From NCBI GenBank assembly GCA_003164595.1, contig PLTT01000002.1, forward strand, positions 1 to 64,000: 64,000 bases of DNA, read 5' to 3'. This document shows positions 1 through 64,000 of the stretch, piece by piece; the stretch's first letter is position 1; every line of letters starts with the position of its first letter. This DNA is from Candidatus Saccharimonadota bacterium. GTDB taxonomy: Bacteria; Patescibacteriota; Saccharimonadia; Saccharimonadales; UBA4665. Under the pieces are notes generated by a model, which saw only the letters and a list, made by a program, of their open reading frames with translations, was not told the origin of the DNA and made no database searches. The position numbers and the translations under genes were made by a program.

Positions 1-83
1 AATTATAATATGTTAGTCCCCTGAGGATGGGGACGATTGGAGTTAGAGCGCCACTCTAATGAATCCTATAGATAAGGTTGTCT
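1..83. other. Window edge, noncoding, two small hairpins
   Basis: No gene is visible before the malic enzyme stop codon. Two short inverted repeats stand out: GTCCCC at 16-21 with GGGGAC at 29-34, and TTAGAG at 43-48 with CTCTAA at 54-59. Neither is followed by a U-tract on either strand, so a terminator role for the minus-strand malic enzyme is possible but unproven. Confidence 0.3.
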
Positions 84-1220
84 TTAGGTAATAATCTTAG
101 CAATTGCAGGGGCAACACGTTTATCTAGTACGCTAGGAATGATAGAATCTTTTGTCGGTTTCTCGACTAATGCCGCCAGTGCTTCAGCAGCTCTAATTTT
201 ATGGTCATCTGTAATGTGTTCCACGCCGTTATCCAGGGCGCCTCTAAAGATCCCGGGGAAGACCAAAGCATTGTTTACTTGATTGGGGAAATCGCTTCTT
301 CCTGTAGCAACAATGGCTGCTCCAGCGTCTAGCGCGTCATGCGGCTGAATCTCAGGCTCAGGGTTGGCCATGGCAAAGATAATTGGATCTTTATGCATAC
401 TCTTGATCATTTCTTTTGTTACTACATTAGGCCTTGATACGCCAATAAATATATCTGCAGCAACGAGTGCGTCTTCTATGGTTCCTTGGACATCTCTACC
501 GTTCGTAAATCTTAATAAACCGTCTTTATCAGGGTTTAGGTCATTCCTTTTACTGCTTAGAATTCCTTGACTGTCTACGGCTATCAACTCTTTTGGATTA
601 GCATACTTGAATAATAGTTTCAGTATCGCGGTACCGGCTGCGCCAACGCCAAGACAAACTATTTTAGTCTCAGATAAACTACGCCCGGTTATCTTGGTAG
701 CGTTTATTAATCCCGCCAAAACTACAATAGCCGTGCCATGTTGATCGTCATGCATCACTGGGATGTCCAAGTCTTTCTTAAGTCGTTCTTCAACCTCAAA
801 ACAAAGTGGCGCGGCAATATCTTCAAGATTAATACCACCGAAACTAGGCGCAATGGCTTTCACGACCCGAACAATTTCGTCTGCCGTATGAACATCTAAG
901 ACAATTGGGACGGCATCAATTCCAGCAAATTCTTTGAAGATCATAGCCTTGCCTTCCATGACTGGTAATGCCGCCTTAGGCCCGATGTTCCCAAGTCCCA
1001 AAACTGCCGAACCGTCACTGACTACTGCGACACTATTGTTTACCCACGTATAGTTTCTAGTTTCTTGCGGATTTTTTGCCAAGAAACTACTAACTGCACC
1101 GACTCCGGGAGAGTAGTAAATGCTCAGTTTTTCCAGTGAATCTAAGCTATCCTTGGCATTAATGGTAATTTTTCCTCTAAGCTTTTTGTGAGCTTTTAGG
1201 GCTTTGTCTTGATAATTCAT
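84..1220 (-). CDS. NAD(P)-dependent malic enzyme (oxaloacetate-decarboxylating)
   Basis: Oxidative decarboxylation of malate to pyruvate and CO2 with NAD(P) reduction, in the cytosol. The 378-residue protein has the bacterial short malic-enzyme layout. The N-terminal YYSPGV motif lies near residues 35-40 (catalytic Tyr). The MEGKAMIFK segment (catalytic Lys) is near 88-96, and NLEDI with the following HDD (metal ligands) are near 131-159. The nucleotide-binding GVGAAG loop is near 191-196. Length fits the roughly 380-430-residue bacterial class. It stands alone, with a long AT-rich gap upstream. Malic enzyme is a known metabolic gene in Saccharibacteria, where it may feed NAD(P)H and pyruvate into an otherwise thin central metabolism; that role is inference. 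NAD versus NADP preference cannot be read from the sequence. Confidence 0.93.
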   Translation of the reverse strand: MNYQDKALKAHKKLRGKITINAKDSLDSLEKLSIYYSPGVGAVSSFLAKNPQETRNYTWVNNSVAVVSDGSAVLGLGNIGPKAALPVMEGKAMIFKEFAGIDAVPIVLDVHTADEIVRVVKAIAPSFGGINLEDIAAPLCFEVEERLKKDLDIPVMHDDQHGTAIVVLAGLINATKITGRSLSETKIVCLGVGAAGTAILKLLFKYANPKELIAVDSQGILSSKRNDLNPDKDGLLRFTNGRDVQGTIEDALVAADIFIGVSRPNVVTKEMIKSMHKDPIIFAMANPEPEIQPHDALDAGAAIVATGRSDFPNQVNNALVFPGIFRGALDNGVEHITDDHKIRAAEALAALVEKPTKDSIIPSVLDKRVAPAIAKIIT

Positions 1221-1559
1221 ATCTATATTTTAGCTTAAAAACCTACCGACGTCTAACTCTACAGGGGCATTACCCAGCTAGATTTAAGATAAAGACTTAA
1301 TTATCTAGTTAGTGAAGATGTCTATCGTATTTTTGATATTGGTTGATAAGATCTATGGTTGCAAGGCGAAATTTATATAGGGTTTCTAAGATTATTGCTT
1401 GTTTAGAGTTAAGTTTTTTATACGGATTGGTTTACTTCATAGCGTTAGTATTAATTGATGCGATGTAGTCATTAATTAATAAGTTATTATTTATCTATAT
1501 ATACAGTATATATAAGTAATCAAAAGTAGTTAGTGAATAACGGATGAAAGACTCTATAT

Positions 1560-1585
1560 AAACCCGAATATCGATATTCGGGTTT
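1560..1585. repeat. Perfect 26-base palindrome
   Basis: Each 13-base arm begins AAACCCGAATATC and is followed at once by its reverse complement, with no spacer. No U-tract follows, so it is not a standard terminator. It lies at the edge of the PIN-gene relic, so it could be a protein-binding dyad, a recombination scar or a cruciform. Confidence 0.8.
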
Positions 1586-1594
1586 GCTTACACT

Positions 1595-1681
1595 ACAATA
1601 CGACTTTTAGTAATTGGTTATTACAAAAGAATTAGAATCGTAAATCCAACAGATTTTCTTAAGATCATTGATCTTAGTTAA
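1595..1681 (+). pseudogene. C-terminal fragment of a PIN-family toxin gene
   Basis: Reading from 1613 gives a peptide of 22 residues ending IVNPTDFLKIIDLS and a TAA stop at 1679-1681. The intact PIN toxin of this window ends IVNPTDFLNIIDPS at 2937, so the two are paralogous to the last codon. Homology is detectable back to about 1595 (LL-IG) and is lost at the palindrome at 1560-1585. The rest of the gene and any antitoxin are gone. It is the remains of a second, tandem toxin-antitoxin locus. Confidence 0.8.
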
Positions 1682-1792
1682 ACTCGGTAACTACTAATTT
1701 AGTCGAACTAAAACCTTATAAGTTATGAGATCCTTCGTTGGTATCAATACGGTAATGCTTGCTAGTAGATTATAAAGTGAGAGAATTATCAT

Positions 1793-2083
1793 ATGAATAA
1801 AGCAAAAATAGTAGTCGGCAGTCTGTTTCTCGCCACCGGCATCTACCTCACGGTGCATGAAGGTGGTCTAAGTATGGAACATGCGCAAGCACAGGAACAC
1901 GTTCTTCTGGGCAAGTTAGCTACCAAGCAAGAATCGCTAAAAACCGTCGAGGATCAACTAGATACCACTAACTTAGATGACACACTGCTTGTTCTGGGCG
2001 GAGCTGTGGTTACTGGGTTCGGACTTGCGTATTGCATTGACGGTCTTTCAGAGACTCAAGAGAATACTCTAGAAAAAGCATAA
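1793..2083 (+). CDS. Small hypothetical protein with two membrane segments
   Basis: I do not recognise this 96-residue protein. A hydrophobic stretch at about residues 5-22 could be a signal anchor. A polar, Gln/Glu-rich middle (about 27-60, probably helical) follows, then a second hydrophobic stretch at about 64-83. A hairpin topology with the middle outside or inside the cell is plausible. The start ATG is preceded by GAGAG at about 1780, a weak ribosome-binding site. Its stop is six bases before the decayed micro-ORF at 2089. Base composition is less AT-rich than the flanks, which supports real coding. Possible roles (holin-like, membrane toxin) are speculation. Confidence 0.6.
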   Translation: MNKAKIVVGSLFLATGIYLTVHEGGLSMEHAQAQEHVLLGKLATKQESLKTVEDQLDTTNLDDTLLVLGGAVVTGFGLAYCIDGLSETQENTLEKA

Positions 2084-2088
2084 TAATT

Positions 2089-2225
2089 ATGGTGAGCCTA
2101 GCGGGCGATAAGAGGGACACACTAGGGGATGAAATGATTCGCGTAGAAAGTAGAGTTATGATATAGGTTTTATGCTTGTAGATGATAGAGTTATATATCC
2201 CGAATCGAAAGATAAAAGTGTTTAG
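2089..2225 (+). pseudogene. Micro-ORF family copy A, frameshifted
   Basis: The first reading frame gives MVSLAGDKRDTLGDEMIRV and stops at 2164. A second frame then continues the homology with GFMLVDDRVIYPE and stops at 2223-2225. Aligned to intact copy C (4558-4695, 138 bases) this copy is 137 bases, so one deleted base explains the break. The two C-terminal halves match as VDDRVIYP and VDGQVVYP. Similarity continues a few bases past both stop codons. It lies directly behind the two-TM gene. The family is not one I recognise. Confidence 0.65.
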
Positions 2226-2230
2226 GTTGC

Positions 2231-2260
2231 TTGACAAGTCTATACAATACCTATACAATA
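2231..2260 (+). promoter_or_regulatory. Promoter and likely RHH operator of the PIN TA operon
   Basis: TTGACA at 2231-2236, a 17-base spacer and TACAAT at 2254-2259 form a near-consensus sigma-70 promoter. Overlapping it is a direct repeat, CTATACAATA at 2240-2249 and again at 2251-2260, with an 11-base period, so both copies face the same side of the helix. Ribbon-helix-helix antitoxins bind tandem short repeats of this kind over their own promoter. The antitoxin downstream is RHH, so autoregulation is a direct inference. AAGGAG at 2275-2280 is a good ribosome-binding site for the ATG at 2286. Confidence 0.75.
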
Positions 2261-2285
2261 TACCCATAATATATAAGGAGAAAAA

Positions 2286-2513
2286 ATGGCTACAAAAACA
2301 CTTAACATTGCGCTGGATGAAAATTTATTAAAAAAGATTGATGTTGCTGTTAAGAACGACTTCGGAAGCCGAAGTGAATATTTCCGTCGGCTGGCATTAT
2401 ATGATCTTGAACGTCGAAACCGTTGGTCTAAACTATTCATTGCTGGCCATGAGGTTGGCAAGAACATGGGGATTACTAGCGAACAGCAAGTATACGATAT
2501 TCTAAGCAAATAA
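2286..2513 (+). CDS. Ribbon-helix-helix (CopG/Arc-type) antitoxin
   Basis: This 75-residue protein has the RHH pattern. A short beta strand (TLNIALDENLL, about 4-14) is followed by helix A, then a GSRSEYFRRL turn and helix B at about 27-37 with the G-S-R-S-E signature of CopG-like proteins. The C-terminal tail (about 45-75) is the usual toxin-binding segment. It dimerises, binds the operator repeats upstream and neutralises the PIN toxin encoded one base after its stop codon. The strong SD (AAGGAG) five bases before the ATG means more antitoxin than toxin is probably made. Function is by family; pairing is from context. Confidence 0.85.
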   Translation: MATKTLNIALDENLLKKIDVAVKNDFGSRSEYFRRLALYDLERRNRWSKLFIAGHEVGKNMGITSEQQVYDILSK

Positions 2514-2514
2514 A

Positions 2515-2937
2515 ATGGTAATCGATAAAAATATTCGAGTCGTCGTCGACAGTAACGTTTGGATTTCGGGTTTAATTTTCGGTGGCCAACCAGAAAAAAT
2601 TATAAAACTCTTCACAGAAGGGCATATTTTGTTAATAGTTAGTGCTGAATTATTGAGCGAATTAAGACGAAAAATAATCGAAAAATTTCCACTATTCGCA
2701 CCAAATCTAGATTTACTAGAAGCCTCCATACTTAATGATGCAATAGTCGTAAAACTAGGGAGTAGAACCATTAATATTAGTCGTGATCCTGACGACAACA
2801 AGGTTATTGAAACTGCTGTTATTGGAAACTGTAATTATATAATTAGCGGAGACAACGACCTTCTAATTATTGGTTCTTACAAGAATATTAGAATTGTTAA
2901 CCCAACTGATTTTCTAAATATCATTGATCCTAGTTAA
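2515..2937 (+). CDS. PIN-domain ribonuclease toxin (PIN_3/COG1569-like)
   Basis: The 140-residue protein is a single PIN domain. The acidic metal-binding residues are in place: D in VVVDSNVWISG (about residue 13), E in ELLSELRRKI (about 48), and D residues in SRDPDDNKVIE (about 91-95) and ISGDNDLL (about 112-117). Such proteins are Mg-dependent endoribonucleases that cleave tRNA or mRNA when the antitoxin is lost. The ATG lies one base after the antitoxin stop, so translation is coupled and there is no separate SD. A paralogous relic survives at 1595-1681. The target RNA cannot be deduced. Confidence 0.88.
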   Translation: MVIDKNIRVVVDSNVWISGLIFGGQPEKIIKLFTEGHILLIVSAELLSELRRKIIEKFPLFAPNLDLLEASILNDAIVVKLGSRTINISRDPDDNKVIETAVIGNCNYIISGDNDLLIIGSYKNIRIVNPTDFLNIIDPS

Positions 2938-2944
2938 GTTTGGT

Positions 2945-3058
2945 GTGAACCTAACAGGCGACAGTTGGAACACCTTAGAGTCTGAATTTATTCATATATA
3001 TAACAAACTCTGTGAATTCGGATTAACCAGAATTGATGATGATGCAAAATCCTCATAA
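2945..3058 (+). CDS. Micro-ORF family copy B (37 codons, GTG start)
   Basis: It reads VNLTGDSWNTL, then an amphipathic segment ending YNKLCEFGL, and stops at 3056-3058. Compared with copy C the first 30 bases differ at only two positions, both synonymous. The rest changes mainly to similar residues (L/F, I/L, H/Y), which looks like selection on protein. It starts eight bases after the PIN toxin stop without an SD, so it would need coupling to the toxin and could be a third gene of that operon. The C-terminus is shorter than in copy C (ends DDAKSS). Existence as a protein is an inference. Confidence 0.45.
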   Translation: MNLTGDSWNTLESEFIHIYNKLCEFGLTRIDDDAKSS

Positions 3059-3079
3059 CTACAAAAGCATTTCTAGTCT

Positions 3080-3123
3080 ATGCTTTAAGGGGTTTAAATC
3101 CAATAGCCCTACGGGATTGGAAC
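3080..3123. repeat. tRNA-3'-end-like direct repeat, copy 1
   Basis: About 44 bases, nearly identical to 4419-4462 (one indel and one or two substitutions). Both contain TAGCCCTACGGGATT followed by C/G-GAAC, which on the minus strand reads like the T-loop, T-stem and acceptor 3' strand of a tRNA. The two copies flank the Fic toxin module in direct orientation. That is what attachment-site duplication next to a tRNA leaves behind, although no integrase is present. Confidence 0.7.
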
Positions 3124-3215
3124 CAGGCATTTCTGCCACCTAAATTTTAAGTTCGCTTTACTTTAGCTTACATCTGTAAAATGTTGGCATTATCCAAGCT
3201 TACGCATATGAAATG

Positions 3216-3224
3216 TGATATAAT
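3216..3224 (+). promoter_or_regulatory. Extended -10 promoter, leaderless start of Fic operon
   Basis: TGATATAAT (extended -10, TATAAT at 3219-3224) ends six bases before the ATG at 3231. Transcription should start at or within a base or two of that ATG, so the mRNA is leaderless. No convincing -35 is seen, as is common with extended -10 elements. Confidence 0.65.
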
Positions 3225-3230
3225 AAAAGT

Positions 3231-3407
3231 ATGAATAAAATTGTCATTCGGCGAACAAAAATCGTAAGTCGTGCTATTGCAAATGAGCGTCTTGAGGGTC
3301 TTAAAGTATCTAGAGAATCACGTAAAGTTGCCGACAATTACATTGTTGGTAAAGCTTCTGCAAAACAAGTAGCTACAAAAATTCGAGAGCGTTACGGAGT
3401 CTTGTAA
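3231..3407 (+). CDS. VbhA-like Fic antitoxin (58 aa)
   Basis: A 58-residue, basic, helical protein with NERLEGLKVS at residues 18-27 and a tail GKASAKQVATKIRERYG. Class I Fic inhibitors (VbhA family) carry the inhibitory helix (S/T)xxxE(G/N). Here N18xxxE22G23 fits, with Asn in the Ser/Thr place. The inhibitory Glu (E22) would block ATP gamma-phosphate positioning in the Fic active site. Its stop is two bases before the GTG start of the Fic gene, the usual antitoxin-then-toxin order. The ATG is placed by the leaderless promoter. The family call rests on the motif and context. Confidence 0.75.
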   Translation: MNKIVIRRTKIVSRAIANERLEGLKVSRESRKVADNYIVGKASAKQVATKIRERYGVL

Positions 3408-3409
3408 CC

Positions 3410-4003
3410 GTGTCTTTTGTCGATCCATATTTCGACGAAACTATAGGAGAGTTACGTAACCTTCTCGGTGCTAAATCTTCTCAAGAATTACATGAACTAG
3501 AACCGCAAATTGTCTTTGCTAATGAATTAGAGCTTGATTCAATCGATATTCCGCGGACTAATGACCTTGCTGAATTATTGAATATACATGCACAATTATT
3601 TAAGGGCGTATATGATTGGGGTGGGAAAATCAGAACGGTCGATATAAAAAAGAATACTGTGGGTTCTGATTATTTCTTGATCGTTTCAAAGATTACTGAT
3701 GCTTCTAATTATATATTTCAGGAACTTGCAAAGGAGAATGGCTTAAGGGGTCTTACGAAAGATGAATTTATCAAAAGATTTGTATACTTTTATGACCAGC
3801 TAAATTATATTCATCCTTTTCGTGAAGGCAATGGGCGAGCACAGCGAGTATTTTGGGGTCGAGTTGCTAAAGACGCTGGGTATGAATTTGATTGGGATTT
3901 AGTAATTGGTGATGAAAATGATGAAGCTTCGAAATTAGCTTCAGAGAACATGGATTTATCTATGCTCGGACTGATGTTCACAAGAATCACTAAAGTTATA
4001 TAA
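3410..4003 (+). CDS. Fic/DOC family adenylyltransferase toxin
   Basis: The 197-residue protein carries the Fic signature HPFREGNGR at residues 135-143, with catalytic His135 and the anion-binding loop intact. A further Arg (AQR) follows, as in HPFx(D/E)GNGRxxR. The upstream part holds the flap and helices typical of VbhT/FicT proteins. Such enzymes transfer AMP from ATP to a hydroxyl on target proteins (gyrase and topo IV for FicT). The target here is unknown. There is no C-terminal BID or other secretion domain, so it acts as a chromosomal toxin in the cytosol. GTG start, nearly overlapping the VbhA-like antitoxin. Flanked by tRNA-like direct repeats, suggesting arrival as a unit. Confidence 0.9.
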   Translation: MSFVDPYFDETIGELRNLLGAKSSQELHELEPQIVFANELELDSIDIPRTNDLAELLNIHAQLFKGVYDWGGKIRTVDIKKNTVGSDYFLIVSKITDASNYIFQELAKENGLRGLTKDEFIKRFVYFYDQLNYIHPFREGNGRAQRVFWGRVAKDAGYEFDWDLVIGDENDEASKLASENMDLSMLGLMFTRITKVI

Positions 4004-4028
4004 TAAAACACCTAGGGAGATTCATCGT

Positions 4029-4241
4029 ATGAGCACTTACATCGATCAGGCTATTAACCCAAAAACTAATAAAGTTCAGTCTGCATTTTTTATAGATGAT
4101 TATTATGGCACACATAACTATGGAGTAGGATTCAGAAAAGATGGTGGAAAAATAAATATTAGAGACGACATCGTTGAGTCGGAATATGAGATTTATCCTA
4201 TCGAGCAAATTAAAACACAAGCAGAAGAATCCAATTCCTAA
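4029..4241 (+). CDS. Small hypothetical protein behind the Fic gene
   Basis: This 70-residue acidic protein is not one I recognise. It has an aromatic-rich stretch (DDYYGTHNYGVGF, about 24-36) and an acidic C-terminus, and no membrane segment. AGGGAG at 4014-4019 is a good ribosome-binding site about nine bases before the ATG. It is 25 bases after the Fic stop, so it is probably the third gene of that operon. It might be an accessory or substrate protein, but nothing in the sequence proves it. Confidence 0.6.
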   Translation: MSTYIDQAINPKTNKVQSAFFIDDYYGTHNYGVGFRKDGGKINIRDDIVESEYEIYPIEQIKTQAEESNS

Positions 4242-4377
4242 TTAAGACCTTGCTTACTAGATTACCTAACAAATAAATCCAGTTGCCTAAATGTTGGCTC
4301 GATTTATTATCAAATACATACTATTGCCCTTCTAGTGGGCGTCCTTCGCAACTCTAATTTATGCTTCTTAGATATCA

Positions 4378-4408
4378 GACAATTATGGAATTCAAATCCA
4401 TAATTGTC
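4378..4408. repeat. 12-base inverted repeat with 7-base loop
   Basis: GACAATTATGGA at 4378-4389 pairs perfectly with TCCATAATTGTC at 4397-4408. No U-tract follows on either strand within a few bases, so it is at best a weak terminator for the Fic operon. It sits just before the second tRNA-like repeat. The 4242-4557 stretch contains no gene, only this repeat, the repeat at 4419-4462 and the stem-loop at 4470-4539. Confidence 0.75.
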
Positions 4409-4418
4409 CAAACGGACG

Positions 4419-4462
4419 ATGCTTTAGGGGTTTAAATCCAATAGCCCTACGGGATTCGAACA
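4419..4462. repeat. tRNA-3'-end-like direct repeat, copy 2
   Basis: This is the second copy of the 44-base repeat at 3080-3123. It has the better tRNA match: the segment CGGGATTCGAAC is a textbook T-arm seen from the opposite strand. Its acceptor-like AGCCCTA block could pair with the 5' acceptor strand of the degenerate tRNA at 5552-5627. Confidence 0.7.
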
Positions 4463-4469
4463 CCTTCCA

Positions 4470-4539
4470 ACAGAGGTAAAATATATACGAGTGTTAAATC
4501 AGTTCCAAAATAATATTTCTTGGAACACTTGTCCTCTGT
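4470..4539. repeat. Long imperfect stem-loop
   Basis: The outer arms are ACAGAGG at 4470-4476 and CCTCTGT at 4533-4539. The inner arms are GTTCCAA at 4502-4508 and TTGGAAC at 4520-4526, with short extra pairing between. It may be a folded RNA or a miniature inverted-repeat remnant. No open frame crosses it. Confidence 0.5.
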
Positions 4540-4557
4540 AAAAAATCTCAAAATACT

Positions 4558-4695
4558 GTGGTGAACCTGACGGGCGACAGTTGGAACACCCTTCGTATTG
4601 AACTAATCCATTTGCACGCTAAATTAAGTGAGCTTGGGTTCATATATGTGGATGGGCAAGTAGTTTACCCAGGAGCGGAGGGTCACGATGTTTAG
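4558..4695 (+). CDS. Micro-ORF family copy C, most complete (45 aa)
   Basis: It starts at GTG 4558 (or GTG 4561) and ends at TAG 4693-4695. The sequence begins VVNLTGDSWNTL, continues through an amphipathic helix-like segment ending AKLSELGF, then IYVDGQVVYPG and a short acidic tail. It is the intact reference for copies A (137 bases, one-base deletion), B and D. No SD precedes it. Conservation between copies is mostly synonymous or conservative, which supports a coding role. I know of no family with this motif. Function unknown. Confidence 0.5.
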   Translation: MVNLTGDSWNTLRIELIHLHAKLSELGFIYVDGQVVYPGAEGHDV

Positions 4696-4798
4696 GCTAC
4701 TGCGTCATAAAACACCGCCTGATGATTTTCTGTCCTCTAAACTCTATGATGAAACCTGTTTTTATCACGCATTTTTAAAAGATCTCCGCAGATGTTAA
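4688..4798 (+). CDS. Possible 36-aa ORF with good ribosome-binding site
   Basis: The ATG at 4688 is preceded by GGAGGG about five to six bases upstream and overlaps the end of micro-ORF C, so coupling is possible. The peptide is basic at both ends (MFRLLRHK... KDLRRC) and has no recognisable domain. Support is only the SD, the overlap and an intact short frame. Confidence 0.3.
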   Translation: MFRLLRHKTPPDDFLSSKLYDETCFYHAFLKDLRRC

Positions 4799-4892
4799 GG
4801 GGGAAGTTATTATTGAGAGTCAATTTATATGATTAATATTCAAACGATAAGTTATTTTGTGAAACAGACTTTAATATCTCTTAGTTTCGAGA

Positions 4893-5156
4893 CTACTTAT
4901 AAAGCTGACTATGTGTACCACAGGCAATAAACCAAGCGATAGTTTCATTATCAGTAAGCTCAAAATGTGCCCGCCAGTCACCCCCAAAAGCTATAGAACG
5001 ATAACCTTTCCATTCACCAGTCAGTGGGTGATTATATAAGTCAGGATGTTTGGGTTGTATTTGAAATAGCTTCATTGCTTTTTCTAGCCGCTTTTTTTGT
5101 GCTGGTTTCAAGTTCGCTGCTTGCTGAACAAAGTCCTTGTGAAGCTTGATAATCAT
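4893..5156 (-). CDS. RelE/YafQ-like mRNA interferase toxin
   Basis: An 87-residue protein of the RelE/ParE superfamily. The N-terminal strand is followed by a two-helix hairpin (about 8-35), the NHPLTGEWKGYRSI strand pair (about 42-55), GGDWRAHFE (about 58-66) and the C-terminal strand ending ACGTHSQLYK. That ending is typical of YafQ/RelE-StbE-type toxins, with basic and aromatic residues for ribosome-dependent mRNA cleavage. The start overlaps the antitoxin stop as TAATG, so translation is coupled. The ribosome A-site target is family knowledge. Confidence 0.85.
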   Translation of the reverse strand: MIIKLHKDFVQQAANLKPAQKKRLEKAMKLFQIQPKHPDLYNHPLTGEWKGYRSIAFGGDWRAHFELTDNETIAWFIACGTHSQLYK

Positions 5157-5431
5157 TACAAGTCTTTAAAGAAATTGTCTAATTCGGCTTCGTTATTGAT
5201 TGTCGTATAGTTAAGGCCTTTTTTTCGGTCTACTAAAGCTTCTCGCATAATCTTCTCAAGATAAGGTGTAGGCTCAAGCGTAGGCGATAGTACCACACGA
5301 CCTTCTTTAACTGCCTGCTTTAAAACAACAGTCACAAAAGCACTAACAGATAGACCGACAGAATTAGCAAATTCTGTGATATCATTCTTTGTTTTATCGT
5401 CAGTTCTAATACTTAATAATGCGTTACTCAT
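5156..5431 (-). CDS. RelB/DinJ-type antitoxin
   Basis: Starting at ATG 5431 the protein has 91 residues. The N-terminal MSNALLSIRTDDKTKNDI and the VGLSVSAFVTVVLKQAV segment are a RelB/DinJ ribbon-helix-helix. The acidic C-terminal tail (ending LDNFFKDL) would wrap around the RelE-like toxin. A longer frame runs to 5488, but the promoter TTGACA-18-TACAAT at 5470-5441 lies inside it and points to a start at 5431, nearly leaderless. It precedes and overlaps the toxin gene. Confidence 0.85.
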   Translation of the reverse strand: MSNALLSIRTDDKTKNDITEFANSVGLSVSAFVTVVLKQAVKEGRVVLSPTLEPTPYLEKIMREALVDRKKGLNYTTINNEAELDNFFKDL

Positions 5432-5440
5432 AATGATTAC

Positions 5441-5470
5441 ATTGTACATCAATCGTAATCTAAATGTCAA
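5441..5470 (-). promoter_or_regulatory. Promoter of the RelB/RelE-like operon
   Basis: On the minus strand, TTGACA (5470-5465), an 18-base spacer and TACAAT (5446-5441) end nine bases before the antitoxin ATG at 5431. This geometry implies a leader of zero to three bases. It is the reason for choosing the shorter antitoxin start. Confidence 0.65.
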
Positions 5471-5551
5471 GACAAATTTTTCCAACACGCCCGAAGAAGG
5501 ACCAGTCTTTAAAGTTTAACTTCTTATAAGTTATAGATATATTTTAAATGA

Positions 5552-5627
5552 TGACCCTGACGGGATTCGAACCCGCAACCCTAAGATATTGTGAACTGTA
5601 TCCTGTGAACCGCTGTCCGATAGGGCT
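5552..5627 (-). tRNA. tRNA-like sequence, probably a decayed tRNA-Glu relative
   Basis: The T-arm is intact (GCGGG, TTCGAAT, CCCGT). The acceptor strands AGCCCTA and CAGGGTC pair in the middle but mismatch at both ends. The D-loop keeps AGCGG, as in tRNA-Glu. The D-stem does not pair. The best anticodon stem (GGATA with TATCT) leaves a 10-base loop, so no anticodon can be assigned safely. No CCA is encoded, unlike the tRNA-Glu at 7405-7481. It is either a pseudogene or a highly divergent tRNA. It sits in the island with the tRNA-end repeats and may be the scar of the former integration target. Confidence 0.5.
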
Positions 5628-5659
5628 ACAAACATATACCAGGTTATATTGGCCTAACC

Positions 5660-6364
5660 TCAATAGCTAAAAGTTGATTCTAGCCCTTCATCTATTAAAT
5701 CTTGATGGTATGCGCGCAAGGCATCTACCTCTCGAGACCCTATGCGGTTATTGGCTACTAGGTATCTAACGGCGCACGTTAATCCTGTCACTGCATTTAC
5801 TTCAAATCCATAGTGTCGAAGCGCTTCCATGCCGCCTTCTTCTCTGTCAAATTTTATTGTTACCGAGACAGGAATAAGCCCAACTTCCTTCAGTGCCTTA
5901 GCCCCCTCCATCTTAGACTTTCCGTCCGTAACAACGTCGTCTCCAAGACCGATGTTTTCACCGGATTCATACGATCCCTCAATTTTGTGATGAGCCCCGT
6001 ATGTTTTCCCGGGTTCATCAACTCTTTCCCATAAGTAAGATAATCCAGCCTCGTAGGCCCCGACTGCAGCAGGAGCGGTAGCTGATTGAGCTTTTCCAAA
6101 AACATGGTCAATGTGCGACTCTAAGTCCAGAAAACTAGCCGCAAAACCACTAACTAATGCTTTCCTGAATTCTAGTTGACGGGCCATTGTCATTTCGCCA
6201 GTTCGATCAAGCTCTTTACTAAATGATAAACTTGGCCTGTCATTGTAGTAATAGGGTGAGTCCCTGTCAGATTTAAGTGCTATATCCACCTCAGGGAATA
6301 CCAATAGCCCCCTGTCAAACATACCTACTACAATTTGCTCTTCAAGCTGTTCTTCAATTGCCAT
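5660..6364 (-). CDS. Orotate-phosphoribosyltransferase-like protein
   Basis: The 234-residue protein (start ATG 6364) has a type I PRTase core. SPYYYNDRPSLSF near residues 37-49 resembles the OPRT N-terminal signature. YGAHHKIEGSYESGENIGLGDDVVTDG near 124-150 ends in the PRPP loop (GDDVVTDGKSK). OPRT converts orotate and PRPP to OMP. No other de novo pyrimidine gene is near except CTP synthase at 37-38.7 kb, so it could salvage another base. The frame continues to 6400, but a TTGACA-17-CATAAT promoter seven bases before 6364 sets the start and predicts a leaderless mRNA. Confidence 0.75.
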   Translation of the reverse strand: MAIEEQLEEQIVVGMFDRGLLVFPEVDIALKSDRDSPYYYNDRPSLSFSKELDRTGEMTMARQLEFRKALVSGFAASFLDLESHIDHVFGKAQSATAPAAVGAYEAGLSYLWERVDEPGKTYGAHHKIEGSYESGENIGLGDDVVTDGKSKMEGAKALKEVGLIPVSVTIKFDREEGGMEALRHYGFEVNAVTGLTCAVRYLVANNRIGSREVDALRAYHQDLIDEGLESTFSY

Positions 6365-6371
6365 AAATAAT

Positions 6372-6400
6372 ATTATGATACCAACTCGGATTTCTGTCAA
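6372..6400 (-). promoter_or_regulatory. Promoter of the PRTase gene
   Basis: Minus-strand TTGACA (6400-6395), a 17-base spacer and CATAAT (6377-6372), seven bases before ATG 6364. The -35 box abuts the first codon of micro-ORF copy D on the other strand. Confidence 0.65.
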
Positions 6401-6456
6401 TGGTGAGCCAGGCGGGCGACAGTGGGAACACCCTAGCGACTAAACAATGGAGTTAA
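6400..6456 (+). pseudogene. Micro-ORF family copy D, truncated
   Basis: It reads MVSQAGDSGNTLATKQWS and stops at 6454-6456. The first 33 bases match copies A-C clearly (GGCGAC and AACACC blocks). The downstream half has no detectable similarity in any frame. It is probably a 5' fragment of the family, in an intergenic space between divergent genes. Confidence 0.5.
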
Positions 6457-6508
6457 GAGACTACCGAAGGTAGAGGATACACTAAAGGAAGTTCTCGCTG
6501 TATCTGCC

Positions 6509-6537
6509 TTGACATCAGTCGTAATACGTAGTATAAT
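6509..6537 (+). promoter_or_regulatory. Consensus sigma-70 promoter
   Basis: TTGACA at 6509-6514, a 17-base spacer, TATAAT at 6532-6537, nine bases before ATG 6547. This is a perfect consensus promoter with an expected leader of about three bases or none. Confidence 0.8.
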
Positions 6538-6546
6538 ATACAACTA

Positions 6547-7260
6547 ATGTCTAGAACTTTTCAAACTATTGAAGGAACAGCGGGAATAAGAGACACCGAC
6601 GTGGCTCATTTAATACTACCGGGTCGTGGACGTGGCCTTGACGGAATGAGTATAACCTCGATCGGTGAACAGCGGGTTGCCACAGCTGCAGAATTCTATA
6701 TTGGTCATATGCTATTGGATCAAGGTGGGGTAGTAGTCTGTAGTGGATATAAGACACCAAGCGATAATCTTGGGGAACCGTGGCGTGATCAAAACGGCAT
6801 TGAATACATGGGCATACCGGAATCATACAGTATGAAGAGTAGTTTAATCGAGAACCATCAGATCCCAGAAGCTAGTATTCGAACTGAGGCACAATCTATT
6901 GATACGGTTACCAATTTCACTAATAGCCAAAGTCTATTTCCAGATGACCGTCCGATTGGTATTGTTTCTCAAGAACAACATCTTGAACGTATTATGAAAG
7001 TCATTGCCCCACGAACGATACGACAAGACTATATCGGAATAGTAGTCCCTGAATTACCTGGAGAAGTTGATATAGATAGCCTACCAGCAAAAGTTGCAAG
7101 TCTGTATATAGCTTGGGGCCTTAAGCCCTACAATAAAAATAGTTCAGAGATAGCAGAAAAACGAGCTATACAAATTTGGAGGACTGTTTTAGCTATAAAG
7201 TCACTGAGTAAATCGCTAACTGGTAACCATAAATCAACTGTTCCATATAACACAAATTAG
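6547..7260 (+). CDS. YdcF/DUF218-like protein
   Basis: A 237-residue soluble protein that resembles the DUF218 (YdcF/SanA/ElyC) fold. Supporting features are an N-terminal strand ending in LILPGRGRGLDG (about 22-33), a middle strand VVVCSGYKT (about 62-70), TEAQSIDTVTNFTNSQSL (about 117-134) that fits the conserved E..S.dT..N pattern, and IGIVSQEQHLERIMK (about 141-155). Family members bind nucleotides or act in envelope and antibiotic tolerance, with no defined reaction. No membrane segment is visible. It has its own strong promoter and lies between a PRTase and tRNA-Glu. The family assignment is moderate. Confidence 0.55.
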   Translation: MSRTFQTIEGTAGIRDTDVAHLILPGRGRGLDGMSITSIGEQRVATAAEFYIGHMLLDQGGVVVCSGYKTPSDNLGEPWRDQNGIEYMGIPESYSMKSSLIENHQIPEASIRTEAQSIDTVTNFTNSQSLFPDDRPIGIVSQEQHLERIMKVIAPRTIRQDYIGIVVPELPGEVDIDSLPAKVASLYIAWGLKPYNKNSSEIAEKRAIQIWRTVLAIKSLSKSLTGNHKSTVPYNTN

Positions 7261-7404
7261 ATATTGTCTGTTATCAAGCTCGAGACGTAACATGTAAGTC
7301 TATCCGTGAAGAATGGAGGTGCTCAAAGACTTAAGAAATATTAAGACTTTTATCTTTTAAAAAGCTAAATTCATCTATAATCTCAAATACCTGGTATTTC
7401 AATA
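7261..7404. other. Short noncoding spacer at island end
   Basis: No gene or strong structure seen between the YdcF-like stop and tRNA-Glu. The 7482-7599 side likewise holds only the tRNA promoter region and the TATACT-type promoter of the histidine kinase (near 7570) with AAGGA upstream of ATG 7600. Confidence 0.5.
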
Positions 7405-7481
7405 TGGTGACCCCGGCGGGATTCGAACCCGCGATCTTCAGGATGAGAACCTGATGTCCTAAACCGCTAGACGACGGGGCC
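7405..7481 (-). tRNA. tRNA-Glu (anticodon CTC)
   Basis: The cloverleaf is complete on the minus strand. The acceptor is GGCCCCG with CGGGGTC, the D-arm starts GTCTAGCGG, and the anticodon stem TCAGG/CCTGA encloses the loop TTCTCAT (anticodon CTC, reading GAG). The T-arm is GCGGG-TTCGAAT-CCCGC, the discriminator is A, and the CCA end is encoded. It closes the accessory island on the right. Confidence 0.95.
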
Positions 7482-7599
7482 GTTTAGCTACTATTAGACG
7501 TGGCAATACTAACACATTTCAGGGGTACAGTCTAGAAACTTATGGCTAGCATAAAACATAAGCTTTACAGTATACTAACTCCAGTACTAAGGAACGCTA

Positions 7600-9339
7600 A
7601 TGCAAGATGTATCTGTAATTTGGTATCGCATCTATTACTGGTGGGTAGTATGTTTTAGTATTGTCCTCGGCATTGCTTCAATATTCACATATTTCATAAC
7701 GCCACCACTCGCAATAAGGGCTGACTTCGCGTTAGACTCGAATGCAATAATCCTGGCAGTTCTTTGCCTAATTTTTTGTGTAGCTATTTATAAGAGACTG
7801 ATAGCCGATAATAGATCTTTTATCATTTTACTACCGAGCCTATTTTTCTGGCTGATACTCTTATATGGTATACAGAACTCCACTCCACTAGACAGTCTCG
7901 TCTATATCATCGCTTTGCTAATTACCGTAGGCTTTAGCGGTCTCTATGGAACTCAGGCATTACTGGCAACCTCTTTTGCAACTATCGCATACGTTCTGAT
8001 CATTAGCAATTTCCAGCTGCACAGCACTAACTCAGAAAAATTAATCCTGGTAATTGGTACCTTTATTGTGACATTTATATCTTGGTGGGCCTGGGGCAGG
8101 CTATCGATGCACTATTCCGCTAAAGTAGGTAATCGACTGACAAAGCAACTTGAAACAAGTGAAGAAAAATCTCAAATCATAATCCAGTCTATCGGCGATG
8201 GAGTTATAGTTTTCGATAAAGAGGGCAAAATAACCCTTACCAATGCCGCTGCCGCAAGCTTGACTGAATGGAGCGTTCAAGACACCATAGGTCTAGATGT
8301 GCGACTTGTCATTAAAGTGGTAAACGAAAACGGCAGTCCTTTAGCAGACAACGACGACATCTTCTCGATGGCTATCATAAACAAACAGAATGTTAACCGA
8401 ACGCTCATTCTAAATGGGCACCTTAGTAAACAAACAATAGTCTCATTGGTCATTTCGCCGCTCCTGGCTCCTCCGGATAATGAAGCAGTAGGTGGAGTTG
8501 CCGTTATTAGGGATGTAACAAAGGACAAACAACGAGAGAAACAGAGTGCAGATTTCATAAGCACAGCGAGCCATGAAATGCGAACCCCCATAGCTGCTAT
8601 CCAGGGCTATTTGGAGCTAGCCTTAAATCCAGCCATAGCAGGGATTGACGATAAAGCTCGCAATTTCCTACAAAAGGCTCATGAATCAACCCGACACCTA
8701 GGGCAGCTTTTCCAGGATTTACTGACTAGCGCCAAGGCAGAAGATGGTCACCTGACAAATCATCCGGTCGTTATCGAGGCAGGTGCTTTTCTCCGACAAC
8801 TCGCTGAAAGTCTTCGGCTTGTAGCTGAAGAAAAGAAGTTGACTGTTGCATTCAATGACGGCACCAATAACACAATGGGCACCAGTGATGAAAAGGGGAG
8901 TAACCAACACACCATTAGCCCTCTCTACTATATAAAAGTCGACCCAGATAGGATTCAAGAGGTAATGACGAATCTTTTCGATAATGCCGTGAAGTATACC
9001 CCTCAGGGCAAGATTACTATTGGTCTATCCGGGAACAAAGACATTGTACAAATATCTATATCAGATACGGGGCAGGGTATACCGGCAGAGGACATCCCTC
9101 ATCTGTTCCAAAAATTTTATCGCGTCGATAATGCAGAAACTCGCGCGGTAGGCGGAACCGGATTAGGACTTTTTATCTGTGCGAAGATAATTGAGCTATA
9201 TCAGGGACGTATTTGGGTCGATAGTAAGCTTAGTGAGGGAAGCACCTTTTATATCAATATCCCCCGTATTGACACCGTGCGTGCTCAGCAATTACTGGAT
9301 AATGATGCCACCGCCAATCCAGCAGGGAGTATCTTATAA
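7600..9339 (+). CDS. Membrane sensor histidine kinase (PAS-HisKA-HATPase)
   Basis: A 579-residue hybrid of about six hydrophobic segments (residues ~10-180), a PAS domain (~190-315), a HisKA dimerisation helix with phospho-acceptor His325 in TASHEMRTP, and an HATPase_c domain with N-box FDNAVKYTP (~455), DTGQGIPAEDIP (G1) and GGTGLGLFI (G2, ~517). It autophosphorylates on His in response to an unknown membrane or PAS-detected signal and should pass the phosphate to the response regulator encoded 67 bases downstream. A TATACT -10 near 7570 and AAGGA before the ATG mark its start. Substrate and ligand are unknown. Confidence 0.93.
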   Translation: MQDVSVIWYRIYYWWVVCFSIVLGIASIFTYFITPPLAIRADFALDSNAIILAVLCLIFCVAIYKRLIADNRSFIILLPSLFFWLILLYGIQNSTPLDSLVYIIALLITVGFSGLYGTQALLATSFATIAYVLIISNFQLHSTNSEKLILVIGTFIVTFISWWAWGRLSMHYSAKVGNRLTKQLETSEEKSQIIIQSIGDGVIVFDKEGKITLTNAAAASLTEWSVQDTIGLDVRLVIKVVNENGSPLADNDDIFSMAIINKQNVNRTLILNGHLSKQTIVSLVISPLLAPPDNEAVGGVAVIRDVTKDKQREKQSADFISTASHEMRTPIAAIQGYLELALNPAIAGIDDKARNFLQKAHESTRHLGQLFQDLLTSAKAEDGHLTNHPVVIEAGAFLRQLAESLRLVAEEKKLTVAFNDGTNNTMGTSDEKGSNQHTISPLYYIKVDPDRIQEVMTNLFDNAVKYTPQGKITIGLSGNKDIVQISISDTGQGIPAEDIPHLFQKFYRVDNAETRAVGGTGLGLFICAKIIELYQGRIWVDSKLSEGSTFYINIPRIDTVRAQQLLDNDATANPAGSIL

Positions 9340-9406
9340 AATAATATAGTGACATTCGTGCTACAATAAATTTGTAAGCATAATCGTCACAGAAGGTCAA
9401 TGAAGT

Positions 9407-10222
9407 ATGCCAGCCAAACTAATGCTCGTCGAAGACGATGTTAATCTAATCGAGATTTATCAAGCCCGACTTCAAGTTGAGGGTTTTAATATTATTACTG
9501 CAAAGGATGGCGAGGCGGCTCTAGCCTTAGCGGTCAATGAACACCCTGATTTAATAGTGCTTGACGTCATGATGCCGAGGATCAGTGGCTTTGATATGCT
9601 GGATATTCTCCGAGGGACTGACGGCATTAAAGATACTAAAGTAATAATGATGACTGCGCTTAGCCAAGCCGAGGATAAGGCACGTGCTGAAGCGCTTGGC
9701 GCCAATGCTTATCTTGTTAAATCTCAAGTTACTCTTGAAGATCTAGTTAAGAAAGTTCATGAAATACTTGGCGATCAAGCAGAGACTACATCCTCCACGA
9801 ATAACGAAGTACCCATACCCCCCCAGCCAACACCAACAGCACCACAACCTCCATCTCCCAGCGAGGCAGAGGCTGAAGTCGCTGCAAGCACCACTCCGCT
9901 AATAATAGAAGCCAGCCCTCTTCCAGAACTTCAAGGAGTTGTTACAAGCCCAGAAACAGCCGTGGACAGCGATCAGACAACAACTAGCGAGCAATCGGCC
10001 GTATCATCTCAAATAGAGGATTTCGTGAATGGTTCAGCGCAAAACCCACAGCCACCAGTTGTTCAGCCAGCAACACCTATAGCCCCCGTAGACACCGTGG
10101 TCACTCCCACTCAGCAATTCGATGATGTGGTACCCATGCCTCCCCTACAGATTCCGCCCGAGCCAGTAACACCAACACAAATTAGTGAGCCAGACTTAGA
10201 CCCCAACCAAATTGCTCTATAA
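9407..10222 (+). CDS. Response regulator with long Pro/Thr/Gln-rich tail, no output domain
   Basis: Residues 1-122 are a complete receiver domain. The acidic pocket is E9-D10-D11, the phospho-acceptor Asp53 is in VLDVMMP, the switch Thr83 and Lys105 are present. Residues ~125-271 are a low-complexity tail rich in Pro, Thr, Gln, Glu and Val, with no DNA-binding or enzymatic domain. It is the likely partner of the histidine kinase just upstream. GAAGGT upstream of the ATG could serve as SD. The tail may be a flexible linker to a partner or a disordered signalling arm. Its final codons overlap the -10 box of the next gene. Confidence 0.88.
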   Translation: MPAKLMLVEDDVNLIEIYQARLQVEGFNIITAKDGEAALALAVNEHPDLIVLDVMMPRISGFDMLDILRGTDGIKDTKVIMMTALSQAEDKARAEALGANAYLVKSQVTLEDLVKKVHEILGDQAETTSSTNNEVPIPPQPTPTAPQPPSPSEAEAEVAASTTPLIIEASPLPELQGVVTSPETAVDSDQTTTSEQSAVSSQIEDFVNGSAQNPQPPVVQPATPIAPVDTVVTPTQQFDDVVPMPPLQIPPEPVTPTQISEPDLDPNQIAL

Positions 10223-10223
10223 T
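10218..10223 (+). promoter_or_regulatory. -10 box of rluB-like gene, leaderless
   Basis: TATAAT at 10218-10223 lies at the end of the response-regulator gene. Exactly seven bases separate it from ATG 10231. No strong -35 is visible. Confidence 0.55.
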
Positions 10224-10230
10224 AGGGCCT

Positions 10231-10884
10231 ATGCGTATTAATCAATTCGTGGCTACAGCAAGTGGTTTGAGTCGGCGGGCAGCCGATAGGGTAATTGCCG
10301 CTGGTGAAGTTTCCATAAACGGGCAACCATCACAAGTTGGTCAAACTGTCGACGAGTCTGATATTGTGACACTGAACGGTCAAACGATATCACTCCCATT
10401 ACAATCGACCACCGTAGTCATGAATAAGCCCATTGGTTATGTCTGCTCAAGGAATGGACAGGGGAGCAGTACTATTTATGATTTACTGCCAAAGGAACTA
10501 CACAGTCTTAAGACTGTGGGCAGATTGGATAAGGATTCTTCTGGGTTATTGTTACTGACTGATGATGGTAAGCTGGCCAATCGCCTGACACATCCCAGTT
10601 TTGCTAAACAGAAGATTTATCACATTACCATCAATCGACCCCTTGAACAGCAGGACCTAAGAAACATAGAGCAAGGTATTAAGCTGGAAGACGGAATAAG
10701 TGCACTTAAACTAAGGAGGCTTGTGGACGATAAATCATGGGAAGTCACTATGCATGAAGGGCGTACCCGCCAAATACGAAGAACCTTCGCTAAATTGGGC
10801 TACAATATTAACCGACTCGAGCGTCTTGTTTTTGGTGATTATAGGCTTGATAACTTGGCCGTTGGAAGCTTTAGAAAAGTTTAA
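10231..10884 (+). CDS. RsuA/RluB-type rRNA pseudouridine synthase
   Basis: The 217-residue protein starts with an S4 RNA-binding domain (about 1-50: RINQFVATASGLSRRAAD). The catalytic domain follows with GRLDKDSSGLLLLTDDG, catalytic Asp100. The third motif HEGRTRQIRR (about 175-184) is also present. It isomerises a uridine in 16S or 23S rRNA. Small size (RsuA about 231, RluB about 290) leaves the exact site open. The start is supported by the -10 box seven bases upstream. Der lies 60 bases downstream with its own promoter. Confidence 0.9.
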   Translation: MRINQFVATASGLSRRAADRVIAAGEVSINGQPSQVGQTVDESDIVTLNGQTISLPLQSTTVVMNKPIGYVCSRNGQGSSTIYDLLPKELHSLKTVGRLDKDSSGLLLLTDDGKLANRLTHPSFAKQKIYHITINRPLEQQDLRNIEQGIKLEDGISALKLRRLVDDKSWEVTMHEGRTRQIRRTFAKLGYNINRLERLVFGDYRLDNLAVGSFRKV

Positions 10885-10908
10885 TATCTAGACATTATTT
10901 ATATCCGT

Positions 10909-10937
10909 TTGTCAATATGCCTTCATCTTGTTAGAAT
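10909..10937 (+). promoter_or_regulatory. Promoter of der, leaderless
   Basis: TTGTCA at 10909-10914, a 17-base spacer, TAGAAT at 10932-10937, exactly seven bases before ATG 10945. Confidence 0.7.
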
Positions 10938-10944
10938 ATAAGTA

Positions 10945-12309
10945 ATGAAGAAACTACCCATCGTAGCAATTGTCGGCCGAGCCAATGTTGGTAAATCGAG
11001 CTTATTTAATACTATCCTAAGAAGTAGGGAAGCCATAGTTGCCCGCGAAGCTGGCACAACCAGGGACAGCATAATGCAAAAAGCTGAGTATAAACACCAA
11101 AATTTTTGGTTGGTAGATACGGCTGGGATGAAGAACCCTGAAGATGACTTTGAGTTTACGATTCAGGAACAAATTGAACAAGCCTCCGATAGTGCTGATG
11201 TAATTTGGGTAGTTGTTGAAGCTGATGTTGCGATCAACGAAGACGACAGACGAGTCGCAAAAATGGCGCTACGATCCAAAAAACCAGTCGTTCTTGTTAT
11301 TAATAAGATTGACAAAGCCAAGGGTATCGACCTAGCTATCTTCAAGCGCCTAGGCATAAAAGAAATTATTGAAACCAGCTCAACTCAAAGCCGCGGAATA
11401 GAAGCTTTATTAGATAATTTAATCCAAGTCATACCCAAAGTTACGCTTAAGGAAAGTGACGATAAATTACACGTTGCAATCATCGGACGGCCTAATGTCG
11501 GTAAGTCTCAGCTCTTTAATGCTCTCGCCAAGAAGCAGCAGGCAATTGTGGCCGATAGAGCTGGCACAACAAGAGATATTAATCGGGCTACGGTGCGTTT
11601 CGAAGGACGCGATATTGAGATTATGGACACTGCCGGGATCCGTCGTCAAAGCAAGATAGACCGCGGCGTGGAACATTTCAGTGTTATACGAACGTTAAGT
11701 GCTATTGAGCAGGCCGATATATGTTTACTATTAATGGATGTTAATGAACTGAATGTCGCACTCGATCAAAAAATTGCCGGCATAGTAAAAGACGCAGGGA
11801 AGGGATTAGTACTAGTGGTTAGCAAGTGGGACGCGGTCCAAGGTAAGGACGCCTACACCCGCGACGCCCTCGCGCCTCAGATAGCCAATACTTATGATTT
11901 CGTTCCCTGGGCACCACTGATATTTACTAGTGCCGTCACAGGGCAAAATGTCTCCGATATCTTTAAACTCCTCCTAGAAATCGAGGAACACCGTAAGACT
12001 CGCATAAAGACGACGGAGCTGAATCGATGGCTACGGGAGGCTGTAGATAAGCATCCACCAGCTGGGCTGAAAAGCCGTATGCCAAAACTTAACTACATCG
12101 TCCAAGAGAATGACAACCCCATGCCTGCATTTAAGATATTCGGTAGTCAAACTAAATTTATCCACTGGAGTTATCGTCGCTATTTGGAAAGAGAATTACG
12201 TTCCCGTTATAATTTTGAAGGCAGCGCACTGCAGCTATGGTTTATAGAAAAACATGTTGCTCACAAGCACGGTGTCCGCCCCGGAGCCGAAGTAACTAAA
12301 GGTGAATAG
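10945..12309 (+). CDS. der: Ribosome biogenesis GTPase Der (EngA)
   Basis: A 454-residue double GTPase. The first G domain has GRANVGKS (11-18), DTAG and NKID. The second has GRPNVGKS (about 181-188), DTAG and SKWD. A KH-like C-terminal domain (about 355-454) binds rRNA. It acts in 50S subunit maturation and is close to universal in bacteria. Length is typical. The start is supported by the promoter that ends seven bases upstream. pth begins five bases after its stop, so the two form an operon. Confidence 0.97.
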   Translation: MKKLPIVAIVGRANVGKSSLFNTILRSREAIVAREAGTTRDSIMQKAEYKHQNFWLVDTAGMKNPEDDFEFTIQEQIEQASDSADVIWVVVEADVAINEDDRRVAKMALRSKKPVVLVINKIDKAKGIDLAIFKRLGIKEIIETSSTQSRGIEALLDNLIQVIPKVTLKESDDKLHVAIIGRPNVGKSQLFNALAKKQQAIVADRAGTTRDINRATVRFEGRDIEIMDTAGIRRQSKIDRGVEHFSVIRTLSAIEQADICLLLMDVNELNVALDQKIAGIVKDAGKGLVLVVSKWDAVQGKDAYTRDALAPQIANTYDFVPWAPLIFTSAVTGQNVSDIFKLLLEIEEHRKTRIKTTELNRWLREAVDKHPPAGLKSRMPKLNYIVQENDNPMPAFKIFGSQTKFIHWSYRRYLERELRSRYNFEGSALQLWFIEKHVAHKHGVRPGAEVTKGE

Positions 12310-12314
12310 ATAGA

Positions 12315-12956
12315 ATGGCACTCTTTCAACGACGACCGCAAACTAGCGACGTATCATCTCTCTACACTGTTGGACTGAATAATACTATTGCAGTAATTGG
12401 TCTTGGAAATATCGGCGCAGAGTATGAACAAACCCGCCATAATATTGGGTTTAATTGTGTTGATCATTTCGCCAAGGAGAGTGAATTCCCGGGCTGGATT
12501 TTAAAGAAAGATCTTAAGGCAGAGGTTTCAATTAAAACTCTTGGTGATAGCCGAGTTATATTAGTAAAGCCAACCACCCTCATGAATCGCAGCGGTGACG
12601 CAGTCAGCGAAGTTGTCCAATTCTACAAGATCCCAGCAAGCAATATATTAATAATTCATGATGAACTTGATATCTCATTTGGCAAGATCCGCTCCAGGCA
12701 GGGAGGTTCATCAGCCGGCCACAATGGCCTTAAATCAATCATAAACGTCATAGGCCCAGATTTCAGTAGGTTAAGGATTGGTGTTGGGCCAAAAACTCCT
12801 GAGCAGATAGATAGCGCAGATTTCGTCCTGCAAAAATTTAATCCGACTGAATCAAAGCACATGGATGCTCTTTACCTAGAAGTGTCTTCAATGATAAATG
12901 AGTATGTTTTTGGCGATCATAGTCTCTTAGGCGAGACCAGAAACTTTATAATCTAA
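12315..12956 (+). CDS. pth: Peptidyl-tRNA hydrolase
   Basis: It releases peptides from prematurely dissociated peptidyl-tRNA. Catalytic His42 in TRHNIGFN, Asp116 in HDELD and the GHNGLKS motif (about 135) are all present. The catalytic domain is of normal length, but about 23 residues precede the usual first strand (IAVIGLGN), so a start further in is possible. No better ATG or GTG lies at the expected place, and the five-base spacing to der favours the ATG given. Likely co-transcribed with der. Confidence 0.95.
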   Translation: MALFQRRPQTSDVSSLYTVGLNNTIAVIGLGNIGAEYEQTRHNIGFNCVDHFAKESEFPGWILKKDLKAEVSIKTLGDSRVILVKPTTLMNRSGDAVSEVVQFYKIPASNILIIHDELDISFGKIRSRQGGSSAGHNGLKSIINVIGPDFSRLRIGVGPKTPEQIDSADFVLQKFNPTESKHMDALYLEVSSMINEYVFGDHSLLGETRNFII

Positions 12957-12965
12957 TAGTGTTAA

Positions 12966-13006
12966 TAAAAAGAGCCTCCGGAGGGGGTGGGCACCGCCGG
13001 AGGCTC
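12966..13006 (-). terminator. Rho-independent terminator of the minus-strand RNA
   Basis: A 10-base perfect stem (12972-12981 with 12997-13006, GAGCCTCCGG) encloses a 15-base loop. On the minus strand it is followed by CTTTTTATT (12971-12963). On the plus strand no U-tract follows, so it serves the minus-strand transcript mainly and could at most pause pth transcription. Confidence 0.85.
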
Positions 13007-13322
13007 ATTATACCCTTCAACCCACCCCAGCGAAACATCGACGTCCAAAACTTAGTAATGACTCGTGTCGGTTATAAATAACCACCGTTTAGGCTCACTT
13101 GAAAAGGGGACTAACTACACATCATAAGAAGCATGTTAGAACTAGTTAAAGGGATTAGTTTGTCTTAGAGCGCTGCTAGACAAGCTAGCAGCCATCAATA
13201 GTGGAGGGTAACAACTTTGATTAGCACGCTCTAAAACAATCTAACAAATTGATTCCATCATAATGATGAAATTGTTAGAATGGGGGTATAAGGTACGTAA
13301 ACGTTAGTATTAACGCTTACAA
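12966..13322 (-). ncRNA. Candidate structured noncoding RNA of unknown class (~360 nt)
   Basis: A minus-strand promoter (13356-13329) and a strong terminator (13006-12966) bracket a stretch with no open frame and dense pairing. P1, TTATACCC (13291-13284) with GGGTATAA (13015-13008), closes the whole molecule. A long hairpin has arms 13272-13279 and 13240-13247. A second has arms of 13 bases (13227-13239 with 13160-13172, one G-U pair) and contains an inner 7-base hairpin (13173-13191). About 145 bases of linker precede the 3' P1 strand. The closing stem is reminiscent of tmRNA or RNase P RNA, but I see no CCA/T-loop and none of the RNase P universal blocks. 6S, SRP and CRISPR-associated RNAs do not fit either. 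Confidence 0.65.
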
Positions 13323-13328
13323 GTTGCT

Positions 13329-13356
13329 ATTTTAGCAAGAATATTATATTTGTCAA
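13329..13356 (-). promoter_or_regulatory. Promoter of the candidate ncRNA
   Basis: Minus-strand TTGACA (13356-13351), a 16-base spacer, TAAAAT (13334-13329). Expected transcription start is near 13322. Confidence 0.65.
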
Positions 13357-13452
13357 CACCTTTTTGTATTATACTCAAGTAGATTGTGTTAAATGCTTGT
13401 GTTTATTATTCAAAGGAATTGCATTTTAACTGGAGTAATGGTCATATCTGAC

Positions 13453-13482
13453 TTGCAATAGTAGCTATAACGCGCTTAAGAT
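13453..13482 (+). promoter_or_regulatory. Promoter of topA, leaderless
   Basis: TTGCAA at 13453-13458, an 18-base spacer, TAAGAT at 13477-13482, exactly seven bases before ATG 13490. Confidence 0.55.
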
Positions 13483-13489
13483 AAAAGAC

Positions 13490-15772
13490 ATGGCAAAAAA
13501 TTTAGTTATCGTTGAAAGCCCAGCCAAGGCCAAGACTATTGAGAAGTATCTCGGAAAAGACTATTCAGTAATGAGTAGCTTCGGGCATATTCGTGATCTA
13601 CCCAAAAAAGGCCTTAGTATAGATATTGACAATGATTTTGCGCCTCATTACGAGGTCAGTCCAGAAAAAAAGAAAGTTGTTGGCGACCTCAAAAAAGCTT
13701 CCAAGACAGCTACCGTATGGCTAGCGAGCGATGAGGACCGAGAAGGTGAGGCAATAGCCTGGCATCTTTGCATGGCGCTTGGCTTGAAACCTGAAAGCAC
13801 AAAACGCATCGTATTCCACGAGATTACCAAACCGGCCATAGAAAATGCCATTAAACACCCTAGATTTGTTGATATGAAAATGGTAGATGCCCAGCAAGCC
13901 CGCCGCATTCTGGATAGGCTTGTCGGCTATGAGCTATCCCCAGTCCTGTGGAAAAAAGTCAGGACCGGACTAAGCGCCGGAAGAGTTCAATCGGTTGCCG
14001 TAAGGCTTTGTGTTGAGCGCGAAAGAGAAATTCGGGCCTTCCAGCCGCAGTCGTCTTATAAGATAACTGCCATATTTGATGTCGAGGGAGCCGAGCTGCC
14101 AGCAGAACTGAACGCTAAGTTGAAAGATAAAGCGCTGGCCAAGGACTTTATTAATGACGCGAAAGATAGCGTCTTCACCATAAGCGATATTAGTAAGAAA
14201 CCTGCAACTAGAAGCCCAAGCGCACCTTTTACCACCAGCACGTTACAGCAGGAAGCCTCACGACGCCTTGGCTATAGCGTTAGACAGACTATGCAACTTG
14301 CACAAAGATTATATGAGCAGGGTCACATAACCTATATGCGTACTGACAGCACTATAATATCAACACAGGCAATCAAGGGCGCAGAGGATTATATTAAGAG
14401 TAAGTATGGTAATGAATATCATAAGATGCGCCAATTTCAAACGAAGAATCAGTCCGCCCAGGAAGCACATGAAGCAATTCGCCCAACAGATTTTAAACAT
14501 CTGAGCGCAGGTGAGGGTAGCCAGGAGAGCAAGATCTATCAGCTGATTTGGCAACGCGCCCTCGCTAGCCAGATGGCTGAAGCCAATATTGAACGAACTG
14601 AGGTTATTATCGCCCTAGATAAACGTCCAGAAACACTGGTAGCGAAAGGCGAAGTACTAAGGTTTGATGGTTATATGAAGGTTTATGGCGGTGCAAAAGA
14701 GAACGTCATACTCCCAGCCGTAGATAAAGGCGACAAGCTTAAGCTGCAGTCAATGGAAGCCAACGAAACATTTTCAAAACCACCAGCACGATATAATGAG
14801 GCAAGTTTAGTGCGTAAATTAGAAGAACTAGGGATAGGAAGACCAAGTACATACGCGCCTACTATTTCTGTTATACAGAACAGAGGATACATTGAAAAAA
14901 TCGATTTGGAGGGCGAAACCAGAACGCTTCAAGTCATTCGACTGCAGGATGGAAAAATTACAGAAGAAGATAAAAAGGATAATTACGGCGCCGACAGATC
15001 AAAACTAGTCCCAACGTCCATCGCCGAAGTAACCACAGATTTTCTCGTAAAGTATTTCCCGGATATAATTGATTATCACTTTACCGCAACTATAGAGAAT
15101 AGCTTCGACGAGATAGCTAGCGGGAACGAAGAGTGGACAAAGGTTATCAAAGATTTTTACGAATCATTTCATCCTCTCGTAGATAAGTCAGAATCTGTTA
15201 GTAGACAAGAAGTCAGTCAAATAAGAGAACTTGGCATAGACCCCAAAACCAAGAAGCTTGTTTTTGCCAGATTTGGCAAATATGGGCCAATGCTACAGCT
15301 TGGTGACAACGAGGATGAGGCGGAAAAACCACAATTCGCTCCTTTGCCGGCCGGATCTAGGCTAGAGACAATCGAACTATCTGAAGCACTCCCAATGTTT
15401 GAGCTACCAAGAAGCGTAGGGAAGACACCTGACGGACAAGAGATCATCACTAATATTGGTCGTTTCGGACCATATATTAAAGTAGGTGACAAGTTTGTTT
15501 CAATTAAGCCCCTAGACCCTCACACCATCACCCTAGAAGAAGCTCTTGAAGTATATGGTACTAAAGTGAAGGCAGACCTAGATAAATATATAACAACCTT
15601 TGAAAGTGGGATTAAAGTAGTTAAAGGTCAATACGGCCCATACATCACGGATGGCAAGAAGAACGCTAAAATCCCTAAAGACACAGACCCAACAACGCTC
15701 ACAGAAAAAGAGTGTAAAGAATTATTATCAAAAGCACCCGCTAGAAAAAAATTCCAACGTCGAAAAACATAA
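13490..15772 (+). CDS. topA: DNA topoisomerase I
   Basis: A type IA topoisomerase that relaxes negative supercoils. The TOPRIM domain carries SDEDREGE (about 79-86). GLSAGRVQSVAVRL (about 163-176) is the typical domain-I/III motif. The catalytic Tyr282 is in ITYMRTDS. Domain II/IV helices follow. The C-terminus has three short repeats (GKYGPML, GRFGPYI, GQYGPYI) and a basic tail, but no four-Cys zinc ribbons, so it is the zinc-less form. The 760-residue length fits. The start is set by a promoter seven bases upstream. Confidence 0.97.
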   Translation: MAKNLVIVESPAKAKTIEKYLGKDYSVMSSFGHIRDLPKKGLSIDIDNDFAPHYEVSPEKKKVVGDLKKASKTATVWLASDEDREGEAIAWHLCMALGLKPESTKRIVFHEITKPAIENAIKHPRFVDMKMVDAQQARRILDRLVGYELSPVLWKKVRTGLSAGRVQSVAVRLCVEREREIRAFQPQSSYKITAIFDVEGAELPAELNAKLKDKALAKDFINDAKDSVFTISDISKKPATRSPSAPFTTSTLQQEASRRLGYSVRQTMQLAQRLYEQGHITYMRTDSTIISTQAIKGAEDYIKSKYGNEYHKMRQFQTKNQSAQEAHEAIRPTDFKHLSAGEGSQESKIYQLIWQRALASQMAEANIERTEVIIALDKRPETLVAKGEVLRFDGYMKVYGGAKENVILPAVDKGDKLKLQSMEANETFSKPPARYNEASLVRKLEELGIGRPSTYAPTISVIQNRGYIEKIDLEGETRTLQVIRLQDGKITEEDKKDNYGADRSKLVPTSIAEVTTDFLVKYFPDIIDYHFTATIENSFDEIASGNEEWTKVIKDFYESFHPLVDKSESVSRQEVSQIRELGIDPKTKKLVFARFGKYGPMLQLGDNEDEAEKPQFAPLPAGSRLETIELSEALPMFELPRSVGKTPDGQEIITNIGRFGPYIKVGDKFVSIKPLDPHTITLEEALEVYGTKVKADLDKYITTFESGIKVVKGQYGPYITDGKKNAKIPKDTDPTTLTEKECKELLSKAPARKKFQRRKT

Positions 15773-15907
15773 GATAGTAGACAAAAGCACTACATCTATC
15801 CACAAATTGCTATCTTGTCTAGCTTATTTTCTGCTCATATCGCTAGACCATAGACTATGCATAAACGTCCACTGCGTGTTACAATATTATTAAGACACGA
15901 GGGGGTG

Positions 15908-15936
15908 TTGACATTTAGACCGATTAGTTTTATAAT
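15908..15936 (+). promoter_or_regulatory. Consensus sigma-70 promoter of the region-4/HARE-HTH gene
   Basis: TTGACA at 15908-15913, a 17-base spacer, TATAAT at 15931-15936. The transcript start near 15943 gives a leader of about 36 bases before ATG 15979, unlike the leaderless genes nearby. Confidence 0.75.
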
Positions 15937-15978
15937 TAAGACTATAATCATCAATTAAAGTAGGTAAGACCGGGAATT

Positions 15979-17019
15979 ATGACAAATAAAGCAGTAACCA
16001 ATGAACTGAATGTCAAGCAAGTTGTATCCGATATACTCGATACGATTGAGCGAGAACGAGAGCGAGAAATCGTTTCGCGCCGTTTTGGGCTGTTTGATCG
16101 AAAAGAGACCCTCGAGCAAATCGGGGAACTACTTGGTATTACCCGTGAACGAGTTCGACAGCTTGAAAAGGTGATTGTTACACGCCTAAAAACTAATGCG
16201 GCGAATTTACCACATATCGAAGATGCACAGAACATTTTTATTACAGCTCTCGAAGCAGCAGGGAAAGCAGCTCGCGTTAGTGACCTCACATCAAAAGTAG
16301 TTGCTGATGACAGTCGTTTAGAACAGTCCCGAGTGGCCTTTATAGCAGAATTATGCCCCAAGCTCGTAGTTATTAACGAGAATGACTTCTATTACAACGC
16401 TGTGGGCATCCTTGAGGCTCACGACGAGAAGGCAATGAAAGACCAAATTACTCGGATTATTGCCACTATAAAGGCAGTAGGCAAGCCAACAACGATTGAT
16501 AAGATCGCTACAGAAGCAAAGATAAAGAGTCCTGCTCATGCAGCAGCTCTTGCCAGTATCTCAAAGGACCTAGCAACTCTAAATGGTCAGTGGGGACTTA
16601 TTAAATGGCCAATGGTTAATCCCCGTAACATCCGGGACAAGATCTACGTTATCCTAAAGGAAAATGGTACTCACATGCACTTTAATGAAATTGCAGAAGC
16701 CATCAAGGACAGTTCATTCAAGCGTAAAGATGTCACGACTCAGGCAATTCACAACGAGCTAATTAAAGATAAGCGATTCGTCCTAATTGGCCGCGGAATC
16801 TACGCTCTAAAAGAATGGGGTTATAAGAAAGGTACAGTGTCCGACATTATAGCCCAAGTACTTCGTGATGCCGGTGAACCTTTACATAGAGACGAAATCG
16901 TAAAACGAGTACTTCAGAGCCGATTTGTTAAAGAAACAACGATCCTGCTTAACTTACAGGGCAAGCCACAGTTTAAACGTGTAGCCAAAGCAACTTATAC
17001 TCTCGCAGAGCCAGCATAA
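15979..17019 (+). CDS. Sigma-70 region-4-like and HARE-HTH DNA-binding protein
   Basis: Residues ~20-68 match sigma-70 region 4, with the -35-reading helix-turn-helix (LEQIGELLGITRERVRQLEK). No regions 1-3 are present, so it cannot be a complete sigma factor. Residues ~75-200 look like winged-helix repeats. Residues ~215-275 resemble a HARE-HTH domain (NGTHMHFNEIAEAI, then RFVLIGRGIYAL), the fold found in RNA-polymerase delta. A final winged-helix-like unit covers ~285-346. It is probably a transcription factor that touches RNA polymerase or -35 DNA. Whether it replaces RpoE (delta) is unknown. It has its own strong promoter and an isolated position. Confidence 0.75.
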   Translation: MTNKAVTNELNVKQVVSDILDTIEREREREIVSRRFGLFDRKETLEQIGELLGITRERVRQLEKVIVTRLKTNAANLPHIEDAQNIFITALEAAGKAARVSDLTSKVVADDSRLEQSRVAFIAELCPKLVVINENDFYYNAVGILEAHDEKAMKDQITRIIATIKAVGKPTTIDKIATEAKIKSPAHAAALASISKDLATLNGQWGLIKWPMVNPRNIRDKIYVILKENGTHMHFNEIAEAIKDSSFKRKDVTTQAIHNELIKDKRFVLIGRGIYALKEWGYKKGTVSDIIAQVLRDAGEPLHRDEIVKRVLQSRFVKETTILLNLQGKPQFKRVAKATYTLAEPA

Positions 17020-17044
17020 TAACAGATTAACGACCCCTGTTATT
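17018..17044 (+). terminator. Hairpin directly behind the region-4/HARE-HTH gene
   Basis: AATAACAG (17018-17025) pairs perfectly with CTGTTATT (17037-17044) across an 11-base loop that begins at the stop codon. It is followed by TAAAAAAA rather than a U-run, so it is a weak terminator at best. Confidence 0.4.
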
Positions 17045-17847
17045 TAAAAAAATAGATTTATTGATGTATAGACACTGTACAAAATGCGAACAGTGAAATA
17101 TAGATAATATAGAAATAGCAAAGGCTTAAATTGCCATGGAATAAATAGGGCTAGGCAATGTGGTGGCTAGGGCAATATTAAATATCGAAAATAGCAGGTC
17201 ATTTAAAAAAATATAGTGACATGGTGCATAGCAGAGACTGAGACAAACATATAGACACGACGTCGCACAATGTATATTTTGCGACTCTCGTATATCTTAA
17301 ATAGATGATAGTGATTACCACTGCTGTAGGGGAGTTTTTATCTATTTAGCCCTAATGCCTAGATATTTAAGTTAGCTCACCGTCAAACTACTACGCTCAT
17401 TATCGTTAACGTCCATTAAAGTCCTCTGAGGCCCTTAATCTACCAAAATGGCTCTAGCGTCCCTCATTCAATCCATACGCTAGTCTATAAATATCACATT
17501 TGACTTATCCACAGCTATGTCGTGAAATACTTGCTTTTTCATTGTTTTATATTAAACTACTATTTTTTTAGTAGTACCCTGCTTTTCTACTAAAAACACG
17601 AAAATTTGACATTACGTTATTTATATATGTATGTATAGTTTTTTTAGATATTTTCAATTTACTACATAACTGAACAAAATACGAACTAGGGGAAGTGAGG
17701 GGATTATCTAATCTAATTATAGCTAACAGAAATTCTTTTCAGCCCCATACCTATCCCTTGTAAGATATCCATGACCGACACTGTTTAAGATGTATCCATC
17801 CCCCGTTCCCCCGTCCTGCTGCTCATCCCTGTTAAACAGAGACGTTT
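17045..17847. other. Long noncoding stretch between convergent genes
   Basis: About 800 bases without a credible gene. It contains several short inverted repeats: GTCGCA/TGCGAC at about 17261-17287, CTAGCGT/ACGCTAG at about 17454-17483, and ACTACTA/TAGTAGT at 17556-17575 with a six-T loop. There is one perfect DnaA-box-like TTATCCACA at 17505-17513, and AT-rich tracts near 17530-17660. One DnaA box is not enough for an origin. It may hide a small RNA or be decayed DNA. Confidence 0.5.
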
Positions 17848-18777
17848 TTATTTATAAAATACCCTTCCCACCACCATGGCATCAATATAATCAGAAGGTG
17901 TTATCTGATTATTGGTTAAGTATTCTCTTGTGGCGAGGTATGTTCCTATCTGTTGAGCAGCGTCATTATAGTCTTCTAGGTTGAACCTTATATAGTAGGG
18001 TTCGCCAGCAATATAAACATCAAGCTCGCGTGACTGGCTGGGAAGTGTCATCGATGCAATGATAATGTTTTTGGCCGACAATTGATTTGCGACTATCTCC
18101 ATAAAGCTTATGTCCGTTGGGGACATCGGGGTTTGGCCTACAACATACTCTATGCCGGTCTCGTCAATTACTTTCGGCAAGGTGTTCTTTGGCCAAGCAG
18201 AGATGCTGCTGGCCAGCACGCGTCCATTTGTTGCAACGAGGAAGCTCCCAGATTGACCCTGACTAGTAACAATCAGTGCCGGCTGAGCCGGTATCACGGT
18301 TATCGTCGGCTGATTACCTACCAAGGGTAATGAAACTGAAACATTGGCCAGTTCGGGAAATTCTTTCTCTAATTTAGAGACTATAGCGTGCGTACTAATG
18401 GTAATTTTAGTTCGACTGGTTATAGAGTTCTTGAAAAGTGCATCGGCTGCTGCCTGGTACTTAGATCTAGAAACAGAGAAGAGTGACGTAGTGGAGTTAT
18501 TGCCTTCGATAACCAACTTTGGCGTTTGGCTAAGCACTAAATCATAGCCAATAAAGACCAATACCAATATTAATATAAAAGTGTTCAATGTCTGGATATA
18601 CCAAGGTCTACGTTTAATGAGTTTTGAGACATCGTTCTGCCTTAGGTCATCTGCGCGCTTACGATTACCTTCTCGATTAGAGCGAGACTCATAGTAAGAA
18701 TAACTCTTACTACGCTTTGATAGATCTGTCGATCTTTTACGTTGATTGGTAGTATCTTGGGTCTTTTTTTTGAACAT
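17848..18777 (-). CDS. ftsQ: FtsQ/DivIB-like division protein
   Basis: 309 residues. A long basic, Ser/Arg/Lys-rich cytoplasmic tail (1-~60) is followed by one transmembrane helix (~65-85, FILILVLVFIGYDLV) and a POTRA-like region starting LVIEGNNSTT. The remaining extracytoplasmic part has FtsQ-type spacing (FPELANVSVSLP, then a beta-rich domain). FtsQ bridges FtsL/FtsB and the division synthase complex. It is the last gene of the dcw cluster, five bases after murG. The call rests on position, topology and the POTRA-like segment, because FtsQ diverges quickly. A-rich bases rather than an SD precede the ATG. Confidence 0.8.
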   Translation of the reverse strand: MFKKKTQDTTNQRKRSTDLSKRSKSYSYYESRSNREGNRKRADDLRQNDVSKLIKRRPWYIQTLNTFILILVLVFIGYDLVLSQTPKLVIEGNNSTTSLFSVSRSKYQAAADALFKNSITSRTKITISTHAIVSKLEKEFPELANVSVSLPLVGNQPTITVIPAQPALIVTSQGQSGSFLVATNGRVLASSISAWPKNTLPKVIDETGIEYVVGQTPMSPTDISFMEIVANQLSAKNIIIASMTLPSQSRELDVYIAGEPYYIRFNLEDYNDAAQQIGTYLATREYLTNNQITPSDYIDAMVVGRVFYK

Positions 18778-18782
18778 AATTT

Positions 18783-19952
18783 TTATTTTTTCGAAGTTGC
18801 ATTGCTCATGATCAGGGATGCTAGTTCACAAGCGGAGTTTTGGTGCTCCAATTCCTTAGACAATTGGTTCCTTAAAGCTATGCGTTTCTCTGGTGCGTTA
18901 AGTAGATCATTGCAAACAAATGCCAATTCGGTTGGGTCTTTACTGAGCTTATCCTCATCAAGTGAGATTACGGCCTTATTTTTTGATAGAGCTATAGTAT
19001 TCTTAACTGTCCATGGCAACTGTCTAGCTGGGACAATAACACAGGCCTTGCTCTGCATAGCGAACTCAGCCAAGTTAGTGGCACTGCCCCGCCCAATGAT
19101 AATATCTGCGGCACCGCTATAACAATAGAGATTGTCAACAAAACCCTTAACAATAACCTGGCTCATTTGCTTGGGGCTCAGAACTGTTTTATATAGAGCT
19201 TCCGTCTCAGCTATATGAGCTCGACCTGCTAAGTGAACGATAGCTACTTCCCTGTTATTATCCAGAATTATAGATGAGCATTTAGCTACGATGGAATTTA
19301 ATTGTCTGGCACCATTACCACCGCCCGTTACACAAATCAGATGTTTAAATTTACCAAGACCAAGCTCTGTTTTATACTGATTCTGTAGCTCTGAGGATAC
19401 CAGAACAAAATTATGATTGATTGGCACGCCAACACTAAATGTTTTGGCGCTAGGATAAGGATATAGGTCTTTAGATAATGAAACAGCGTGAGCTTGTGCC
19501 CACCGGCTAATTAAACGATTAGCCAGACCCGGAAAGGCATCTGAGTCATGAGTAACAAACGGTATGTGTAGTTTGGCAGCCGCCAAACCAACCGGGACGC
19601 CGACAAAACCGCCTTTAATGAATATTACATCAGGGCGAATTCTGCGAAGCAAGCGGTAACTTTCAAAATATCCAATAAAAACTCTTCCGATATCACGGAA
19701 GTTTTTTAGCATAGTTGGCGCATCAAGAAGTTGCTTTAACCCTTCCCCGCTATACCGCCTAAATTTACCAGCCCGGACACTAAATACCTGATCTATATCA
19801 GCATGTTTGGCGGGTAGATCTGCCAGGCTATCGCCGCGTTGGCCAATGTAGATGAGATTAACTCCAGGTTGGAGTTGTTTAAGCTCGTGAGCTACTGCTA
19901 GCAGCGGCGTTATATGTCCGCCTGATCCGCCGCCCGTTAGGACTATTGTCAT
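18783..19952 (-). CDS. murG: UDP-GlcNAc:MurNAc-pentapeptide-pyrophosphoryl-undecaprenol transferase
   Basis: GT-B glycosyltransferase that makes lipid II at the inner face of the membrane. The N-terminal TGGGSGGH motif is at residues 6-13, and CVTGGGNGARQLN marks the C-terminal domain. IIGRGSATNLAEF carries the UDP-GlcNAc pocket. Starting at ATG 19952 gives 389 residues; the frame continues to 20042 but that would lie within ftsW, and GAGGGG just before 19952 is a strong SD. The gene overlaps the end of ftsW by about 70 bases, unusually long for a dcw junction. Confidence 0.95.
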   Translation of the reverse strand: MTIVLTGGGSGGHITPLLAVAHELKQLQPGVNLIYIGQRGDSLADLPAKHADIDQVFSVRAGKFRRYSGEGLKQLLDAPTMLKNFRDIGRVFIGYFESYRLLRRIRPDVIFIKGGFVGVPVGLAAAKLHIPFVTHDSDAFPGLANRLISRWAQAHAVSLSKDLYPYPSAKTFSVGVPINHNFVLVSSELQNQYKTELGLGKFKHLICVTGGGNGARQLNSIVAKCSSIILDNNREVAIVHLAGRAHIAETEALYKTVLSPKQMSQVIVKGFVDNLYCYSGAADIIIGRGSATNLAEFAMQSKACVIVPARQLPWTVKNTIALSKNKAVISLDEDKLSKDPTELAFVCNDLLNAPEKRIALRNQLSKELEHQNSACELASLIMSNATSKK

Positions 19953-21147
19953 AACGCATCCCCTCTCCGTTTGTATTAGCCGGCACCCGGTAAGTGGTGT
20001 ATCGAGATATCTGGAAAAGTATACCAACGGCAAAAATAACAAAAACTAGACTTGTACCACCATAGCTAATGAATGGCAGAGTAATTCCTTTTAAGGGTAG
20101 CACCCCAATCATCGCACCAATATTTATTAGAGTCTGCGACCCGAACCACGCCAGAATTCCGACAGCGAGTAACCTAGTGAAATCGTCCGGCGCTCTATCG
20201 ATGATACGCTTAATTCGTGAAAATAAAGCTACGAACAAGCCTAATATAATAACATCACCAATGAAACCAAATTTCTCGCTATAGATAGCAAATATCGAGT
20301 CATCAGATGCTTCTGGCAAATATCCATATGCCTGAACACTACGCCCCAACCCCAAACCGATCATCCCTCCTGATCCCACCGATATGAGCGCTTGGCAAGC
20401 CTGGTACCCCGTAGTCAAACAATTAGATGACGGATGAAGGTAAGTCTCAATACGCCCGAGCCTATAGGGAGCGATAGCGATAGCGATGCCAAATAAAGCT
20501 ACGACAATTAAGGCAACGAGAGCAATTCTCTTCAGAGGCATACCTGCCACAAAAGTCATACATGCAATCATTACAATCATTACCCCAGTTGACCCAAGGT
20601 CACTTTGTAAACCAGCCACAACAAATACAAGAATTAGTAGACAGCCAAGCACAGGGTAAAGCGTTTTTCTAGAATCCCCTAAAGTACCACTCCGGATTCG
20701 ATTGCTAAGAAAACCAGCTAACCAAATTAGTAATGCTATCTTTATTAGTTCTGCCGATTGAAAAGATATACCGCCAATTTGAATCCAGCGATAAGCGCCA
20801 TTAACTTCTTGTCCAAACAACCTCACAGCAATGGCAGACAGTCCGGCAATAACTATGAGTGGATTTTGTAGGCGTTTCCAAAAACTGATAGGTAGCCATA
20901 TAGCTAAGCCGAAGACAATAAACCCAATTGCAATCGAGAGTAATTGCTTATCGATAAAATAATTCTGGCCAACATTATTAGTGAGACTAAGTGCCGGACT
21001 GATTGAATAGATAACCACTACTCCTATGGTCAAGAGTATTAAAACCAGAATTAGTAAAATATAATCTGGCCGGTGACGACGTGGCCAGGCTACTGCTTGA
21101 TCGGTAGCCATACGTTGCCTAGAGCTTGACCTATCAATTTTATCCAT
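19879..21147 (-). CDS. ftsW: FtsW peptidoglycan glycosyltransferase (SEDS family)
   Basis: 422 residues with about ten membrane helices. GGISFQSAELIKIALLIWLA and LGLGRSVQAYGYLPEASDDSIFAI are the SEDS signatures, the latter leading to a conserved acidic loop. The catalytic Asp region and the ISYGGTS motif near the end are present. FtsW polymerises lipid II at the septum with the transpeptidase FtsI. The C-terminal ~30 residues are polar and reach past the murG start. The start overlaps the mraY stop by eight bases. Confidence 0.95.
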   Translation of the reverse strand: MDKIDRSSSRQRMATDQAVAWPRRHRPDYILLILVLILLTIGVVVIYSISPALSLTNNVGQNYFIDKQLLSIAIGFIVFGLAIWLPISFWKRLQNPLIVIAGLSAIAVRLFGQEVNGAYRWIQIGGISFQSAELIKIALLIWLAGFLSNRIRSGTLGDSRKTLYPVLGCLLILVFVVAGLQSDLGSTGVMIVMIACMTFVAGMPLKRIALVALIVVALFGIAIAIAPYRLGRIETYLHPSSNCLTTGYQACQALISVGSGGMIGLGLGRSVQAYGYLPEASDDSIFAIYSEKFGFIGDVIILGLFVALFSRIKRIIDRAPDDFTRLLAVGILAWFGSQTLINIGAMIGVLPLKGITLPFISYGGTSLVFVIFAVGILFQISRYTTYRVPANTNGEGMRYDNSPNGRRIRRTYNAAASSSSRA

Positions 21148-22180
21148 ACCTGCCGATTAGAAAGACGATTATTCCAAGTACGGCAGAAACCTGTCCAACT
21201 ACCCAGAATCTCATGGTAACTTTTGTCTCAGGCCAGCCAGTAGCTTCAAAATGGTGATGAATTGGGGATGATAAGAAAACTTTTTTGCCATGGCGAAGTT
21301 TACGCGAAAGTCTGTTTATAATTACGGATCCAGTCTCGGCAACATATACCAAACCAATGATCGGCAGAACATAAATCGTGTTAGTTTGCATCGCGATTAT
21401 CCCCAGCGCCGTACCAAGAGCAAAGGCCCCAACATCACCCATGAAAAAACGAGCCGGATATATGTTGAACCAAGTGTAACTTAATAACCCACCGACAACA
21501 GTTAGGCAGAAACCGGCAATACCGTATTTGCCTTCAATAAGCGCAATAACTGCATAAGCTGCGAACGAAGAGATCAACAACCCTCCTGCCAAGCCATCAA
21601 GACCATCAGTTATGTTAACGGCATTAGCTGTTGCGATGACTACAAACCAGAATAGAATGATGATTAACCAACCAAGATGAAAGTTATGTATACCCGGCAG
21701 ATAAATTGAGGTGACGTCCAGTTTTGCATAGAACCACCACCCCCCCACGAGAGCTATTAGACTGTATAGGAATAATTTTACCTTGGCTTGCATACCAGCA
21801 ATTCCACCAGTGCTATAGATGTTTAGAACATCATCAGCTAGACCTACCAGACCTGCACCCAGCATACCTGCCAGGGGCAACCAAGTTTGACTGCGTTCTA
21901 AATTAGCTGCCAAAGTTACAATAGCAATAGCTATAACAAATATTACGCCGGCCATAGTTGGTATGTGGCGCTTGTGCTTTTCGGCGTGTAATTTGTTGTA
22001 GACGGTTGAGGCCACCCCTCCCATGTCTGTAGTCCGCTGTTTCTTCCACCACTGGTAGCGGTATGCCGCTGTGGTATATATAGGGGTAATGGCCATACTC
22101 AGCAAAAAGCTTACAAAAGCTAGTAAGGATATTTTGGTTAAGGTACTGGTCTGAATTGTGATGTGTAGTATTGAATGCAT
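21140..22180 (-). CDS. mraY: Phospho-MurNAc-pentapeptide transferase
   Basis: Makes lipid I from UDP-MurNAc-pentapeptide and undecaprenyl phosphate. 346 residues with about ten membrane helices. NITDGLDGLAGG and the preceding VVIATANAVN hold the Asp-rich catalytic site. FFMGDVGAFALG and the SPIHHHFE loop near the end complete the family pattern. The ATG is preceded by ACAAAAAAT, the A-rich leader type, with no SD. It overlaps ftsW and is 43 bases after ftsI. Confidence 0.96.
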   Translation of the reverse strand: MHSILHITIQTSTLTKISLLAFVSFLLSMAITPIYTTAAYRYQWWKKQRTTDMGGVASTVYNKLHAEKHKRHIPTMAGVIFVIAIAIVTLAANLERSQTWLPLAGMLGAGLVGLADDVLNIYSTGGIAGMQAKVKLFLYSLIALVGGWWFYAKLDVTSIYLPGIHNFHLGWLIIILFWFVVIATANAVNITDGLDGLAGGLLISSFAAYAVIALIEGKYGIAGFCLTVVGGLLSYTWFNIYPARFFMGDVGAFALGTALGIIAMQTNTIYVLPIIGLVYVAETGSVIINRLSRKLRHGKKVFLSSPIHHHFEATGWPETKVTMRFWVVGQVSAVLGIIVFLIGRYG

Positions 22181-22223
22181 ATTTTTTGTTGTCTAAAGCT
22201 ATATTAGATTATACCATCGTTTC

Positions 22224-24008
22224 CTAATTATTGGGGGCAACATAGCCGTCATTAATTAACATATGCGCCAGATCAGCAAAGACCGGTTGCCCACCGAGAG
22301 CACCGGCGTAACCCGGAACGTTCGGCTTAATGTTAAAAACGACGATTACATACTGGGGTTTTGTTTGGCCGACAAAGCCGACATATGTTCCGTTGAAAAT
22401 GTTGGAATAATAGCCCCCGCCAGGCTGAGCTAATTGGGCTGTTCCAGTTTTACCGCCAACAATATAGTTTGGGCTAAAATTCATAAAGCTATATCCTTCA
22501 TGATAGTAGGTTGTCACAACATTCTGCATCAGAGGTATTAGCTCTGGCCCAACTTTAGGTGAAACCACATTTTTTTCAAGAACCTTAGGCTTATTTACGC
22601 TCACCTGCCCACTAGGGCTAATCGTTTGGCTCACAAGTGTTGGTTGGTAATACGTACCACCATTAAGAATGCTGCTTAAGGCTGCGGCCATTTGCACCGC
22701 AGTGACGGTTACCCCCTGCCCAAACGCAGTATTTGCATAGGTTAATGCCAAACTAGGGTCAGTCGGATCGTTTGGAGGTACATAACCTGCACTCTCGTAG
22801 CCCTGTTCTATCCCAGTAACCTGACCAAGCCTAAAGCGATTGACCATATAATCATTCCAAGCTGTTATGCCTTTCTCGGTGATCTGGGTGCCACCAGGCT
22901 GGCTCATTTGCATCAACATCCAGGTTGCTCCAGTATTTAGTGAAAGAGCTAATATAGAGGCGATATTTTGCTCTCTTGGCCCACCGTCCTGCTCGATATC
23001 GGTTATATTGAAGCCATCGATCACCCAATGCGCTGGATCATAAAAGGATTCGTTGGGCTGGATAACGCCCTGGTCTAGGGCGGCAGACGTTGTAAGCGTT
23101 TTCATACTTGATCCGGGTTCAATAGCATTATCAACTGCGGCATTTTGGAATAATAGTGGATTAGAGACATCGGCGTAATCAGCTTCTGAATATGTGGGAT
23201 AGTTTGCCATGGCTTTTATCTGCCCAGTCGCAGGGTCCATAATAATTGCGCTCAGCCCCTGCGAGTTGGTTTTCTGATATTCTTGGGCTAGAATCTGTTC
23301 CATCTGAGCCTGCATACCCATATCAAGGGTTAAAACAACATTCTTGCCGTTAACTGGCTTAGACTCAATATTGTTGCTACTGGCAGCCAAAGGAACACCA
23401 TTAGCATCTGTAATGGCTTTTAGTTGCCCAGGAGTGCCGGTAATCTCGTTGTTTAGTGCCTGTTCAATGCCATATTGCCCCTGACCAGAGTTATTAACAA
23501 ACCCTAGTACTTGAGACGCTAAATCACCATCGGGGTAGACTCGATAATCCTGTCCCAGCGTGCCAATACCGGGTAGTTTATAGCTTAATATCTTATTGGA
23601 TTGGGCCTGAGTAAGCTGGTTGGCAAGCACGACATATTGAGTATTTTTTGTACTCAATTGCTGGGCATAGGTTGTGGCCGACCCACCGATCACATTTGCG
23701 ATATCATTAGCTGATTTGTTGGTTTTTTTAATCAGGAGTGGGTCCCCGTATAATGTATATAATTGCTGATTCAAAACAATAGGCACAATGCTATTTCCCT
23801 GATAAGCCTCTATAGTACCTCTCGTGGCCGGTATTTGATACTGCTTTAACTGGTCGCTTAGCGCCTGGGTGTGATAATAGCTATAGCGGATAACTTGTAC
23901 ATAGAATAATCTCAGCACAAAGACACAGACAACTATAATAAGGCATAGATATATCAGCTGAATACGTCCTGCAGTCCGTACGACTGGATTATGTTGCTTT
24001 GGATCCAT
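22224..24008 (-). CDS. ftsI: Septal peptidoglycan transpeptidase FtsI (class B PBP)
   Basis: 594 residues. One N-terminal membrane helix (~18-40), a PBP dimerisation domain (~55-220) and the transpeptidase domain. The SxxK catalytic motif is in EPGSSMKTL (~300), SLNTGA is the SxN motif, and GGKTGTAQ (~517-524) is the KTG motif. It cross-links septal peptidoglycan in partnership with FtsW. The signal sequence is not cleaved. It lies 15 bases after ftsL. Four mur ligases (murC-F) normally near it are absent from this cluster. Confidence 0.96.
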   Translation of the reverse strand: MDPKQHNPVVRTAGRIQLIYLCLIIVVCVFVLRLFYVQVIRYSYYHTQALSDQLKQYQIPATRGTIEAYQGNSIVPIVLNQQLYTLYGDPLLIKKTNKSANDIANVIGGSATTYAQQLSTKNTQYVVLANQLTQAQSNKILSYKLPGIGTLGQDYRVYPDGDLASQVLGFVNNSGQGQYGIEQALNNEITGTPGQLKAITDANGVPLAASSNNIESKPVNGKNVVLTLDMGMQAQMEQILAQEYQKTNSQGLSAIIMDPATGQIKAMANYPTYSEADYADVSNPLLFQNAAVDNAIEPGSSMKTLTTSAALDQGVIQPNESFYDPAHWVIDGFNITDIEQDGGPREQNIASILALSLNTGATWMLMQMSQPGGTQITEKGITAWNDYMVNRFRLGQVTGIEQGYESAGYVPPNDPTDPSLALTYANTAFGQGVTVTAVQMAAALSSILNGGTYYQPTLVSQTISPSGQVSVNKPKVLEKNVVSPKVGPELIPLMQNVVTTYYHEGYSFMNFSPNYIVGGKTGTAQLAQPGGGYYSNIFNGTYVGFVGQTKPQYVIVVFNIKPNVPGYAGALGGQPVFADLAHMLINDGYVAPNN

Positions 24009-24023
24009 ATCCTAATAGTATAT

Positions 24024-24374
24024 CTAATTATCGACTGTTGCGCTTGGTCTTACAGCTACAAGAGATTTCGCTACGGCGCTACTTTGAATACGTGTTGCAG
24101 CCTGTAAACGCGCCGAAACAATTTGTAAATTATTATTTTGCTGAACTAGTGAGGCCTGTTGGTCTTGTAGAGTGTTAATCTGATAACCGTAAGCATTGGT
24201 CTTGGTAACTAGAGTTAAATATAACAGACCAAGAATGCACGCTAGAATAACAAGCGCAATTGTGTTGCTAACCGGCCCAAGTTTACGTCTTTCGGTTCTA
24301 ATACTGACAACGTTTCGATTTCTCATCGGATAAGATTGCCTGCGTCCAAGAGCGAGTGTATTTGAATATGTCAT
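24024..24374 (-). CDS. ftsL: FtsL-like division protein
   Basis: 116 residues: a basic cytoplasmic tail, one membrane helix at ~42-62, and a short coiled coil rich in Gln and Leu (YQINTLQDQQASLVQQNNNL region, ~73-100). This fits FtsL/FtsB type bitopic proteins that link FtsQ and FtsWI. Sequence is fast-evolving, so the call rests on position between rsmH and ftsI and on topology. The ATG is preceded by an almost pure A/C leader with AAAACAAAAACAAAT and no SD. Confidence 0.8.
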   Translation of the reverse strand: MTYSNTLALGRRQSYPMRNRNVVSIRTERRKLGPVSNTIALVILACILGLLYLTLVTKTNAYGYQINTLQDQQASLVQQNNNLQIVSARLQAATRIQSSAVAKSLVAVRPSATVDN

Positions 24375-24501
24375 ATTTGTTTTTGTTTTCTCTTTTTATT
24401 TTTTTGGGGTACGGTGCCGATTTTGGCTTACGCCCACGACACCGTAACACCACCTTCCTATAAAGGGTTGTTAGGGTCTTTAAATGACCTTAACGTGTAC
24501 T

Positions 24502-25452
24502 CTATAGGATCGGGAGCTGCTTTTTACCTGAATTGGCATGAGCATTTCCCTTTCTGTTTATTTTTATTTTCGCTACGGCTCGTAGTTTTGCGCTACGTGC
24601 TCGCGGGTTAAAGACTAATTCTTGTTTGTCGCCAGTTGCTGGACGCTTGGTGATTAGCCTAAGGCTAGAGTCATAGGTATTACCACCGTGGTCTCGAAAG
24701 AAATGCTTTACAGCACGATCTTCCAAGGAGTGGAAACTAATGACAGTTAACCGCCCTCCTGGTGCCAATAACTTGACCCATAGAGGTAGGCTATCGCTAA
24801 GCTGTTCCAGCTCACCATTCACTGCTATTCGCAGAGCCTGGAATGTTCTGGTTGCAGGATGTACTTTGTGGTACCCTGGCCAAACACTGGCGACAATGTT
24901 TGCGAGCTCTGATGTTGTATTAACAGGTCGATTGCGTACAATCTGACGAGCAATCTGGCGATATTTTGGGTCTTCGCCATATTGTTTTATGAGATTGGCC
25001 AAATCTGACTCACTATAGCTATTAACTATAGTTCTGGCTGTTAGTGTTTGCTCCTGGTCCATCCGCATATCCAATGGTCCATCTTGTCGCAAACTAAATC
25101 CTCGACTCGCTATATTAAGGTGCGGTGACGATACCCCTAGATCAGCCAAAATCATGTCAAATTGTCTACTCTCAGATACCAGTTTTTTGCTAGTACTGTA
25201 GAAATCACTTTTTATGATTTCAACACCTTGGTCGGAGAACTTTTTTTTAAGTTCTTCTACCGCAGTCTGGTCACGATCTACTAATACTGCTTCCTTCGGG
25301 TTTTTGGTCAGCTGCAGAATCGCTTCTGCATGCCCACCGTACCCAGCCGTCAGATCGAGATATGATTCCCCTTCTTTCGGCTCTAGGACAGCCAGCACGT
25401 TTGATAGTAACACTGGAATGTGAACTTGTTGATTCTTTGTATCTTTGAGCAT
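24502..25452 (-). CDS. rsmH: 16S rRNA m4C1402 N4-methyltransferase
   Basis: SAM-dependent methyltransferase that methylates C1402 in the 16S P-site. HIPVLLSNVLAVL, DLTAGYGGHA (SAM-binding loop), DLGVSSPHLN and the later SFHSLEDRAVKHFF are its signatures. The start at ATG 25452 (MLKDTKNQQV) gives 316 residues. The 15-residue extension with alternating K and T is translated from the A-rich leader and is less likely. The leader contains tandem CAAAAA units and no SD. About 125 bases without a gene separate it from ftsL. Confidence 0.95.
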   Translation of the reverse strand: MLKDTKNQQVHIPVLLSNVLAVLEPKEGESYLDLTAGYGGHAEAILQLTKNPKEAVLVDRDQTAVEELKKKFSDQGVEIIKSDFYSTSKKLVSESRQFDMILADLGVSSPHLNIASRGFSLRQDGPLDMRMDQEQTLTARTIVNSYSESDLANLIKQYGEDPKYRQIARQIVRNRPVNTTSELANIVASVWPGYHKVHPATRTFQALRIAVNGELEQLSDSLPLWVKLLAPGGRLTVISFHSLEDRAVKHFFRDHGGNTYDSSLRLITKRPATGDKQELVFNPRARSAKLRAVAKIKINRKGNAHANSGKKQLPIL

Positions 25453-25783
25453 CGTTTTTGTTTTTGTTTTGGTGATTTTTGTTTTTTGCAAGGTCACCTA
25501 ATCAGTAGCCAACTTTTTGTTTTTATTCGTTTTTGTTTTTGTTTATGATTTTAGCCGTGTATGCATAGAAATCTTGAGTTAAGATCAAAGACCTTAAAAT
25601 TTCCACGCTGGCTAAGATCAAATTGAGAGACTTATGTGTGAGGTGGAGTTTTGGGAGGTGTTTTAAAAAAGTGCGAAGGTTTTTGGAGTGGTTACCTTTG
25701 CCACTTGTTGACTACCGAATAGCTAACCTCGAGTCGGTTATTTATACTATTTTTGTTTTACTAAGTTGTTAAAGGACTACAGA
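25453..25783 (-). promoter_or_regulatory. A-rich leader between mraZ and rsmH
   Basis: About 330 noncoding bases. On the minus strand it contains repeated CAAAAA units (25453-25490 and 25515-25545 on the opposite strand as TTTTTG). There is no gene, and no clear terminator or consensus promoter. Such a long leader could carry a separate rsmH promoter or control of the division genes. Confidence 0.4.
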
Positions 25784-26155
25784 TCAAGCGGAATGCTCGA
25801 CTGCCATAATGCGCCAGTATCGGCCAACACCAACTGCTACGACTTCACGTTTGATTTCCGCGTAGTCAAGGAGGTGTTGCTCTAGGGTAATTCTCCCTTG
25901 TTTGCCATCCAGCTTCATGTCTAACTTGCCCATTCGAAACTGTACATTCAGATCAGCTATTCGCTCATCTAGAATATCGCCTTCTAGGCGCGGCTCAACT
26001 AGGTTATCCCAGACATCTTTTGGGTAAAGATGGAGGTATTTACCAAATCCACGAGTGATAACTGCCCCACTCACAAACTTGTCACGAAGCTCGGTCGGTA
26101 TGGTTAACCGTCGCTTGTTGTCTAGTTTGCGTTGGAAATAGTCCAATTGTGTCAT
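25784..26155 (-). CDS. mraZ: Transcriptional regulator MraZ
   Basis: 123 residues, a little shorter than the usual ~145-150. Two SpoVT-AbrB half-domains are seen (residues ~5-50 with DNKRRLTIPTELRD, and ~72-118 with GKQGRITLEQHLLDYAEIKREVVAVGVG). It forms a ring-shaped oligomer that binds TGGGN repeats upstream of its own operon and represses the dcw cluster. Exactly such repeats lie upstream (26218-26263). It ends with TGA and is first in the cluster. Confidence 0.93.
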   Translation of the reverse strand: MTQLDYFQRKLDNKRRLTIPTELRDKFVSGAVITRGFGKYLHLYPKDVWDNLVEPRLEGDILDERIADLNVQFRMGKLDMKLDGKQGRITLEQHLLDYAEIKREVVAVGVGRYWRIMAVEHSA

Positions 26156-26217
26156 TTGATATAATTTAATTTACTAGTGGATTTTTGTTTTTCGGAGTAA
26201 GTAGTCTATTTTGGGCT

Positions 26218-26270
26218 ACCTACTTTTACCCACTGACATGACTATACTACCCACATGCACCCACTTACAA
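26218..26270 (-). promoter_or_regulatory. mraZ promoter with four MraZ boxes
   Basis: On the minus strand TGGGT occurs at 26263-26259, 26253-26249 and 26232-26228, and TAGGT at 26222-26218. The spacings are 10, 21 and 10 bases, matching the known MraZ pattern of TGGGN separated by five bases and in helical phase. A TTGTAA-18-TATAGT promoter (26270-26241) lies among them, so bound MraZ would block RNA polymerase. The leader to mraZ is about 80 bases. Confidence 0.75.
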
Positions 26271-26282
26271 GTAGAATATATA

Positions 26283-26309
26283 GAAAAAGTGGTGTTTCTC
26301 ACACCACTT
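26283..26309 (-). terminator. Rho-independent terminator behind the 26.4 kb gene
   Basis: On the minus strand AAGTGGTGT (26309-26301), a 5-base loop and ACACCACTT (26295-26287) are followed by TTTC. It insulates the upstream transcription unit from the mraZ promoter. A perfect DnaA-box-like TTATCCACA (26308-26316, plus strand) overlaps it. Confidence 0.75.
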
Positions 26310-26361
26310 ATCCACAGTTTTATTGACTGGTGTTAGTTATACACAATATGTGGTGTATATG

Positions 26362-26979
26362 CTATTTGCCTGGCGCTACGACTGGTCGCACTAGAATGTC
26401 GTCTTGTAGAGCATTTTTGCTAAGCTCTGCTACATCCGTGCCAGATGTTACCTCAAATTCATGACTGCTACCACTTTGGACATAGCCAATGCCCGCTGGC
26501 AATACGTTCCAGTACTCGTTTATAGCTTTATCGCCCTGTACTGACACTGTATTAATGTTCACGTTAGTTGCAGCTTTATTACCGTAGCCAGCTGTATTCT
26601 GTATGACTAGATCAGCTAATGATGATATTATCGGGCTTCCATTAGGGTTACCGCCCGCCTTCTCAACAACTTTACCTCCAAATGTAACCATAATATTTTC
26701 GCCATTTTTTATTGTATTTGGCTTACCAAGGAGTAGTTTATGGACTGATACAGGAGATTCTTTCTTTGAGTTTGCGGCTAGATGTGCGCCCGAGATGTTA
26801 GCACTCTGCTCAACTTTATTACCAGAACCATGGTCAATTACCCAATTTCCACCAGCTGCTACCCCTACTACCAAAGCACCTACTCCGAGCAACCTTTTAC
26901 CATAGCGGACTGGATGTTCGAAAAGCGGGATCCGACTTGGTTTGTTATTTATTTGTCTAGGTTCTTTATTTTGATTCAT
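26362..26979 (-). CDS. Hypothetical membrane-anchored extracytoplasmic protein
   Basis: 205 residues, not recognised. A basic cytoplasmic tail (~1-28) and a membrane anchor (~30-47, LLGVGALVVGVAAGGNWVI) are followed by a polar Gly/Asn/Ser/Val-rich outside part. This includes ENIMVTFGGKVVEKAGGNP, NKAATNVNINTVSV and a beta-rich end. No catalytic motif is visible. A TTGACA-17-TAATGT promoter ending six bases before the ATG suggests a leaderless, single-gene transcript ended by the terminator at 26283-26309. Confidence 0.7.
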   Translation of the reverse strand: MNQNKEPRQINNKPSRIPLFEHPVRYGKRLLGVGALVVGVAAGGNWVIDHGSGNKVEQSANISGAHLAANSKKESPVSVHKLLLGKPNTIKNGENIMVTFGGKVVEKAGGNPNGSPIISSLADLVIQNTAGYGNKAATNVNINTVSVQGDKAINEYWNVLPAGIGYVQSGSSHEFEVTSGTDVAELSKNALQDDILVRPVVAPGK

Positions 26980-26985
26980 GATTAT

Positions 26986-27014
26986 ACATTAGCAATATAT
27001 GTCTATTTTGTCAA
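26986..27014 (-). promoter_or_regulatory. Promoter of the anchored protein gene, leaderless
   Basis: Minus-strand TTGACA (27014-27009), a 17-base spacer, TAATGT (26991-26986), six bases before ATG 26979. An alternative TATAAT lies too close to the ATG to be the -10. Confidence 0.5.
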
Positions 27015-27023
27015 GCTTATGCT

Positions 27024-28031
27024 TCAATATCTATTTTCATGTATGGCTACTATTTCAGGCACTAATAAGCTTGGATCATGCCTTATCAAACTCCTACTAT
27101 GTACTAGAGGATCTCCACCCCTAAGCTGAACGATATCTTTAGCTATAAGTGGTAGCCCGATAACCTTGTAATGCCGCTCATGCCGAGAGTCAGGCTGGTA
27201 TTTAACCAGGTATTCCCCGTCGTGGGTATATTTGTCTAATAAATTCGAAGTCGGCACTTCGTTATTATAAAATACATAATCTAGTACCGGACTACCTATA
27301 AAACGTTCTATTTCAGAAGCAAAGTCATCGACGTCATATCCATCAGTCTGTTTGGGCTTGGTCACTAAGTTACAAACATAGATTTTTTTGGCTTTGGACA
27401 TTTTAAGTGTTTCGCCGACACCTTTGACGAGCAAGGCTGGGGCTAGTGAAGAATATAGGTCTCCCGGTGCCAGAACGATCACATCAGCATTAAGTAAAGC
27501 TTCCCGCGCCGCAGGGTCAATATCGGCATCAGGTTCAAGAGACAACGCCGGTCGGGGTTCTTTGCTTAAATCAGAGTGTTCGATTAAAGACTCTCCTTTT
27601 ATGAGATGGTTTGAACTACTAAGAAAAACAAGGTGCGTATCTACAGTAGTAATCGGTATAACCTGTCCGGTTATTCGGAGTATCTTACTCGCAGTTTTAA
27701 CAGCTTCGGAGAAACTGCCCGTTGATTTCTCGAGAGCACTGAGAAATATATTACCTAGCGCATGGCCCTGCAGACCTCCTTGATCAAATCGATAATTAAA
27801 TAACTCCCTGAGTTCTGGAGCCTCACTGAGCGCTACTAGGCACTGCCTAACATCACCAGGAGGCAAAACTCCAAGTTCATCTCTTAAAGTTCCACTCGAG
27901 CCGCCGCTATCGGCCATATTTACTAGAGCGGTTATGGAATTAAAACTGTGTTTGAAGTTCTGGAGCAAGTTAAAGCTACCCGTACCTCCCCCAATTACCA
28001 CCAATTTAAGATTAGATTTTTGCATAGTCAT
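27024..28031 (-). CDS. YvcK/CofD-like gluconeogenesis factor (UPF0052)
   Basis: 335 residues. GGGTGSFNLL at the N-terminus, NMADSGGSSGTLRDELGVLPPGDVRQCL and the HALGNIFLSA helix are the YvcK family blocks. Family members bind UDP-sugars and affect cell shape and carbon-source-dependent wall growth; they share the CofD fold but lack the F420 pathway. It ends 36 bases before the NYN gene's stop. Position near division genes agrees with an envelope role. Confidence 0.92.
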   Translation of the reverse strand: MTMQKSNLKLVVIGGGTGSFNLLQNFKHSFNSITALVNMADSGGSSGTLRDELGVLPPGDVRQCLVALSEAPELRELFNYRFDQGGLQGHALGNIFLSALEKSTGSFSEAVKTASKILRITGQVIPITTVDTHLVFLSSSNHLIKGESLIEHSDLSKEPRPALSLEPDADIDPAAREALLNADVIVLAPGDLYSSLAPALLVKGVGETLKMSKAKKIYVCNLVTKPKQTDGYDVDDFASEIERFIGSPVLDYVFYNNEVPTSNLLDKYTHDGEYLVKYQPDSRHERHYKVIGLPLIAKDIVQLRGGDPLVHSRSLIRHDPSLLVPEIVAIHENRY

Positions 28032-28067
28032 AATATTGTATCGTTCAGCGACATTAGATTAATAGAA

Positions 28068-28622
28068 TTAACTCTTGGGCTTTTTACGGTAGCTTCTGTA
28101 AGCCAGATCTCTGCGAAAACTGTCTAATTTGACAATGTAGCTCTCGTATCGGTTGTAAAGCTGGGAATAGTGCCCGCTTGGGGCCAAAATGTGCAATAAA
28201 CGTCCCTTAGCCTCCAGGTATTCAACGAGTGAATAGAAATCACCGTCACCTGAGACAATAATCGCCTTATCATAGTTGCTCATTTCTTTCATAGCCCAGA
28301 GCACTAGGTCGGCGTCAATATTTCCTTTTACTGGCTTCTTGTCCTCAGCAGCGATCTTTGGGTCAACCTCTTGCCGCGGCTTAGTAGTGTCAAATGTCGG
28401 CTTTAATACTACCATGTATCCAGCATCATGCATCTGATCGTATAAATTCTCGTTCTCTGGGATGTAGCCAATGAACATAAAAGCTTTAGTGACACCATAT
28501 TGGTCGGCAAGAAAATTACGGAATTTCCGCCAATCAATCTTCCACCCAAACTTTTGGACGCTAATATTCAAGTTCTGACTGTCGATAAAGGCATAGACTC
28601 TCGGTGGTCTTGTTTCTGTCAT
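28068..28622 (-). CDS. NYN domain (LabA/DUF88) putative ribonuclease
   Basis: 184 residues of PIN-like NYN fold. The acidic residues for metal binding are in FIDSQNL (D13), NIDADLVLW and SGDGDFYSLVEYL. The C-terminal HILAPSGHYSQLYNRY and a basic tail follow. NYN proteins are probable RNases, and some Patescibacteria carry several. Its own RNA target is unknown. It lies between yvcK and glyS on the same strand and may be in the same unit. Confidence 0.87.
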   Translation of the reverse strand: MTETRPPRVYAFIDSQNLNISVQKFGWKIDWRKFRNFLADQYGVTKAFMFIGYIPENENLYDQMHDAGYMVVLKPTFDTTKPRQEVDPKIAAEDKKPVKGNIDADLVLWAMKEMSNYDKAIIVSGDGDFYSLVEYLEAKGRLLHILAPSGHYSQLYNRYESYIVKLDSFRRDLAYRSYRKKPKS

Positions 28623-28694
28623 GACTTTATAATAACACGAGTTGATAACGGAATGGATATAACAAAGTTAATCTGTTAAACATAAAACTAAGCC

Positions 28695-30011
28695 CTAAAT
28701 TTGCAAGGAAGACTTGAGTGTATCAATTATTTGTTCAATTGGCACACGCTGTTGTGTGGTCGTGTCTCGATCTCGCAATGTCACGCAATTGTCTTGTAGC
28801 GTCTCAAAATCAATTGTTACGCAGTAAGGTGTACCAATCTCGTCCTGTCTTCGGTAGCGCTTGCCGATGTTGCCGTTATCATCCCAAGCAACCTGGCCAA
28901 ATTCTTCTCGGAGAGTTTTATATATCTCCCGAGCTTTGTCGGTTAACTCCGGCTTGTTCTTCAGTAGCGGGAATACTGCCACCTTAATAGGAGCAAGGTG
29001 TTTTGGTAGTTGCAGATAATTGCGCGTTTCGCCGTTAACTTCATCGGCCTTATAGGAATTAGCTAGTACGGCCAAGAGATATCTATCAACGCCAAAAGTT
29101 GGCTCAATAACGTGAGGGATAAATGCTTCTTTACCGTCTTTTGGTCTATATTCAAGATTCTTACCGGACTTGTCCTGATGATTCTTCAGATCAAAATCTG
29201 TTCTATAGGCCAATCCGCCGATTTCATCAAAACCAAGAGTCGGAAAATCATAGTAAAAATCTATAGTCCGTTTGCTATAGTGCGCCCTATCTTCCTCTGA
29301 AACTTCAACTTCTTTGATGCGATCTTTATCCAGACCGATTCTTTCGCACCAACCATGAATTTCATTACGCCACTTTTCAAAGTAGTCTTCCCATTCTGAC
29401 TCGTGGATAAAATACTCAAATTCCATCAGTTCAAGCTCCCTGACTCGAAATATAAAGTCCCTCGGGGCAATCTCATTACGAAAAGCGCGGCCCACCTGAG
29501 CAATTCCAAAGGGCAAATCAGGATAAAAAGTATCAATAATATTCTTATAGTCGACGAACATACCCTGAGCTAGTTCTGGGCGCAAATAGGTTAAAGAATT
29601 ATCATCCTCAAGCGGCCCAACATTTGTCTTGAACATTAAGTTAAACTTGCGAGGCTCACCAAAGGTATTCTCCTTGCCACAAGATGGGCATTTAGAGGTG
29701 TCAATCTTATCAGCACGAAACCTATTGTGGCAATTGTTGCACTCGACCAGCGGATCCGTGAAGGTATCAACATGTCCACTTGCCTGCCAAACCTTAGGAT
29801 TCATTATGATGGCTGAATCTATTAGATAAATATCATCACGACTATCAACAAAGTAATTTAGCCATTCGTCGATAATATTTCGCTTAAGCTGTGCGCCCAA
29901 TGGGCCGTAGTCCCATGTGCCTGCCAGGCCGCCATATATCTCACTACCCTGGTAAATAAAGCCACGGCGCTTACACAGACTGACAATTTCTTCTAGTTTT
30001 ACGCTACTCAT
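28695..30011 (-). CDS. glyS: Glycyl-tRNA synthetase (alpha2 type)
   Basis: Class II dimeric enzyme, 438 residues. A zinc-binding insert (CNNCHNRF, then CPSCGKENTF) lies near 87-118. Motif 2 is in GRAFRNEIAPRDFIFRVRE, and EPTFGVDRYLLAVL (motif 3) lies near 315-330. The C-terminal anticodon domain has KVAVFPLLKN and the RRQDEIGTPYCVTID segment. It is the single-gene eukaryote/Gram-positive-like form, not the alpha-beta heterotetramer. It starts ten bases after recO stops. Confidence 0.97.
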   Translation of the reverse strand: MSSVKLEEIVSLCKRRGFIYQGSEIYGGLAGTWDYGPLGAQLKRNIIDEWLNYFVDSRDDIYLIDSAIIMNPKVWQASGHVDTFTDPLVECNNCHNRFRADKIDTSKCPSCGKENTFGEPRKFNLMFKTNVGPLEDDNSLTYLRPELAQGMFVDYKNIIDTFYPDLPFGIAQVGRAFRNEIAPRDFIFRVRELELMEFEYFIHESEWEDYFEKWRNEIHGWCERIGLDKDRIKEVEVSEEDRAHYSKRTIDFYYDFPTLGFDEIGGLAYRTDFDLKNHQDKSGKNLEYRPKDGKEAFIPHVIEPTFGVDRYLLAVLANSYKADEVNGETRNYLQLPKHLAPIKVAVFPLLKNKPELTDKAREIYKTLREEFGQVAWDDNGNIGKRYRRQDEIGTPYCVTIDFETLQDNCVTLRDRDTTTQQRVPIEQIIDTLKSSLQI

Positions 30012-30021
30012 TTGATCCTGA

Positions 30022-30714
30022 TTATATCTGAATATAGGTTTTAAGCATAGTCTGTGTGAGAGGTGCTATTTCATCGATCAGCTGGTTAATGCCCTCTATC
30101 CTCTGTAATTTTTCTGGAGGTCTGCCCTCGAAACCGAGTCTTAGGAACTTGATGTGGTTGGCATTAAATTGCCCCAAACCAATTTCTGTAAACGTCATCG
30201 AATCAAAGTCAAAGTCATACACAATATTGGCGTTCAACTTATTGCCAGAGGCATCGCTCAATAGGTTTGGGCTTCGTCCGCCAAGCCTTAGAATCTGCAT
30301 CGCAAACCATGATTGCACCAAAGCCAGACTAATCCCTGTCTCATTCAGTGCCTCAAAAGTCTGCTCAAGTAGCAAAAAATAGTCTTCATCAACTTCATCC
30401 TCTGTTAACTTGTGTATCTGCTTAATGAATTCATAGGCTGCCATTGTTCGGACTAGATCTTTCACTATAACATCATAGTGCTTAATCAGCCTCGTACTGG
30501 TTAATGTGCTAAGCTCTCCCCGACCTCTTATAAAACCAATATCGCTGACACTTAATAGTTCTATTCCGCCAGCCATTTTAGATTTGATTTTACGAACACC
30601 TTTAGCAATAACATGTACTTTGCCGTAGTCGGGGGTTAGAAACGTAAGAATACGATCGGCCTCACTAAAATCAGTTCGGCTGAGAATAATACCCTTTGTC
30701 TGGAGTTTTTTCAT
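30022..30714 (-). CDS. recO: DNA repair protein RecO
   Basis: 230 residues. The N-terminal OB fold (KGIILSRTDFSEADRILTFLTPDYGK, then HVIAKGVRKIKSKMAGG) is clear. The helical C-terminal domain lacks the zinc-binding cysteines of many RecO proteins. RecO loads RecA onto SSB-coated single-stranded DNA with RecR. The start overlaps the preceding response-regulator stop as ATGA, so they are translationally coupled. Confidence 0.93.
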   Translation of the reverse strand: MKKLQTKGIILSRTDFSEADRILTFLTPDYGKVHVIAKGVRKIKSKMAGGIELLSVSDIGFIRGRGELSTLTSTRLIKHYDVIVKDLVRTMAAYEFIKQIHKLTEDEVDEDYFLLLEQTFEALNETGISLALVQSWFAMQILRLGGRSPNLLSDASGNKLNANIVYDFDFDSMTFTEIGLGQFNANHIKFLRLGFEGRPPEKLQRIEGINQLIDEIAPLTQTMLKTYIQI

Positions 30715-31106
30715 GAGTTTAGTGCCGGCGATGCTTTTAAAACATTATCTATTGTTCTTAAAAGCTCAGTCAGTGATGTCTGTGGTTTATAAAGATAGTT
30801 ATTAATACCTATTTCTTTGTATAAAACTTCGTTTTGAGCAAACTCACTCGGAGGCACGATGCTGTTAACCACGACTGGTATAGTCTGCCATTCTGGGTAA
30901 GACCGTAACTCATATAGAAACTCCACGCCATTGTGCTTAACTAGTTGCAACTCCATGACAATTAGGTCTGGTCGGAGTTTATCTGAAACCGTTATGGCAT
31001 TCTGGGCATCATGAGTAACACTGACGTCGTAGCCAGCCTGCTTAAACGCATCTTTGTAGATCTGAGCAAGGATACGATTCGGTTCAATTAGTAATATTCG
31101 CGCCAT
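30711..31106 (-). CDS. Single-domain response regulator
   Basis: 131 residues with a receiver domain only. The first strand reads ILLIEPNRI, with Glu-Pro in place of the usual acidic pair. The expected phospho-acceptor is replaced: IVMELQL has Glu where LDVMMP has Asp (about residue 53). The conserved Lys is in YLYKPQT. The Asp-to-Glu change could make it constitutively active-like or unphosphorylatable. It follows the histidine-less kinase homologue by ten bases and overlaps recO by four, so the three genes form a unit. Confidence 0.85.
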   Translation of the reverse strand: MARILLIEPNRILAQIYKDAFKQAGYDVSVTHDAQNAITVSDKLRPDLIVMELQLVKHNGVEFLYELRSYPEWQTIPVVVNSIVPPSEFAQNEVLYKEIGINNYLYKPQTSLTELLRTIDNVLKASPALNS

Positions 31107-31116
31107 AAAAACCTAT

Positions 31117-31854
31117 TTAGATAAATTGTAGCTGGCGGCTAGGCTGAAGTATAGCAGCAAGCCCACTCTGCCTGTGATAACGAATTGTTTTAAGCTCTGC
31201 CGACATAGCTTGCAATAATTTACGCGCAATGAATAGTCCGGCAGCACTGCTAGAGGATAGCTGATTAAAAGGCTGTCTAGCCCTATTGTTGTGTAGCTCA
31301 TAGGCTCGGCGAAGCTGTTTTAGTGAGATAACTTCCGAGTCACTATATATCCCGGCAACAATGCCTTCCCGAACATGATGCGTAGCAAGTGTTAAGATTC
31401 GTTTCTCACCAGTCTCAACTGCCGGCGTCTGGGCTTCTATGTAGGCTGTACTCAAACTCAAAAGCGCGCTAGTAAGAGCTGGTTTATTGGCCATAACAGG
31501 CATGTGACTACCGGCTAAGTCAAGCCTCAAGCTCACGTCGTAACGCCGGGCTATGTCATTCAAGCTTTGAGCGACATCATAAAGTGTTGAGCTAGTCGAA
31601 ACTGGCTCGAGCTCGAGTACTTGTTGATTCTCGGCAATTTGCAAGCCAAGTAGATAGCTGTCAACCAATTCTAGTGCCGAGGTTGCTGTAGTCTGAATAG
31701 AACGCAGGGATTCAGTAGAGGTATCGTGAGTCATCAGGGCGAGCTCAGTCCTTCGAGCAATATACATTAGGGGTAGCTTTAACTCTTCGGCTACACCGTT
31801 TAGAAGTGCCTGATAATCAGGTGAAACTTGGTAATTTGTTACCGACGCTTTCAA
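31117..31854 (-). CDS. Histidine-kinase-like protein lacking the phospho-acceptor His
   Basis: 245 residues, soluble. Residues ~12-70 resemble a HisKA helical hairpin, but the H-box reads AEELKLPL, so Glu23 replaces the His of SHELRTPL. Residues ~90-240 look like a degraded HATPase_c domain: an N-box-like segment NKPALTSALLSLSTAYI and SSSAAGLFIARKLLQ in place of GTGLGLF. The G1 DxGxG motif is not visible. Together with the downstream regulator, which also lacks its Asp, it may be a phosphorylation-independent signalling pair. It could also be decaying, but the frame is intact. Confidence 0.75.
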   Translation of the reverse strand: MKASVTNYQVSPDYQALLNGVAEELKLPLMYIARRTELALMTHDTSTESLRSIQTTATSALELVDSYLLGLQIAENQQVLELEPVSTSSTLYDVAQSLNDIARRYDVSLRLDLAGSHMPVMANKPALTSALLSLSTAYIEAQTPAVETGEKRILTLATHHVREGIVAGIYSDSEVISLKQLRRAYELHNNRARQPFNQLSSSSAAGLFIARKLLQAMSAELKTIRYHRQSGLAAILQPSRQLQFI

Positions 31855-31897
31855 AGATTTACCCTCGCCAACTTACCTCCAAATTATAGCACGCGTC

Positions 31898-32566
31898 CTA
31901 TGGCAAGAAAGAAAGATTGGGCAAAATTAGGCTATTAAAATTACTCTCGTATTGAGTAGACTCTGTCCAGACCTGTAGGGTGGTGTTTCTGAGTGGCAAA
32001 ATAATCATTATCCCATTCGTTACATTGGTCGCAATGTTGCCGACAACCTTCACTCCAACAACACTTGGGACTTTAGGTAATGAATATGGCGTTACTGTTA
32101 CCTTCCCGGCCGTAGCAAGAGAAGTAAACTGGCTTAATACCTGATCATAGCTCGTAGAATTGATCTGCACCCTTAGCGCAAAAGCATTTGCCACATTAGT
32201 AGTATCCGGAACATAGCCAGGCTGAAAATAGCCATTTACAGGGGTAGAGGTGTCCGTGTTATTAGCAATTATGTAGGCGCTGTAGGTCTTGGGATAGTAA
32301 ATCGTAACCGTTCCATAAGCCTCCGGGCCAATATAGGCCTGAAGCGGCTGCATGACCTCAGCAGCAAATTGTTTTTGATCTGCTTGAGATTGTTGCTGCT
32401 TGGCTGTGGCTACGGCGCTAGCTACTAGCAGATCGCTTTGGGTTTTATATTTATGCTCACCGTTATAAAGGACTACGCCGACACAAACGGCTACAACGAA
32501 TAATATAAATAACAGTATAGAGAAAATCGATAATAGGCTTATTGCGCCACGCTGATCGTGCTTCAT
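31898..32566 (-). CDS. Hypothetical membrane-anchored protein
   Basis: With the start at ATG 32566 it has 222 residues. The short N-terminus MKHDQRGAISLLSI leads straight into a strong hydrophobic helix (~8-32). A charged stretch follows (HKYKTQSDLLVASAVATAKQQQ), then a beta-rich Thr/Asn-rich domain. The N-terminus recalls prepilin-like proteins (short basic leader then hydrophobic helix), but there is no Glu5 and no clear G-F cleavage site. The longer frame to 32707 lies in the next gene and has no support. TAACAT seven bases before ATG 32566 suggests a leaderless start. Confidence 0.6.
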   Translation of the reverse strand: MKHDQRGAISLLSIFSILLFILFVVAVCVGVVLYNGEHKYKTQSDLLVASAVATAKQQQSQADQKQFAAEVMQPLQAYIGPEAYGTVTIYYPKTYSAYIIANNTDTSTPVNGYFQPGYVPDTTNVANAFALRVQINSTSYDQVLSQFTSLATAGKVTVTPYSLPKVPSVVGVKVVGNIATNVTNGIMIILPLRNTTLQVWTESTQYESNFNSLILPNLSFLP

Positions 32567-32606
32567 AATGCTAATGTTAACTGATTTGTACCTGTTAGTA
32601 AAGAGA

Positions 32607-33116
32607 TCACTCGGGACTTTTAGTAGAAACTCCAAAATGATATAAAAACAGCCCGTTTTGTTTTTTAACAAATTTACGACCTGGTATTTCAAAAGTATAG
32701 CTAACAAGGTTCAGCGGTTTTTCAACTTCGGCTACAATTTTTTTATCAAGTTTAGTCATATATCGATCCAATAGAAAGGTATATATCCCATCAGCTTGAC
32801 TAGTTGATATATGCCAAAAATTCCGCCAGCGTATCTTGATTAATTTCCGCTGAGGCCAACAGGCCAATTTGCTATAGATCACCAGAAGAGGGTTAAGCTC
32901 GTATCCTATCGAATTAACTCCTCGACGAGCGGCCTCCCTTAGAATCCGACCATCACCACTTCCCAACTCGATTAGCAATTGCCCCGGTTTAAGCGATAGA
33001 AGGTCTAGGGCTTCCCTCTGTTGCTTTTTCAAAGTCGGCAAATACGGTGCTCCAAAAAGTAATACGCCCGAAAAGGCTAATAGAAATAAACAAATAACTA
33101 CTAATATCCAAAACAT
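32607..33116 (-). CDS. Class I SAM-dependent methyltransferase
   Basis: 169 residues. One N-terminal hydrophobic helix (~1-20) is a likely membrane anchor. Motif I is LIELGSGDGRILREAARRG (~43-61), followed by GYELNPLLV. Substrate not recognisable; a membrane-anchored small methyltransferase could act on lipids or quinones. It ends close to the next gene but the real start of that gene lies after its stop. It is directly behind xseB (TAATG-like junction at 33116). Confidence 0.75.
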   Translation of the reverse strand: MFWILVVICLFLLAFSGVLLFGAPYLPTLKKQQREALDLLSLKPGQLLIELGSGDGRILREAARRGVNSIGYELNPLLVIYSKLACWPQRKLIKIRWRNFWHISTSQADGIYTFLLDRYMTKLDKKIVAEVEKPLNLVSYTFEIPGRKFVKKQNGLFLYHFGVSTKSPE

Positions 33117-33325
33117 TAAATTTCCTTATCAGCCCACTGCTTTGTCAAAATCTTTATTTCATTACGGGTATTATCTAGATAATCTTGAAGTTGGTTTATC
33201 AACTTATCGCTCTCTTTGTACAGCCTGAGCGCATCATCAATACTAGTGGTCGGATCTTCAAGTAAGGCGACTACCTTATCCAGCTCATCGCTCAATTCTT
33301 GGTAGGTCTTAGTAGTTTTCGTCAT
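33116..33325 (-). CDS. xseB: Exodeoxyribonuclease VII small subunit
   Basis: 69 residues, all-helical: YQELSDELDKVVALLEDPTTSIDDALRLYKES is a typical XseB pattern. It assembles on XseA to make the bidirectional single-strand exonuclease VII. Its start overlaps the xseA stop by one base. Confidence 0.93.
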   Translation of the reverse strand: MTKTTKTYQELSDELDKVVALLEDPTTSIDDALRLYKESDKLINQLQDYLDNTRNEIKILTKQWADKEI

Positions 33326-34458
33326 TATTTCTCCTTATTATTTAAAAAATTTGTATCTTCTATGATTACCAGCGCGTTACCATCTATTAGTTTGATCGTC
33401 GCTGAGTCACCCTTGGCAATATCATTTATGCTCCTGACTATCTTTGTCCCTTTATATAAAATCGCAAAGCCTCTCCCAAGAGTCGTTTCTGGGTTCAATA
33501 CCTGAATAAGTTTTCGCTGCTGAGTGAAACGGTCAAAATTTTGCTGGAATATTGAATTTAAACGGTAAACAATGCTGTCGTGTTGTCTAACCAGTGCCAG
33601 GCTCTCTTCATGCAGACGATTATTAAGGCCAGTCGTTAGTTGTCGTTGAAGTAACTTTAACCCGTTCAGGATCTGGCTCTTGTCAGGCACTAATAATTCT
33701 GCGGCATTACTCGGGGTACTGCCTCTCAGGTCAGCCGCCCTCTCAGCTAAGCTAATATCTCTTTCGTGCCCAATAGCAACCAACGTAGGTATTCGACTGG
33801 ATGCCACGCTCCTGGTAACCCTCTCCGAGCTAAAGGCTTGTAAGTCCTCTAGACTGCCTCCTCCCCTGATTATCACAATAACGTCTGGGGGTCTGGCCTG
33901 TTGGTTAAATGCTTCTATGGCGTGATCCAATTGCTCTATAGCCTTCTCCCCCTGAACTTGAACGTCATGTAGCTGTATATTTAGTCCATTCCACCTTGCA
34001 TTAATAATCTTCACGAAGTCACTGTAAGCGGCAGATTCAGACGAAGTTATAAGACCAATACTTTGCGGGGGGAATGGTAGCACTCTCTTCCTTGCAGGGT
34101 TAAATAAACCTTCTTTATCTAATTTTGCCTCCAATAAACTGGCTGTTTTTTTAATAGCCCCCTCGCCTTTAGGGCTAATCTGCTGAAAGTTAAAGCTAAA
34201 GCCATACAGCGAATGAAGTCTCGGGGTACCGCTGACCCTAACCAATATGCCATCTTCGAGTGGGCCGGGTAATGAATGAACAGACCCAAAACAACGCACT
34301 ATTGCCTGATCATCTTTCAAATCAAAATAAACCCAACGATTCTTGCTAATGCGAAAATTGGCTATTTCTCCAACAATTACGATATATGGATAAGCATATT
34401 CCAGCGTCTGATTTGTTAGACTAACGAATTCACTAACACTAAATTCAAGCACCGGCAT
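33325..34458 (-). CDS. xseA: Exodeoxyribonuclease VII large subunit
   Basis: 377 residues. An N-terminal OB fold (GEIANFRISKNRWVYFDLKD) is followed by the catalytic domain with GLITSSESAAYSDFVKI, VIIRGGGSLEDLQAF (catalytic region) and GHERDISLAERAADLRGSTPSNAAEL. The helical C-terminal part binds XseB. It degrades single-stranded DNA to oligonucleotides. Slightly shorter than the E. coli protein (~450). It overlaps the next upstream gene by 14 bases. Confidence 0.95.
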   Translation of the reverse strand: MPVLEFSVSEFVSLTNQTLEYAYPYIVIVGEIANFRISKNRWVYFDLKDDQAIVRCFGSVHSLPGPLEDGILVRVSGTPRLHSLYGFSFNFQQISPKGEGAIKKTASLLEAKLDKEGLFNPARKRVLPFPPQSIGLITSSESAAYSDFVKIINARWNGLNIQLHDVQVQGEKAIEQLDHAIEAFNQQARPPDVIVIIRGGGSLEDLQAFSSERVTRSVASSRIPTLVAIGHERDISLAERAADLRGSTPSNAAELLVPDKSQILNGLKLLQRQLTTGLNNRLHEESLALVRQHDSIVYRLNSIFQQNFDRFTQQRKLIQVLNPETTLGRGFAILYKGTKIVRSINDIAKGDSATIKLIDGNALVIIEDTNFLNNKEK

Positions 34459-35506
34459 TACTGCCCTCTTTAGGCTGGCTCAATCTCCTATGGTAGAAAT
34501 AATATCCGGGAGGTACTTGGATTAGAGTGTTGAGGACTCTGTACATTATTACTACGGGGATGCTTAGACTGGCAGGAATCCCTGAAATGGCTAAAACCGC
34601 CGTCATGAGCGCCTCGTAGACTCCAATACCCCCCGGTAAAACCGATATGAACCCAGCGAAGTTGGCAACCGCATAAGCTAAGATTACCGCTCCAAGATTC
34701 ACCCAATGACCAAATGCAATATATACGACATAAATAGCTAGAACCTCACTTAAATTGGCCAGTGTAGCGAATATAAAAGGGTTTTTAAGAGATTTGTAAT
34801 TAGCATGTATGAGGCGGTAGTTATTATGTAACTCATCGACAAGATTGCGCACTCTGTCCATTTTAATAGCATCCGCCCTCCCCGGTCTAAACAAATGTAT
34901 TAAAGAATTTAGCATTTTGGTCACGAACGCGAATGTCGTATTAATTCGAGTCTTACTGCCAAGAATATATATAAACGCAAATGTCCCAATAACCAGCAAA
35001 GTCGATACCGAACTAGAAACAAGAATTGTCAAGTTGTTGACGTGGCCACCGATGGCCAAAAACAATAGACCCAAAATAAGAAGAACCTCGAATGATACAA
35101 GAACTATCATTAGTTTAAGCATTTGGACTAGAGATGCTTTGCCCCCTGTTATTTGATCAGTTTCTGACCTTAGGCGAACTCCGAAATACGAAACTCCAGA
35201 AATACCTGCACTCGGGAAAACACTGTTAATAAAATTCAGTTCCAGAGCAATCTTATACATAGATTTATAGCTAACGCTGTTCCCTAAAATCTTAAAAAGA
35301 CTTTTGTACAGCCTTGCCTGGGCATCATAATTCCATATCTCAATCGGTATCAGAAGTAGTAAAGCCCAGCTATCAACTTTGCCAAGATTATCAAAAGTAC
35401 CGGCAATTTCACCTCTCAAAACTACTACAAGAATTACCAAGGCAGCTATCGTGATAATATTAATTATCATTTTCCAGTGCTGACGGAGATAGCTTGTCTT
35501 GGTCAT
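34445..35506 (-). CDS. UPF0104 / lysylphosphatidylglycerol synthase TM-type membrane protein
   Basis: 353 residues with about eight membrane helices. NSVFPSAGISGVSYFGVRL (~93-111) and LPGGIGVYEALMTAVLAISGIP (~295-316) are the flippase-domain (DUF2156-associated, AglD/UPF0104) signatures. No aminoacyltransferase domain is attached. Such proteins move lipid-linked sugars or lipids. The start ATG 35506 is eight bases behind TATAAT (35520-35515), in a divergent promoter pair with the gene at 35560. The TTG further upstream is less likely. Confidence 0.82.
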   Translation of the reverse strand: MTKTSYLRQHWKMIINIITIAALVILVVVLRGEIAGTFDNLGKVDSWALLLLIPIEIWNYDAQARLYKSLFKILGNSVSYKSMYKIALELNFINSVFPSAGISGVSYFGVRLRSETDQITGGKASLVQMLKLMIVLVSFEVLLILGLLFLAIGGHVNNLTILVSSSVSTLLVIGTFAFIYILGSKTRINTTFAFVTKMLNSLIHLFRPGRADAIKMDRVRNLVDELHNNYRLIHANYKSLKNPFIFATLANLSEVLAIYVVYIAFGHWVNLGAVILAYAVANFAGFISVLPGGIGVYEALMTAVLAISGIPASLSIPVVIMYRVLNTLIQVPPGYYFYHRRLSQPKEGSNAGA

Positions 35507-35514
35507 TAGCAATC

Positions 35515-35551
35515 ATTATACCGAAAAATTACCATGAAAGTCCTATATACT
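35515..35551. promoter_or_regulatory. Divergent leaderless promoter pair
   Basis: The minus-strand TATAAT at 35520-35515 is eight bases before ATG 35506. The plus-strand TATACT at 35546-35551 is eight bases before ATG 35560. The two start codons are only 53 bases apart. No strong -35 boxes. Confidence 0.5.
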
Positions 35552-35559
35552 ATTATCAT

Positions 35560-36735
35560 ATGCAAAGTTTATGTATTTTAGGGAGGCAACCCGCTCTAGG
35601 GACTGCTGAGCTCGAGTCTCTGTATGGCTCAGGCGCTGTTATACCCATAGGTCGCGTAGCCGCTCTTCTAGATATCGACCCCGACGAGGTAGCTTTTGAC
35701 CGATTAGGGGGTTCAATCAAGTTGGCTAAAGTAATAACTACTCTTAATACAACCGATTGGGAAGATATAGAGAAGTTTATATTACAGACCAGCCCAGAAA
35801 ATGCCAAAGGTCTACCAGGCGGCAAAATGAATATTGGCCTAAGCGCCTACGGCCTAAAAATAACCCCACAGAGGTTGACGAGGACTGCCCTTTCATTAAA
35901 GAAAGCTATCCACAATGCTGGTAAATCGGTTAGAATTATCCCCAACAAAGAGCTGGCACTAGGCAGTGCCCAGGTTATCTATAACAAGTTAACTGGCCCA
36001 AACGGCTGGGAGCTAATATTTGTAGCTAATGACGGCAAAACTATTATCGCCCAGACTGTTCGGGAACAAGATATTAACTCTTATACTCTTAGAGACCGCG
36101 GTCGGCCGAAAAGAGATAGTCACGTAGGCATGTTACCCCCAAAACTTGCACAGATTATGATCAACCTTGCAACCGGGGACCGAAAAGACGGTTTGATACT
36201 TGACCCTTTCTGCGGGACTGGTGTAATTCTCCAAGAAGCTTTACTTATGGGATACGCAGCCGAGGGTTCAGATCTCGATCAGCGTATGGTCGATTACTCC
36301 GCCGGGAATATGTCATGGTTACTCAAAAATTTTTCGATAAAGAATAGAGACATAATTTTAGAGGTTGGCGATGCAACATCACATGGCTGGGGTCACGAAC
36401 CACAGTTTATCGCTTCCGAGGCATATCTAGGACAAGCCTTTACCGCCCAACCGACGGACGCTGAAATTGCTCAGAATGTTAGTAACACTAATCTGATTAT
36501 CAAAAAATCACTGCAAAATATAGCCCAACAAATGCCAAGCGGCACCCGTCTATGCTTGGCCGTCCCAGCCTATCACACCCCTAGGGGTGATTTTAAGCAC
36601 TTACCCCTTGTTGACTCAATCGAGGAGTTAGGCTATAATCGTATTAGTTTTGAGCATCTTAGTGATAGTGAGCTTCTCTACTTTAGAGAACAACAAATTG
36701 TCGCTCGAGAATTGCTCGTAATAACAAGAAAGTAA
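35560..36735 (+). CDS. Trm11-like tRNA (guanine-N2) methyltransferase
   Basis: 391 residues from ATG 35560. The N-terminal part (~1-150) resembles a THUMP-containing RNA-binding region (LGAELESL start and GLSAYGLKITPQRL). The catalytic part has LDPFCGTGVILQEALLMGY (SAM motif I, ~207-225) and a degenerate NPPY-like site. Proteins of this type methylate G10 (Trm-G10) in archaea and eukaryotes and are found in several CPR genomes. Closest alternatives are RlmL/RlmK-like rRNA methyltransferases. The frame extends to 35494 (TTG), but the TATACT box fixes the later start. Confidence 0.8.
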   Translation: MQSLCILGRQPALGTAELESLYGSGAVIPIGRVAALLDIDPDEVAFDRLGGSIKLAKVITTLNTTDWEDIEKFILQTSPENAKGLPGGKMNIGLSAYGLKITPQRLTRTALSLKKAIHNAGKSVRIIPNKELALGSAQVIYNKLTGPNGWELIFVANDGKTIIAQTVREQDINSYTLRDRGRPKRDSHVGMLPPKLAQIMINLATGDRKDGLILDPFCGTGVILQEALLMGYAAEGSDLDQRMVDYSAGNMSWLLKNFSIKNRDIILEVGDATSHGWGHEPQFIASEAYLGQAFTAQPTDAEIAQNVSNTNLIIKKSLQNIAQQMPSGTRLCLAVPAYHTPRGDFKHLPLVDSIEELGYNRISFEHLSDSELLYFREQQIVARELLVITRK

Positions 36736-36745
36736 CTATACTAGC

Positions 36746-37018
36746 ATGAGTCATGTAAAAGCCGGCGGAACAGCCAAAAACGTACACGATAGCCCTGGTC
36801 AACGACTAGGAGTTAAGATCTGGGGTGGTCAGAGTGTTAAGGTCGGCCAAGTTATTGTCCGCCAAGTTGGCATGTCTAAGCGACCCGGTAAAGGCACTAC
36901 TATTAGTCGAAACTTCACTATTCACGCAAAAAAAGATGGCATTGTCAGCTACAATTCAAGGAAAATTCGCCGATTTACTGGTAAAAGTGTTTACCGTACA
37001 GAAGTTATTGTCGAATAA
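36746..37018 (+). CDS. rpmA: Ribosomal protein bL27
   Basis: 90 residues. The start MSHVKAGGTAKN matches the L27 N-terminus that reaches toward the peptidyl-transferase centre. LGVKIWGGQSVKVGQVIVRQVG is the conserved core. Unusually, rplU (bL21), its normal partner, is not adjacent. It is ten bases after the Trm11-like stop. A weak terminator follows (37098-37116). Confidence 0.93.
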   Translation: MSHVKAGGTAKNVHDSPGQRLGVKIWGGQSVKVGQVIVRQVGMSKRPGKGTTISRNFTIHAKKDGIVSYNSRKIRRFTGKSVYRTEVIVE

Positions 37019-37097
37019 ACTTCTTCAAATTTCTTATAGTATTTAGAGTAACTATGAGAATTCTGCCATAAGATAGCCGTTACACGTATTGATCGAC

Positions 37098-37116
37098 AAA
37101 GTCAGTGACTTTTTTT
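37098..37116 (+). terminator. Weak rho-independent terminator behind rpmA
   Basis: AAAGT and ACTTT form a 5-base stem around a 5-base loop (37098-37112) with a run of seven T from 37110. It separates the convergent rpmA and pyrG genes. Confidence 0.5.
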
Positions 37117-37121
37117 AATGT

Positions 37122-38741
37122 TTAGTTATTCTTGGGCGTAACCAATAAACTGGCTATAAAGCCATCGAATAGAGGATGTGCTCGATTCGGGCGCGACTTG
37201 AATTCTGGATGAAACTGGCTAGCGATAAAGAATGGGTGATCAATGCCTTCAATAACCTCCACAAGATGATTGTTGGGGTTTTTCCCCACTACTCTCAGAC
37301 CCCAAGACTCATACTTATCGACATAAACCGGATTACATTCACCACGATGACGATGCCGTTCGGTAATTTTTGTTTTTCCATAAAGCTTAGCAGCTTTGCT
37401 GTCTTTGACTAGTTCGCATTCATAGTCTCCTAAACGCATCGTACCGCCAGTATTCTCTTTACCCTTTTGATCAGCCATGGTGTTAATGACAAGCTCGGTC
37501 GCATCAGGGTTAAGCTCAAATGTATTCGCTCCGTGTACTCCGGCATTTCGAGCTGCTCCAATAACTCCAACTTGAAGTCCAAGACACAATCCCAGATATG
37601 GCACTTTATTTGAGAGCGCATATTGGGCAGCTTTTATCTTGCCCTCTAGGCCTCTAACTCCAAATCCGCCAGGTACTACAATCCCATCAAAATCAGACAA
37701 TGCCGAAGCGATATTGGCTTCAGGCCCATCAAACTTATGGGCATCAATCCAGGTTATGTCTATATTACAGTCGTTGTGCCAGGCAGCTGCCCTTAACGCT
37801 TCGAATACTGACATATAGGTATCGGTATTATCAAGATACTTGGCAATTAAGCCAATTTTCACAGTCTTAGAGTGCTTTAGGGTGGCTTGTTTAACTACTT
37901 CGCGCCAGGCCTTGAGATTAGGCTTATGGGCCTTAAGATGTAACTCACTACATATAACATCTGCAATGCCACTATCTTCTAGAGTCAACGGCACTTCGTA
38001 GATAGTCGAGGCATTTGGTAGTAATGCTATAGCCTCCTCAGGGACGCCGCAGAATAGGCTTAATTTCTTTTTAACGCCTTCATTGGCCGGCTGTTCACTG
38101 CGCGCAACCAAAATATTTGGCGTTATACCAAGACCGCGTAGTTCACGTACTGAATTTTGAGCAGGCTTAGTTTTAGTTTCGTGGCTAGCGCCCAGATATG
38201 GTAGGTAAACGAGATGGACATATAGGCAGTTTTCTTGGCCAACCTTCATGCCAAATTCCCGGATCGCCTCTATGAAGCTCAGACTCTCATAGTCGCCGAC
38301 CGTACCACCGATCTCAACGATATGTACATCAAAACCCTCACCAGCTTTCTTAATGTATTCCTGAATAGCTCCTGTTAGGTGTGGGATAATTTGAACGTCT
38401 TCACCGGCATATTTTCCGGCTCGTTCGTCACTGATGACCTTGAGCAGTACCCTACCGGCCATTAGTGAACTCTTTTGAGTTAACTCTTCATCCAAGAACC
38501 GCTCATAATGCCCTAAATCCAGGTCGGTCTCAGCCCCATCTTTGGTCACAAAACACTCTCCATGCTCACGGGGGTTAAGAGTCCCTGCGTCAACATTGAG
38601 ATACGGATCACATTTTTGGATGTTTACTGTTAGACCACGAGCTTTGAGGAGGTTACCAATTGAGGCGGCTGTTATGCCCTTTCCAAGTCCGGAAAGAACA
38701 CCCCCAGTAACAAATATATATTTAGTAATACCTTTGGCCAC
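37122..38741 (-). CDS. pyrG: CTP synthase
   Basis: Makes CTP from UTP, ATP and glutamine. 539 residues: amidoligase domain (1-~270) with GLGKGITAASIGNLLK and CDPYLNVDAGTLNPREHGE. The glutaminase domain (~290-539) has the nucleophile Cys in YLGLCLGLQ and HPEFKSRP. Full length. It stands alone between convergent rpmA and the CtpA gene. Together with the PRTase-like gene it is the only visible pyrimidine gene. Confidence 0.98.
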   Translation of the reverse strand: MAKGITKYIFVTGGVLSGLGKGITAASIGNLLKARGLTVNIQKCDPYLNVDAGTLNPREHGECFVTKDGAETDLDLGHYERFLDEELTQKSSLMAGRVLLKVISDERAGKYAGEDVQIIPHLTGAIQEYIKKAGEGFDVHIVEIGGTVGDYESLSFIEAIREFGMKVGQENCLYVHLVYLPYLGASHETKTKPAQNSVRELRGLGITPNILVARSEQPANEGVKKKLSLFCGVPEEAIALLPNASTIYEVPLTLEDSGIADVICSELHLKAHKPNLKAWREVVKQATLKHSKTVKIGLIAKYLDNTDTYMSVFEALRAAAWHNDCNIDITWIDAHKFDGPEANIASALSDFDGIVVPGGFGVRGLEGKIKAAQYALSNKVPYLGLCLGLQVGVIGAARNAGVHGANTFELNPDATELVINTMADQKGKENTGGTMRLGDYECELVKDSKAAKLYGKTKITERHRHRGECNPVYVDKYESWGLRVVGKNPNNHLVEVIEGIDHPFFIASQFHPEFKSRPNRAHPLFDGFIASLLVTPKNN

Positions 38742-38810
38742 CTCTCACCTCTTTACTTCATGTTGATACTACCCTATTTCGTACCTGTTTGGCAAGACTT
38801 AAATGAGAAA

Positions 38811-40049
38811 TTATTGACTTTGGAGATAAGTTATCGCGGCATCTTCTTGTGGATCTTGACCGGCTTGAACCTCGGCTTGCGTCAACGCAATGACCTTATC
38901 AGGGGTAATCCCTACATGATTTATGCTTTTACCGTCTGGCCTGTACCAGTGCGCGATAGTGACCTTGATCTCTGCGCCGTTACTCAGATTATTTATTTGT
39001 TGAACGACACCCTTGCCATAACTTTGCGTACCAATTAGGTATGCATCACCATTATCATGTAGCGCACTGGCAGTAATTTCAGATGCGCTGGCGCTGCCTC
39101 CATTGATCAGAACAACCGTTGGGATACCTTGTAAGATATCGTCACCTGTCGCCGTATAGGTTTGTACTACGGTATTGCCAGTTTTCTCAACCATAATGGT
39201 TTGGCCAGCCTTCAGCCAAAGGCTAGATGCATTAACAGCGGCCGTAACCTCTCCGCCAGGATTATCGCGCAAATCCAGGATGATTCCCTTAACCCCAGCA
39301 TCTTTAAATTTTTGTGCTGCTTGTTGAGCCAAAGAACTCGTATCGTCACTAAACTGAGTGATCTGAATATATCCTATATTGCCTGACAAGATCTTAGAAT
39401 TAACACTGGGAACAGTAATGTTTTCGCGAATAATAGTGAATGTCATCGGCGTTTGCCCGCGTACAATTTGAAGTGTAACCTTCGTGCCCTGCGGACCTCG
39501 TATATTATCAACGGCTTCATCAACCGTTAGGTTACTGGTGTTTACACCATTTACAGACACTATAATATCATCCGGCTGTAGACCGGCTTTTGCAGCAGGC
39601 GTACCAGCTAGTGGCGCAATTACTTCAATTTCATTACTCGAGTTCACGCCCAACTCTGCCCCTATACCACTGAATGTTCCCTGAAGTTCATCATTGAATG
39701 CCTTGGCCTGAGTAGGATTAAAATATTCTGTGTAGGGATCATTAGCAGCATTTGCTAGGCCAGTTTTTAGACCATCTAATAGTTGAGAGGTAGTCAGCTT
39801 ACCGTCATATTGGCTCTTAATTATCTGGTAAACCTGATTGACTGAGGAGTAATTAAGTTGATCGGGTAGACTTGAGTTTTGGCTGTTACCAAAATGGATA
39901 TTTATTCGGCCATTTCCAACATCCACGCCAACCACAAAAACACCAGCCAGCACGACTACTGAAACTAAGTACAGGGTAAGTCTCTTCCCGCTGAACCAGT
40001 TTTTAGATTTACTCATCAATTTATTTCTAGTTTTTTTGATTGAAGCCAC
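38811..40049 (-). CDS. C-terminal-processing serine protease (S41, CtpA-like)
   Basis: 412 residues. A basic tail and one membrane helix (~24-45) lead to a helical segment, a PDZ domain (~110-195, SGIGAELGVNSSNEIEVIAPL then DIIVSVNG) and the S41 catalytic core. The catalytic Ser is in GGSASASEI (~320) and the Lys in SYGKGVVQQ (~345). It degrades or trims extracytoplasmic proteins, possibly peptidoglycan hydrolases such as the CHAP protein encoded next to it. Confidence 0.95.
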   Translation of the reverse strand: MASIKKTRNKLMSKSKNWFSGKRLTLYLVSVVVLAGVFVVGVDVGNGRINIHFGNSQNSSLPDQLNYSSVNQVYQIIKSQYDGKLTTSQLLDGLKTGLANAANDPYTEYFNPTQAKAFNDELQGTFSGIGAELGVNSSNEIEVIAPLAGTPAAKAGLQPDDIIVSVNGVNTSNLTVDEAVDNIRGPQGTKVTLQIVRGQTPMTFTIIRENITVPSVNSKILSGNIGYIQITQFSDDTSSLAQQAAQKFKDAGVKGIILDLRDNPGGEVTAAVNASSLWLKAGQTIMVEKTGNTVVQTYTATGDDILQGIPTVVLINGGSASASEITASALHDNGDAYLIGTQSYGKGVVQQINNLSNGAEIKVTIAHWYRPDGKSINHVGITPDKVIALTQAEVQAGQDPQEDAAITYLQSQ

Positions 40050-40116
40050 TACCCTACTACCCCCTTATAATGTCTATCTATTGTATAACATTTACTTAGA
40101 TATAAGCTCAAAAATA

Positions 40117-41343
40117 CTAATGTATGAAGTAGAATCCGGCATCTGGCCTTTGCATACTGAAGAAATGCCCATACCAATCATCATTCATACTTATGGTGTC
40201 TATATATCCCGCTGGCACGACTTGCCCATCATATGTTTCTCCGGGTGAGGCTATGACTATCATAACGTGGCCATAGGTTCCTGCAGGGTCTACTGCTATA
40301 GAACCGTCTGTGGGGGTCTGGTCCACGGGTCGATTGGCTGTATACCACCATTGATTAGCGTTACCTGTGACTGTGAAATCACTATGCCCCTCAACTGTTG
40401 TGAAATACCAATAAGCAAAAGATGTACACTCACGATTAGGAAAATCGCCCGAGGTAGTTAAACTGTCTTGCGAGGCATCACACCAGCTCATAGGGTATCC
40501 TCCGTTTGGTGCGCCTGAAGTCGGCCCGCTATAATACAGAGACCCACCAACTGGGTAGTTAGGCGTAGCACAGTTTCCTCCAACTCCTCCACTTGCTGGA
40601 GGGGCAATTACGCTCGAACCACGCTCGTTGATTGCAGCCTGCTGTGCTTCAAGTGCAGAAATTTGACTCTTGTTGTTAGCTATCTGTTGATTATAGTTAC
40701 CTTGTTGTTGCTGGTTATATGTGAGTAATGAAGCTTGTTGGGCTTCGGCAGTTGCTAGTTGACCCTGCTGAGCTTGTTGGGTATTTAATAATTGGCTAAC
40801 TTGGGTCTCTTGAGTTTGTTGCTGAGCCTCAAGCACGTTGATCTGAGTCAGGGTACTCTGAATCTTGTTCTGTACAGCATTTCGATATGTTTCGGCGTTA
40901 ACAAAATCACTTATATTATTACTACTAGCGAGTTGTTCAAGTGTTGTCATTTGGCCGTTTACATATATAGCCTTTATGTCAGAGCCCAGCACTTGTTTTT
41001 GCTGAGCGATTTGGGCAATATCTGACTGAATCTCCTGCTGTAGTTGAGCCTGTTGAGCCTGGCTGGCAGCTATAGCCCCTTCAATGGCGCTGATCTGGGT
41101 CTGGAGAGTACTAATAGCGTCCTGATAACTAGAAGCCTGTAATTGTAGCGAATTAATAGTTGACTGCACATTAGCATTCGTAGCGCTTAAACTGTTTATC
41201 TGATCCTGAATGGAGCTTGCCCTAACGATCGGCGTCGCAATCAGCGCGCAAATAACCAGAAGACTCGCAAAAAATCGAATAGGTGTTTTTATTAAATTCC
41301 TAGCCGCGTAATTAACTTTGAAAACCGTCATTCTTTTCTTCAT
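40117..41343 (-). CDS. Coiled-coil CHAP peptidoglycan hydrolase (PcsB-like)
   Basis: 408 residues from ATG 41343. A signal peptide (~18-40, FFASLLVICALIATPIVRA) is followed by a long Gln/Ala-rich coiled coil (~45-235), a flexible linker and a CHAP domain. The catalytic Cys is in NRECTSFAYW (~304), and the His is in TYGHVMIVI (~358). In Streptococcus PcsB is activated by FtsEX, and here ftsX and ftsE lie just upstream on the same strand. The protein should split septal wall under FtsEX control. The chosen ATG has the A-rich leader (AAAAAAACAAAA) and no SD. Confidence 0.92.
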   Translation of the reverse strand: MKKRMTVFKVNYAARNLIKTPIRFFASLLVICALIATPIVRASSIQDQINSLSATNANVQSTINSLQLQASSYQDAISTLQTQISAIEGAIAASQAQQAQLQQEIQSDIAQIAQQKQVLGSDIKAIYVNGQMTTLEQLASSNNISDFVNAETYRNAVQNKIQSTLTQINVLEAQQQTQETQVSQLLNTQQAQQGQLATAEAQQASLLTYNQQQQGNYNQQIANNKSQISALEAQQAAINERGSSVIAPPASGGVGGNCATPNYPVGGSLYYSGPTSGAPNGGYPMSWCDASQDSLTTSGDFPNRECTSFAYWYFTTVEGHSDFTVTGNANQWWYTANRPVDQTPTDGSIAVDPAGTYGHVMIVIASPGETYDGQVVPAGYIDTISMNDDWYGHFFSMQRPDAGFYFIH

Positions 41344-41442
41344 TTTTGTTTTTTTAGATTGTAGATATATCATACCACACCCTCGCTAGTACTTATATAG
41401 ATTTTGATGAATTTAGAGATGTTAGTTTGAGGTTCGTTATTT

Positions 41443-42393
41443 TTATCTAGCTGTCTTGAATTTGAGATAACGTCTGGTAGCAATTACAGAAGATACAGCT
41501 CCTATTACAATACCGATTATTAGCTGTAATGTCAAAAGTATCCAGAAGTGTTTTGAGAAGTATGTGTGTGCGTAATTTATATTTAGAAGCCCTAGACTAC
41601 TAGCCTCCAAAGCCGAGGAAGAACCGACGAACACAGCATCCATTATCACCGACGCAATAACCGCTGCAAAAATACCATAACACATGCTTTCGACAACAAA
41701 CGGACCACGAATATACCATGTCCGGGCGCCCAGAAGTCTCATAGTGCGAATCTCATCACGTCTGTTAAATATGGCCATTCTTATGGTGTTAAATATTATG
41801 AGAACAGAGACCGCAGCGAAGACAATTATTGCGATGATCCCCGCTTCTCGAATAATGCTGGTTGCGTGGGCGATTTTATCAATCGCTATCTTTTGATCAC
41901 CGCCGTAGGAATTACCATACTGCGGATCTTCGAGAGCGGCAATCTGTTTTTGATTTAGAAAGTTCTCAATGCTTTGAATCTTAGTACTATCGACGGGCTT
42001 GATCTCAACACTAGCTGGCAGTGGATTATTCGTCTCAGTTATTTCTTGCTGCAACTCGGGACTATTTGGTTGTTCTGCCTTATAAATAGCGAGGGCTTGA
42101 GATTTTGATATATAACTAACACTCTTAACATTCGGCAACACCCGTAATGAGGACATCAAAGTATCTACCTGCCGGGTTGTGACTGAGTCGTTCAGCCATA
42201 CCGAAATACTTATCTCGTTATTAATCTGCGCTATAGTATTTTGAAAAGTTGCATTGGCCAACACCGAAAAGAGAATAATTGTCAGAGTTATTACCATGAC
42301 AGCAATAGCTGCAGCCGACAAAGAAATATTTCGAAACAGGTTTACTAGACCAGTCTTAATTATGCGTGATAATGATAGAAAACGATGACTCAT
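41443..42393 (-). CDS. ftsX: Cell division protein FtsX
   Basis: 316 residues. One N-terminal membrane helix (~22-44), an extracytoplasmic domain (~45-185) and three more helices at the end (~186-310) give the standard four-helix FtsX. The outer domain contacts the PcsB-like hydrolase. The start overlaps the ftsE stop by four bases (ATGA), so the transporter-like complex is co-translated. Confidence 0.93.
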   Translation of the reverse strand: MSHRFLSLSRIIKTGLVNLFRNISLSAAAIAVMVITLTIILFSVLANATFQNTIAQINNEISISVWLNDSVTTRQVDTLMSSLRVLPNVKSVSYISKSQALAIYKAEQPNSPELQQEITETNNPLPASVEIKPVDSTKIQSIENFLNQKQIAALEDPQYGNSYGGDQKIAIDKIAHATSIIREAGIIAIIVFAAVSVLIIFNTIRMAIFNRRDEIRTMRLLGARTWYIRGPFVVESMCYGIFAAVIASVIMDAVFVGSSSALEASSLGLLNINYAHTYFSKHFWILLTLQLIIGIVIGAVSSVIATRRYLKFKTAR

Positions 42394-43073
42394 GATTTAT
42401 ACTCCGCATTTGCTCGGTCACTGACAATTTTGCCATTTTTTATTGTAACAACCCGTCTTTTTAATCTATTAACTATATCTTGGTTATGCGTCGTTAATAG
42501 TACTGTTGTGCCATAACGATTAATTTTCTCCAGTACTTTTATAACATCCCAGGCATGTTTTGGGTCTAGATTACCCGTTGGCTCATCAGCAATCAATATT
42601 TTGGGCTGTCTGGCAATCGCTCGAGCAATTGCGACCCGTTGTCTTTCACCGCCAGAAAGCTCTTGGGGCATACTTTTTTCCCTGCCACTAAGATTAACAA
42701 TGTCTAACACTCTGGGCACAGTACGTTGAATCTCTTTTTTACCCATGCCAACTATTTCAAGCGCAAATGCCACATTTTCATAAACAGTCCGATTTGGTAA
42801 GAGTTTAAAATCCTGGAAAACCACACCGATCTTGCGTCTTAACATCGGTATATCCCGATCTTTCAACTTGTCGTAATCGATCCCGCCGACAATTATTTTA
42901 CCGCTTGTTTGTCTCTCTTCTCTGGTTAGCAGTCGTAGCAGGGTTGTTTTGCCCGCTCCGCTTTGACCGATAACAATGACAAATTCCTTGGGCTCAATGT
43001 GTAGATTAATGCGCTCGAGAGCCACACCCTGACTACCCTTATATGTTTTTGTTACCCTATCTAGCAAAATCAT
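42390..43073 (-). CDS. ftsE: Cell division ATP-binding protein FtsE
   Basis: ABC-type ATPase, 227 residues from ATG 43073. Walker [11 protein letters not shown], the Q-loop QDFKLL, the signature [14 protein letters not shown] and Walker [13 protein letters not shown] are all present. ATP hydrolysis drives the FtsX conformational change that activates the wall hydrolase. The frame continues to 43103, but a perfect TATAAT exactly seven bases before ATG 43073 sets the start and predicts a leaderless mRNA. Confidence 0.95.
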
Positions 43074-43080
43074 TAGTACT

Positions 43081-43086
43081 ATTATA
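43081..43086 (-). promoter_or_regulatory. -10 box of ftsE operon, leaderless
   Basis: Minus-strand TATAAT at 43086-43081, with TGA before it as an extended -10, exactly seven bases before ATG 43073. Confidence 0.65.
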
Positions 43087-43182
43087 TCAAAATCGCTCAA
43101 CATTCTCTATGACCCTCCCAGCGACCCAGTAGTCCTACCCCTAACTGTGGCATTTCAGCAATATAGCTTCTATACTAAATAT

Positions 43183-44058
43183 ATGGCACTTAGCGAGCTC
43201 CAAAAACGCATAAACTCTGAACTGCGCCAAGCAGGTGTAACTTCATATGGACAACATAAACTTGTTACCCGAAGTCTCCCAAACATAATACGAGATGATG
43301 AGAATATCCACGGCGTTGTATATGGTTGGTCAAAAAATGGCTTTGCCATGCTCGTGGCCACTAACAACCGTATTATCTACCTCTTGAGAGGCTTATTAAC
43401 ATCTTCAGTTGACGAGCTGGGCTATGACGTAGTGAGCGGTATACGTACCAAAAGCCAGGGCGTTATAACAGTGCTCGTGCTTCATACCCGCATTGGTGAC
43501 TATAGACTCACTAACATTAATAATAATTGCGCCAGGATATTCATTGCCTATGTGGAGACCCGTTTTGAACACCTTGAGGAGAATGAGGAAAATATAGACC
43601 AATCACCGCCTTTGCAGATTCAACAAACTCCAAAGGCTCCAGTGTCAGTAACGCCAGAAGCTAGAGAGTTTCTTATTGAACACGATCTGGCCGTCCTATC
43701 AACCAAGAATCAGGCTGGAGACATTTGGGGGGCTGTGGTTTACTATCTAGTTAACGATCAAAACGAGTTCTTCATTCTAACAAAGTCCGAGACTAGAAAA
43801 GCCCACAACATGCTAAGTGATCAACACGTTAGTTTAACTATTTACGACCAGAAGACAGTCCAAACCCTTCAGCTCCAAGGGATAACTGAAATTGAGACAA
43901 GCAAACCAAAGAAAGAATATGTTTATGAAAAAATAACCCAGGCCCGAATGTTTGGCCAAGCTCCTATAAACTCACCTGTAACTAAAATACATGATGGTAG
44001 TTATGTCGTTTTTCATATAATTCCAACAAATCTGGCTTTCCATGATTATAAAATCTAG
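43183..44058 (+). CDS. Fusion of a PH-like domain and a PNPOx-like flavin barrel
   Basis: 291 residues from ATG 43183 (TATACT box six bases upstream). Residues ~1-130 resemble a bacterial PH-like (YokE/bPH) domain: VVYGWSKNGFAMLVATNNRIIYLLRG, then ITVLVLHTRIGDYRLTNI. A Glu/Gln/Pro linker (~132-155) follows. Residues ~158-291 look like the pyridoxamine-5'-phosphate-oxidase-like split barrel (LAVLSTKNQAGDIWGAVVYYL, FILTKSETRKAHNM, then VSLTIYD). Flavin, heme or F420 use cannot be told. Stands alone, divergent from ftsE. Confidence 0.7.
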   Translation: MALSELQKRINSELRQAGVTSYGQHKLVTRSLPNIIRDDENIHGVVYGWSKNGFAMLVATNNRIIYLLRGLLTSSVDELGYDVVSGIRTKSQGVITVLVLHTRIGDYRLTNINNNCARIFIAYVETRFEHLEENEENIDQSPPLQIQQTPKAPVSVTPEAREFLIEHDLAVLSTKNQAGDIWGAVVYYLVNDQNEFFILTKSETRKAHNMLSDQHVSLTIYDQKTVQTLQLQGITEIETSKPKKEYVYEKITQARMFGQAPINSPVTKIHDGSYVVFHIIPTNLAFHDYKI

Positions 44059-44077
44059 GATTCCACGACTTTAAATA

Positions 44078-45166
44078 TTAGTTATATTTCGAATTAAGAT
44101 CTAGGTATGCACTTATAAACTCATCCAGCCCACCATTCAGCACGGCTTCGGGGTCATTTGATTCATGCTTGGTACGAAGATCTTTGACCTGTTTATAGGG
44201 GTGAAGCACATAACTGCGAATTTGGTTGCCCCACTCAGCTGACTGATTAGGCCCTTTTAGTTCAGATATCTTTTCTCGATGCTGGTCAATCTGAAGCTGG
44301 ATTAAGCGTGAACGTAATATTGTCATTGCCGTTTCCCTGTTTTGAAGTTGCGAGCGTTCATTTTGTATAGCTACGGCCATGCCAGTAGGAATATGGGTGA
44401 TTCGTACCGCAGAGTCAGTAGTATTAACACTTTGGCCGCCGTGACCACCGCTTCGATAAACGTCAATCCGTAAATCTTTATCATCTATGTCTAGCTCTTC
44501 AGGACTGTCAACCTTAGGGAGTACGTCTACTTTAGCGAAACTAGTCTCGCGCGAACCTGCCGAATTAAAAGGGCTTAGTCGAACAAGCCTATGAACCCCG
44601 TGTTCACTCTTAAGTTTACCGTAAGCAAAGGGACCACTGACCTCAAAAGTAACATTTTTTAGTCCAGCCTCATCACCAGGGGCCTCATCAATAGTCTTAA
44701 TGTTAAAATCATTTTTTTCAGCCCAGCGTACGTACATTCTGAACAACATTTGTGTCCAGTCTTGGGCATCTGTCCCTCCTGCCCCAGCATATATACTTAA
44801 TATGGCATCGTGGTCATCATAAGGACCATTCAGCTTTAGATCCTCTTTTAACAGATTGTATAGTGAACTTGCCTCGTCTATCTGTTTTACGAGGTCACCG
44901 GACAACGCCTCATCGTTCATGCTACTCAGTTCGAGAATATCATTAAGACTTACTTCGAGCTTCTGCCATGGTTCAATTTGTTTGGCCAGTTTAGCCTGTT
45001 GCTTTAGCTTTTCCTGAGCTAGAAGATTATCCTTCCAAAAGTCTGATTTTAATGTCTCATCATCGATTTTTGTTTTTTGCTCAATCAGGCCATCAAGATC
45101 TATGATCTTAATCGATTTTAATACTTCCTTTTGTAGATCGTGCGCTTTTTTATTGATATCATCCAT
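44078..45166 (-). CDS. prfB: Peptide chain release factor 2
   Basis: Recognises UGA and UAA. 362 residues with the RF2 SPF tripeptide in VRLSPFNSAG (~200) and the catalytic GGQ in GGHGGQSVNTT (~243). No in-frame UGA or programmed +1 shift is needed in the N-terminal part, so the usual autoregulatory frameshift is missing. Its presence means UGA is a stop in this organism. Convergent with the PH-PNPOx gene. Confidence 0.96.
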   Translation of the reverse strand: MDDINKKAHDLQKEVLKSIKIIDLDGLIEQKTKIDDETLKSDFWKDNLLAQEKLKQQAKLAKQIEPWQKLEVSLNDILELSSMNDEALSGDLVKQIDEASSLYNLLKEDLKLNGPYDDHDAILSIYAGAGGTDAQDWTQMLFRMYVRWAEKNDFNIKTIDEAPGDEAGLKNVTFEVSGPFAYGKLKSEHGVHRLVRLSPFNSAGSRETSFAKVDVLPKVDSPEELDIDDKDLRIDVYRSGGHGGQSVNTTDSAVRITHIPTGMAVAIQNERSQLQNRETAMTILRSRLIQLQIDQHREKISELKGPNQSAEWGNQIRSYVLHPYKQVKDLRTKHESNDPEAVLNGGLDEFISAYLDLNSKYN

Positions 45167-45176
45167 GATCGCCTAT

Positions 45177-46493
45177 CTACTTCGCCGTTATTTTGGTAAT
45201 GTCATTATCCCAAAGCGGAAGAATACGTTCCTGTAGCTCTCTCACAAAATCTATACCACAATTGCCAAGTACTCCGAAGCCCCAAACTCGATCCTCGAAC
45301 ATCGACTGAGCAACCTCAACCATGGCCTGCCTGGTAACTGCTTTGATCCTTTGTGGAATTTGATAATAATCTTCTATCACGTCGTCAAAGAAATATCGAC
45401 CGGCGTAGCCACTCGTTACGCCCCCAACCGTCTGGGCTCCTCTTTGAAACCTACCTAATGCATAGGCCTTGGCTGCTTCTATATCTTTATCTGCCAATTT
45501 ACCTGCAAAGACCTTATAAAGTTCATCTACAATAATATCAAATAGCGCTGAAGCATTTGAAGGCATAACTTGAGCTCCAAATGACCAATTACTTGCTTCA
45601 CGAAGCTGACTATAGCCAGAATTCATCCCATACACCAATCCCCTTTCTCGGGCAGTTCCGAGAATTTTTGAATATAGCGTTTCTGTCAGCATAATGTTGA
45701 GCAAATCAAGGGCATCCGTTTCGCTATCATTCATTTTATGGCGCCTGAAAGTATCAATGTAAAAATACAGGTTGTCGACGCTGCGATTCCGGATATATAG
45801 TGGCTCAGGCATGGCATGCGGTTGTTCATTGGGCAGAATTCGTCGACCTCTGCCCTGGGGTAAATCGATGTCTTGTAAATATTTTTCTATTAATTCAAGG
45901 CGCCCGGGCGTAAGATTACCGCCAATAATAAAACGCATATTGCTAGTTGTGTGAGTTCGACGGTAGTGAGCCTTAACGTCTTCAAGCTCGACGTTACGCA
46001 TTAATTTAAGACGTTCCTTATCTGTTCTAGCCTCTAGTCCATAATATTCTCGAAGAGCCAAATTGAGGTGTCGGAATTGACTATTTGACCTGGTATTCAA
46101 TTCTTCCCGCACGTTACCAAACTCGGCTTTAAATTCTTCTTCTAAGAATAGTGGTTTGGTGACAGCAACTAGCAGTAGACTTAAAATTCTTTCCCACTCA
46201 AAGTCAGCACATTCGGCTTCATAAATTATGTCATAAACATCAGTAGACGCATTGTTATATGCGCCATTTTTTTCAAACTCTGCCTGAAAATCGCGCCCTT
46301 TGGAAATTAGTTTATTACCACCTACTAGAAGTATGTGTTCCAACAGATGAGGAGTTTCCCATTTAGTCGGGTCAACTAAATATTCCCCAGCACGAAAATT
46401 AATATCGAAGGTCATCACGCTAGCCTCCGGAACATGAACGAGTAGCCCCTTGGCGCCATTAGATAATGCTATCTCCGTAACAGTGTGCTTCAT
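45177..46493 (-). CDS. M16 family zinc metallopeptidase
   Basis: 438 residues, two half-domains of a pitrilysin-type protease. The inverted zinc motif HLLEH is at residues 49-53, and the distal Glu ligand is in EFGNVREEL. The second half (~190-420) is the inactive partner domain with the R/Y pair (ERGLVYGMNSGYSQ). Cytosolic processing or degradation of peptides is likely. It lies ten bases after prfB's neighbour on the same strand and next to secA, so a role in protein export is conceivable. Confidence 0.9.
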   Translation of the reverse strand: MKHTVTEIALSNGAKGLLVHVPEASVMTFDINFRAGEYLVDPTKWETPHLLEHILLVGGNKLISKGRDFQAEFEKNGAYNNASTDVYDIIYEAECADFEWERILSLLLVAVTKPLFLEEEFKAEFGNVREELNTRSNSQFRHLNLALREYYGLEARTDKERLKLMRNVELEDVKAHYRRTHTTSNMRFIIGGNLTPGRLELIEKYLQDIDLPQGRGRRILPNEQPHAMPEPLYIRNRSVDNLYFYIDTFRRHKMNDSETDALDLLNIMLTETLYSKILGTARERGLVYGMNSGYSQLREASNWSFGAQVMPSNASALFDIIVDELYKVFAGKLADKDIEAAKAYALGRFQRGAQTVGGVTSGYAGRYFFDDVIEDYYQIPQRIKAVTRQAMVEVAQSMFEDRVWGFGVLGNCGIDFVRELQERILPLWDNDITKITAK

Positions 46494-46525
46494 CTAGGCT
46501 ATTCTTTGGTTCTTCACTACCATAT

Positions 46526-49147
46526 TTACTTACGCTTACGAGCTTTTGCTTTGCGCTGTCTCTCGGCTTTGTGCGCTTTCTTCCGACTGTTTTCCTTCTT
46601 TTTGGCTATGATCGCGGCCGAACTATCTGAAACTGAGGTGGACTTTTTAAAGTCCGATTCTTCAAATTCTTCTTGGTTATCAACTATTTGACCGGCGTTA
46701 CTAACCGACTGCCTAGCGGCGATAGTTAATTCAGTCTCGATTGGTCGCTGCAAATCTGTTTCAGTCGAAGGTTCAGCATGCAATAGTACTCGAACAATGT
46801 CATGCCTGAGTGTAGACTGCATCTCTTCAAACAGCATTTGTCCTTGACGACGATATTCCACTAACGGATCTCGCTGGCCAACACTCATCCAGTGAATGCC
46901 GTTCCGTAAATGATCCATATTCTCCAGGTGCTGCATCCATAAATTGTCGAGCACTTGCAGGTATACGTCTCTCTCAACTTTCCTCATTACCTCTGCGTCA
47001 AAGGCTAATTCTCTGGTCTCGTACAATTCTCTGGCTTCTGTTAATAGTACGTCTTTAAACTTATCGGCACTGCTATCAAGCAACCGGTCAATGGTCGCCT
47101 CGTCAAACGGGAAGATATCTCGAAGTATATCCTCAAAATCACTATCCGCAACCAGTGAAGATCCTGCCAAAGCACCAACTTCTTCATCAATAAATATCTG
47201 GATGCGCTTACTGACATCAATCGCTTCCAAAATTTCACGACGCATAATATATGTTGCCTTACGGTGTCGATTCATCACATTGTCATACTGGACAACGTTC
47301 TTGCGTTGATCAAAATGGAAACCTTCAACTTTTTTCTGGGCGCCTTCTAGGCTTTTAGATATCAACCTATTCTCGATTGGCGTATCATCATCAACTTTCA
47401 GCTTCTCCATTAGCCCCGCAATTCTCTCGCCGCCGAAAATGCGCATCAGGTCATCTTCGGTACTAACAAAGAATTGCGTTACACCAGGGTCACCCTGTCT
47501 TCCTGCACGGCCACGGAGCTGATTATCGATTCGGCGTGATTCATGGCGCTCACTTCCAAGTACAAATAACCCACCAAGATCAGTAATTCCTTTACCAAGC
47601 ACAATATCAGTACCACGACCGGCAATATTAGTCGCCAGTGTCACAGCGCCCTTGTTACCAGCTTCAGCGACAATTTTCGCCTCGCGCTCATTGTTCTTTG
47701 CGTTGAGCACCTGGTGCGGTATGCCGGACTTAGTTAACAAATGACTTAGAACCTCATTTTTCTCAATTGACACTGTTCCTATTAGAACTGGCTGACCTTT
47801 GGTGTGAAGCATTTTAACTTCCTGAATTATGGCTTTGAACTTACCCATTTCGGTTTTATAAATTCGGTCAGGGCGATCCATTCTAACAATGTGTCGATTC
47901 GAAGGTATTTCAACGACATCCAGTTTATATATCTGGTGAAACTCTTCGGCTTCTGTTAGCGCAGTTCCAGTCATGCCGCCTAACTTGTCATAAAGTCGGA
48001 AGTAATTCTGGAATGAAATGGTTGCCAGCGTCATGGACTCCTGCTGTACTTCTACGCCCTCTTTAGCCTCTATTGCCTGGTGCAATCCCTCGTTGTATCT
48101 ACGTCCAGCCAACAAACGGCCAGTAAATTCATCGACTATTACTATTTCACCATCCTTGGTTACTACATAATCCTTGTCCTTTTTGAAAAGCGTCTGAGCT
48201 CTCAAGGCTTGTTCCAAGTGATAAATGTTCCTAATATTCTGAGTATCATATAAGTTATCTAAATCGAGTATCTTCTCAATTTTTTCAACGCCGGAATCTG
48301 TTAAAATGACTGTTTTTCGTTTCTCGTCAGTCTCATAGTCAGCCGCAACAAGCTGCCTAACTATTTTTGAAAATTGGGCATATGCATTGCCGGTGCTAAC
48401 AGAAGGCGCAGATATAATTAACGGCGTACGGGCTTCATCAATTAATATTGAATCGACTTCATCCACGATGGCATAGTGCAACTTCCGCTGGCGTAGTTGA
48501 TCGATTTCTCTAACCATGTTGTCACGTAAGTAATCAAAACCAAATTCATTGTTAGTTCCATAAGTAATGTCAGCAGCATACGCTTCTTGTCTAGTACACG
48601 GTTTAAGGTGTTGGAAACGTTCATCATCGTGCTTGGTGTTTACGAATTCGTAGTCATAGAGAAATGACTGTTCGGCAATAATTACTCCGACACTCAAACC
48701 CATGAATGCATAAATCTGGCCCATCCAACCGCCATCACGTTGTGCCAAATATTCGTTAACCGTAACTACGTGAACACCTTTGCCTGTTAAGGCATTTAAA
48801 TACACCGGAAGAGTTGCTACAAGAGTTTTTCCTTCACCGGTCTTCATTTCCGCAACATTACCCTCGTGAAGAACCATGCCACCAATAAGCTGAACATCAA
48901 AATGCCTTTGCCCCAATGTCCGCGTAGCAGATTCTCGAACAACCGCAAAAGCATCAGGTAGAATTTGATCTACTGATTCCTTGACTAATCTTTCCTTCAA
49001 AACCGTCGTTTGCTCCTGCAGCTGACTATCTGTCATCTCCTGATATTTCGACGCCAAGGCATTAACGTCCTTAACCCGTTTACGGAGCCGTTTTATGGTT
49101 TTGGCTTGGGGATCACCTAATAATTTCTTGAAATTGATTTTTGCCAC
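46526..49147 (-). CDS. secA: Protein translocase ATPase SecA
   Basis: Drives preproteins through SecYEG. 873 residues with NBD1 Walker A MKTGEGKT (~103), DEVDSILIDEARTPL, NBD2 with IAGRGTDIVLG, and the helical scaffold/wing domains. The C-terminus is a Lys/Arg-rich tail with no zinc-binding cysteines, so the usual SecB/lipid-binding finger is absent. Full-length and intact. Confidence 0.98.
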   Translation of the reverse strand: MAKINFKKLLGDPQAKTIKRLRKRVKDVNALASKYQEMTDSQLQEQTTVLKERLVKESVDQILPDAFAVVRESATRTLGQRHFDVQLIGGMVLHEGNVAEMKTGEGKTLVATLPVYLNALTGKGVHVVTVNEYLAQRDGGWMGQIYAFMGLSVGVIIAEQSFLYDYEFVNTKHDDERFQHLKPCTRQEAYAADITYGTNNEFGFDYLRDNMVREIDQLRQRKLHYAIVDEVDSILIDEARTPLIISAPSVSTGNAYAQFSKIVRQLVAADYETDEKRKTVILTDSGVEKIEKILDLDNLYDTQNIRNIYHLEQALRAQTLFKKDKDYVVTKDGEIVIVDEFTGRLLAGRRYNEGLHQAIEAKEGVEVQQESMTLATISFQNYFRLYDKLGGMTGTALTEAEEFHQIYKLDVVEIPSNRHIVRMDRPDRIYKTEMGKFKAIIQEVKMLHTKGQPVLIGTVSIEKNEVLSHLLTKSGIPHQVLNAKNNEREAKIVAEAGNKGAVTLATNIAGRGTDIVLGKGITDLGGLFVLGSERHESRRIDNQLRGRAGRQGDPGVTQFFVSTEDDLMRIFGGERIAGLMEKLKVDDDTPIENRLISKSLEGAQKKVEGFHFDQRKNVVQYDNVMNRHRKATYIMRREILEAIDVSKRIQIFIDEEVGALAGSSLVADSDFEDILRDIFPFDEATIDRLLDSSADKFKDVLLTEARELYETRELAFDAEVMRKVERDVYLQVLDNLWMQHLENMDHLRNGIHWMSVGQRDPLVEYRRQGQMLFEEMQSTLRHDIVRVLLHAEPSTETDLQRPIETELTIAARQSVSNAGQIVDNQEEFEESDFKKSTSVSDSSAAIIAKKKENSRKKAHKAERQRKAKARKRK

Positions 49148-49231
49148 TGGCCTATAAACTCCCTTTGAGTCTTGACTTTATTTGTTACCATTATACCCGC
49201 TTTTGGCTGAAATTTGAACTGTTTTCGTTGT

Positions 49232-49588
49232 TCAATCTTTGTGAAAGCGAGCAAAAACTCGGCGATGAAATTTTGGATTGGTGTGTAAGTCCTTGTACTT
49301 CCTAAGTTGATACTTCAACTTAGTCTCAACGATATCTATAGCCGCATACATATTCAGGGCTGATTCGCTTGAAGTTATGGTCTCATGAGGCAATCGCAAT
49401 ATCACCTCACATAGTGAATGCTTTTTATCCTTGGTATTACTATCTTTAAGTTTAACTTCAACATGTAAACTATCGCGTATGCCCCTTGAAACAAAACGAT
49501 CTAAGCCACCGACTTTCTTGCGCGCGTATTTCTCGATATCTTTATCGGTCGGCGTGTGCAAATTAGCAATTTCTAGACGTTCTATCAT
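49232..49588 (-). CDS. hpf: Ribosome hibernation promoting factor, short form
   Basis: 118 residues of HPF/YfiA fold. LEIANLHTPTDKDIEKYARKKVGGLDRFV is the typical beta-alpha start, and EVKLKDSNTKDKKHSLCEVILRLP follows. The long C-terminal dimerisation domain of Gram-positive HPF is absent, so it is a short HPF/YfiA type that inactivates 70S ribosomes. It is 12 bases from serS. Confidence 0.9.
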   Translation of the reverse strand: MIERLEIANLHTPTDKDIEKYARKKVGGLDRFVSRGIRDSLHVEVKLKDSNTKDKKHSLCEVILRLPHETITSSESALNMYAAIDIVETKLKYQLRKYKDLHTNPKFHRRVFARFHKD

Positions 49589-49600
49589 GCTACCTCCTAT

Positions 49601-50899
49601 TTATATTTCTGTTTTACCTGCCAAATATGGCCTGAGCGGTTCTGGAATAATTACATGTCCATCGTGTGTTTGATAGTTTTCCATTATTGCTGCAAGCAAT
49701 CTAGAAAATGCAAAGGCTGTAGCGTCATTAGTGTGAACGAACTCTATGGAGTCATCCTTCCGTCGCAGGCGTGTCTTAAGTGACCTTGCTTGGTAGTCGG
49801 TCATATAATCAGCCGTGTGTGTCTCCCGATACTTTCCCTGTCCAGGAAACCAAACTTCAATGTCTATACCACGAGCATTTGGCTTGCCGATATCTGCAGT
49901 ACATTTTTGTAAAAATTGATATGGTAAGCCGAGAGCCGCAACAAGATGCTCCTCGACGGCAATTAAAAGCTTGTGCTCATCAAGACCAGTCTCTGGAGTG
50001 CTAAAAACTTCCATTTCCAACTTATCAAACTGGTGCAGACGAATTGTCCCTTCGGTATCTTTACCGTATGTTCCCGCTTCTCGGCGAAAGGATGTCGCAT
50101 AACCAATGTATCTTATCGGCAGCTCAGATTCTGGGATGATCTCGTCCATATACATATTACACAGACTATGCTCAGCGCTAGCATTTAACCATAGTTCATC
50201 ATCGGCAAGTTTGTAAGTGGTTTCCTCGGCATTAAGACGTGTAGTTGCCTCATAAGCCTTGGTATTCACTAAAGCCGGTGGTAGAACGGGGATAAACGGT
50301 TTAGCCACTAAATCTAATTCGTTTTCTTGAATAAGTTTCTCAATAAAGCGCTCATCCGTAAGTTTTTCCATTGTCCACTGGATAATAGCAAACTGCAACT
50401 GCACTATGGCACCCTTCAGATACACGAATCGGCTACCCGCTACCTTGGCAGCTCTAGGCTTATCGATAAGATCGTCAGCTATCTCAAGTTCCCAATGGTT
50501 TTTGGGCACGAAATCATATTCTTTTGGCTCGCCTATCTGTTTAGTTACCTTATTCTCGGCTTCAGTAGACCCAATAGGCACATCGTCTAGGGGCATATTG
50601 GGAATAGACTTCAGTAGAGAAAAGTATTTATCATCCAGTGACTTGAGCTGGGTTTCAACAGCCACTAAATCCTGCTTGTATGTCTTGCCGAGCTGAATAT
50701 TTTCGAGGGATGGGCTCTGGCCTTTAGCGTCACTTGCTAGCTCATTGCGTTTTTGTCGCAGAGCTTCAACTTCTGTCTGCAGCTCCCGCCGAGATGTGTC
50801 GACATTTAAGAGTTCATCAACTTCGACATCGTAACCTTTTTGTTTAGATTTCTCAATTACAACTTTGGGATTATCACGGATAAACTGAATATCTAACAT
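49601..50899 (-). CDS. serS: Seryl-tRNA synthetase
   Basis: Class II enzyme of 432 residues. The N-terminal coiled coil (~1-105) binds the long arm of tRNA-Ser. Motif 2 is in SFRREAGTYGKDTEGTIRLHQF and motif 3 in HTNDATAFAFSRLLAAIMENYQ. Nearly normal length. It lies in a string of translation genes with hpf. Confidence 0.97.
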   Translation of the reverse strand: MLDIQFIRDNPKVVIEKSKQKGYDVEVDELLNVDTSRRELQTEVEALRQKRNELASDAKGQSPSLENIQLGKTYKQDLVAVETQLKSLDDKYFSLLKSIPNMPLDDVPIGSTEAENKVTKQIGEPKEYDFVPKNHWELEIADDLIDKPRAAKVAGSRFVYLKGAIVQLQFAIIQWTMEKLTDERFIEKLIQENELDLVAKPFIPVLPPALVNTKAYEATTRLNAEETTYKLADDELWLNASAEHSLCNMYMDEIIPESELPIRYIGYATSFRREAGTYGKDTEGTIRLHQFDKLEMEVFSTPETGLDEHKLLIAVEEHLVAALGLPYQFLQKCTADIGKPNARGIDIEVWFPGQGKYRETHTADYMTDYQARSLKTRLRRKDDSIEFVHTNDATAFAFSRLLAAIMENYQTHDGHVIIPEPLRPYLAGKTEI

Positions 50900-50906
50900 A
50901 ATCCTA

Positions 50907-51710
50907 TTATACCGTAGCCTTGCCAGCTTTTATTGACCTTGGTTTCAAAGCAGCTAGCGTAAGTTCAGTCCTCTTCTTGGCATAAATACAAAATTCACAA
51001 TCACCTCCCATAGCAGCCATCCCGACAGCTGGCATAGTTTCACTATCCATGACAGCTTTCATTTTCTCAAGAGTCGGCTCAATCCAACTATCATCACCGA
51101 TGTAAGGAATGAGTTTCGTCGTAAACTCCAATTTATCATGAAATCCGTCGACATCTAGCCGGGCGTTGGTATATACAAAATACCCTGTGTCGCTAACAAC
51201 AAAACCATTTTGCCTAAGCAGCCACTGATAAACCTCTAGTTGTCGTTTGTAGCTGATTTGCCAATCACTGTTGATGTCGACTTCCTTATTCTTAGACGTA
51301 GCTTTATAGTCAACAACTATCAACTCACCCTCCTCACCTTCCCAAACATCATCTACGGCTCCAAATATCTCGAGATTTGTCGCTTCATGAAGCGCCCTAA
51401 CGCCGGTAAAGTTGTAGCGCCATTTATCCAAGTCAGCGTGCTGATATGGTACTGCTTTAACTTTGTTAGCCAACATTATCGGGTGTGGAGTTCCTGCCTC
51501 ACGATGCCTGTCAAATTCTTTTTTGAATAATTCATCAATCGTCTTATTGATATTAAAAGGCGGGCCAGAAGGCCGTGTAATTTTTAGCCGAGCATCGAGC
51601 CAGAAGCATCTTTGGCACTGCATGAACAATTCAATTTTTGATCTTGAAAGGCTATAAGGCGACTCCTGGCTAGGACTATAGGGCTTTGAACGCTGTCTGT
51701 AATTTGCCAT
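50907..51710 (-). CDS. PD-(D/E)XK nuclease, Cas4/RecB-like with Fe-S cysteines
   Basis: 267 residues. The core nuclease pattern is present: VVDYKATSKNKEV (~131-143) with D and xxK. CQRC near residue 32 and CEFC near 236 are two cysteine pairs that fit a Fe-S cluster seen in Cas4/AddB-type nucleases. QISYKRQLEVYQWLLRQNG is the QxxxY motif. No Cas genes or CRISPR array are near, so it is a solo DNA-repair nuclease rather than an adaptation protein. It lies seven bases from serS. Confidence 0.85.
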   Translation of the reverse strand: MANYRQRSKPYSPSQESPYSLSRSKIELFMQCQRCFWLDARLKITRPSGPPFNINKTIDELFKKEFDRHREAGTPHPIMLANKVKAVPYQHADLDKWRYNFTGVRALHEATNLEIFGAVDDVWEGEEGELIVVDYKATSKNKEVDINSDWQISYKRQLEVYQWLLRQNGFVVSDTGYFVYTNARLDVDGFHDKLEFTTKLIPYIGDDSWIEPTLEKMKAVMDSETMPAVGMAAMGGDCEFCIYAKKRTELTLAALKPRSIKAGKATV

Positions 51711-51711
51711 G

Positions 51712-52347
51712 TCAGCGTATTATACTAGAATCATTTAAGATAGTCATAATGTCAGCCGGCTTTTCAGCTAAAGCCGTGGGGCGGTCAACAGCCAGTACTT
51801 CCCTGTCAGTAAAACCCCAAGTAACGGCTATGCTCCTTAAATCAGTGGCGGTTGCGGCGACAATATCTCTTGTCTCGTCACCGACATACCAGGTCTCCCT
51901 TGGAACGAGGCTGTTTTTCTTTATAACCTTACGCAAAGATTTGTCTTTGCCGAATAGGCTGACGTTACCTTCTATGTCTACAAACAATTCCCCGAGTCTG
52001 TGTTTCTTTAAGAATTTATTAACATTGTGGGGACTGTTGGAACTAACTATAAACAAGTTATGCCCCTCTGCATGGAGCTCTTGAATGGTTTTTGGCATCC
52101 CATCGAATATTTTTATTTCATTCATTCTGCTTCGCATCATAAAGCGTCCACGCAACAGTAGTAACGGCAGTTGCCATGTACGAACATTCAAGCTCTTAAT
52201 TATTTGCCCTGTCGGCTGTTTTCGGAGTTCACGGATTTTTGACTCATTAATTCCATCGTTACCATGGGTCAATTTCTTAATAATAGAAATAATTACCTCG
52301 AAACTATCCGCAATCGTGCCGTCAAAATCGAATATTATATTTGCCAT
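51712..52347 (-). CDS. HAD-family phosphatase
   Basis: 211 residues. Motif I IIFDFDGTIADS (~4-15) with nucleophile Asp8, motif II LFIVSSNSP, motif III Lys and motif IV WYVGDETRDIVAA (~165-177) are all seen. The cap is helical, phosphoglycolate-phosphatase/Gph-like. Substrate not known. It ends one base after the nuclease gene start, so the genes overlap closely. Confidence 0.9.
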   Translation of the reverse strand: MANIIFDFDGTIADSFEVIISIIKKLTHGNDGINESKIRELRKQPTGQIIKSLNVRTWQLPLLLLRGRFMMRSRMNEIKIFDGMPKTIQELHAEGHNLFIVSSNSPHNVNKFLKKHRLGELFVDIEGNVSLFGKDKSLRKVIKKNSLVPRETWYVGDETRDIVAATATDLRSIAVTWGFTDREVLAVDRPTALAEKPADIMTILNDSSIIR

Positions 52348-52456
52348 AACTCACCTTAACTTTCTACGATCTTACTCCCCCTAGTCTAGCATAAGCCAAA
52401 ACAGATATTGCCTATCATTATGTGGTAATTGATACAATGCCCAAACCAAAAGATGT

Positions 52457-53965
52457 CTAAAATTTTATGTCTGGGTAAATTGACTTCGTAGTCTCATCTA
52501 CTTCGTTTCGAAGCTGCGGGAAAGGTACACCTTCCCTAGCGCTAACGCCTTCAAAGACCCAAAAGACGCGCTCACTATAACCCCAGCCACACGCCGGAGG
52601 CATGCCATACTCTAGCATTTCGATAAAATCAATATCCAGCATCATTGCCTCTTCGTCTCCGCTCTGACGAAGTTGCTGTTGTTCGACGAATCGGCCAAGT
52701 TGATCAACCGGATCATTAAGTTCGCTAAAGCCGTTACCAAGCTCACTGCCGGCAATTATTGGTTGAAAACGCTGGGTCGAATTTGGATTATCAGCATTTG
52801 CTTTTGATAGTGGGCTAATAAATTTTGGTGTATTTATAAGCCAAACTGGACCAACAACATCTTTGCGGATGTTTTTCCAAAGCTTATCAATCCCACGAGC
52901 CTTGTTGTCGGTCTGCTCGACCTCTATCTTATTTTCAGATAAAGCTTGTTTGACCTGATCTAAGCTACAGTCGTATACATTAATATTATATCTCTTGGTA
53001 ATTACCTCGGCATAATCCCACTGATCCCATTCTTTCTCTAAATCAACATCGAACTCGCCAAGTTTAAATTGCAATGTTCCAAAAGTTTCTTTTAGAACAT
53101 GTCGATACATCTCGGTCATGAACTTCATACCATCCTGCCAGTCAGCATAGGCCCAATACCATTCCATAGCCACGTGTTCAGGCAAATGTTCATCAGAAAA
53201 ATTTTCGTTACGGAAACGTGGACCAATATCAAATACTTTCTCGTAACCACCACCTAGCAACCTCTTAAGTGGGAGCTCATGACTAATGCGTAGGAAAAAA
53301 TCTTGATTAAGAGCATCCATGTGCGTGATGAACGGGGTGGCATCGGCGCCACCAGTCGTGTGCTCTAGTACGGGAGTATTGATCTCTATAAATCCATGCG
53401 TATTAAGAAAATCCCGGGTACTCTGCCAAAACTTACTTCGTCTCACGAACCGGTCATAGACATCCCTGTTAACATTTAGGTCTATATAGCGTCGTCGGAA
53501 TCTTTCCTCTTTATTAGTGAATCCGTCCTGTTTGGTTGGTAGTGGTCTTAGGCTTTTGGTTAGTAGTCGGAGTTTTTCGACATCCACAGAAATCTCACCA
53601 GTTTTAGTTTTAATTACCTGACCGGAAGCTTCGATAAAATCGCCAGCATCCAAAAGTGGTAGTTGAGTAAACCCGAGCTGGCTATCGCTGGCAAGCATCT
53701 CCTGGACCTTATCGGCACTCAAGAATAGCTGTAATTGGCTGGATGCGTCCTTAATCACGACGAAAGCGATACTGCCAAATTTACGGATGTTAACTATCCG
53801 CCCAGCAACCGAAACGGGCTTATTGTTTAACTCTTCGAAATTATTAACTATATCACCTAGGGCATTCCTCCGGTTTACGTGGGCTGGATACGGATTTATA
53901 CCAAGCTTCTTGAGCTCGTCTAATTTGCGTAGCCTTTCATCACGTAATTCTTTTAACGTTGCCAT
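52457..53965 (-). CDS. lysS: Lysyl-tRNA synthetase (class II)
   Basis: 502 residues. The N-terminal OB fold (VSVAGRIVNIRKFGSIAFVVIKD) is followed by the catalytic domain with motif 1 (FLNTHGFIEINTPVLEHTTGGADATPF), motif 2 (FDIGPRFRNENFSDEHLPEH) and GWGYSERVFWVFEG near the end (motif 3 region). Normal length. It is 36 bases from greA. Confidence 0.97.
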   Translation of the reverse strand: MATLKELRDERLRKLDELKKLGINPYPAHVNRRNALGDIVNNFEELNNKPVSVAGRIVNIRKFGSIAFVVIKDASSQLQLFLSADKVQEMLASDSQLGFTQLPLLDAGDFIEASGQVIKTKTGEISVDVEKLRLLTKSLRPLPTKQDGFTNKEERFRRRYIDLNVNRDVYDRFVRRSKFWQSTRDFLNTHGFIEINTPVLEHTTGGADATPFITHMDALNQDFFLRISHELPLKRLLGGGYEKVFDIGPRFRNENFSDEHLPEHVAMEWYWAYADWQDGMKFMTEMYRHVLKETFGTLQFKLGEFDVDLEKEWDQWDYAEVITKRYNINVYDCSLDQVKQALSENKIEVEQTDNKARGIDKLWKNIRKDVVGPVWLINTPKFISPLSKANADNPNSTQRFQPIIAGSELGNGFSELNDPVDQLGRFVEQQQLRQSGDEEAMMLDIDFIEMLEYGMPPACGWGYSERVFWVFEGVSAREGVPFPQLRNEVDETTKSIYPDIKF

Positions 53966-54001
53966 CTAACTCATTATTGTAGCGGACTTGGCCGACTGTC
54001 G

Positions 54002-54463
54002 CTAGGATATTTCAGTAATCGTATAGCTTGAAGTTTCAGCTGGAGTCTTAATTTCAACTTTTTCACCAACCTTTTTGCCTACAAGAGCCAGACCAATTGG
54101 CGATTCATCAGATATCTTGCCATTTAGGGGATCGGCTTCAACCGTCCCAACAACCTGAAATTGCTTAGTTTTAGAGCCTATTCCCTTTAACTTAACATTT
54201 GAACCTAGCTGAACTACTCCCGGGTTGCGCGGAGTTTTGATAACTTCCACGTTGCGTAAAATATGCTCAATTTCGGTAATTCGATTTTCATTTTTTTCCT
54301 GTTCCTGACGAGCCGAACTATATTCAGCATTTTCAGATAGATCGCCGAACTCACGGGCGGTCTTTATACGCCCAGTAATAGCGGCTCTCTGAGATATTAA
54401 CTCAGTAACTTCTTGCTCTAGCTCATCAATGCCGGATTGTGTCAGTCTAAATAGCTTATTCAT
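54002..54463 (-). CDS. greA: Transcription elongation factor GreA
   Basis: 153 residues. The N-terminal coiled coil carries the DLSENAEYSSARQEQ tip with the acidic residues (D, E) that stimulate RNA-polymerase transcript cleavage. The C-terminal FKBP-like domain has SPIGLALVGKKVGEKVEIKTP. It rescues backtracked RNA polymerase. Confidence 0.96.
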   Translation of the reverse strand: MNKLFRLTQSGIDELEQEVTELISQRAAITGRIKTAREFGDLSENAEYSSARQEQEKNENRITEIEHILRNVEVIKTPRNPGVVQLGSNVKLKGIGSKTKQFQVVGTVEADPLNGKISDESPIGLALVGKKVGEKVEIKTPAETSSYTITEIS

Positions 54464-54532
54464 AGTTTACTTTGTTCCTTTCCTATCTGGGGCACACCAT
54501 TCTCACGTCAATGTTCGGTTATTATAGCAAGT

Positions 54533-55789
54533 TTATTCTGTGGCGACTAGATCTTTTAGTATATCGTCAAGTGACTGCATTTTTACATCTGTGGCTGTGC
54601 GTTTTTTAACTTCGTATTTACCAGCTTCTACGGTTTTATCACTAACAACAATTCTTAGCGGTATCCCCATTAGATCAGCATCAGCGAATTTCTCACCTGG
54701 CCTCACATCTCTATCGTCGTAAAGCGTCTCAATCCCTTGCTCAACTAACTTGGCATATAATTCATCGGCGGCAACAATAGTAGCCCTTGACTCGCCAAGT
54801 CTGTCGATTATTACTTGTGCCGGGGCGATCGACTGGGGCCAAACAAGTCCCCGTTCATCTGCAAATAGTTCAACAACGACACCCATTAACCGAGTCACCC
54901 CAATGCCGTATGAGCTTAGAAAAAGTGGTTTCTCGCTGCCGTCCTCATCCGTAAAATATACGCCAAGCTGCTCAGCTTTAGCGCTACCAAAATTGAAAAT
55001 GTTACCAACTTCTGCGGCTTTTACTTCCTTTAGTCTATCTCTTTGTAGACCTAGTTGCTTAAGAACATCGTCATTTAATACTTCCTGGTTAACGGCAATC
55101 CGTTTATCCTCGTCTATGTATATGGTATCCTCACCGGCTTCCGTAACTGTCTGAAATTCATGGCTAAACTGCGTAAAAGCACCACCTGACGCAAAAGTCA
55201 GGTAGGTTGAATCGCCTATCCCGACTCTTCTGAAAACCTTGAGATAGGCCTCGGTTACGCCGTCGTAGAAATCCTGCAGCTCCTCAGCATTCCTGGAATA
55301 CGCATAAAGATCTTTCATAACAAACTCGCGGCCACGCATGATTCCACTTTTTGCCCTGACTTCATTTCGAAGTTTGGTCTGGAACTGATAGACACTAGTA
55401 GGTAGGTCTCGGTAACTACTTATATAGTTACTCATCATATTGGTAATCGGTTCCTCATGGCTCCACCCGAAACCAACGGCTGTCCCATTCTTCAGTTCAC
55501 TCTTAAACCACACGTCTACCGCAGCATCATCCCAGCGGCCAGTTTTCTCCCAGAGTTCCTTGCGCTGCAGACTTGTCATTATTATTTCCTGTGAGCCCAG
55601 TGCATTCATCTCCTCACGGATAATCCGCTTGATATTCTCAACAACTCTTAACCCCAGGGGTAAGTAGGCGTAGACCCCGGCCATCTCTTTGTGAACAAAA
55701 CCAGCTTGAATTAACAGTTTGGCATTTTTTGATGTTTCATCTGCCGGAACAGTCTTGGTAGTCTTGGTGAATAGTTCTGATAATCTCAC
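54533..55789 (-). CDS. proS: Prolyl-tRNA synthetase, without editing insertion
   Basis: 418 residues. Class II core with VFRRVGIGDSTYLTFASGGAFTQFSHEF, SYGIGVTRLMGV (motif 3) and a C-terminal anticodon domain. The ~180-residue cis-editing insertion between motifs 2 and 3 that most bacterial ProRS have is replaced by a short segment, as in reduced or alphaproteobacterial forms. Mis-made Ala-tRNA-Pro would need a free-standing editor (YbaK/ProXp). None is visible here. Confidence 0.95.
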   Translation of the reverse strand: MRLSELFTKTTKTVPADETSKNAKLLIQAGFVHKEMAGVYAYLPLGLRVVENIKRIIREEMNALGSQEIIMTSLQRKELWEKTGRWDDAAVDVWFKSELKNGTAVGFGWSHEEPITNMMSNYISSYRDLPTSVYQFQTKLRNEVRAKSGIMRGREFVMKDLYAYSRNAEELQDFYDGVTEAYLKVFRRVGIGDSTYLTFASGGAFTQFSHEFQTVTEAGEDTIYIDEDKRIAVNQEVLNDDVLKQLGLQRDRLKEVKAAEVGNIFNFGSAKAEQLGVYFTDEDGSEKPLFLSSYGIGVTRLMGVVVELFADERGLVWPQSIAPAQVIIDRLGESRATIVAADELYAKLVEQGIETLYDDRDVRPGEKFADADLMGIPLRIVVSDKTVEAGKYEVKKRTATDVKMQSLDDILKDLVATE

Positions 55790-55845
55790 TGTATTATGAT
55801 TTCCCTATTATTTTATGAATGAATAACTTCAACTGCTATTGTACT

Positions 55846-56652
55846 CTATCGCGCGTGGAGCAAGTAGAGGGTAGCAAAAGCAATAAAGTTCTTTAGGGCA
55901 TGGAGACCCATGCCGGCATAAAGCCTGCCGGTTGTTTGGCGCAACCAACAAAGCACCATTGAAAGTATGAAGGTATCGATTCCGGCAATCCAGAGCAACC
56001 CACCACCGCTACTCTCTAGTAAATGCGGCACAGCAAAAAGAAGACTCGTAAATAGCGCAGCCCAAATAACTGGTAACTTCTTTTTAAGACCACTGAACAG
56101 AAAACCTCTAAACATAATTTCCTCGGCTATTGGAGGCAATACAACAAGACTTATAAAGACTATAAATAATTGCCAATCGTTGTAGGTCCCAGTAAAACCA
56201 ATCGACTGAGTTTGATTAAGATTTACGCCGAGTAACGAACCGGCAATCAAAGCTGCCACGATATATGTCGGATAGTAGACCAACAAACCAGTTAGCGCAT
56301 GAGGGATGTCTGATATTTTGGGCCGTTTTAAGCCAATTGACAATAATTTACCCTTACGCCAATAGATAAAGCCAAAAATTAAGGTGACTGTTAGGACTTC
56401 TGCAAGTAATACATAGAAAAATTGTGCATAGGCTGAATTCTGCAGCCAACTGTTGGCGATTTTAGATGACCATCCCTGAAGATGAGGGTAGATAAGCATT
56501 ATTTCCTCAGCTACTATTTGGGCAATTAAAAATACTACGACTACCACAGCAACGGCCGACCATGGGCCCCAGGTCACGTCACTAGCGGATTGTTTTTTAT
56601 CGGTATTTTCACTTTTCTTTCGAAAAGATAATATTTTAGATACGTCTGACAT
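55846..56652 (-). CDS. CPBP intramembrane glutamic protease
   Basis: 268 residues from ATG 56652, about seven membrane helices. The CPBP motifs EEIMFRGFLF (E-E-x3-R) and PHLLES are present, followed by GIDTFILSMVLCW. Type II CAAX-prenyl/Abi proteases cleave within or near membranes and may aid bacteriocin or cell-wall protein maturation. Substrate unknown. It overlaps the end of rseP by about 17 bases; the TTG six bases earlier is a weaker start. Confidence 0.88.
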   Translation of the reverse strand: MSDVSKILSFRKKSENTDKKQSASDVTWGPWSAVAVVVVVFLIAQIVAEEIMLIYPHLQGWSSKIANSWLQNSAYAQFFYVLLAEVLTVTLIFGFIYWRKGKLLSIGLKRPKISDIPHALTGLLVYYPTYIVAALIAGSLLGVNLNQTQSIGFTGTYNDWQLFIVFISLVVLPPIAEEIMFRGFLFSGLKKKLPVIWAALFTSLLFAVPHLLESSGGGLLWIAGIDTFILSMVLCWLRQTTGRLYAGMGLHALKNFIAFATLYLLHAR

Positions 56653-57760
56653 CAACAATGGTAATTAAAATAATAAGTGCAATCAGTACGGCAAAACCGG
56701 TTCCATATATAATATTCTCGGCTTTCTCACTAATTTGCTTATTGAAAGCACGAGAGATTAATGTGACAAACAATTTACCACCATCAAGTGCCGGTATTGG
56801 CAGTACGTTCATTATAGCCAGGCTTAATGATATAACGGCTATGATCATCAGGATAAACTGGTAGCCAAGTAGTGTGCCACTTTTAAGTATTTCAAATATG
56901 CCTACAGGTCCCGTGACTTGCGAGGCTGCCTTGGATCCTTGCCCAGTAAATAGACTAGCTAGCGCAGTACCAAGACCATGAAAAGTTAGAGCAGTAAATT
57001 GTACCATAAGCCCAAGTGCAACAATAGGCGCAGACCAAGTAAAGCGTTGCAGAGTGTATTGTGAAGGACTTATCCCCAGGTAGCCCTTAGGGTTTGAGGT
57101 CTTATCGCTAGCGTTAACTACAGCACTGGAGCGCAGCACAACGCTACCAGTATGTAACTGCTTATTATGCATAAATCTCAATGTTATACGTTGTCCGGCA
57201 AGCGACTTTGTAATGTCAGGTAGGGCTGTCGCAGAGGCTATATTGGTTGTTTTACCACTACTGGACGTGATTGAGATCAAATCATCTCCCTGCCGCAGCC
57301 CAATTGAAGAAGCCGGGGAGTTACTCTCAACCACTCCCACTAAAGTCTCGTTCTCTATAGTATGAGCGTCACTTTTGATAGCGTACTGATTATTAACCAG
57401 CTGGGGTAAACCTACCCAGGCCAATATTGTCAGCAAGACAAAGGCAGTCAACAAATTCATACTGACTCCGGCAAGCATAACTTTTACCTTAGTTTTAAGA
57501 GTTGCCGCCCCAAATGAGCCAGGTCTTTTATCGGCATCGTGCTCCCCTTTTAATCTAACAAAACCACCGAGTGGTAATAGATTGATACTAAAAATCCAGC
57601 CATTTTTTGTCTTTCGACTCCATAATCTTGGAGGGAAAAATATACCGAATTCTTCAATTCCAACACCATTCCGCCTAGCCACAATAAAATGTCCAAATTC
57701 GTGGACTACGACCAGCATAACAAAGAGAAACAGACCAAGTATCAATAAACCTAGCGACAT
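56636..57760 (-). CDS. rseP: Site-2 zinc metalloprotease RseP-like (M50)
   Basis: 374 residues. The first membrane helix contains HEFGH (20-24). A PDZ domain (~135-215) lies in the middle. NVLPIPALDGGKLF is the third zinc-ligand motif near the end. It cleaves membrane proteins in regulated intramembrane proteolysis. Anti-sigma targets are not visible here. Two membrane proteases in a row may share a role in stress or signal-peptide turnover. Confidence 0.95.
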   Translation of the reverse strand: MSLGLLILGLFLFVMLVVVHEFGHFIVARRNGVGIEEFGIFFPPRLWSRKTKNGWIFSINLLPLGGFVRLKGEHDADKRPGSFGAATLKTKVKVMLAGVSMNLLTAFVLLTILAWVGLPQLVNNQYAIKSDAHTIENETLVGVVESNSPASSIGLRQGDDLISITSSSGKTTNIASATALPDITKSLAGQRITLRFMHNKQLHTGSVVLRSSAVVNASDKTSNPKGYLGISPSQYTLQRFTWSAPIVALGLMVQFTALTFHGLGTALASLFTGQGSKAASQVTGPVGIFEILKSGTLLGYQFILMIIAVISLSLAIMNVLPIPALDGGKLFVTLISRAFNKQISEKAENIIYGTGFAVLIALIILITIVDVRRI

Positions 57761-57839
57761 TATCTAATACACCCTCTCTCTAGCACTCATATTAATATCT
57801 ATTGTAACAATTTTAATGAATAACCGCTTAAGATTTAAC

Positions 57840-58403
57840 TTAAATAGTCAGGATTTCTTGTTCCTTGGCTTTGGATAGCTTATCTACTTCCATTTTCATT
57901 TGCGACATGATCTCATCGATTTGTCGGCCAGCCCTCTGTTCGTCATCAGCACCAATTTCCTTATCTTTTTTGGATTGTTCAAGTTGACGAAATGCCTCAT
58001 GACGAACTTGTCTCATAGCAATCATGCAGTTTTCGACTTTATCTCCAAGCTGTTTGGCGATTTCTCGACGACGCTCTTCAGTTAATGGTGGGATTGGTAG
58101 ACGAACTACGCGGCCATCATCCATCGGATTCAATCCCAGAGACTGGTTGTCCCTTATAGCTGTACTAATAGCCTGTAAATTGCTTGGGTCGAACGGCGTA
58201 ACTTGAAGCAGTTGTGGCTCCGGTACTGAAATGGTTGCCGCCTGATTTAGCGGCATTTGTTGACCATAGGCCTCGATAGTAATGCCATCCAGCATTGCCG
58301 TATTTGCTCGGCCGGTGCGAATCTTTTTTAGTTCATCACTAAAGTGATTCAAAGAGCCTTTTAACTTAGTTTTGGTTTCTTCTACTAGGTTACGTGTATC
58401 CAT
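57840..58403 (-). CDS. frr: Ribosome recycling factor
   Basis: 187 residues starting at ATG 58403 (MDTRNLVEETK). LKKIRTGRANTAMLDGITIEAYG and PPLTEERRREIAKQLGDKVE are RRF signatures. With EF-G it splits the post-termination ribosome. The longer frame to 58433 overlaps the tsf stop and adds an atypical tail. Confidence 0.96.
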   Translation of the reverse strand: MDTRNLVEETKTKLKGSLNHFSDELKKIRTGRANTAMLDGITIEAYGQQMPLNQAATISVPEPQLLQVTPFDPSNLQAISTAIRDNQSLGLNPMDDGRVVRLPIPPLTEERRREIAKQLGDKVENCMIAMRQVRHEAFRQLEQSKKDKEIGADDEQRAGRQIDEIMSQMKMEVDKLSKAKEQEILTI

Positions 58404-58416
58404 GTATATAAGTGTA

Positions 58417-59013
58417 CTACTGAACTTCGCCAAGAGCCATACGGTTAAAGCGGCGTACTACGATGTTCTCCCCTAGCCTGGCATTATGTTCCTTAACATA
58501 ATCACCCACAGTCTGATCAGGATTCTTGATGAATGATTGGTCTAGTAAGCATTTTTCGCTAAAGTATTTCTTGATTTGTCCGTCAACTATTTTTTCAACC
58601 ATAGCTTCTGGTTTGCCTTCAGCGACGGTCTTCTCTTTGAATTCAGCCCGAACCTGTTTTAAAACATCCTCGGGGACATCTTCAAAGCTTACGAATTCTG
58701 GGTTACTAGCTGCGATATGCATTGTTATGTCTTTGACTAGACTAGTAAATATTTCATTACGAGCTACAAATTCAGTCTCACAATTAACTTCTACTAATAC
58801 ACCAATACGCCCGTCGTGATTATATGTGCCGATTATGCCAGCCCTAGCTTCACGCTCGCCACGCTTTTCCGCCTTGGTTAGGCCTTTTTTACGCATCTCG
58901 CTAAGTGCTGAATCAAAATCGCCACCACTTGCCTCAAGTGCCTTCTTGGCATCGGTCATACCAACACCAGTAAGTTCCCTGAGTCGCTTGATTTCTTCAA
59001 TTGTTACTGCCAT
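58417..59013 (-). CDS. tsf: Elongation factor Ts, short form
   Basis: 198 residues with the TDCTK-like TGVGMTDAKKALEASGGDFDSAL start (UBA domain), TETEFVARNE core contact and a single small dimerisation domain. It exchanges GDP for GTP on EF-Tu. Its length is well below the ~290 of E. coli, as usual in CPR and some other phyla. The start overlaps the rpsB stop as TAATG. Confidence 0.96.
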   Translation of the reverse strand: MAVTIEEIKRLRELTGVGMTDAKKALEASGGDFDSALSEMRKKGLTKAEKRGEREARAGIIGTYNHDGRIGVLVEVNCETEFVARNEIFTSLVKDITMHIAASNPEFVSFEDVPEDVLKQVRAEFKEKTVAEGKPEAMVEKIVDGQIKKYFSEKCLLDQSFIKNPDQTVGDYVKEHNARLGENIVVRRFNRMALGEVQ

Positions 59014-59741
59014 TATTTGGTCTCCTTTTCAATCTTTGGAGCTTTTATCTTCGCCTTACCCGAATCAACTGCTTGTTTCATATAATCAGCCATTAACTGA
59101 ATTGTCTTGATGGCATCATCGTTACTCGGAATGGGATAAGTAACTAGGCTAGGATCGGCATTAGTATCAACCAAAGCTACTATTGGAATACTTAATTTAC
59201 GGGCCTCGGCTACAGCTGTGGCATCGTGAGTTATATCAAAGATTACTACTGCCCCGGGGCGAGCATTTAGCTGTTTTACGCCACCATACAATACATTAAG
59301 CTGATCAATCTCTTCTTGATAGCGTTGAACTTCTAACTTACTGTACTTATTAGCCAGTTCGCCCGATGACATACGATTCTCTAGATCTTGGAGGTGTTTT
59401 ACTCGTCCACCGATTGTTGACCAATTGGTTAACATGCCGCCAAGCCACCTGTTGGTAACGTAAGGCATATTGGTATCTTCAGCCAATTTCTTAACAATGT
59501 CTCCCGCCTGACGCTTCGTGCCGACAAATAGTATCTGCTTGCTTGCCCCTGCCGTATCTTCTAAGAATGATAAGGCAATATTTAGACCTTCAACTGTTTT
59601 GGTTAAGTCTATTATATGACTACCGTTTCGTTTGCTATGTATATATGGAGCCATTTTCGGATGCCATCGTTCAGTTTTATGCCCAAAGTGAGCACCAGCC
59701 TCTAGTAGCTGCTTAATATCGACATTATTGGTTGTCGCCAT
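59013..59741 (-). CDS. rpsB: Ribosomal protein uS2
   Basis: 242 residues. LLEAGAHFGHKTERWHPKMAPYI, TNRWLGGMLTNWSTIG and ALVDTNADPSLVTYPIPSNDD are the S2 core blocks. It leads the rpsB-tsf-frr cluster. GAAAGGA upstream of the ATG is a real SD. A structured leader precedes it (59761-59818). Confidence 0.97.
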   Translation of the reverse strand: MATTNNVDIKQLLEAGAHFGHKTERWHPKMAPYIHSKRNGSHIIDLTKTVEGLNIALSFLEDTAGASKQILFVGTKRQAGDIVKKLAEDTNMPYVTNRWLGGMLTNWSTIGGRVKHLQDLENRMSSGELANKYSKLEVQRYQEEIDQLNVLYGGVKQLNARPGAVVIFDITHDATAVAEARKLSIPIVALVDTNADPSLVTYPIPSNDDAIKTIQLMADYMKQAVDSGKAKIKAPKIEKETK

Positions 59742-59760
59742 ATTAAATCCTTTCTCATTC

Positions 59761-59818
59761 AGTTGGGAGCTCTAAGACGCCTACACGGTCAAAACTTAGA
59801 GAGGATCAAACCCCAACT
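59761..59818 (-). promoter_or_regulatory. Structured leader of rpsB
   Basis: The outer stem is AGTTGGG with CCCAACT (59818-59812 and 59767-59761). The inner stem is CTCTAAG with CTTAGAG (59801-59795 and 59776-59770). It is placed about 20 bases before the rpsB ATG. S2 represses its own operon by leader binding in other bacteria, so this is a candidate S2 autoregulatory RNA. Confidence 0.55.
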
Positions 59819-59839
59819 TGCTTAATTAATAATAATCGA

Positions 59840-59868
59840 ATTATAACAGATTGATATGCTGGGCGCAA
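59840..59868 (-). promoter_or_regulatory. Promoter of the rpsB-tsf-frr operon
   Basis: Minus-strand TTGCGC (59868-59863), a 17-base spacer, TATAAT (59845-59840). Transcription would start near 59833, giving the leader described above. Confidence 0.6.
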
Positions 59869-60010
59869 TCCCCTAAGAAATTCAGCGTCCCATGATATCC
59901 CCCGCCGCGGCTAAGTTATTGGGATATATCTAGAATAGAATTATGACAACCACAAAATAGTATCAACCATAAGCGTATCTCATAAAAGCATAAGGTGTTA
60001 TCATAAACAT

Positions 60011-62422
60011 ATGGCACAAGATACGGCCACCCTCAAGCCAACCCAGAATCTTTCACATAAAGATCGGCTTTCTCCTTTAGTACATATAGTTGCTATTTTC
60101 GTGACTGCCTCGTTCTTCACGGTAATTGTCGCTTGGCTGATTATTGACAATTACCCATCATCACTCGATTTACATTTCAATTTTTATGCACTACTGTCGG
60201 CCGCTGCGCTCGTTAGTAACTTGGCCGCCTTCACGTTAATCGTTCGCCTCAAGCTAAGAACTGACACAATCATATGGTTCTCTATATTTTTATTGAGTGT
60301 CGCGGCTTGGGCAGCACCCGCCATGATGCAAAATCTGAGTGCCACATCGGCCGGGGCAGCCTTTTGGGGCCCAATCACCACGATCGGTTCGGTATTCATG
60401 CCAGTTGCGCTTTATATGTTCGCCCTGGCATACACCAACCCCAAACACCTGACTAGCCCTTTTGTGTTTCCTTTCATGGCTGGCGTTTCGGCTCTGACCG
60501 TATACACGGATAGTCATACGGATTTGATGCATAACTACGCCGCCGGATCTATGTTGTCTTCGCCGTGGGGGTTTGTCGCTAAGACAGGTCCAGAATTCTT
60601 TATAATTTCACTCTGGCTTATTGTTCTGTGCGCGGGTTCTATTGTACTCTTAGCAAAATTCCGAGAGAAAACCGCCGATCCAATATTACGCAAACAGGCC
60701 AGATTATTCATTATTGCCATAGCATTACCGTTGTCGATCGGAACGATTACCGATGGGTTGATGCCGGCATTAGATATTAATCTTTTGCCGCCACTGGCTA
60801 TCCCATTGCTGACTGTGACAGGTCTCATTATTTGTTATGGGATTCTTAAACAAGGATTCTTCAGCTTTACACCAGCTCTCATTGCCGAAGACGTTCTCAG
60901 TACTATAAACGAAGCGGTAATTGGTGTTACCCCAGACTTACATTTAAGTTATGCAAACCAAGGTACCGAACGGCTTCTTGGTAGATCTTCTGGCGAGTTA
61001 ACCAATATTAGTCTGCGCGATATCCTGGCTGAACCATGGACAATAGAACAAATAAAACAAAAAATATTTCAACCCCTTGGGCACGAAGAATTATATACTA
61101 TCGATTCAGTTAGGTTCATGACCGTAGACGGCGACCCCATTACTACTAAGGTATCAATTACAAAAGTATCTACTGGAAATCAGTCATATGGTCACTTATT
61201 AGTTTTAACAGATATTTCGGATCTTGCCCGCAACAAAGAACTCGTCGAAAAACAAGTCGTTGAGCGTACGAAACAATTACATGACGAACAAGCTAAGCTC
61301 CGGTCTTCTATCGAAGGTTTGAATCTTGGTTTCTTACTTATCAATGTTGGCGGTGTTATTGCCCTCAAGAACAAGGCAATAAATAATATTTTTGGCTTAT
61401 CCGAAACAGCTGAAGTTACAACGAAACAGTTAGAAGAACTTTTATTTGATGTTAATTTTGAGAAAATCAGCCAACAGTTCTGGAAAGGCCAATCGGTCAC
61501 ACTTGATAAGGTAGTCATGGGGGCTAAAATCCTAAAAATCTTCATAGGACCGGTGATCGTGGATCAGGGGGATGATCAGAAACGAACAATTGGTACGGTA
61601 GTTACTGTCGAGGATATTACTGAGGCCACCGTCCAAGAACGTTCCAAGGACGAGTTCTTCTCGATCGCTTCCCACGAGCTACGAACTCCCCTAACCAGCA
61701 TTAAGGGCAATGCCAGCCTAATACTGGATTTCTACAAGGAACCACTCAAAGACCCTCAGCTTAAAGAAATGGTGGATGACATTCATACCAGTTCAGTTCG
61801 TCTGATTGAAATTGTTAATGACTTTTTGGATGTCTCTAGACTAGAACAAGGCAAAATGAGCTTCAAATATGCTCCAATATCTGTAGAAAAAATAATTGAA
61901 AGTGTGGCTTATGAGATGAAGGCCGTGCTTGACGAGAAAAAACTATATTTGAAGGTTGATAAACTAACGACCAACTCCCTCCCTGAAGTTTGGGCTGACG
62001 AAGATCGACTAAAACAAATTATCTATAACCTCGTTGGTAATGCTTCAAAATTCACTGAAGAAGGAGGTATAACAATTAATTCTAGTATCAATGGAAAATT
62101 TGTTAGGGTAGCTGTGTCTGATACTGGCCGTGGCATGACCCCCGAGTCCCAGCTATTGCTATTCCATAAGTTTCAACAAGCCAGCAGCAGCTTGCTAACC
62201 CGTGATACTACAAAGGGCACCGGGCTCGGTCTCTACATATCTAAGATGATGACCGAGAACATGGGTGGCACAATTTCTTTAGATAGTTCAGAAGTCAACA
62301 AAGGCACTACATTTAGTTTCACTCTACCTATTGCCACTGAAGAACAAAAAACTACAACGCTACAGCCAAAAACCACAACAGACTCCAGCTCGGGGCTGAC
62401 GATTAATAATGCGGTGCTATGA
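60011..62422 (+). CDS. Membrane sensor histidine kinase (7TM-like, PAS, HisKA, HATPase)
   Basis: 803 residues. About seven to eight membrane helices in residues ~25-280 resemble the histidine-kinase 7TM module. A PAS domain (~290-400), a short coiled coil (~405-435, VEKQVVERTKQLHDEQAKL) and a second PAS-like unit (~435-540) follow. HisKA holds His555 in SIASHELRTPL. HATPase_c has NLVGNASKFTEEGG, DTGRGMTP and GTGLGLYIS. The start is set by TATCAT six bases before ATG 60011 (leaderless). Convergent with the response regulator at 62449, its likely partner. Confidence 0.93.
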   Translation: MAQDTATLKPTQNLSHKDRLSPLVHIVAIFVTASFFTVIVAWLIIDNYPSSLDLHFNFYALLSAAALVSNLAAFTLIVRLKLRTDTIIWFSIFLLSVAAWAAPAMMQNLSATSAGAAFWGPITTIGSVFMPVALYMFALAYTNPKHLTSPFVFPFMAGVSALTVYTDSHTDLMHNYAAGSMLSSPWGFVAKTGPEFFIISLWLIVLCAGSIVLLAKFREKTADPILRKQARLFIIAIALPLSIGTITDGLMPALDINLLPPLAIPLLTVTGLIICYGILKQGFFSFTPALIAEDVLSTINEAVIGVTPDLHLSYANQGTERLLGRSSGELTNISLRDILAEPWTIEQIKQKIFQPLGHEELYTIDSVRFMTVDGDPITTKVSITKVSTGNQSYGHLLVLTDISDLARNKELVEKQVVERTKQLHDEQAKLRSSIEGLNLGFLLINVGGVIALKNKAINNIFGLSETAEVTTKQLEELLFDVNFEKISQQFWKGQSVTLDKVVMGAKILKIFIGPVIVDQGDDQKRTIGTVVTVEDITEATVQERSKDEFFSIASHELRTPLTSIKGNASLILDFYKEPLKDPQLKEMVDDIHTSSVRLIEIVNDFLDVSRLEQGKMSFKYAPISVEKIIESVAYEMKAVLDEKKLYLKVDKLTTNSLPEVWADEDRLKQIIYNLVGNASKFTEEGGITINSSINGKFVRVAVSDTGRGMTPESQLLLFHKFQQASSSLLTRDTTKGTGLGLYISKMMTENMGGTISLDSSEVNKGTTFSFTLPIATEEQKTTTLQPKTTTDSSSGLTINNAVL

Positions 62423-62448
62423 GTTAACCGTCTTTTGGTCGACTCTAA

Positions 62449-62847
62449 CTATACCGTAGGCGGAACTTGGTTACGCGTATAGCCAAGGAGGACTTCCTTA
62501 ACCATGTCAGCAATTTCTTTTGGTTCGTGTTCGCTCTTAATAATGTATTTTACAGCACCTTTAGAAAGTGCCGTCTCGGCGTCTTGTTGCCCTGATAAAT
62601 TGGTCAGCATAATGACGGGGATAGATTTTGTCGCGGGGTCAAGCTTTAGTTTTTCTAGCATTTGCAAACCATTCATCTTCGGCATCATCACATCCAATAG
62701 AATAATGTCTGGGTTATAGGTTCTGACTTTCTCCAGCCCCTCTTCGCCATCGGCGGCAGTTTCGACCTCGTGTCCTTCAAAAGTAAAGATCTTCTGATAT
62801 AAACGAGACATTAATGGATCGTCTTCGGTAATAAGAATCTTGGCCAT
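62449..62847 (-). CDS. Single-domain response regulator
   Basis: 132 residues starting at ATG 62847 (MAKILITEDDPLMSRLY). The receiver has acidic residues E-D-D near 8-10, phospho-acceptor Asp in LLDVMMPKMNGL (~51) and Lys in KYIIKSEHEP. No output domain. It ends convergent to the large kinase, so phosphotransfer and protein-protein signalling are the likely mode. Confidence 0.9.
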   Translation of the reverse strand: MAKILITEDDPLMSRLYQKIFTFEGHEVETAADGEEGLEKVRTYNPDIILLDVMMPKMNGLQMLEKLKLDPATKSIPVIMLTNLSGQQDAETALSKGAVKYIIKSEHEPKEIADMVKEVLLGYTRNQVPPTV

Positions 62848-63021
62848 AGTGTTACTTCTTTCTTCAGACTTATGATATTTCAATTACAGTATATGAGCAA
62901 TCTGCCATAAACACAACCAGTTAGTCCAACCCGTACAAGAGCAACAGCCGATGCGTGATTACTCTAAAACCTACCCACCTAGGGCGTTATGCAAATTGCC
63001 ATACTACCCTCTTCATTATCT

Positions 63022-63957
63022 TTATTGAAATTGCTTGGCCATGTGCTTGGCTAATAAGTAGGCCGGAATAATCATGATCAGCAGTAAGCAAGCGGCTGTT
63101 AGGAAAGTTAGCTCGACCGAATGGGCAATAGTTTTAAGCAACGCCTGTTGGGGCTGAGCGGTCAGTAACATACCAATGACATTATTATTCATATCCTTGA
63201 GCGGAGCATAGACAACCAAGTAGGAACGATTAAGAATATTCAGTGAGCCTTTGAAAGTTCCTCCCCGAACAAGCACCAATTGTTGAACGGCTTTAGAGGG
63301 CTCACTAACGCCTATCCAGCGTGATGTCCCGTCTGGTGCGATAAAAGTGGTAGCCGAGCGAACATCGCCAGCATAAATAGCACTATCAAGGTTAGTGGCA
63401 TGCTTAATATTGTCGAGGAAGGAATTATCAATAGCCTGCTCGGTAATAACCACGCCAACAATATCGCCGTTGGCCCCCCGAATCGGAGTTGCAGCTTCCA
63501 GAATAACTGTCGGCGCTAAAATACCGGTCTCAGTTACTTTGCTCTGCGCAGAGTAGCCCAGAGCAGCTTCTCGAAACAGAGGGTTGGCGGAAATGGATTG
63601 CCCCCACTGATCGGGATTGGTTCCTTGCAGTAATAATTCGCCATCACTCGTGGTAATTTCAAAAGATGTTAGGCCCTTGGACACAAGATAGTTGCTAGTT
63701 ATGCTAACTAGCTGATTGTGATCGCTGCCAACTACTGCTGAGGCAATTGCCGGGTTTTCGCTGAGTATTTCTCCGTCAGCTAGGGTCTCAGCGCTTTTAC
63801 TAATAAATGCTTGGTTAAGTACCTGACTAGCGGTCGTTAGATTGGTCAACGAACTCTGCTGGATGCTGTTCATTAGTAGAAATGAAAAACTGATGGTCGC
63901 TACCGAAAAAATAATTGCCGTAGCGGCTGTGAAAATTATAAATAACTGTCCTTGCAA
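63022..63957 (-). CDS. Cache-type sensor protein without kinase domain, partial at window edge
   Basis: Two membrane helices bracket a long outside domain: residues ~5-30 at the N-terminus and ~285-305 near the end. The outside part (~35-280) resembles a Cache fold (ITTSDGELLLQGTNPDQWG and AATPIRGANGDIVGVVITEQ are typical PAS-like strand patterns). The protein stops soon after the second helix, so there is no kinase, HAMP or methyl-accepting domain. The start given is TTG 63957, but the frame stays open to 64000, so the true start probably lies outside the window. It may sense for the neighbouring kinase. Confidence 0.7.
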   Translation of the reverse strand: MQGQLFIIFTAATAIIFSVATISFSFLLMNSIQQSSLTNLTTASQVLNQAFISKSAETLADGEILSENPAIASAVVGSDHNQLVSITSNYLVSKGLTSFEITTSDGELLLQGTNPDQWGQSISANPLFREAALGYSAQSKVTETGILAPTVILEAATPIRGANGDIVGVVITEQAIDNSFLDNIKHATNLDSAIYAGDVRSATTFIAPDGTSRWIGVSEPSKAVQQLVLVRGGTFKGSLNILNRSYLVVYAPLKDMNNNVIGMLLTAQPQQALLKTIAHSVELTFLTAACLLLIMIIPAYLLAKHMAKQFQ

Positions 63958-64000
63958 GCGCTTAACAAGATAAACCCAAACCCACTTTACTAGAACAATA

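Follow-up and report, generated by a model that had tools for sequence, protein, structure and literature searches.

A predicted structured non-coding RNA gene between pth and topA, conserved across an order of Saccharibacteria

Introduction

OLE, ROOL, GOLLD and raiA are large structured non-coding RNAs that are encoded by independent genes, have conserved long-range contacts, and were of unknown function when first described. Homo-oligomerization is reported for GOLLD, ROOL and OLE (PMC12286853). Among the housekeeping RNAs, 6S RNA (RF00013) is a stand-alone gene product with its own promoter, about 185 nt long and folded as one long bulged hairpin, and tmRNA (RF00023) and RNase P RNA (RF00010) are close in length to the RNA described below and, like it, near-universal in the order studied here. 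Finally, the C-rich-motif sRNAs of Firmicutes, such as RsaE and RoxS, are RNAs of about 100 nt with few helices, and their exposed C-rich loops could pair with Shine-Dalgarno (SD) sequences.

Here we characterize a locus on the minus strand of a 64,000-nucleotide stretch of DNA (hereafter the window), which shares an independent gene structure with the first of these systems and exposed C-rich loops with the last. The 16S gene of the window genome has four sites that match TM7-specific primers with 0 mismatches, which identifies the genome as one of Saccharibacteria.

Results

Gene boundaries and transcription signals

Positions 12966-13322 lack any ORF of at least 50 aa, and no likely gene overlaps them, in agreement with the gene-free region described in the earlier note. 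The region lies between pth and topA (Table 1). Both transcription signals that the note had named could be located, namely a TTGACA-16-TAAAAT promoter (13356-13329, minus strand; 11 of 12 consensus matches, with an extended -10 TG) and a strong terminator, in which a 10-bp GC-rich stem (13006-12997/12981-12972) is followed by UUUUU. Note that the terminator was missed by our scan because its loop is 15 nt long, and the limit of the scan was 8. In 95 extracted sequences, including that of the window, the TTGAC box was present in almost all and the terminator loop with GCCCACCC in every one, and the -10 region was kept as TGcTA..aT in the 91-sequence alignment. The longest ATG frames within the homologues ranged from 7 to 80 aa, and no ORF was conserved among them. 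These features support the prediction of a gene for a structured, non-coding RNA at 12966-13322 that is transcribed independently, its transcription being deduced from the conserved promoter and terminator.

Table 1. Positions of the RNA gene, its elements and its neighbours in the window
Feature	Position	Strand	Sequence	Basis or remark
RNA gene, predicted transcript of about 355 nt	12966-13322	-		fold, homology, covariation; ends predicted from promoter and terminator
-35 hexamer	13351-13356	-	TTGACA	promoter match; TTGAC box here in almost all extracted homologues
-10 hexamer with extended -10 TG	13329-13334	-	TAAAAT	promoter match
P1, 5' hairpin, variable sequence	13296-13322	-		z = -4.3; 150 double changes vs 84 in shuffles
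Conserved 5' segment	13282-13294	-	ACCUUAUACCCCC	alignment conservation
P3 (13274-13280/13240-13245)	13240-13280	-	UUCUAAC/GUUAGA	98% paired cells; changes chiefly one-sided
P4, 5' strand	13227-13239	-	UUGUUUUAGAGCG	pairs with 13160-13172; two-sided changes in 10 of 11 main-helix pairs
Loop A, near-invariant hairpin loop	13203-13213	-	UGUUACCCUCC	closed by covarying P5
P4, 3' strand	13160-13172	-	CGCUCUAAGACAA	covariation with 13227-13239
Long-range helix, 5' strand	13145-13153	-	CCCUUUAAC	pairs with 13013-13021
3' domain	13025-13109	-		covariation; length differs between genomes
P7	13095-13099/13029-13033; 13106-13109/13025-13028	-		29 double changes vs 13.5
P8 hairpin	13070-13083	-		144 double changes vs 46 in shuffles
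P9	13061-13068/13035-13044	-		156 double changes vs 48 in shuffles
Candidate pseudoknot strand	13022-13027	-	GGGUGG	complementary to terminator loop; overlaps P7
Long-range helix, 3' strand	13013-13021	-	GUUGAAGGG	covariation; also in MFE of isolated 3' domain
Terminator hairpin	12972-13006	-		stem with 312 double changes vs 87 in shuffles
Terminator loop, near-invariant	12985-12993	-	UGCCCACCC	in every extracted sequence
U-tract of terminator	12966-12971	-	UUUUU	sequence
pth, convergent neighbour	12315-12956	+		convergent in 53/53 relatives measured
topA, divergent neighbour	13490-15772	+		divergent in 45/45 relatives measured

Distribution among relatives

When 60 genomes of the order, whose genome sizes are 0.6-1.6 Mb, were searched at the DNA level, 58 gave matches, with E-values down to 2.5e-34 and an identity of about 70% along the entire length. 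Once the search had been extended with profiles, homologues of full length were confirmed in 57 of the 60 (the window genome, 54 others, G054 and G047), with one site per genome. The remaining three were represented by a short contig that ends near topA (G006), a genome of 88% completeness in which topA was not found (G032) and a genome in which topA is cut by a contig end (G059). Two apparent copies in G138 were rejected as one gene split across contig ends. The homologues are roughly 300-600 nt long. One of them (L105) has about 235 extra bases between the long-range helix strand GUUGAAGGG and the terminator hairpin.

With a core covariance model (R1), the RNA was detected in 61 of the 117 genomes sampled from the class. 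This model under-counts, since two genera that it missed, g64 and g70, carry the RNA in all 7 loci examined via the topA neighbourhood (E 2e-23 to 2e-9). The RNA in these loci (L212-L216, L218 and L219) is more diverged and inverted, so as to run in the same direction as topA. On the other side, no homologue was found near topA in G088 or in five outgroups of the same class, nor in the flanks of topA examined in named genomes. Among 380 genomes sampled from the phylum, matches occurred only within the order, with 8 candidates scored per genome, a depth at which distant forms could be missed.

Fold and conserved helices

The minus strand folds with -119.9 kcal/mol (z = -6.35), a value that none of 100 shuffles reached, and the plus strand folds less well (z = -5.0). 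A covariance check across relatives, as suggested in the earlier note, revealed strongly covarying stems in both the P4 core and the terminator (Table 1). Specifically, in an alignment of 63 core sequences that was fitted to the structure and is therefore biased towards it, and with which independent MAFFT alignments agree, 97.8% of the P4 core cells were paired, with 246 double changes compared with 52 in shuffles. The core covariation score in these sequences was 0.540 compared with 0.177 in shuffles, and sliding the partners by 1-3 columns destroyed the signal. P4 was kept with quite different bases even in outliers such as L126 and L124. The minus-strand structured RNA claimed in the earlier note is thus upheld by fold, homologues and covarying stems together, and the locus combines such stems, a promoter and terminator of its own and the lack of a conserved ORF, as is characteristic of structured non-coding RNAs.

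P3 encloses a variable and sometimes absent hairpin. Its GUUAG strand has a second possible partner in CUAA(C) (13154-13158), a pairing that RNAalifold preferred, and it is possible that the two pairings constitute a conformational switch. Both partners of GUUAG, UUCUAAC upstream and CUAA(C) downstream, are conserved.

The variable 3' domain is closed by a 9-bp long-range helix (CCCUUUAAC/GUUGAAGGG), for which 99.5% of the cells were paired and 9 double changes were counted, compared with 0.24 in shuffles (shuffle maximum 3). The earlier note had proposed a different closure, through an 8-base stem formed by 13284-13291 and 13008-13015. The complementarity of these segments is present in the window but is not conserved: in 91 sequences, 80% of the cells were paired, the same as in shuffled sequences, with 8 double changes compared with 11 in shuffles. 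The 8-bp stem also competes with the long-range helix for the same GGG. It was rejected for its lack of covariation and replaced by the long-range helix. The 13-bp stem described along with it is indeed present in the sequence.

C-rich loops

The core of loop A, TACCCTCC, was at least 97% conserved in 91 sequences, and the pairs of its P5 stem covary. As the C-rich loops UACCCUCC and UGCCCACCC stay almost unchanged on stems that covary, both loops probably serve as contact sites. Within the RNA, GGGUGG and the terminator loop (CCACCC) gave 92% paired cells, without covariation as the loop is invariant. Judging from this complementarity, a pseudoknot between the two that alternates with P7 as a switch is possible.

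The 16S tail of the window genome, read directly, is GGATTACCTCCTTT. Loop A (UUACC-C-UCC) resembles the 16S anti-SD tail AUUACCUCCUUU with one extra C, a resemblance that was noticed post hoc. SD motifs were mildly enriched before the starts of genes in the window. When the invariant segments were compared with 16S, partial 23S, RNase P RNA and tmRNA, their complementarity was within the range of shuffled controls, except for marginal values of the 5' segment. A role as an rRNA guide or in rRNA pairing was rejected, as the duplex energies were mostly like those of shuffled controls.

Relation to known RNA classes

At the gathering threshold, Rfam 15 detected only a tRNA in the window and only an unrelated tRNA across nine homologue loci. 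No bacterial housekeeping family appeared when the region was searched at E up to 10 and two divergent homologues at E up to 1. The Rfam search proposed in the earlier note therefore assigned the region to no family, and the note's reading that marks of tmRNA, RNase P, 6S and SRP RNA are lacking agrees with the absence of a model match in the region. The genome has tmRNA as a separate gene (G000:C15:5476-5873; none was found in the window by ARAGORN), as well as RNase P RNA (rnpB, G000:C16:20085-20448, 250 bits). A weak full-length 6S candidate was found at about G000:C16:18500-18642 (L249:1001-1143; 32.9 bits, E 0.0012, below the cut-off). This candidate adjoins a tRNA and lies near RNase P RNA, and similar weak matches occur near rnpB in relatives. 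We accordingly rejected the region as a divergent tmRNA, RNase P or 6S RNA, whose loci lie elsewhere in the genome (6S as a weak candidate only).

The SRP RNA models gave no match in the order (RF00169, Bacteria_small_SRP, 0 of 60 genomes; RF01854, Bacteria_large_SRP, 0 of 21), and both detected their targets in controls. The SRP core pattern GGAAGGNAGCAG was absent from the genome. The missing SRP RNA of the order may be very divergent, lost, or beyond the limit of the models. The RNA described here was rejected as SRP RNA, as no such model matched the region and the core pattern is absent.

Genomic neighbourhood

The neighbourhood common to relatives is der-pth/RNA/[dprA]-topA, and the divergent orientation to topA and the convergent orientation to pth given in the earlier note recur in all relatives measured (Table 1). 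The RNA is separated from topA by 91 to 2213 bp, and its distance to pth is 0 to 1932 bp. In 35 loci we found a protein family that was typed as dprA (Pfam DNA_processg_A); where loci were inspected, its place is between the RNA and topA. Positions 13356-13490 of the window lack the dprA that many relatives have at this place. Among the neighbours der, pth, dprA and topA, no protein gene was tied exclusively to the RNA.

A prophage at the gene

A 16-mer of loop A gave 25 matches in 2.9 million viral contigs, only one of which is a full homologue (L242). This IMG/VR contig of 38 kb ends in the homologue (E 1.5e-84). At its opposite end the contig repeats (94%) the initial 64 bp of the query, in which the promoter -35 region lies, and a tyrosine integrase gene adjoins this repeat copy. 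A prophage thus appears to have inserted at the RNA gene, either in its promoter or immediately upstream of it, making the RNA gene a phage integration site. Genes for tRNA and tmRNA likewise serve as phage integration sites. The prophage-like contig is IMGVR_UViG_3300049064_000004 (regions L242:7876-8398 and L246:1-1148). A phage origin of the RNA was rejected, as the sole full homologue on a viral contig lies beyond the prophage att site.

Discussion

We consider it likely that the locus encodes a structured non-coding RNA, about 355 nt long and acting in trans, which represents a new family across the Saccharibacteria order. Its occurrence in nearly all of these reduced genomes suggests a housekeeping role. 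Its strong promoter would drive constitutive transcription and yield a stable RNA that acts in trans, with the invariant C-rich loops UGUUACCCUCC and UGCCCACCC as putative contact sites. The UGCCCACCC loop would either dock on GGGUGG as a pseudoknot or bind a partner, and loop A might sequester either ribosome-binding sites rich in G or a factor recognizing the 16S tail. Given the resemblance of loop A to AUUACCUCCUUU, translation is our best single guess for the target of the RNA, albeit a weak one.

Two readings would make the RNA something already familiar, and we regard both as very improbable. The position between pth, dprA and topA, with a terminator hairpin 15 bp from the pth stop in the window, would suit a cis-element, that is, a leader, an attenuator or a bidirectional terminator for one of these genes. 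However, nearly all relatives have the RNA on the strand opposite to both genes (topA 45/45, pth 53/53), it is separated from them by up to 2 kb, and its conservation spans the whole RNA. The variable distances and the inversion relative to topA in two genera make it unlike a leader of either gene, and a cis-regulator of pth or topA was rejected on orientation, distance and inversion; we would give this reading the least credence of all. Taken together, orientation, variable gaps, inversion and the lack of a conserved ORF are most simply explained by an autonomous non-coding gene in a fixed neighbourhood. Scarcely more credible is that the RNA is a known housekeeping RNA, chiefly SRP RNA, so divergent in this order that the Rfam models do not detect it. 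The failure of the SRP models across the order while controls respond speaks in its favour, but none of the SRP, tmRNA, RNase P and 6S models appears in the cmscan of the region to E 10, no S-domain (tetraloop with AGCA) is visible in the RNA, length and architecture differ, and tmRNA, RNase P RNA and the weak 6S candidate are located elsewhere in the genome.

The other two readings concern how a new RNA would work. As a base-pairing regulator in the manner of the C-rich-motif sRNAs of Firmicutes, it would use two of its loops, loop A (ACCCUCC) and that of the terminator (GCCCACCC), to pair with G-rich SD regions of many mRNAs and would repress their translation. Two near-invariant C-rich loops on covarying stems, the likeness of loop A to the anti-SD tail and the enrichment of SD-like words before starts are consistent with such a regulator, yet typical C-rich sRNAs are much shorter and less structured than this RNA, conservation here extends beyond the loops to the core helices, and the candidate targets are putative, so we hold this reading to be doubtful. 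An RNA-only or RNP scaffold in the manner of OLE, ROOL and GOLLD, which would self-associate or hold a protein complex through a loop-GGGUGG contact within or between molecules, is in our view unlikely. The large ornate architecture, the long-range helix and the candidate GGGUGG/CCACCC pairing argue for it, as do the homo-oligomers reported for GOLLD, ROOL and OLE (PMC12286853); against it stand the lack of sequence or model similarity to OLE, ROOL and GOLLD and of an exclusively linked protein gene. As to the trans-acting housekeeping RNA that we prefer, it might tentatively be pictured as an essential, Saccharibacteria-specific RNA or RNP of an importance like that of 6S or SRP RNA, acting via its two invariant C-rich loops and perhaps replacing a function, such as one in translation or protein targeting, that has no recognizable standard RNA in the order.

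No RNA of this kind in Saccharibacteria was found in the open-access literature searched. As far as Rfam and this literature go, the RNA is a new family; what is new is the family, not a mechanism. An RNA that nearly all examined genomes of this order have kept, reduced as they are, is very likely important, even though it has no Rfam family, and it illustrates that order-wide RNAs can still be absent from RNA databases. The alignment, covariance model and helix map define a concrete, testable gene, which could serve as an annotation and phylogenetic marker and could explain part of the biology of the episymbiotic Saccharibacteria.

Compared with the systems outlined in the Introduction, the RNA of the window has no Rfam match to OLE, ROOL, GOLLD or raiA and no linked protein gene identified, and it is shorter (about 355 nt) than OLE, ROOL and GOLLD. 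It also matches neither the tmRNA nor the RNase P RNA model, both of these being separate genes in the genome, and it is unlike the single bulged hairpin of 6S RNA. Whereas RsaE and RoxS are small, the homologues of the window RNA are several hundred nt long and have a core of multiple conserved helices, and, in contrast to the large ornate RNAs, this RNA is near-universal in one episymbiont order and, among the genomes searched, particular to it.
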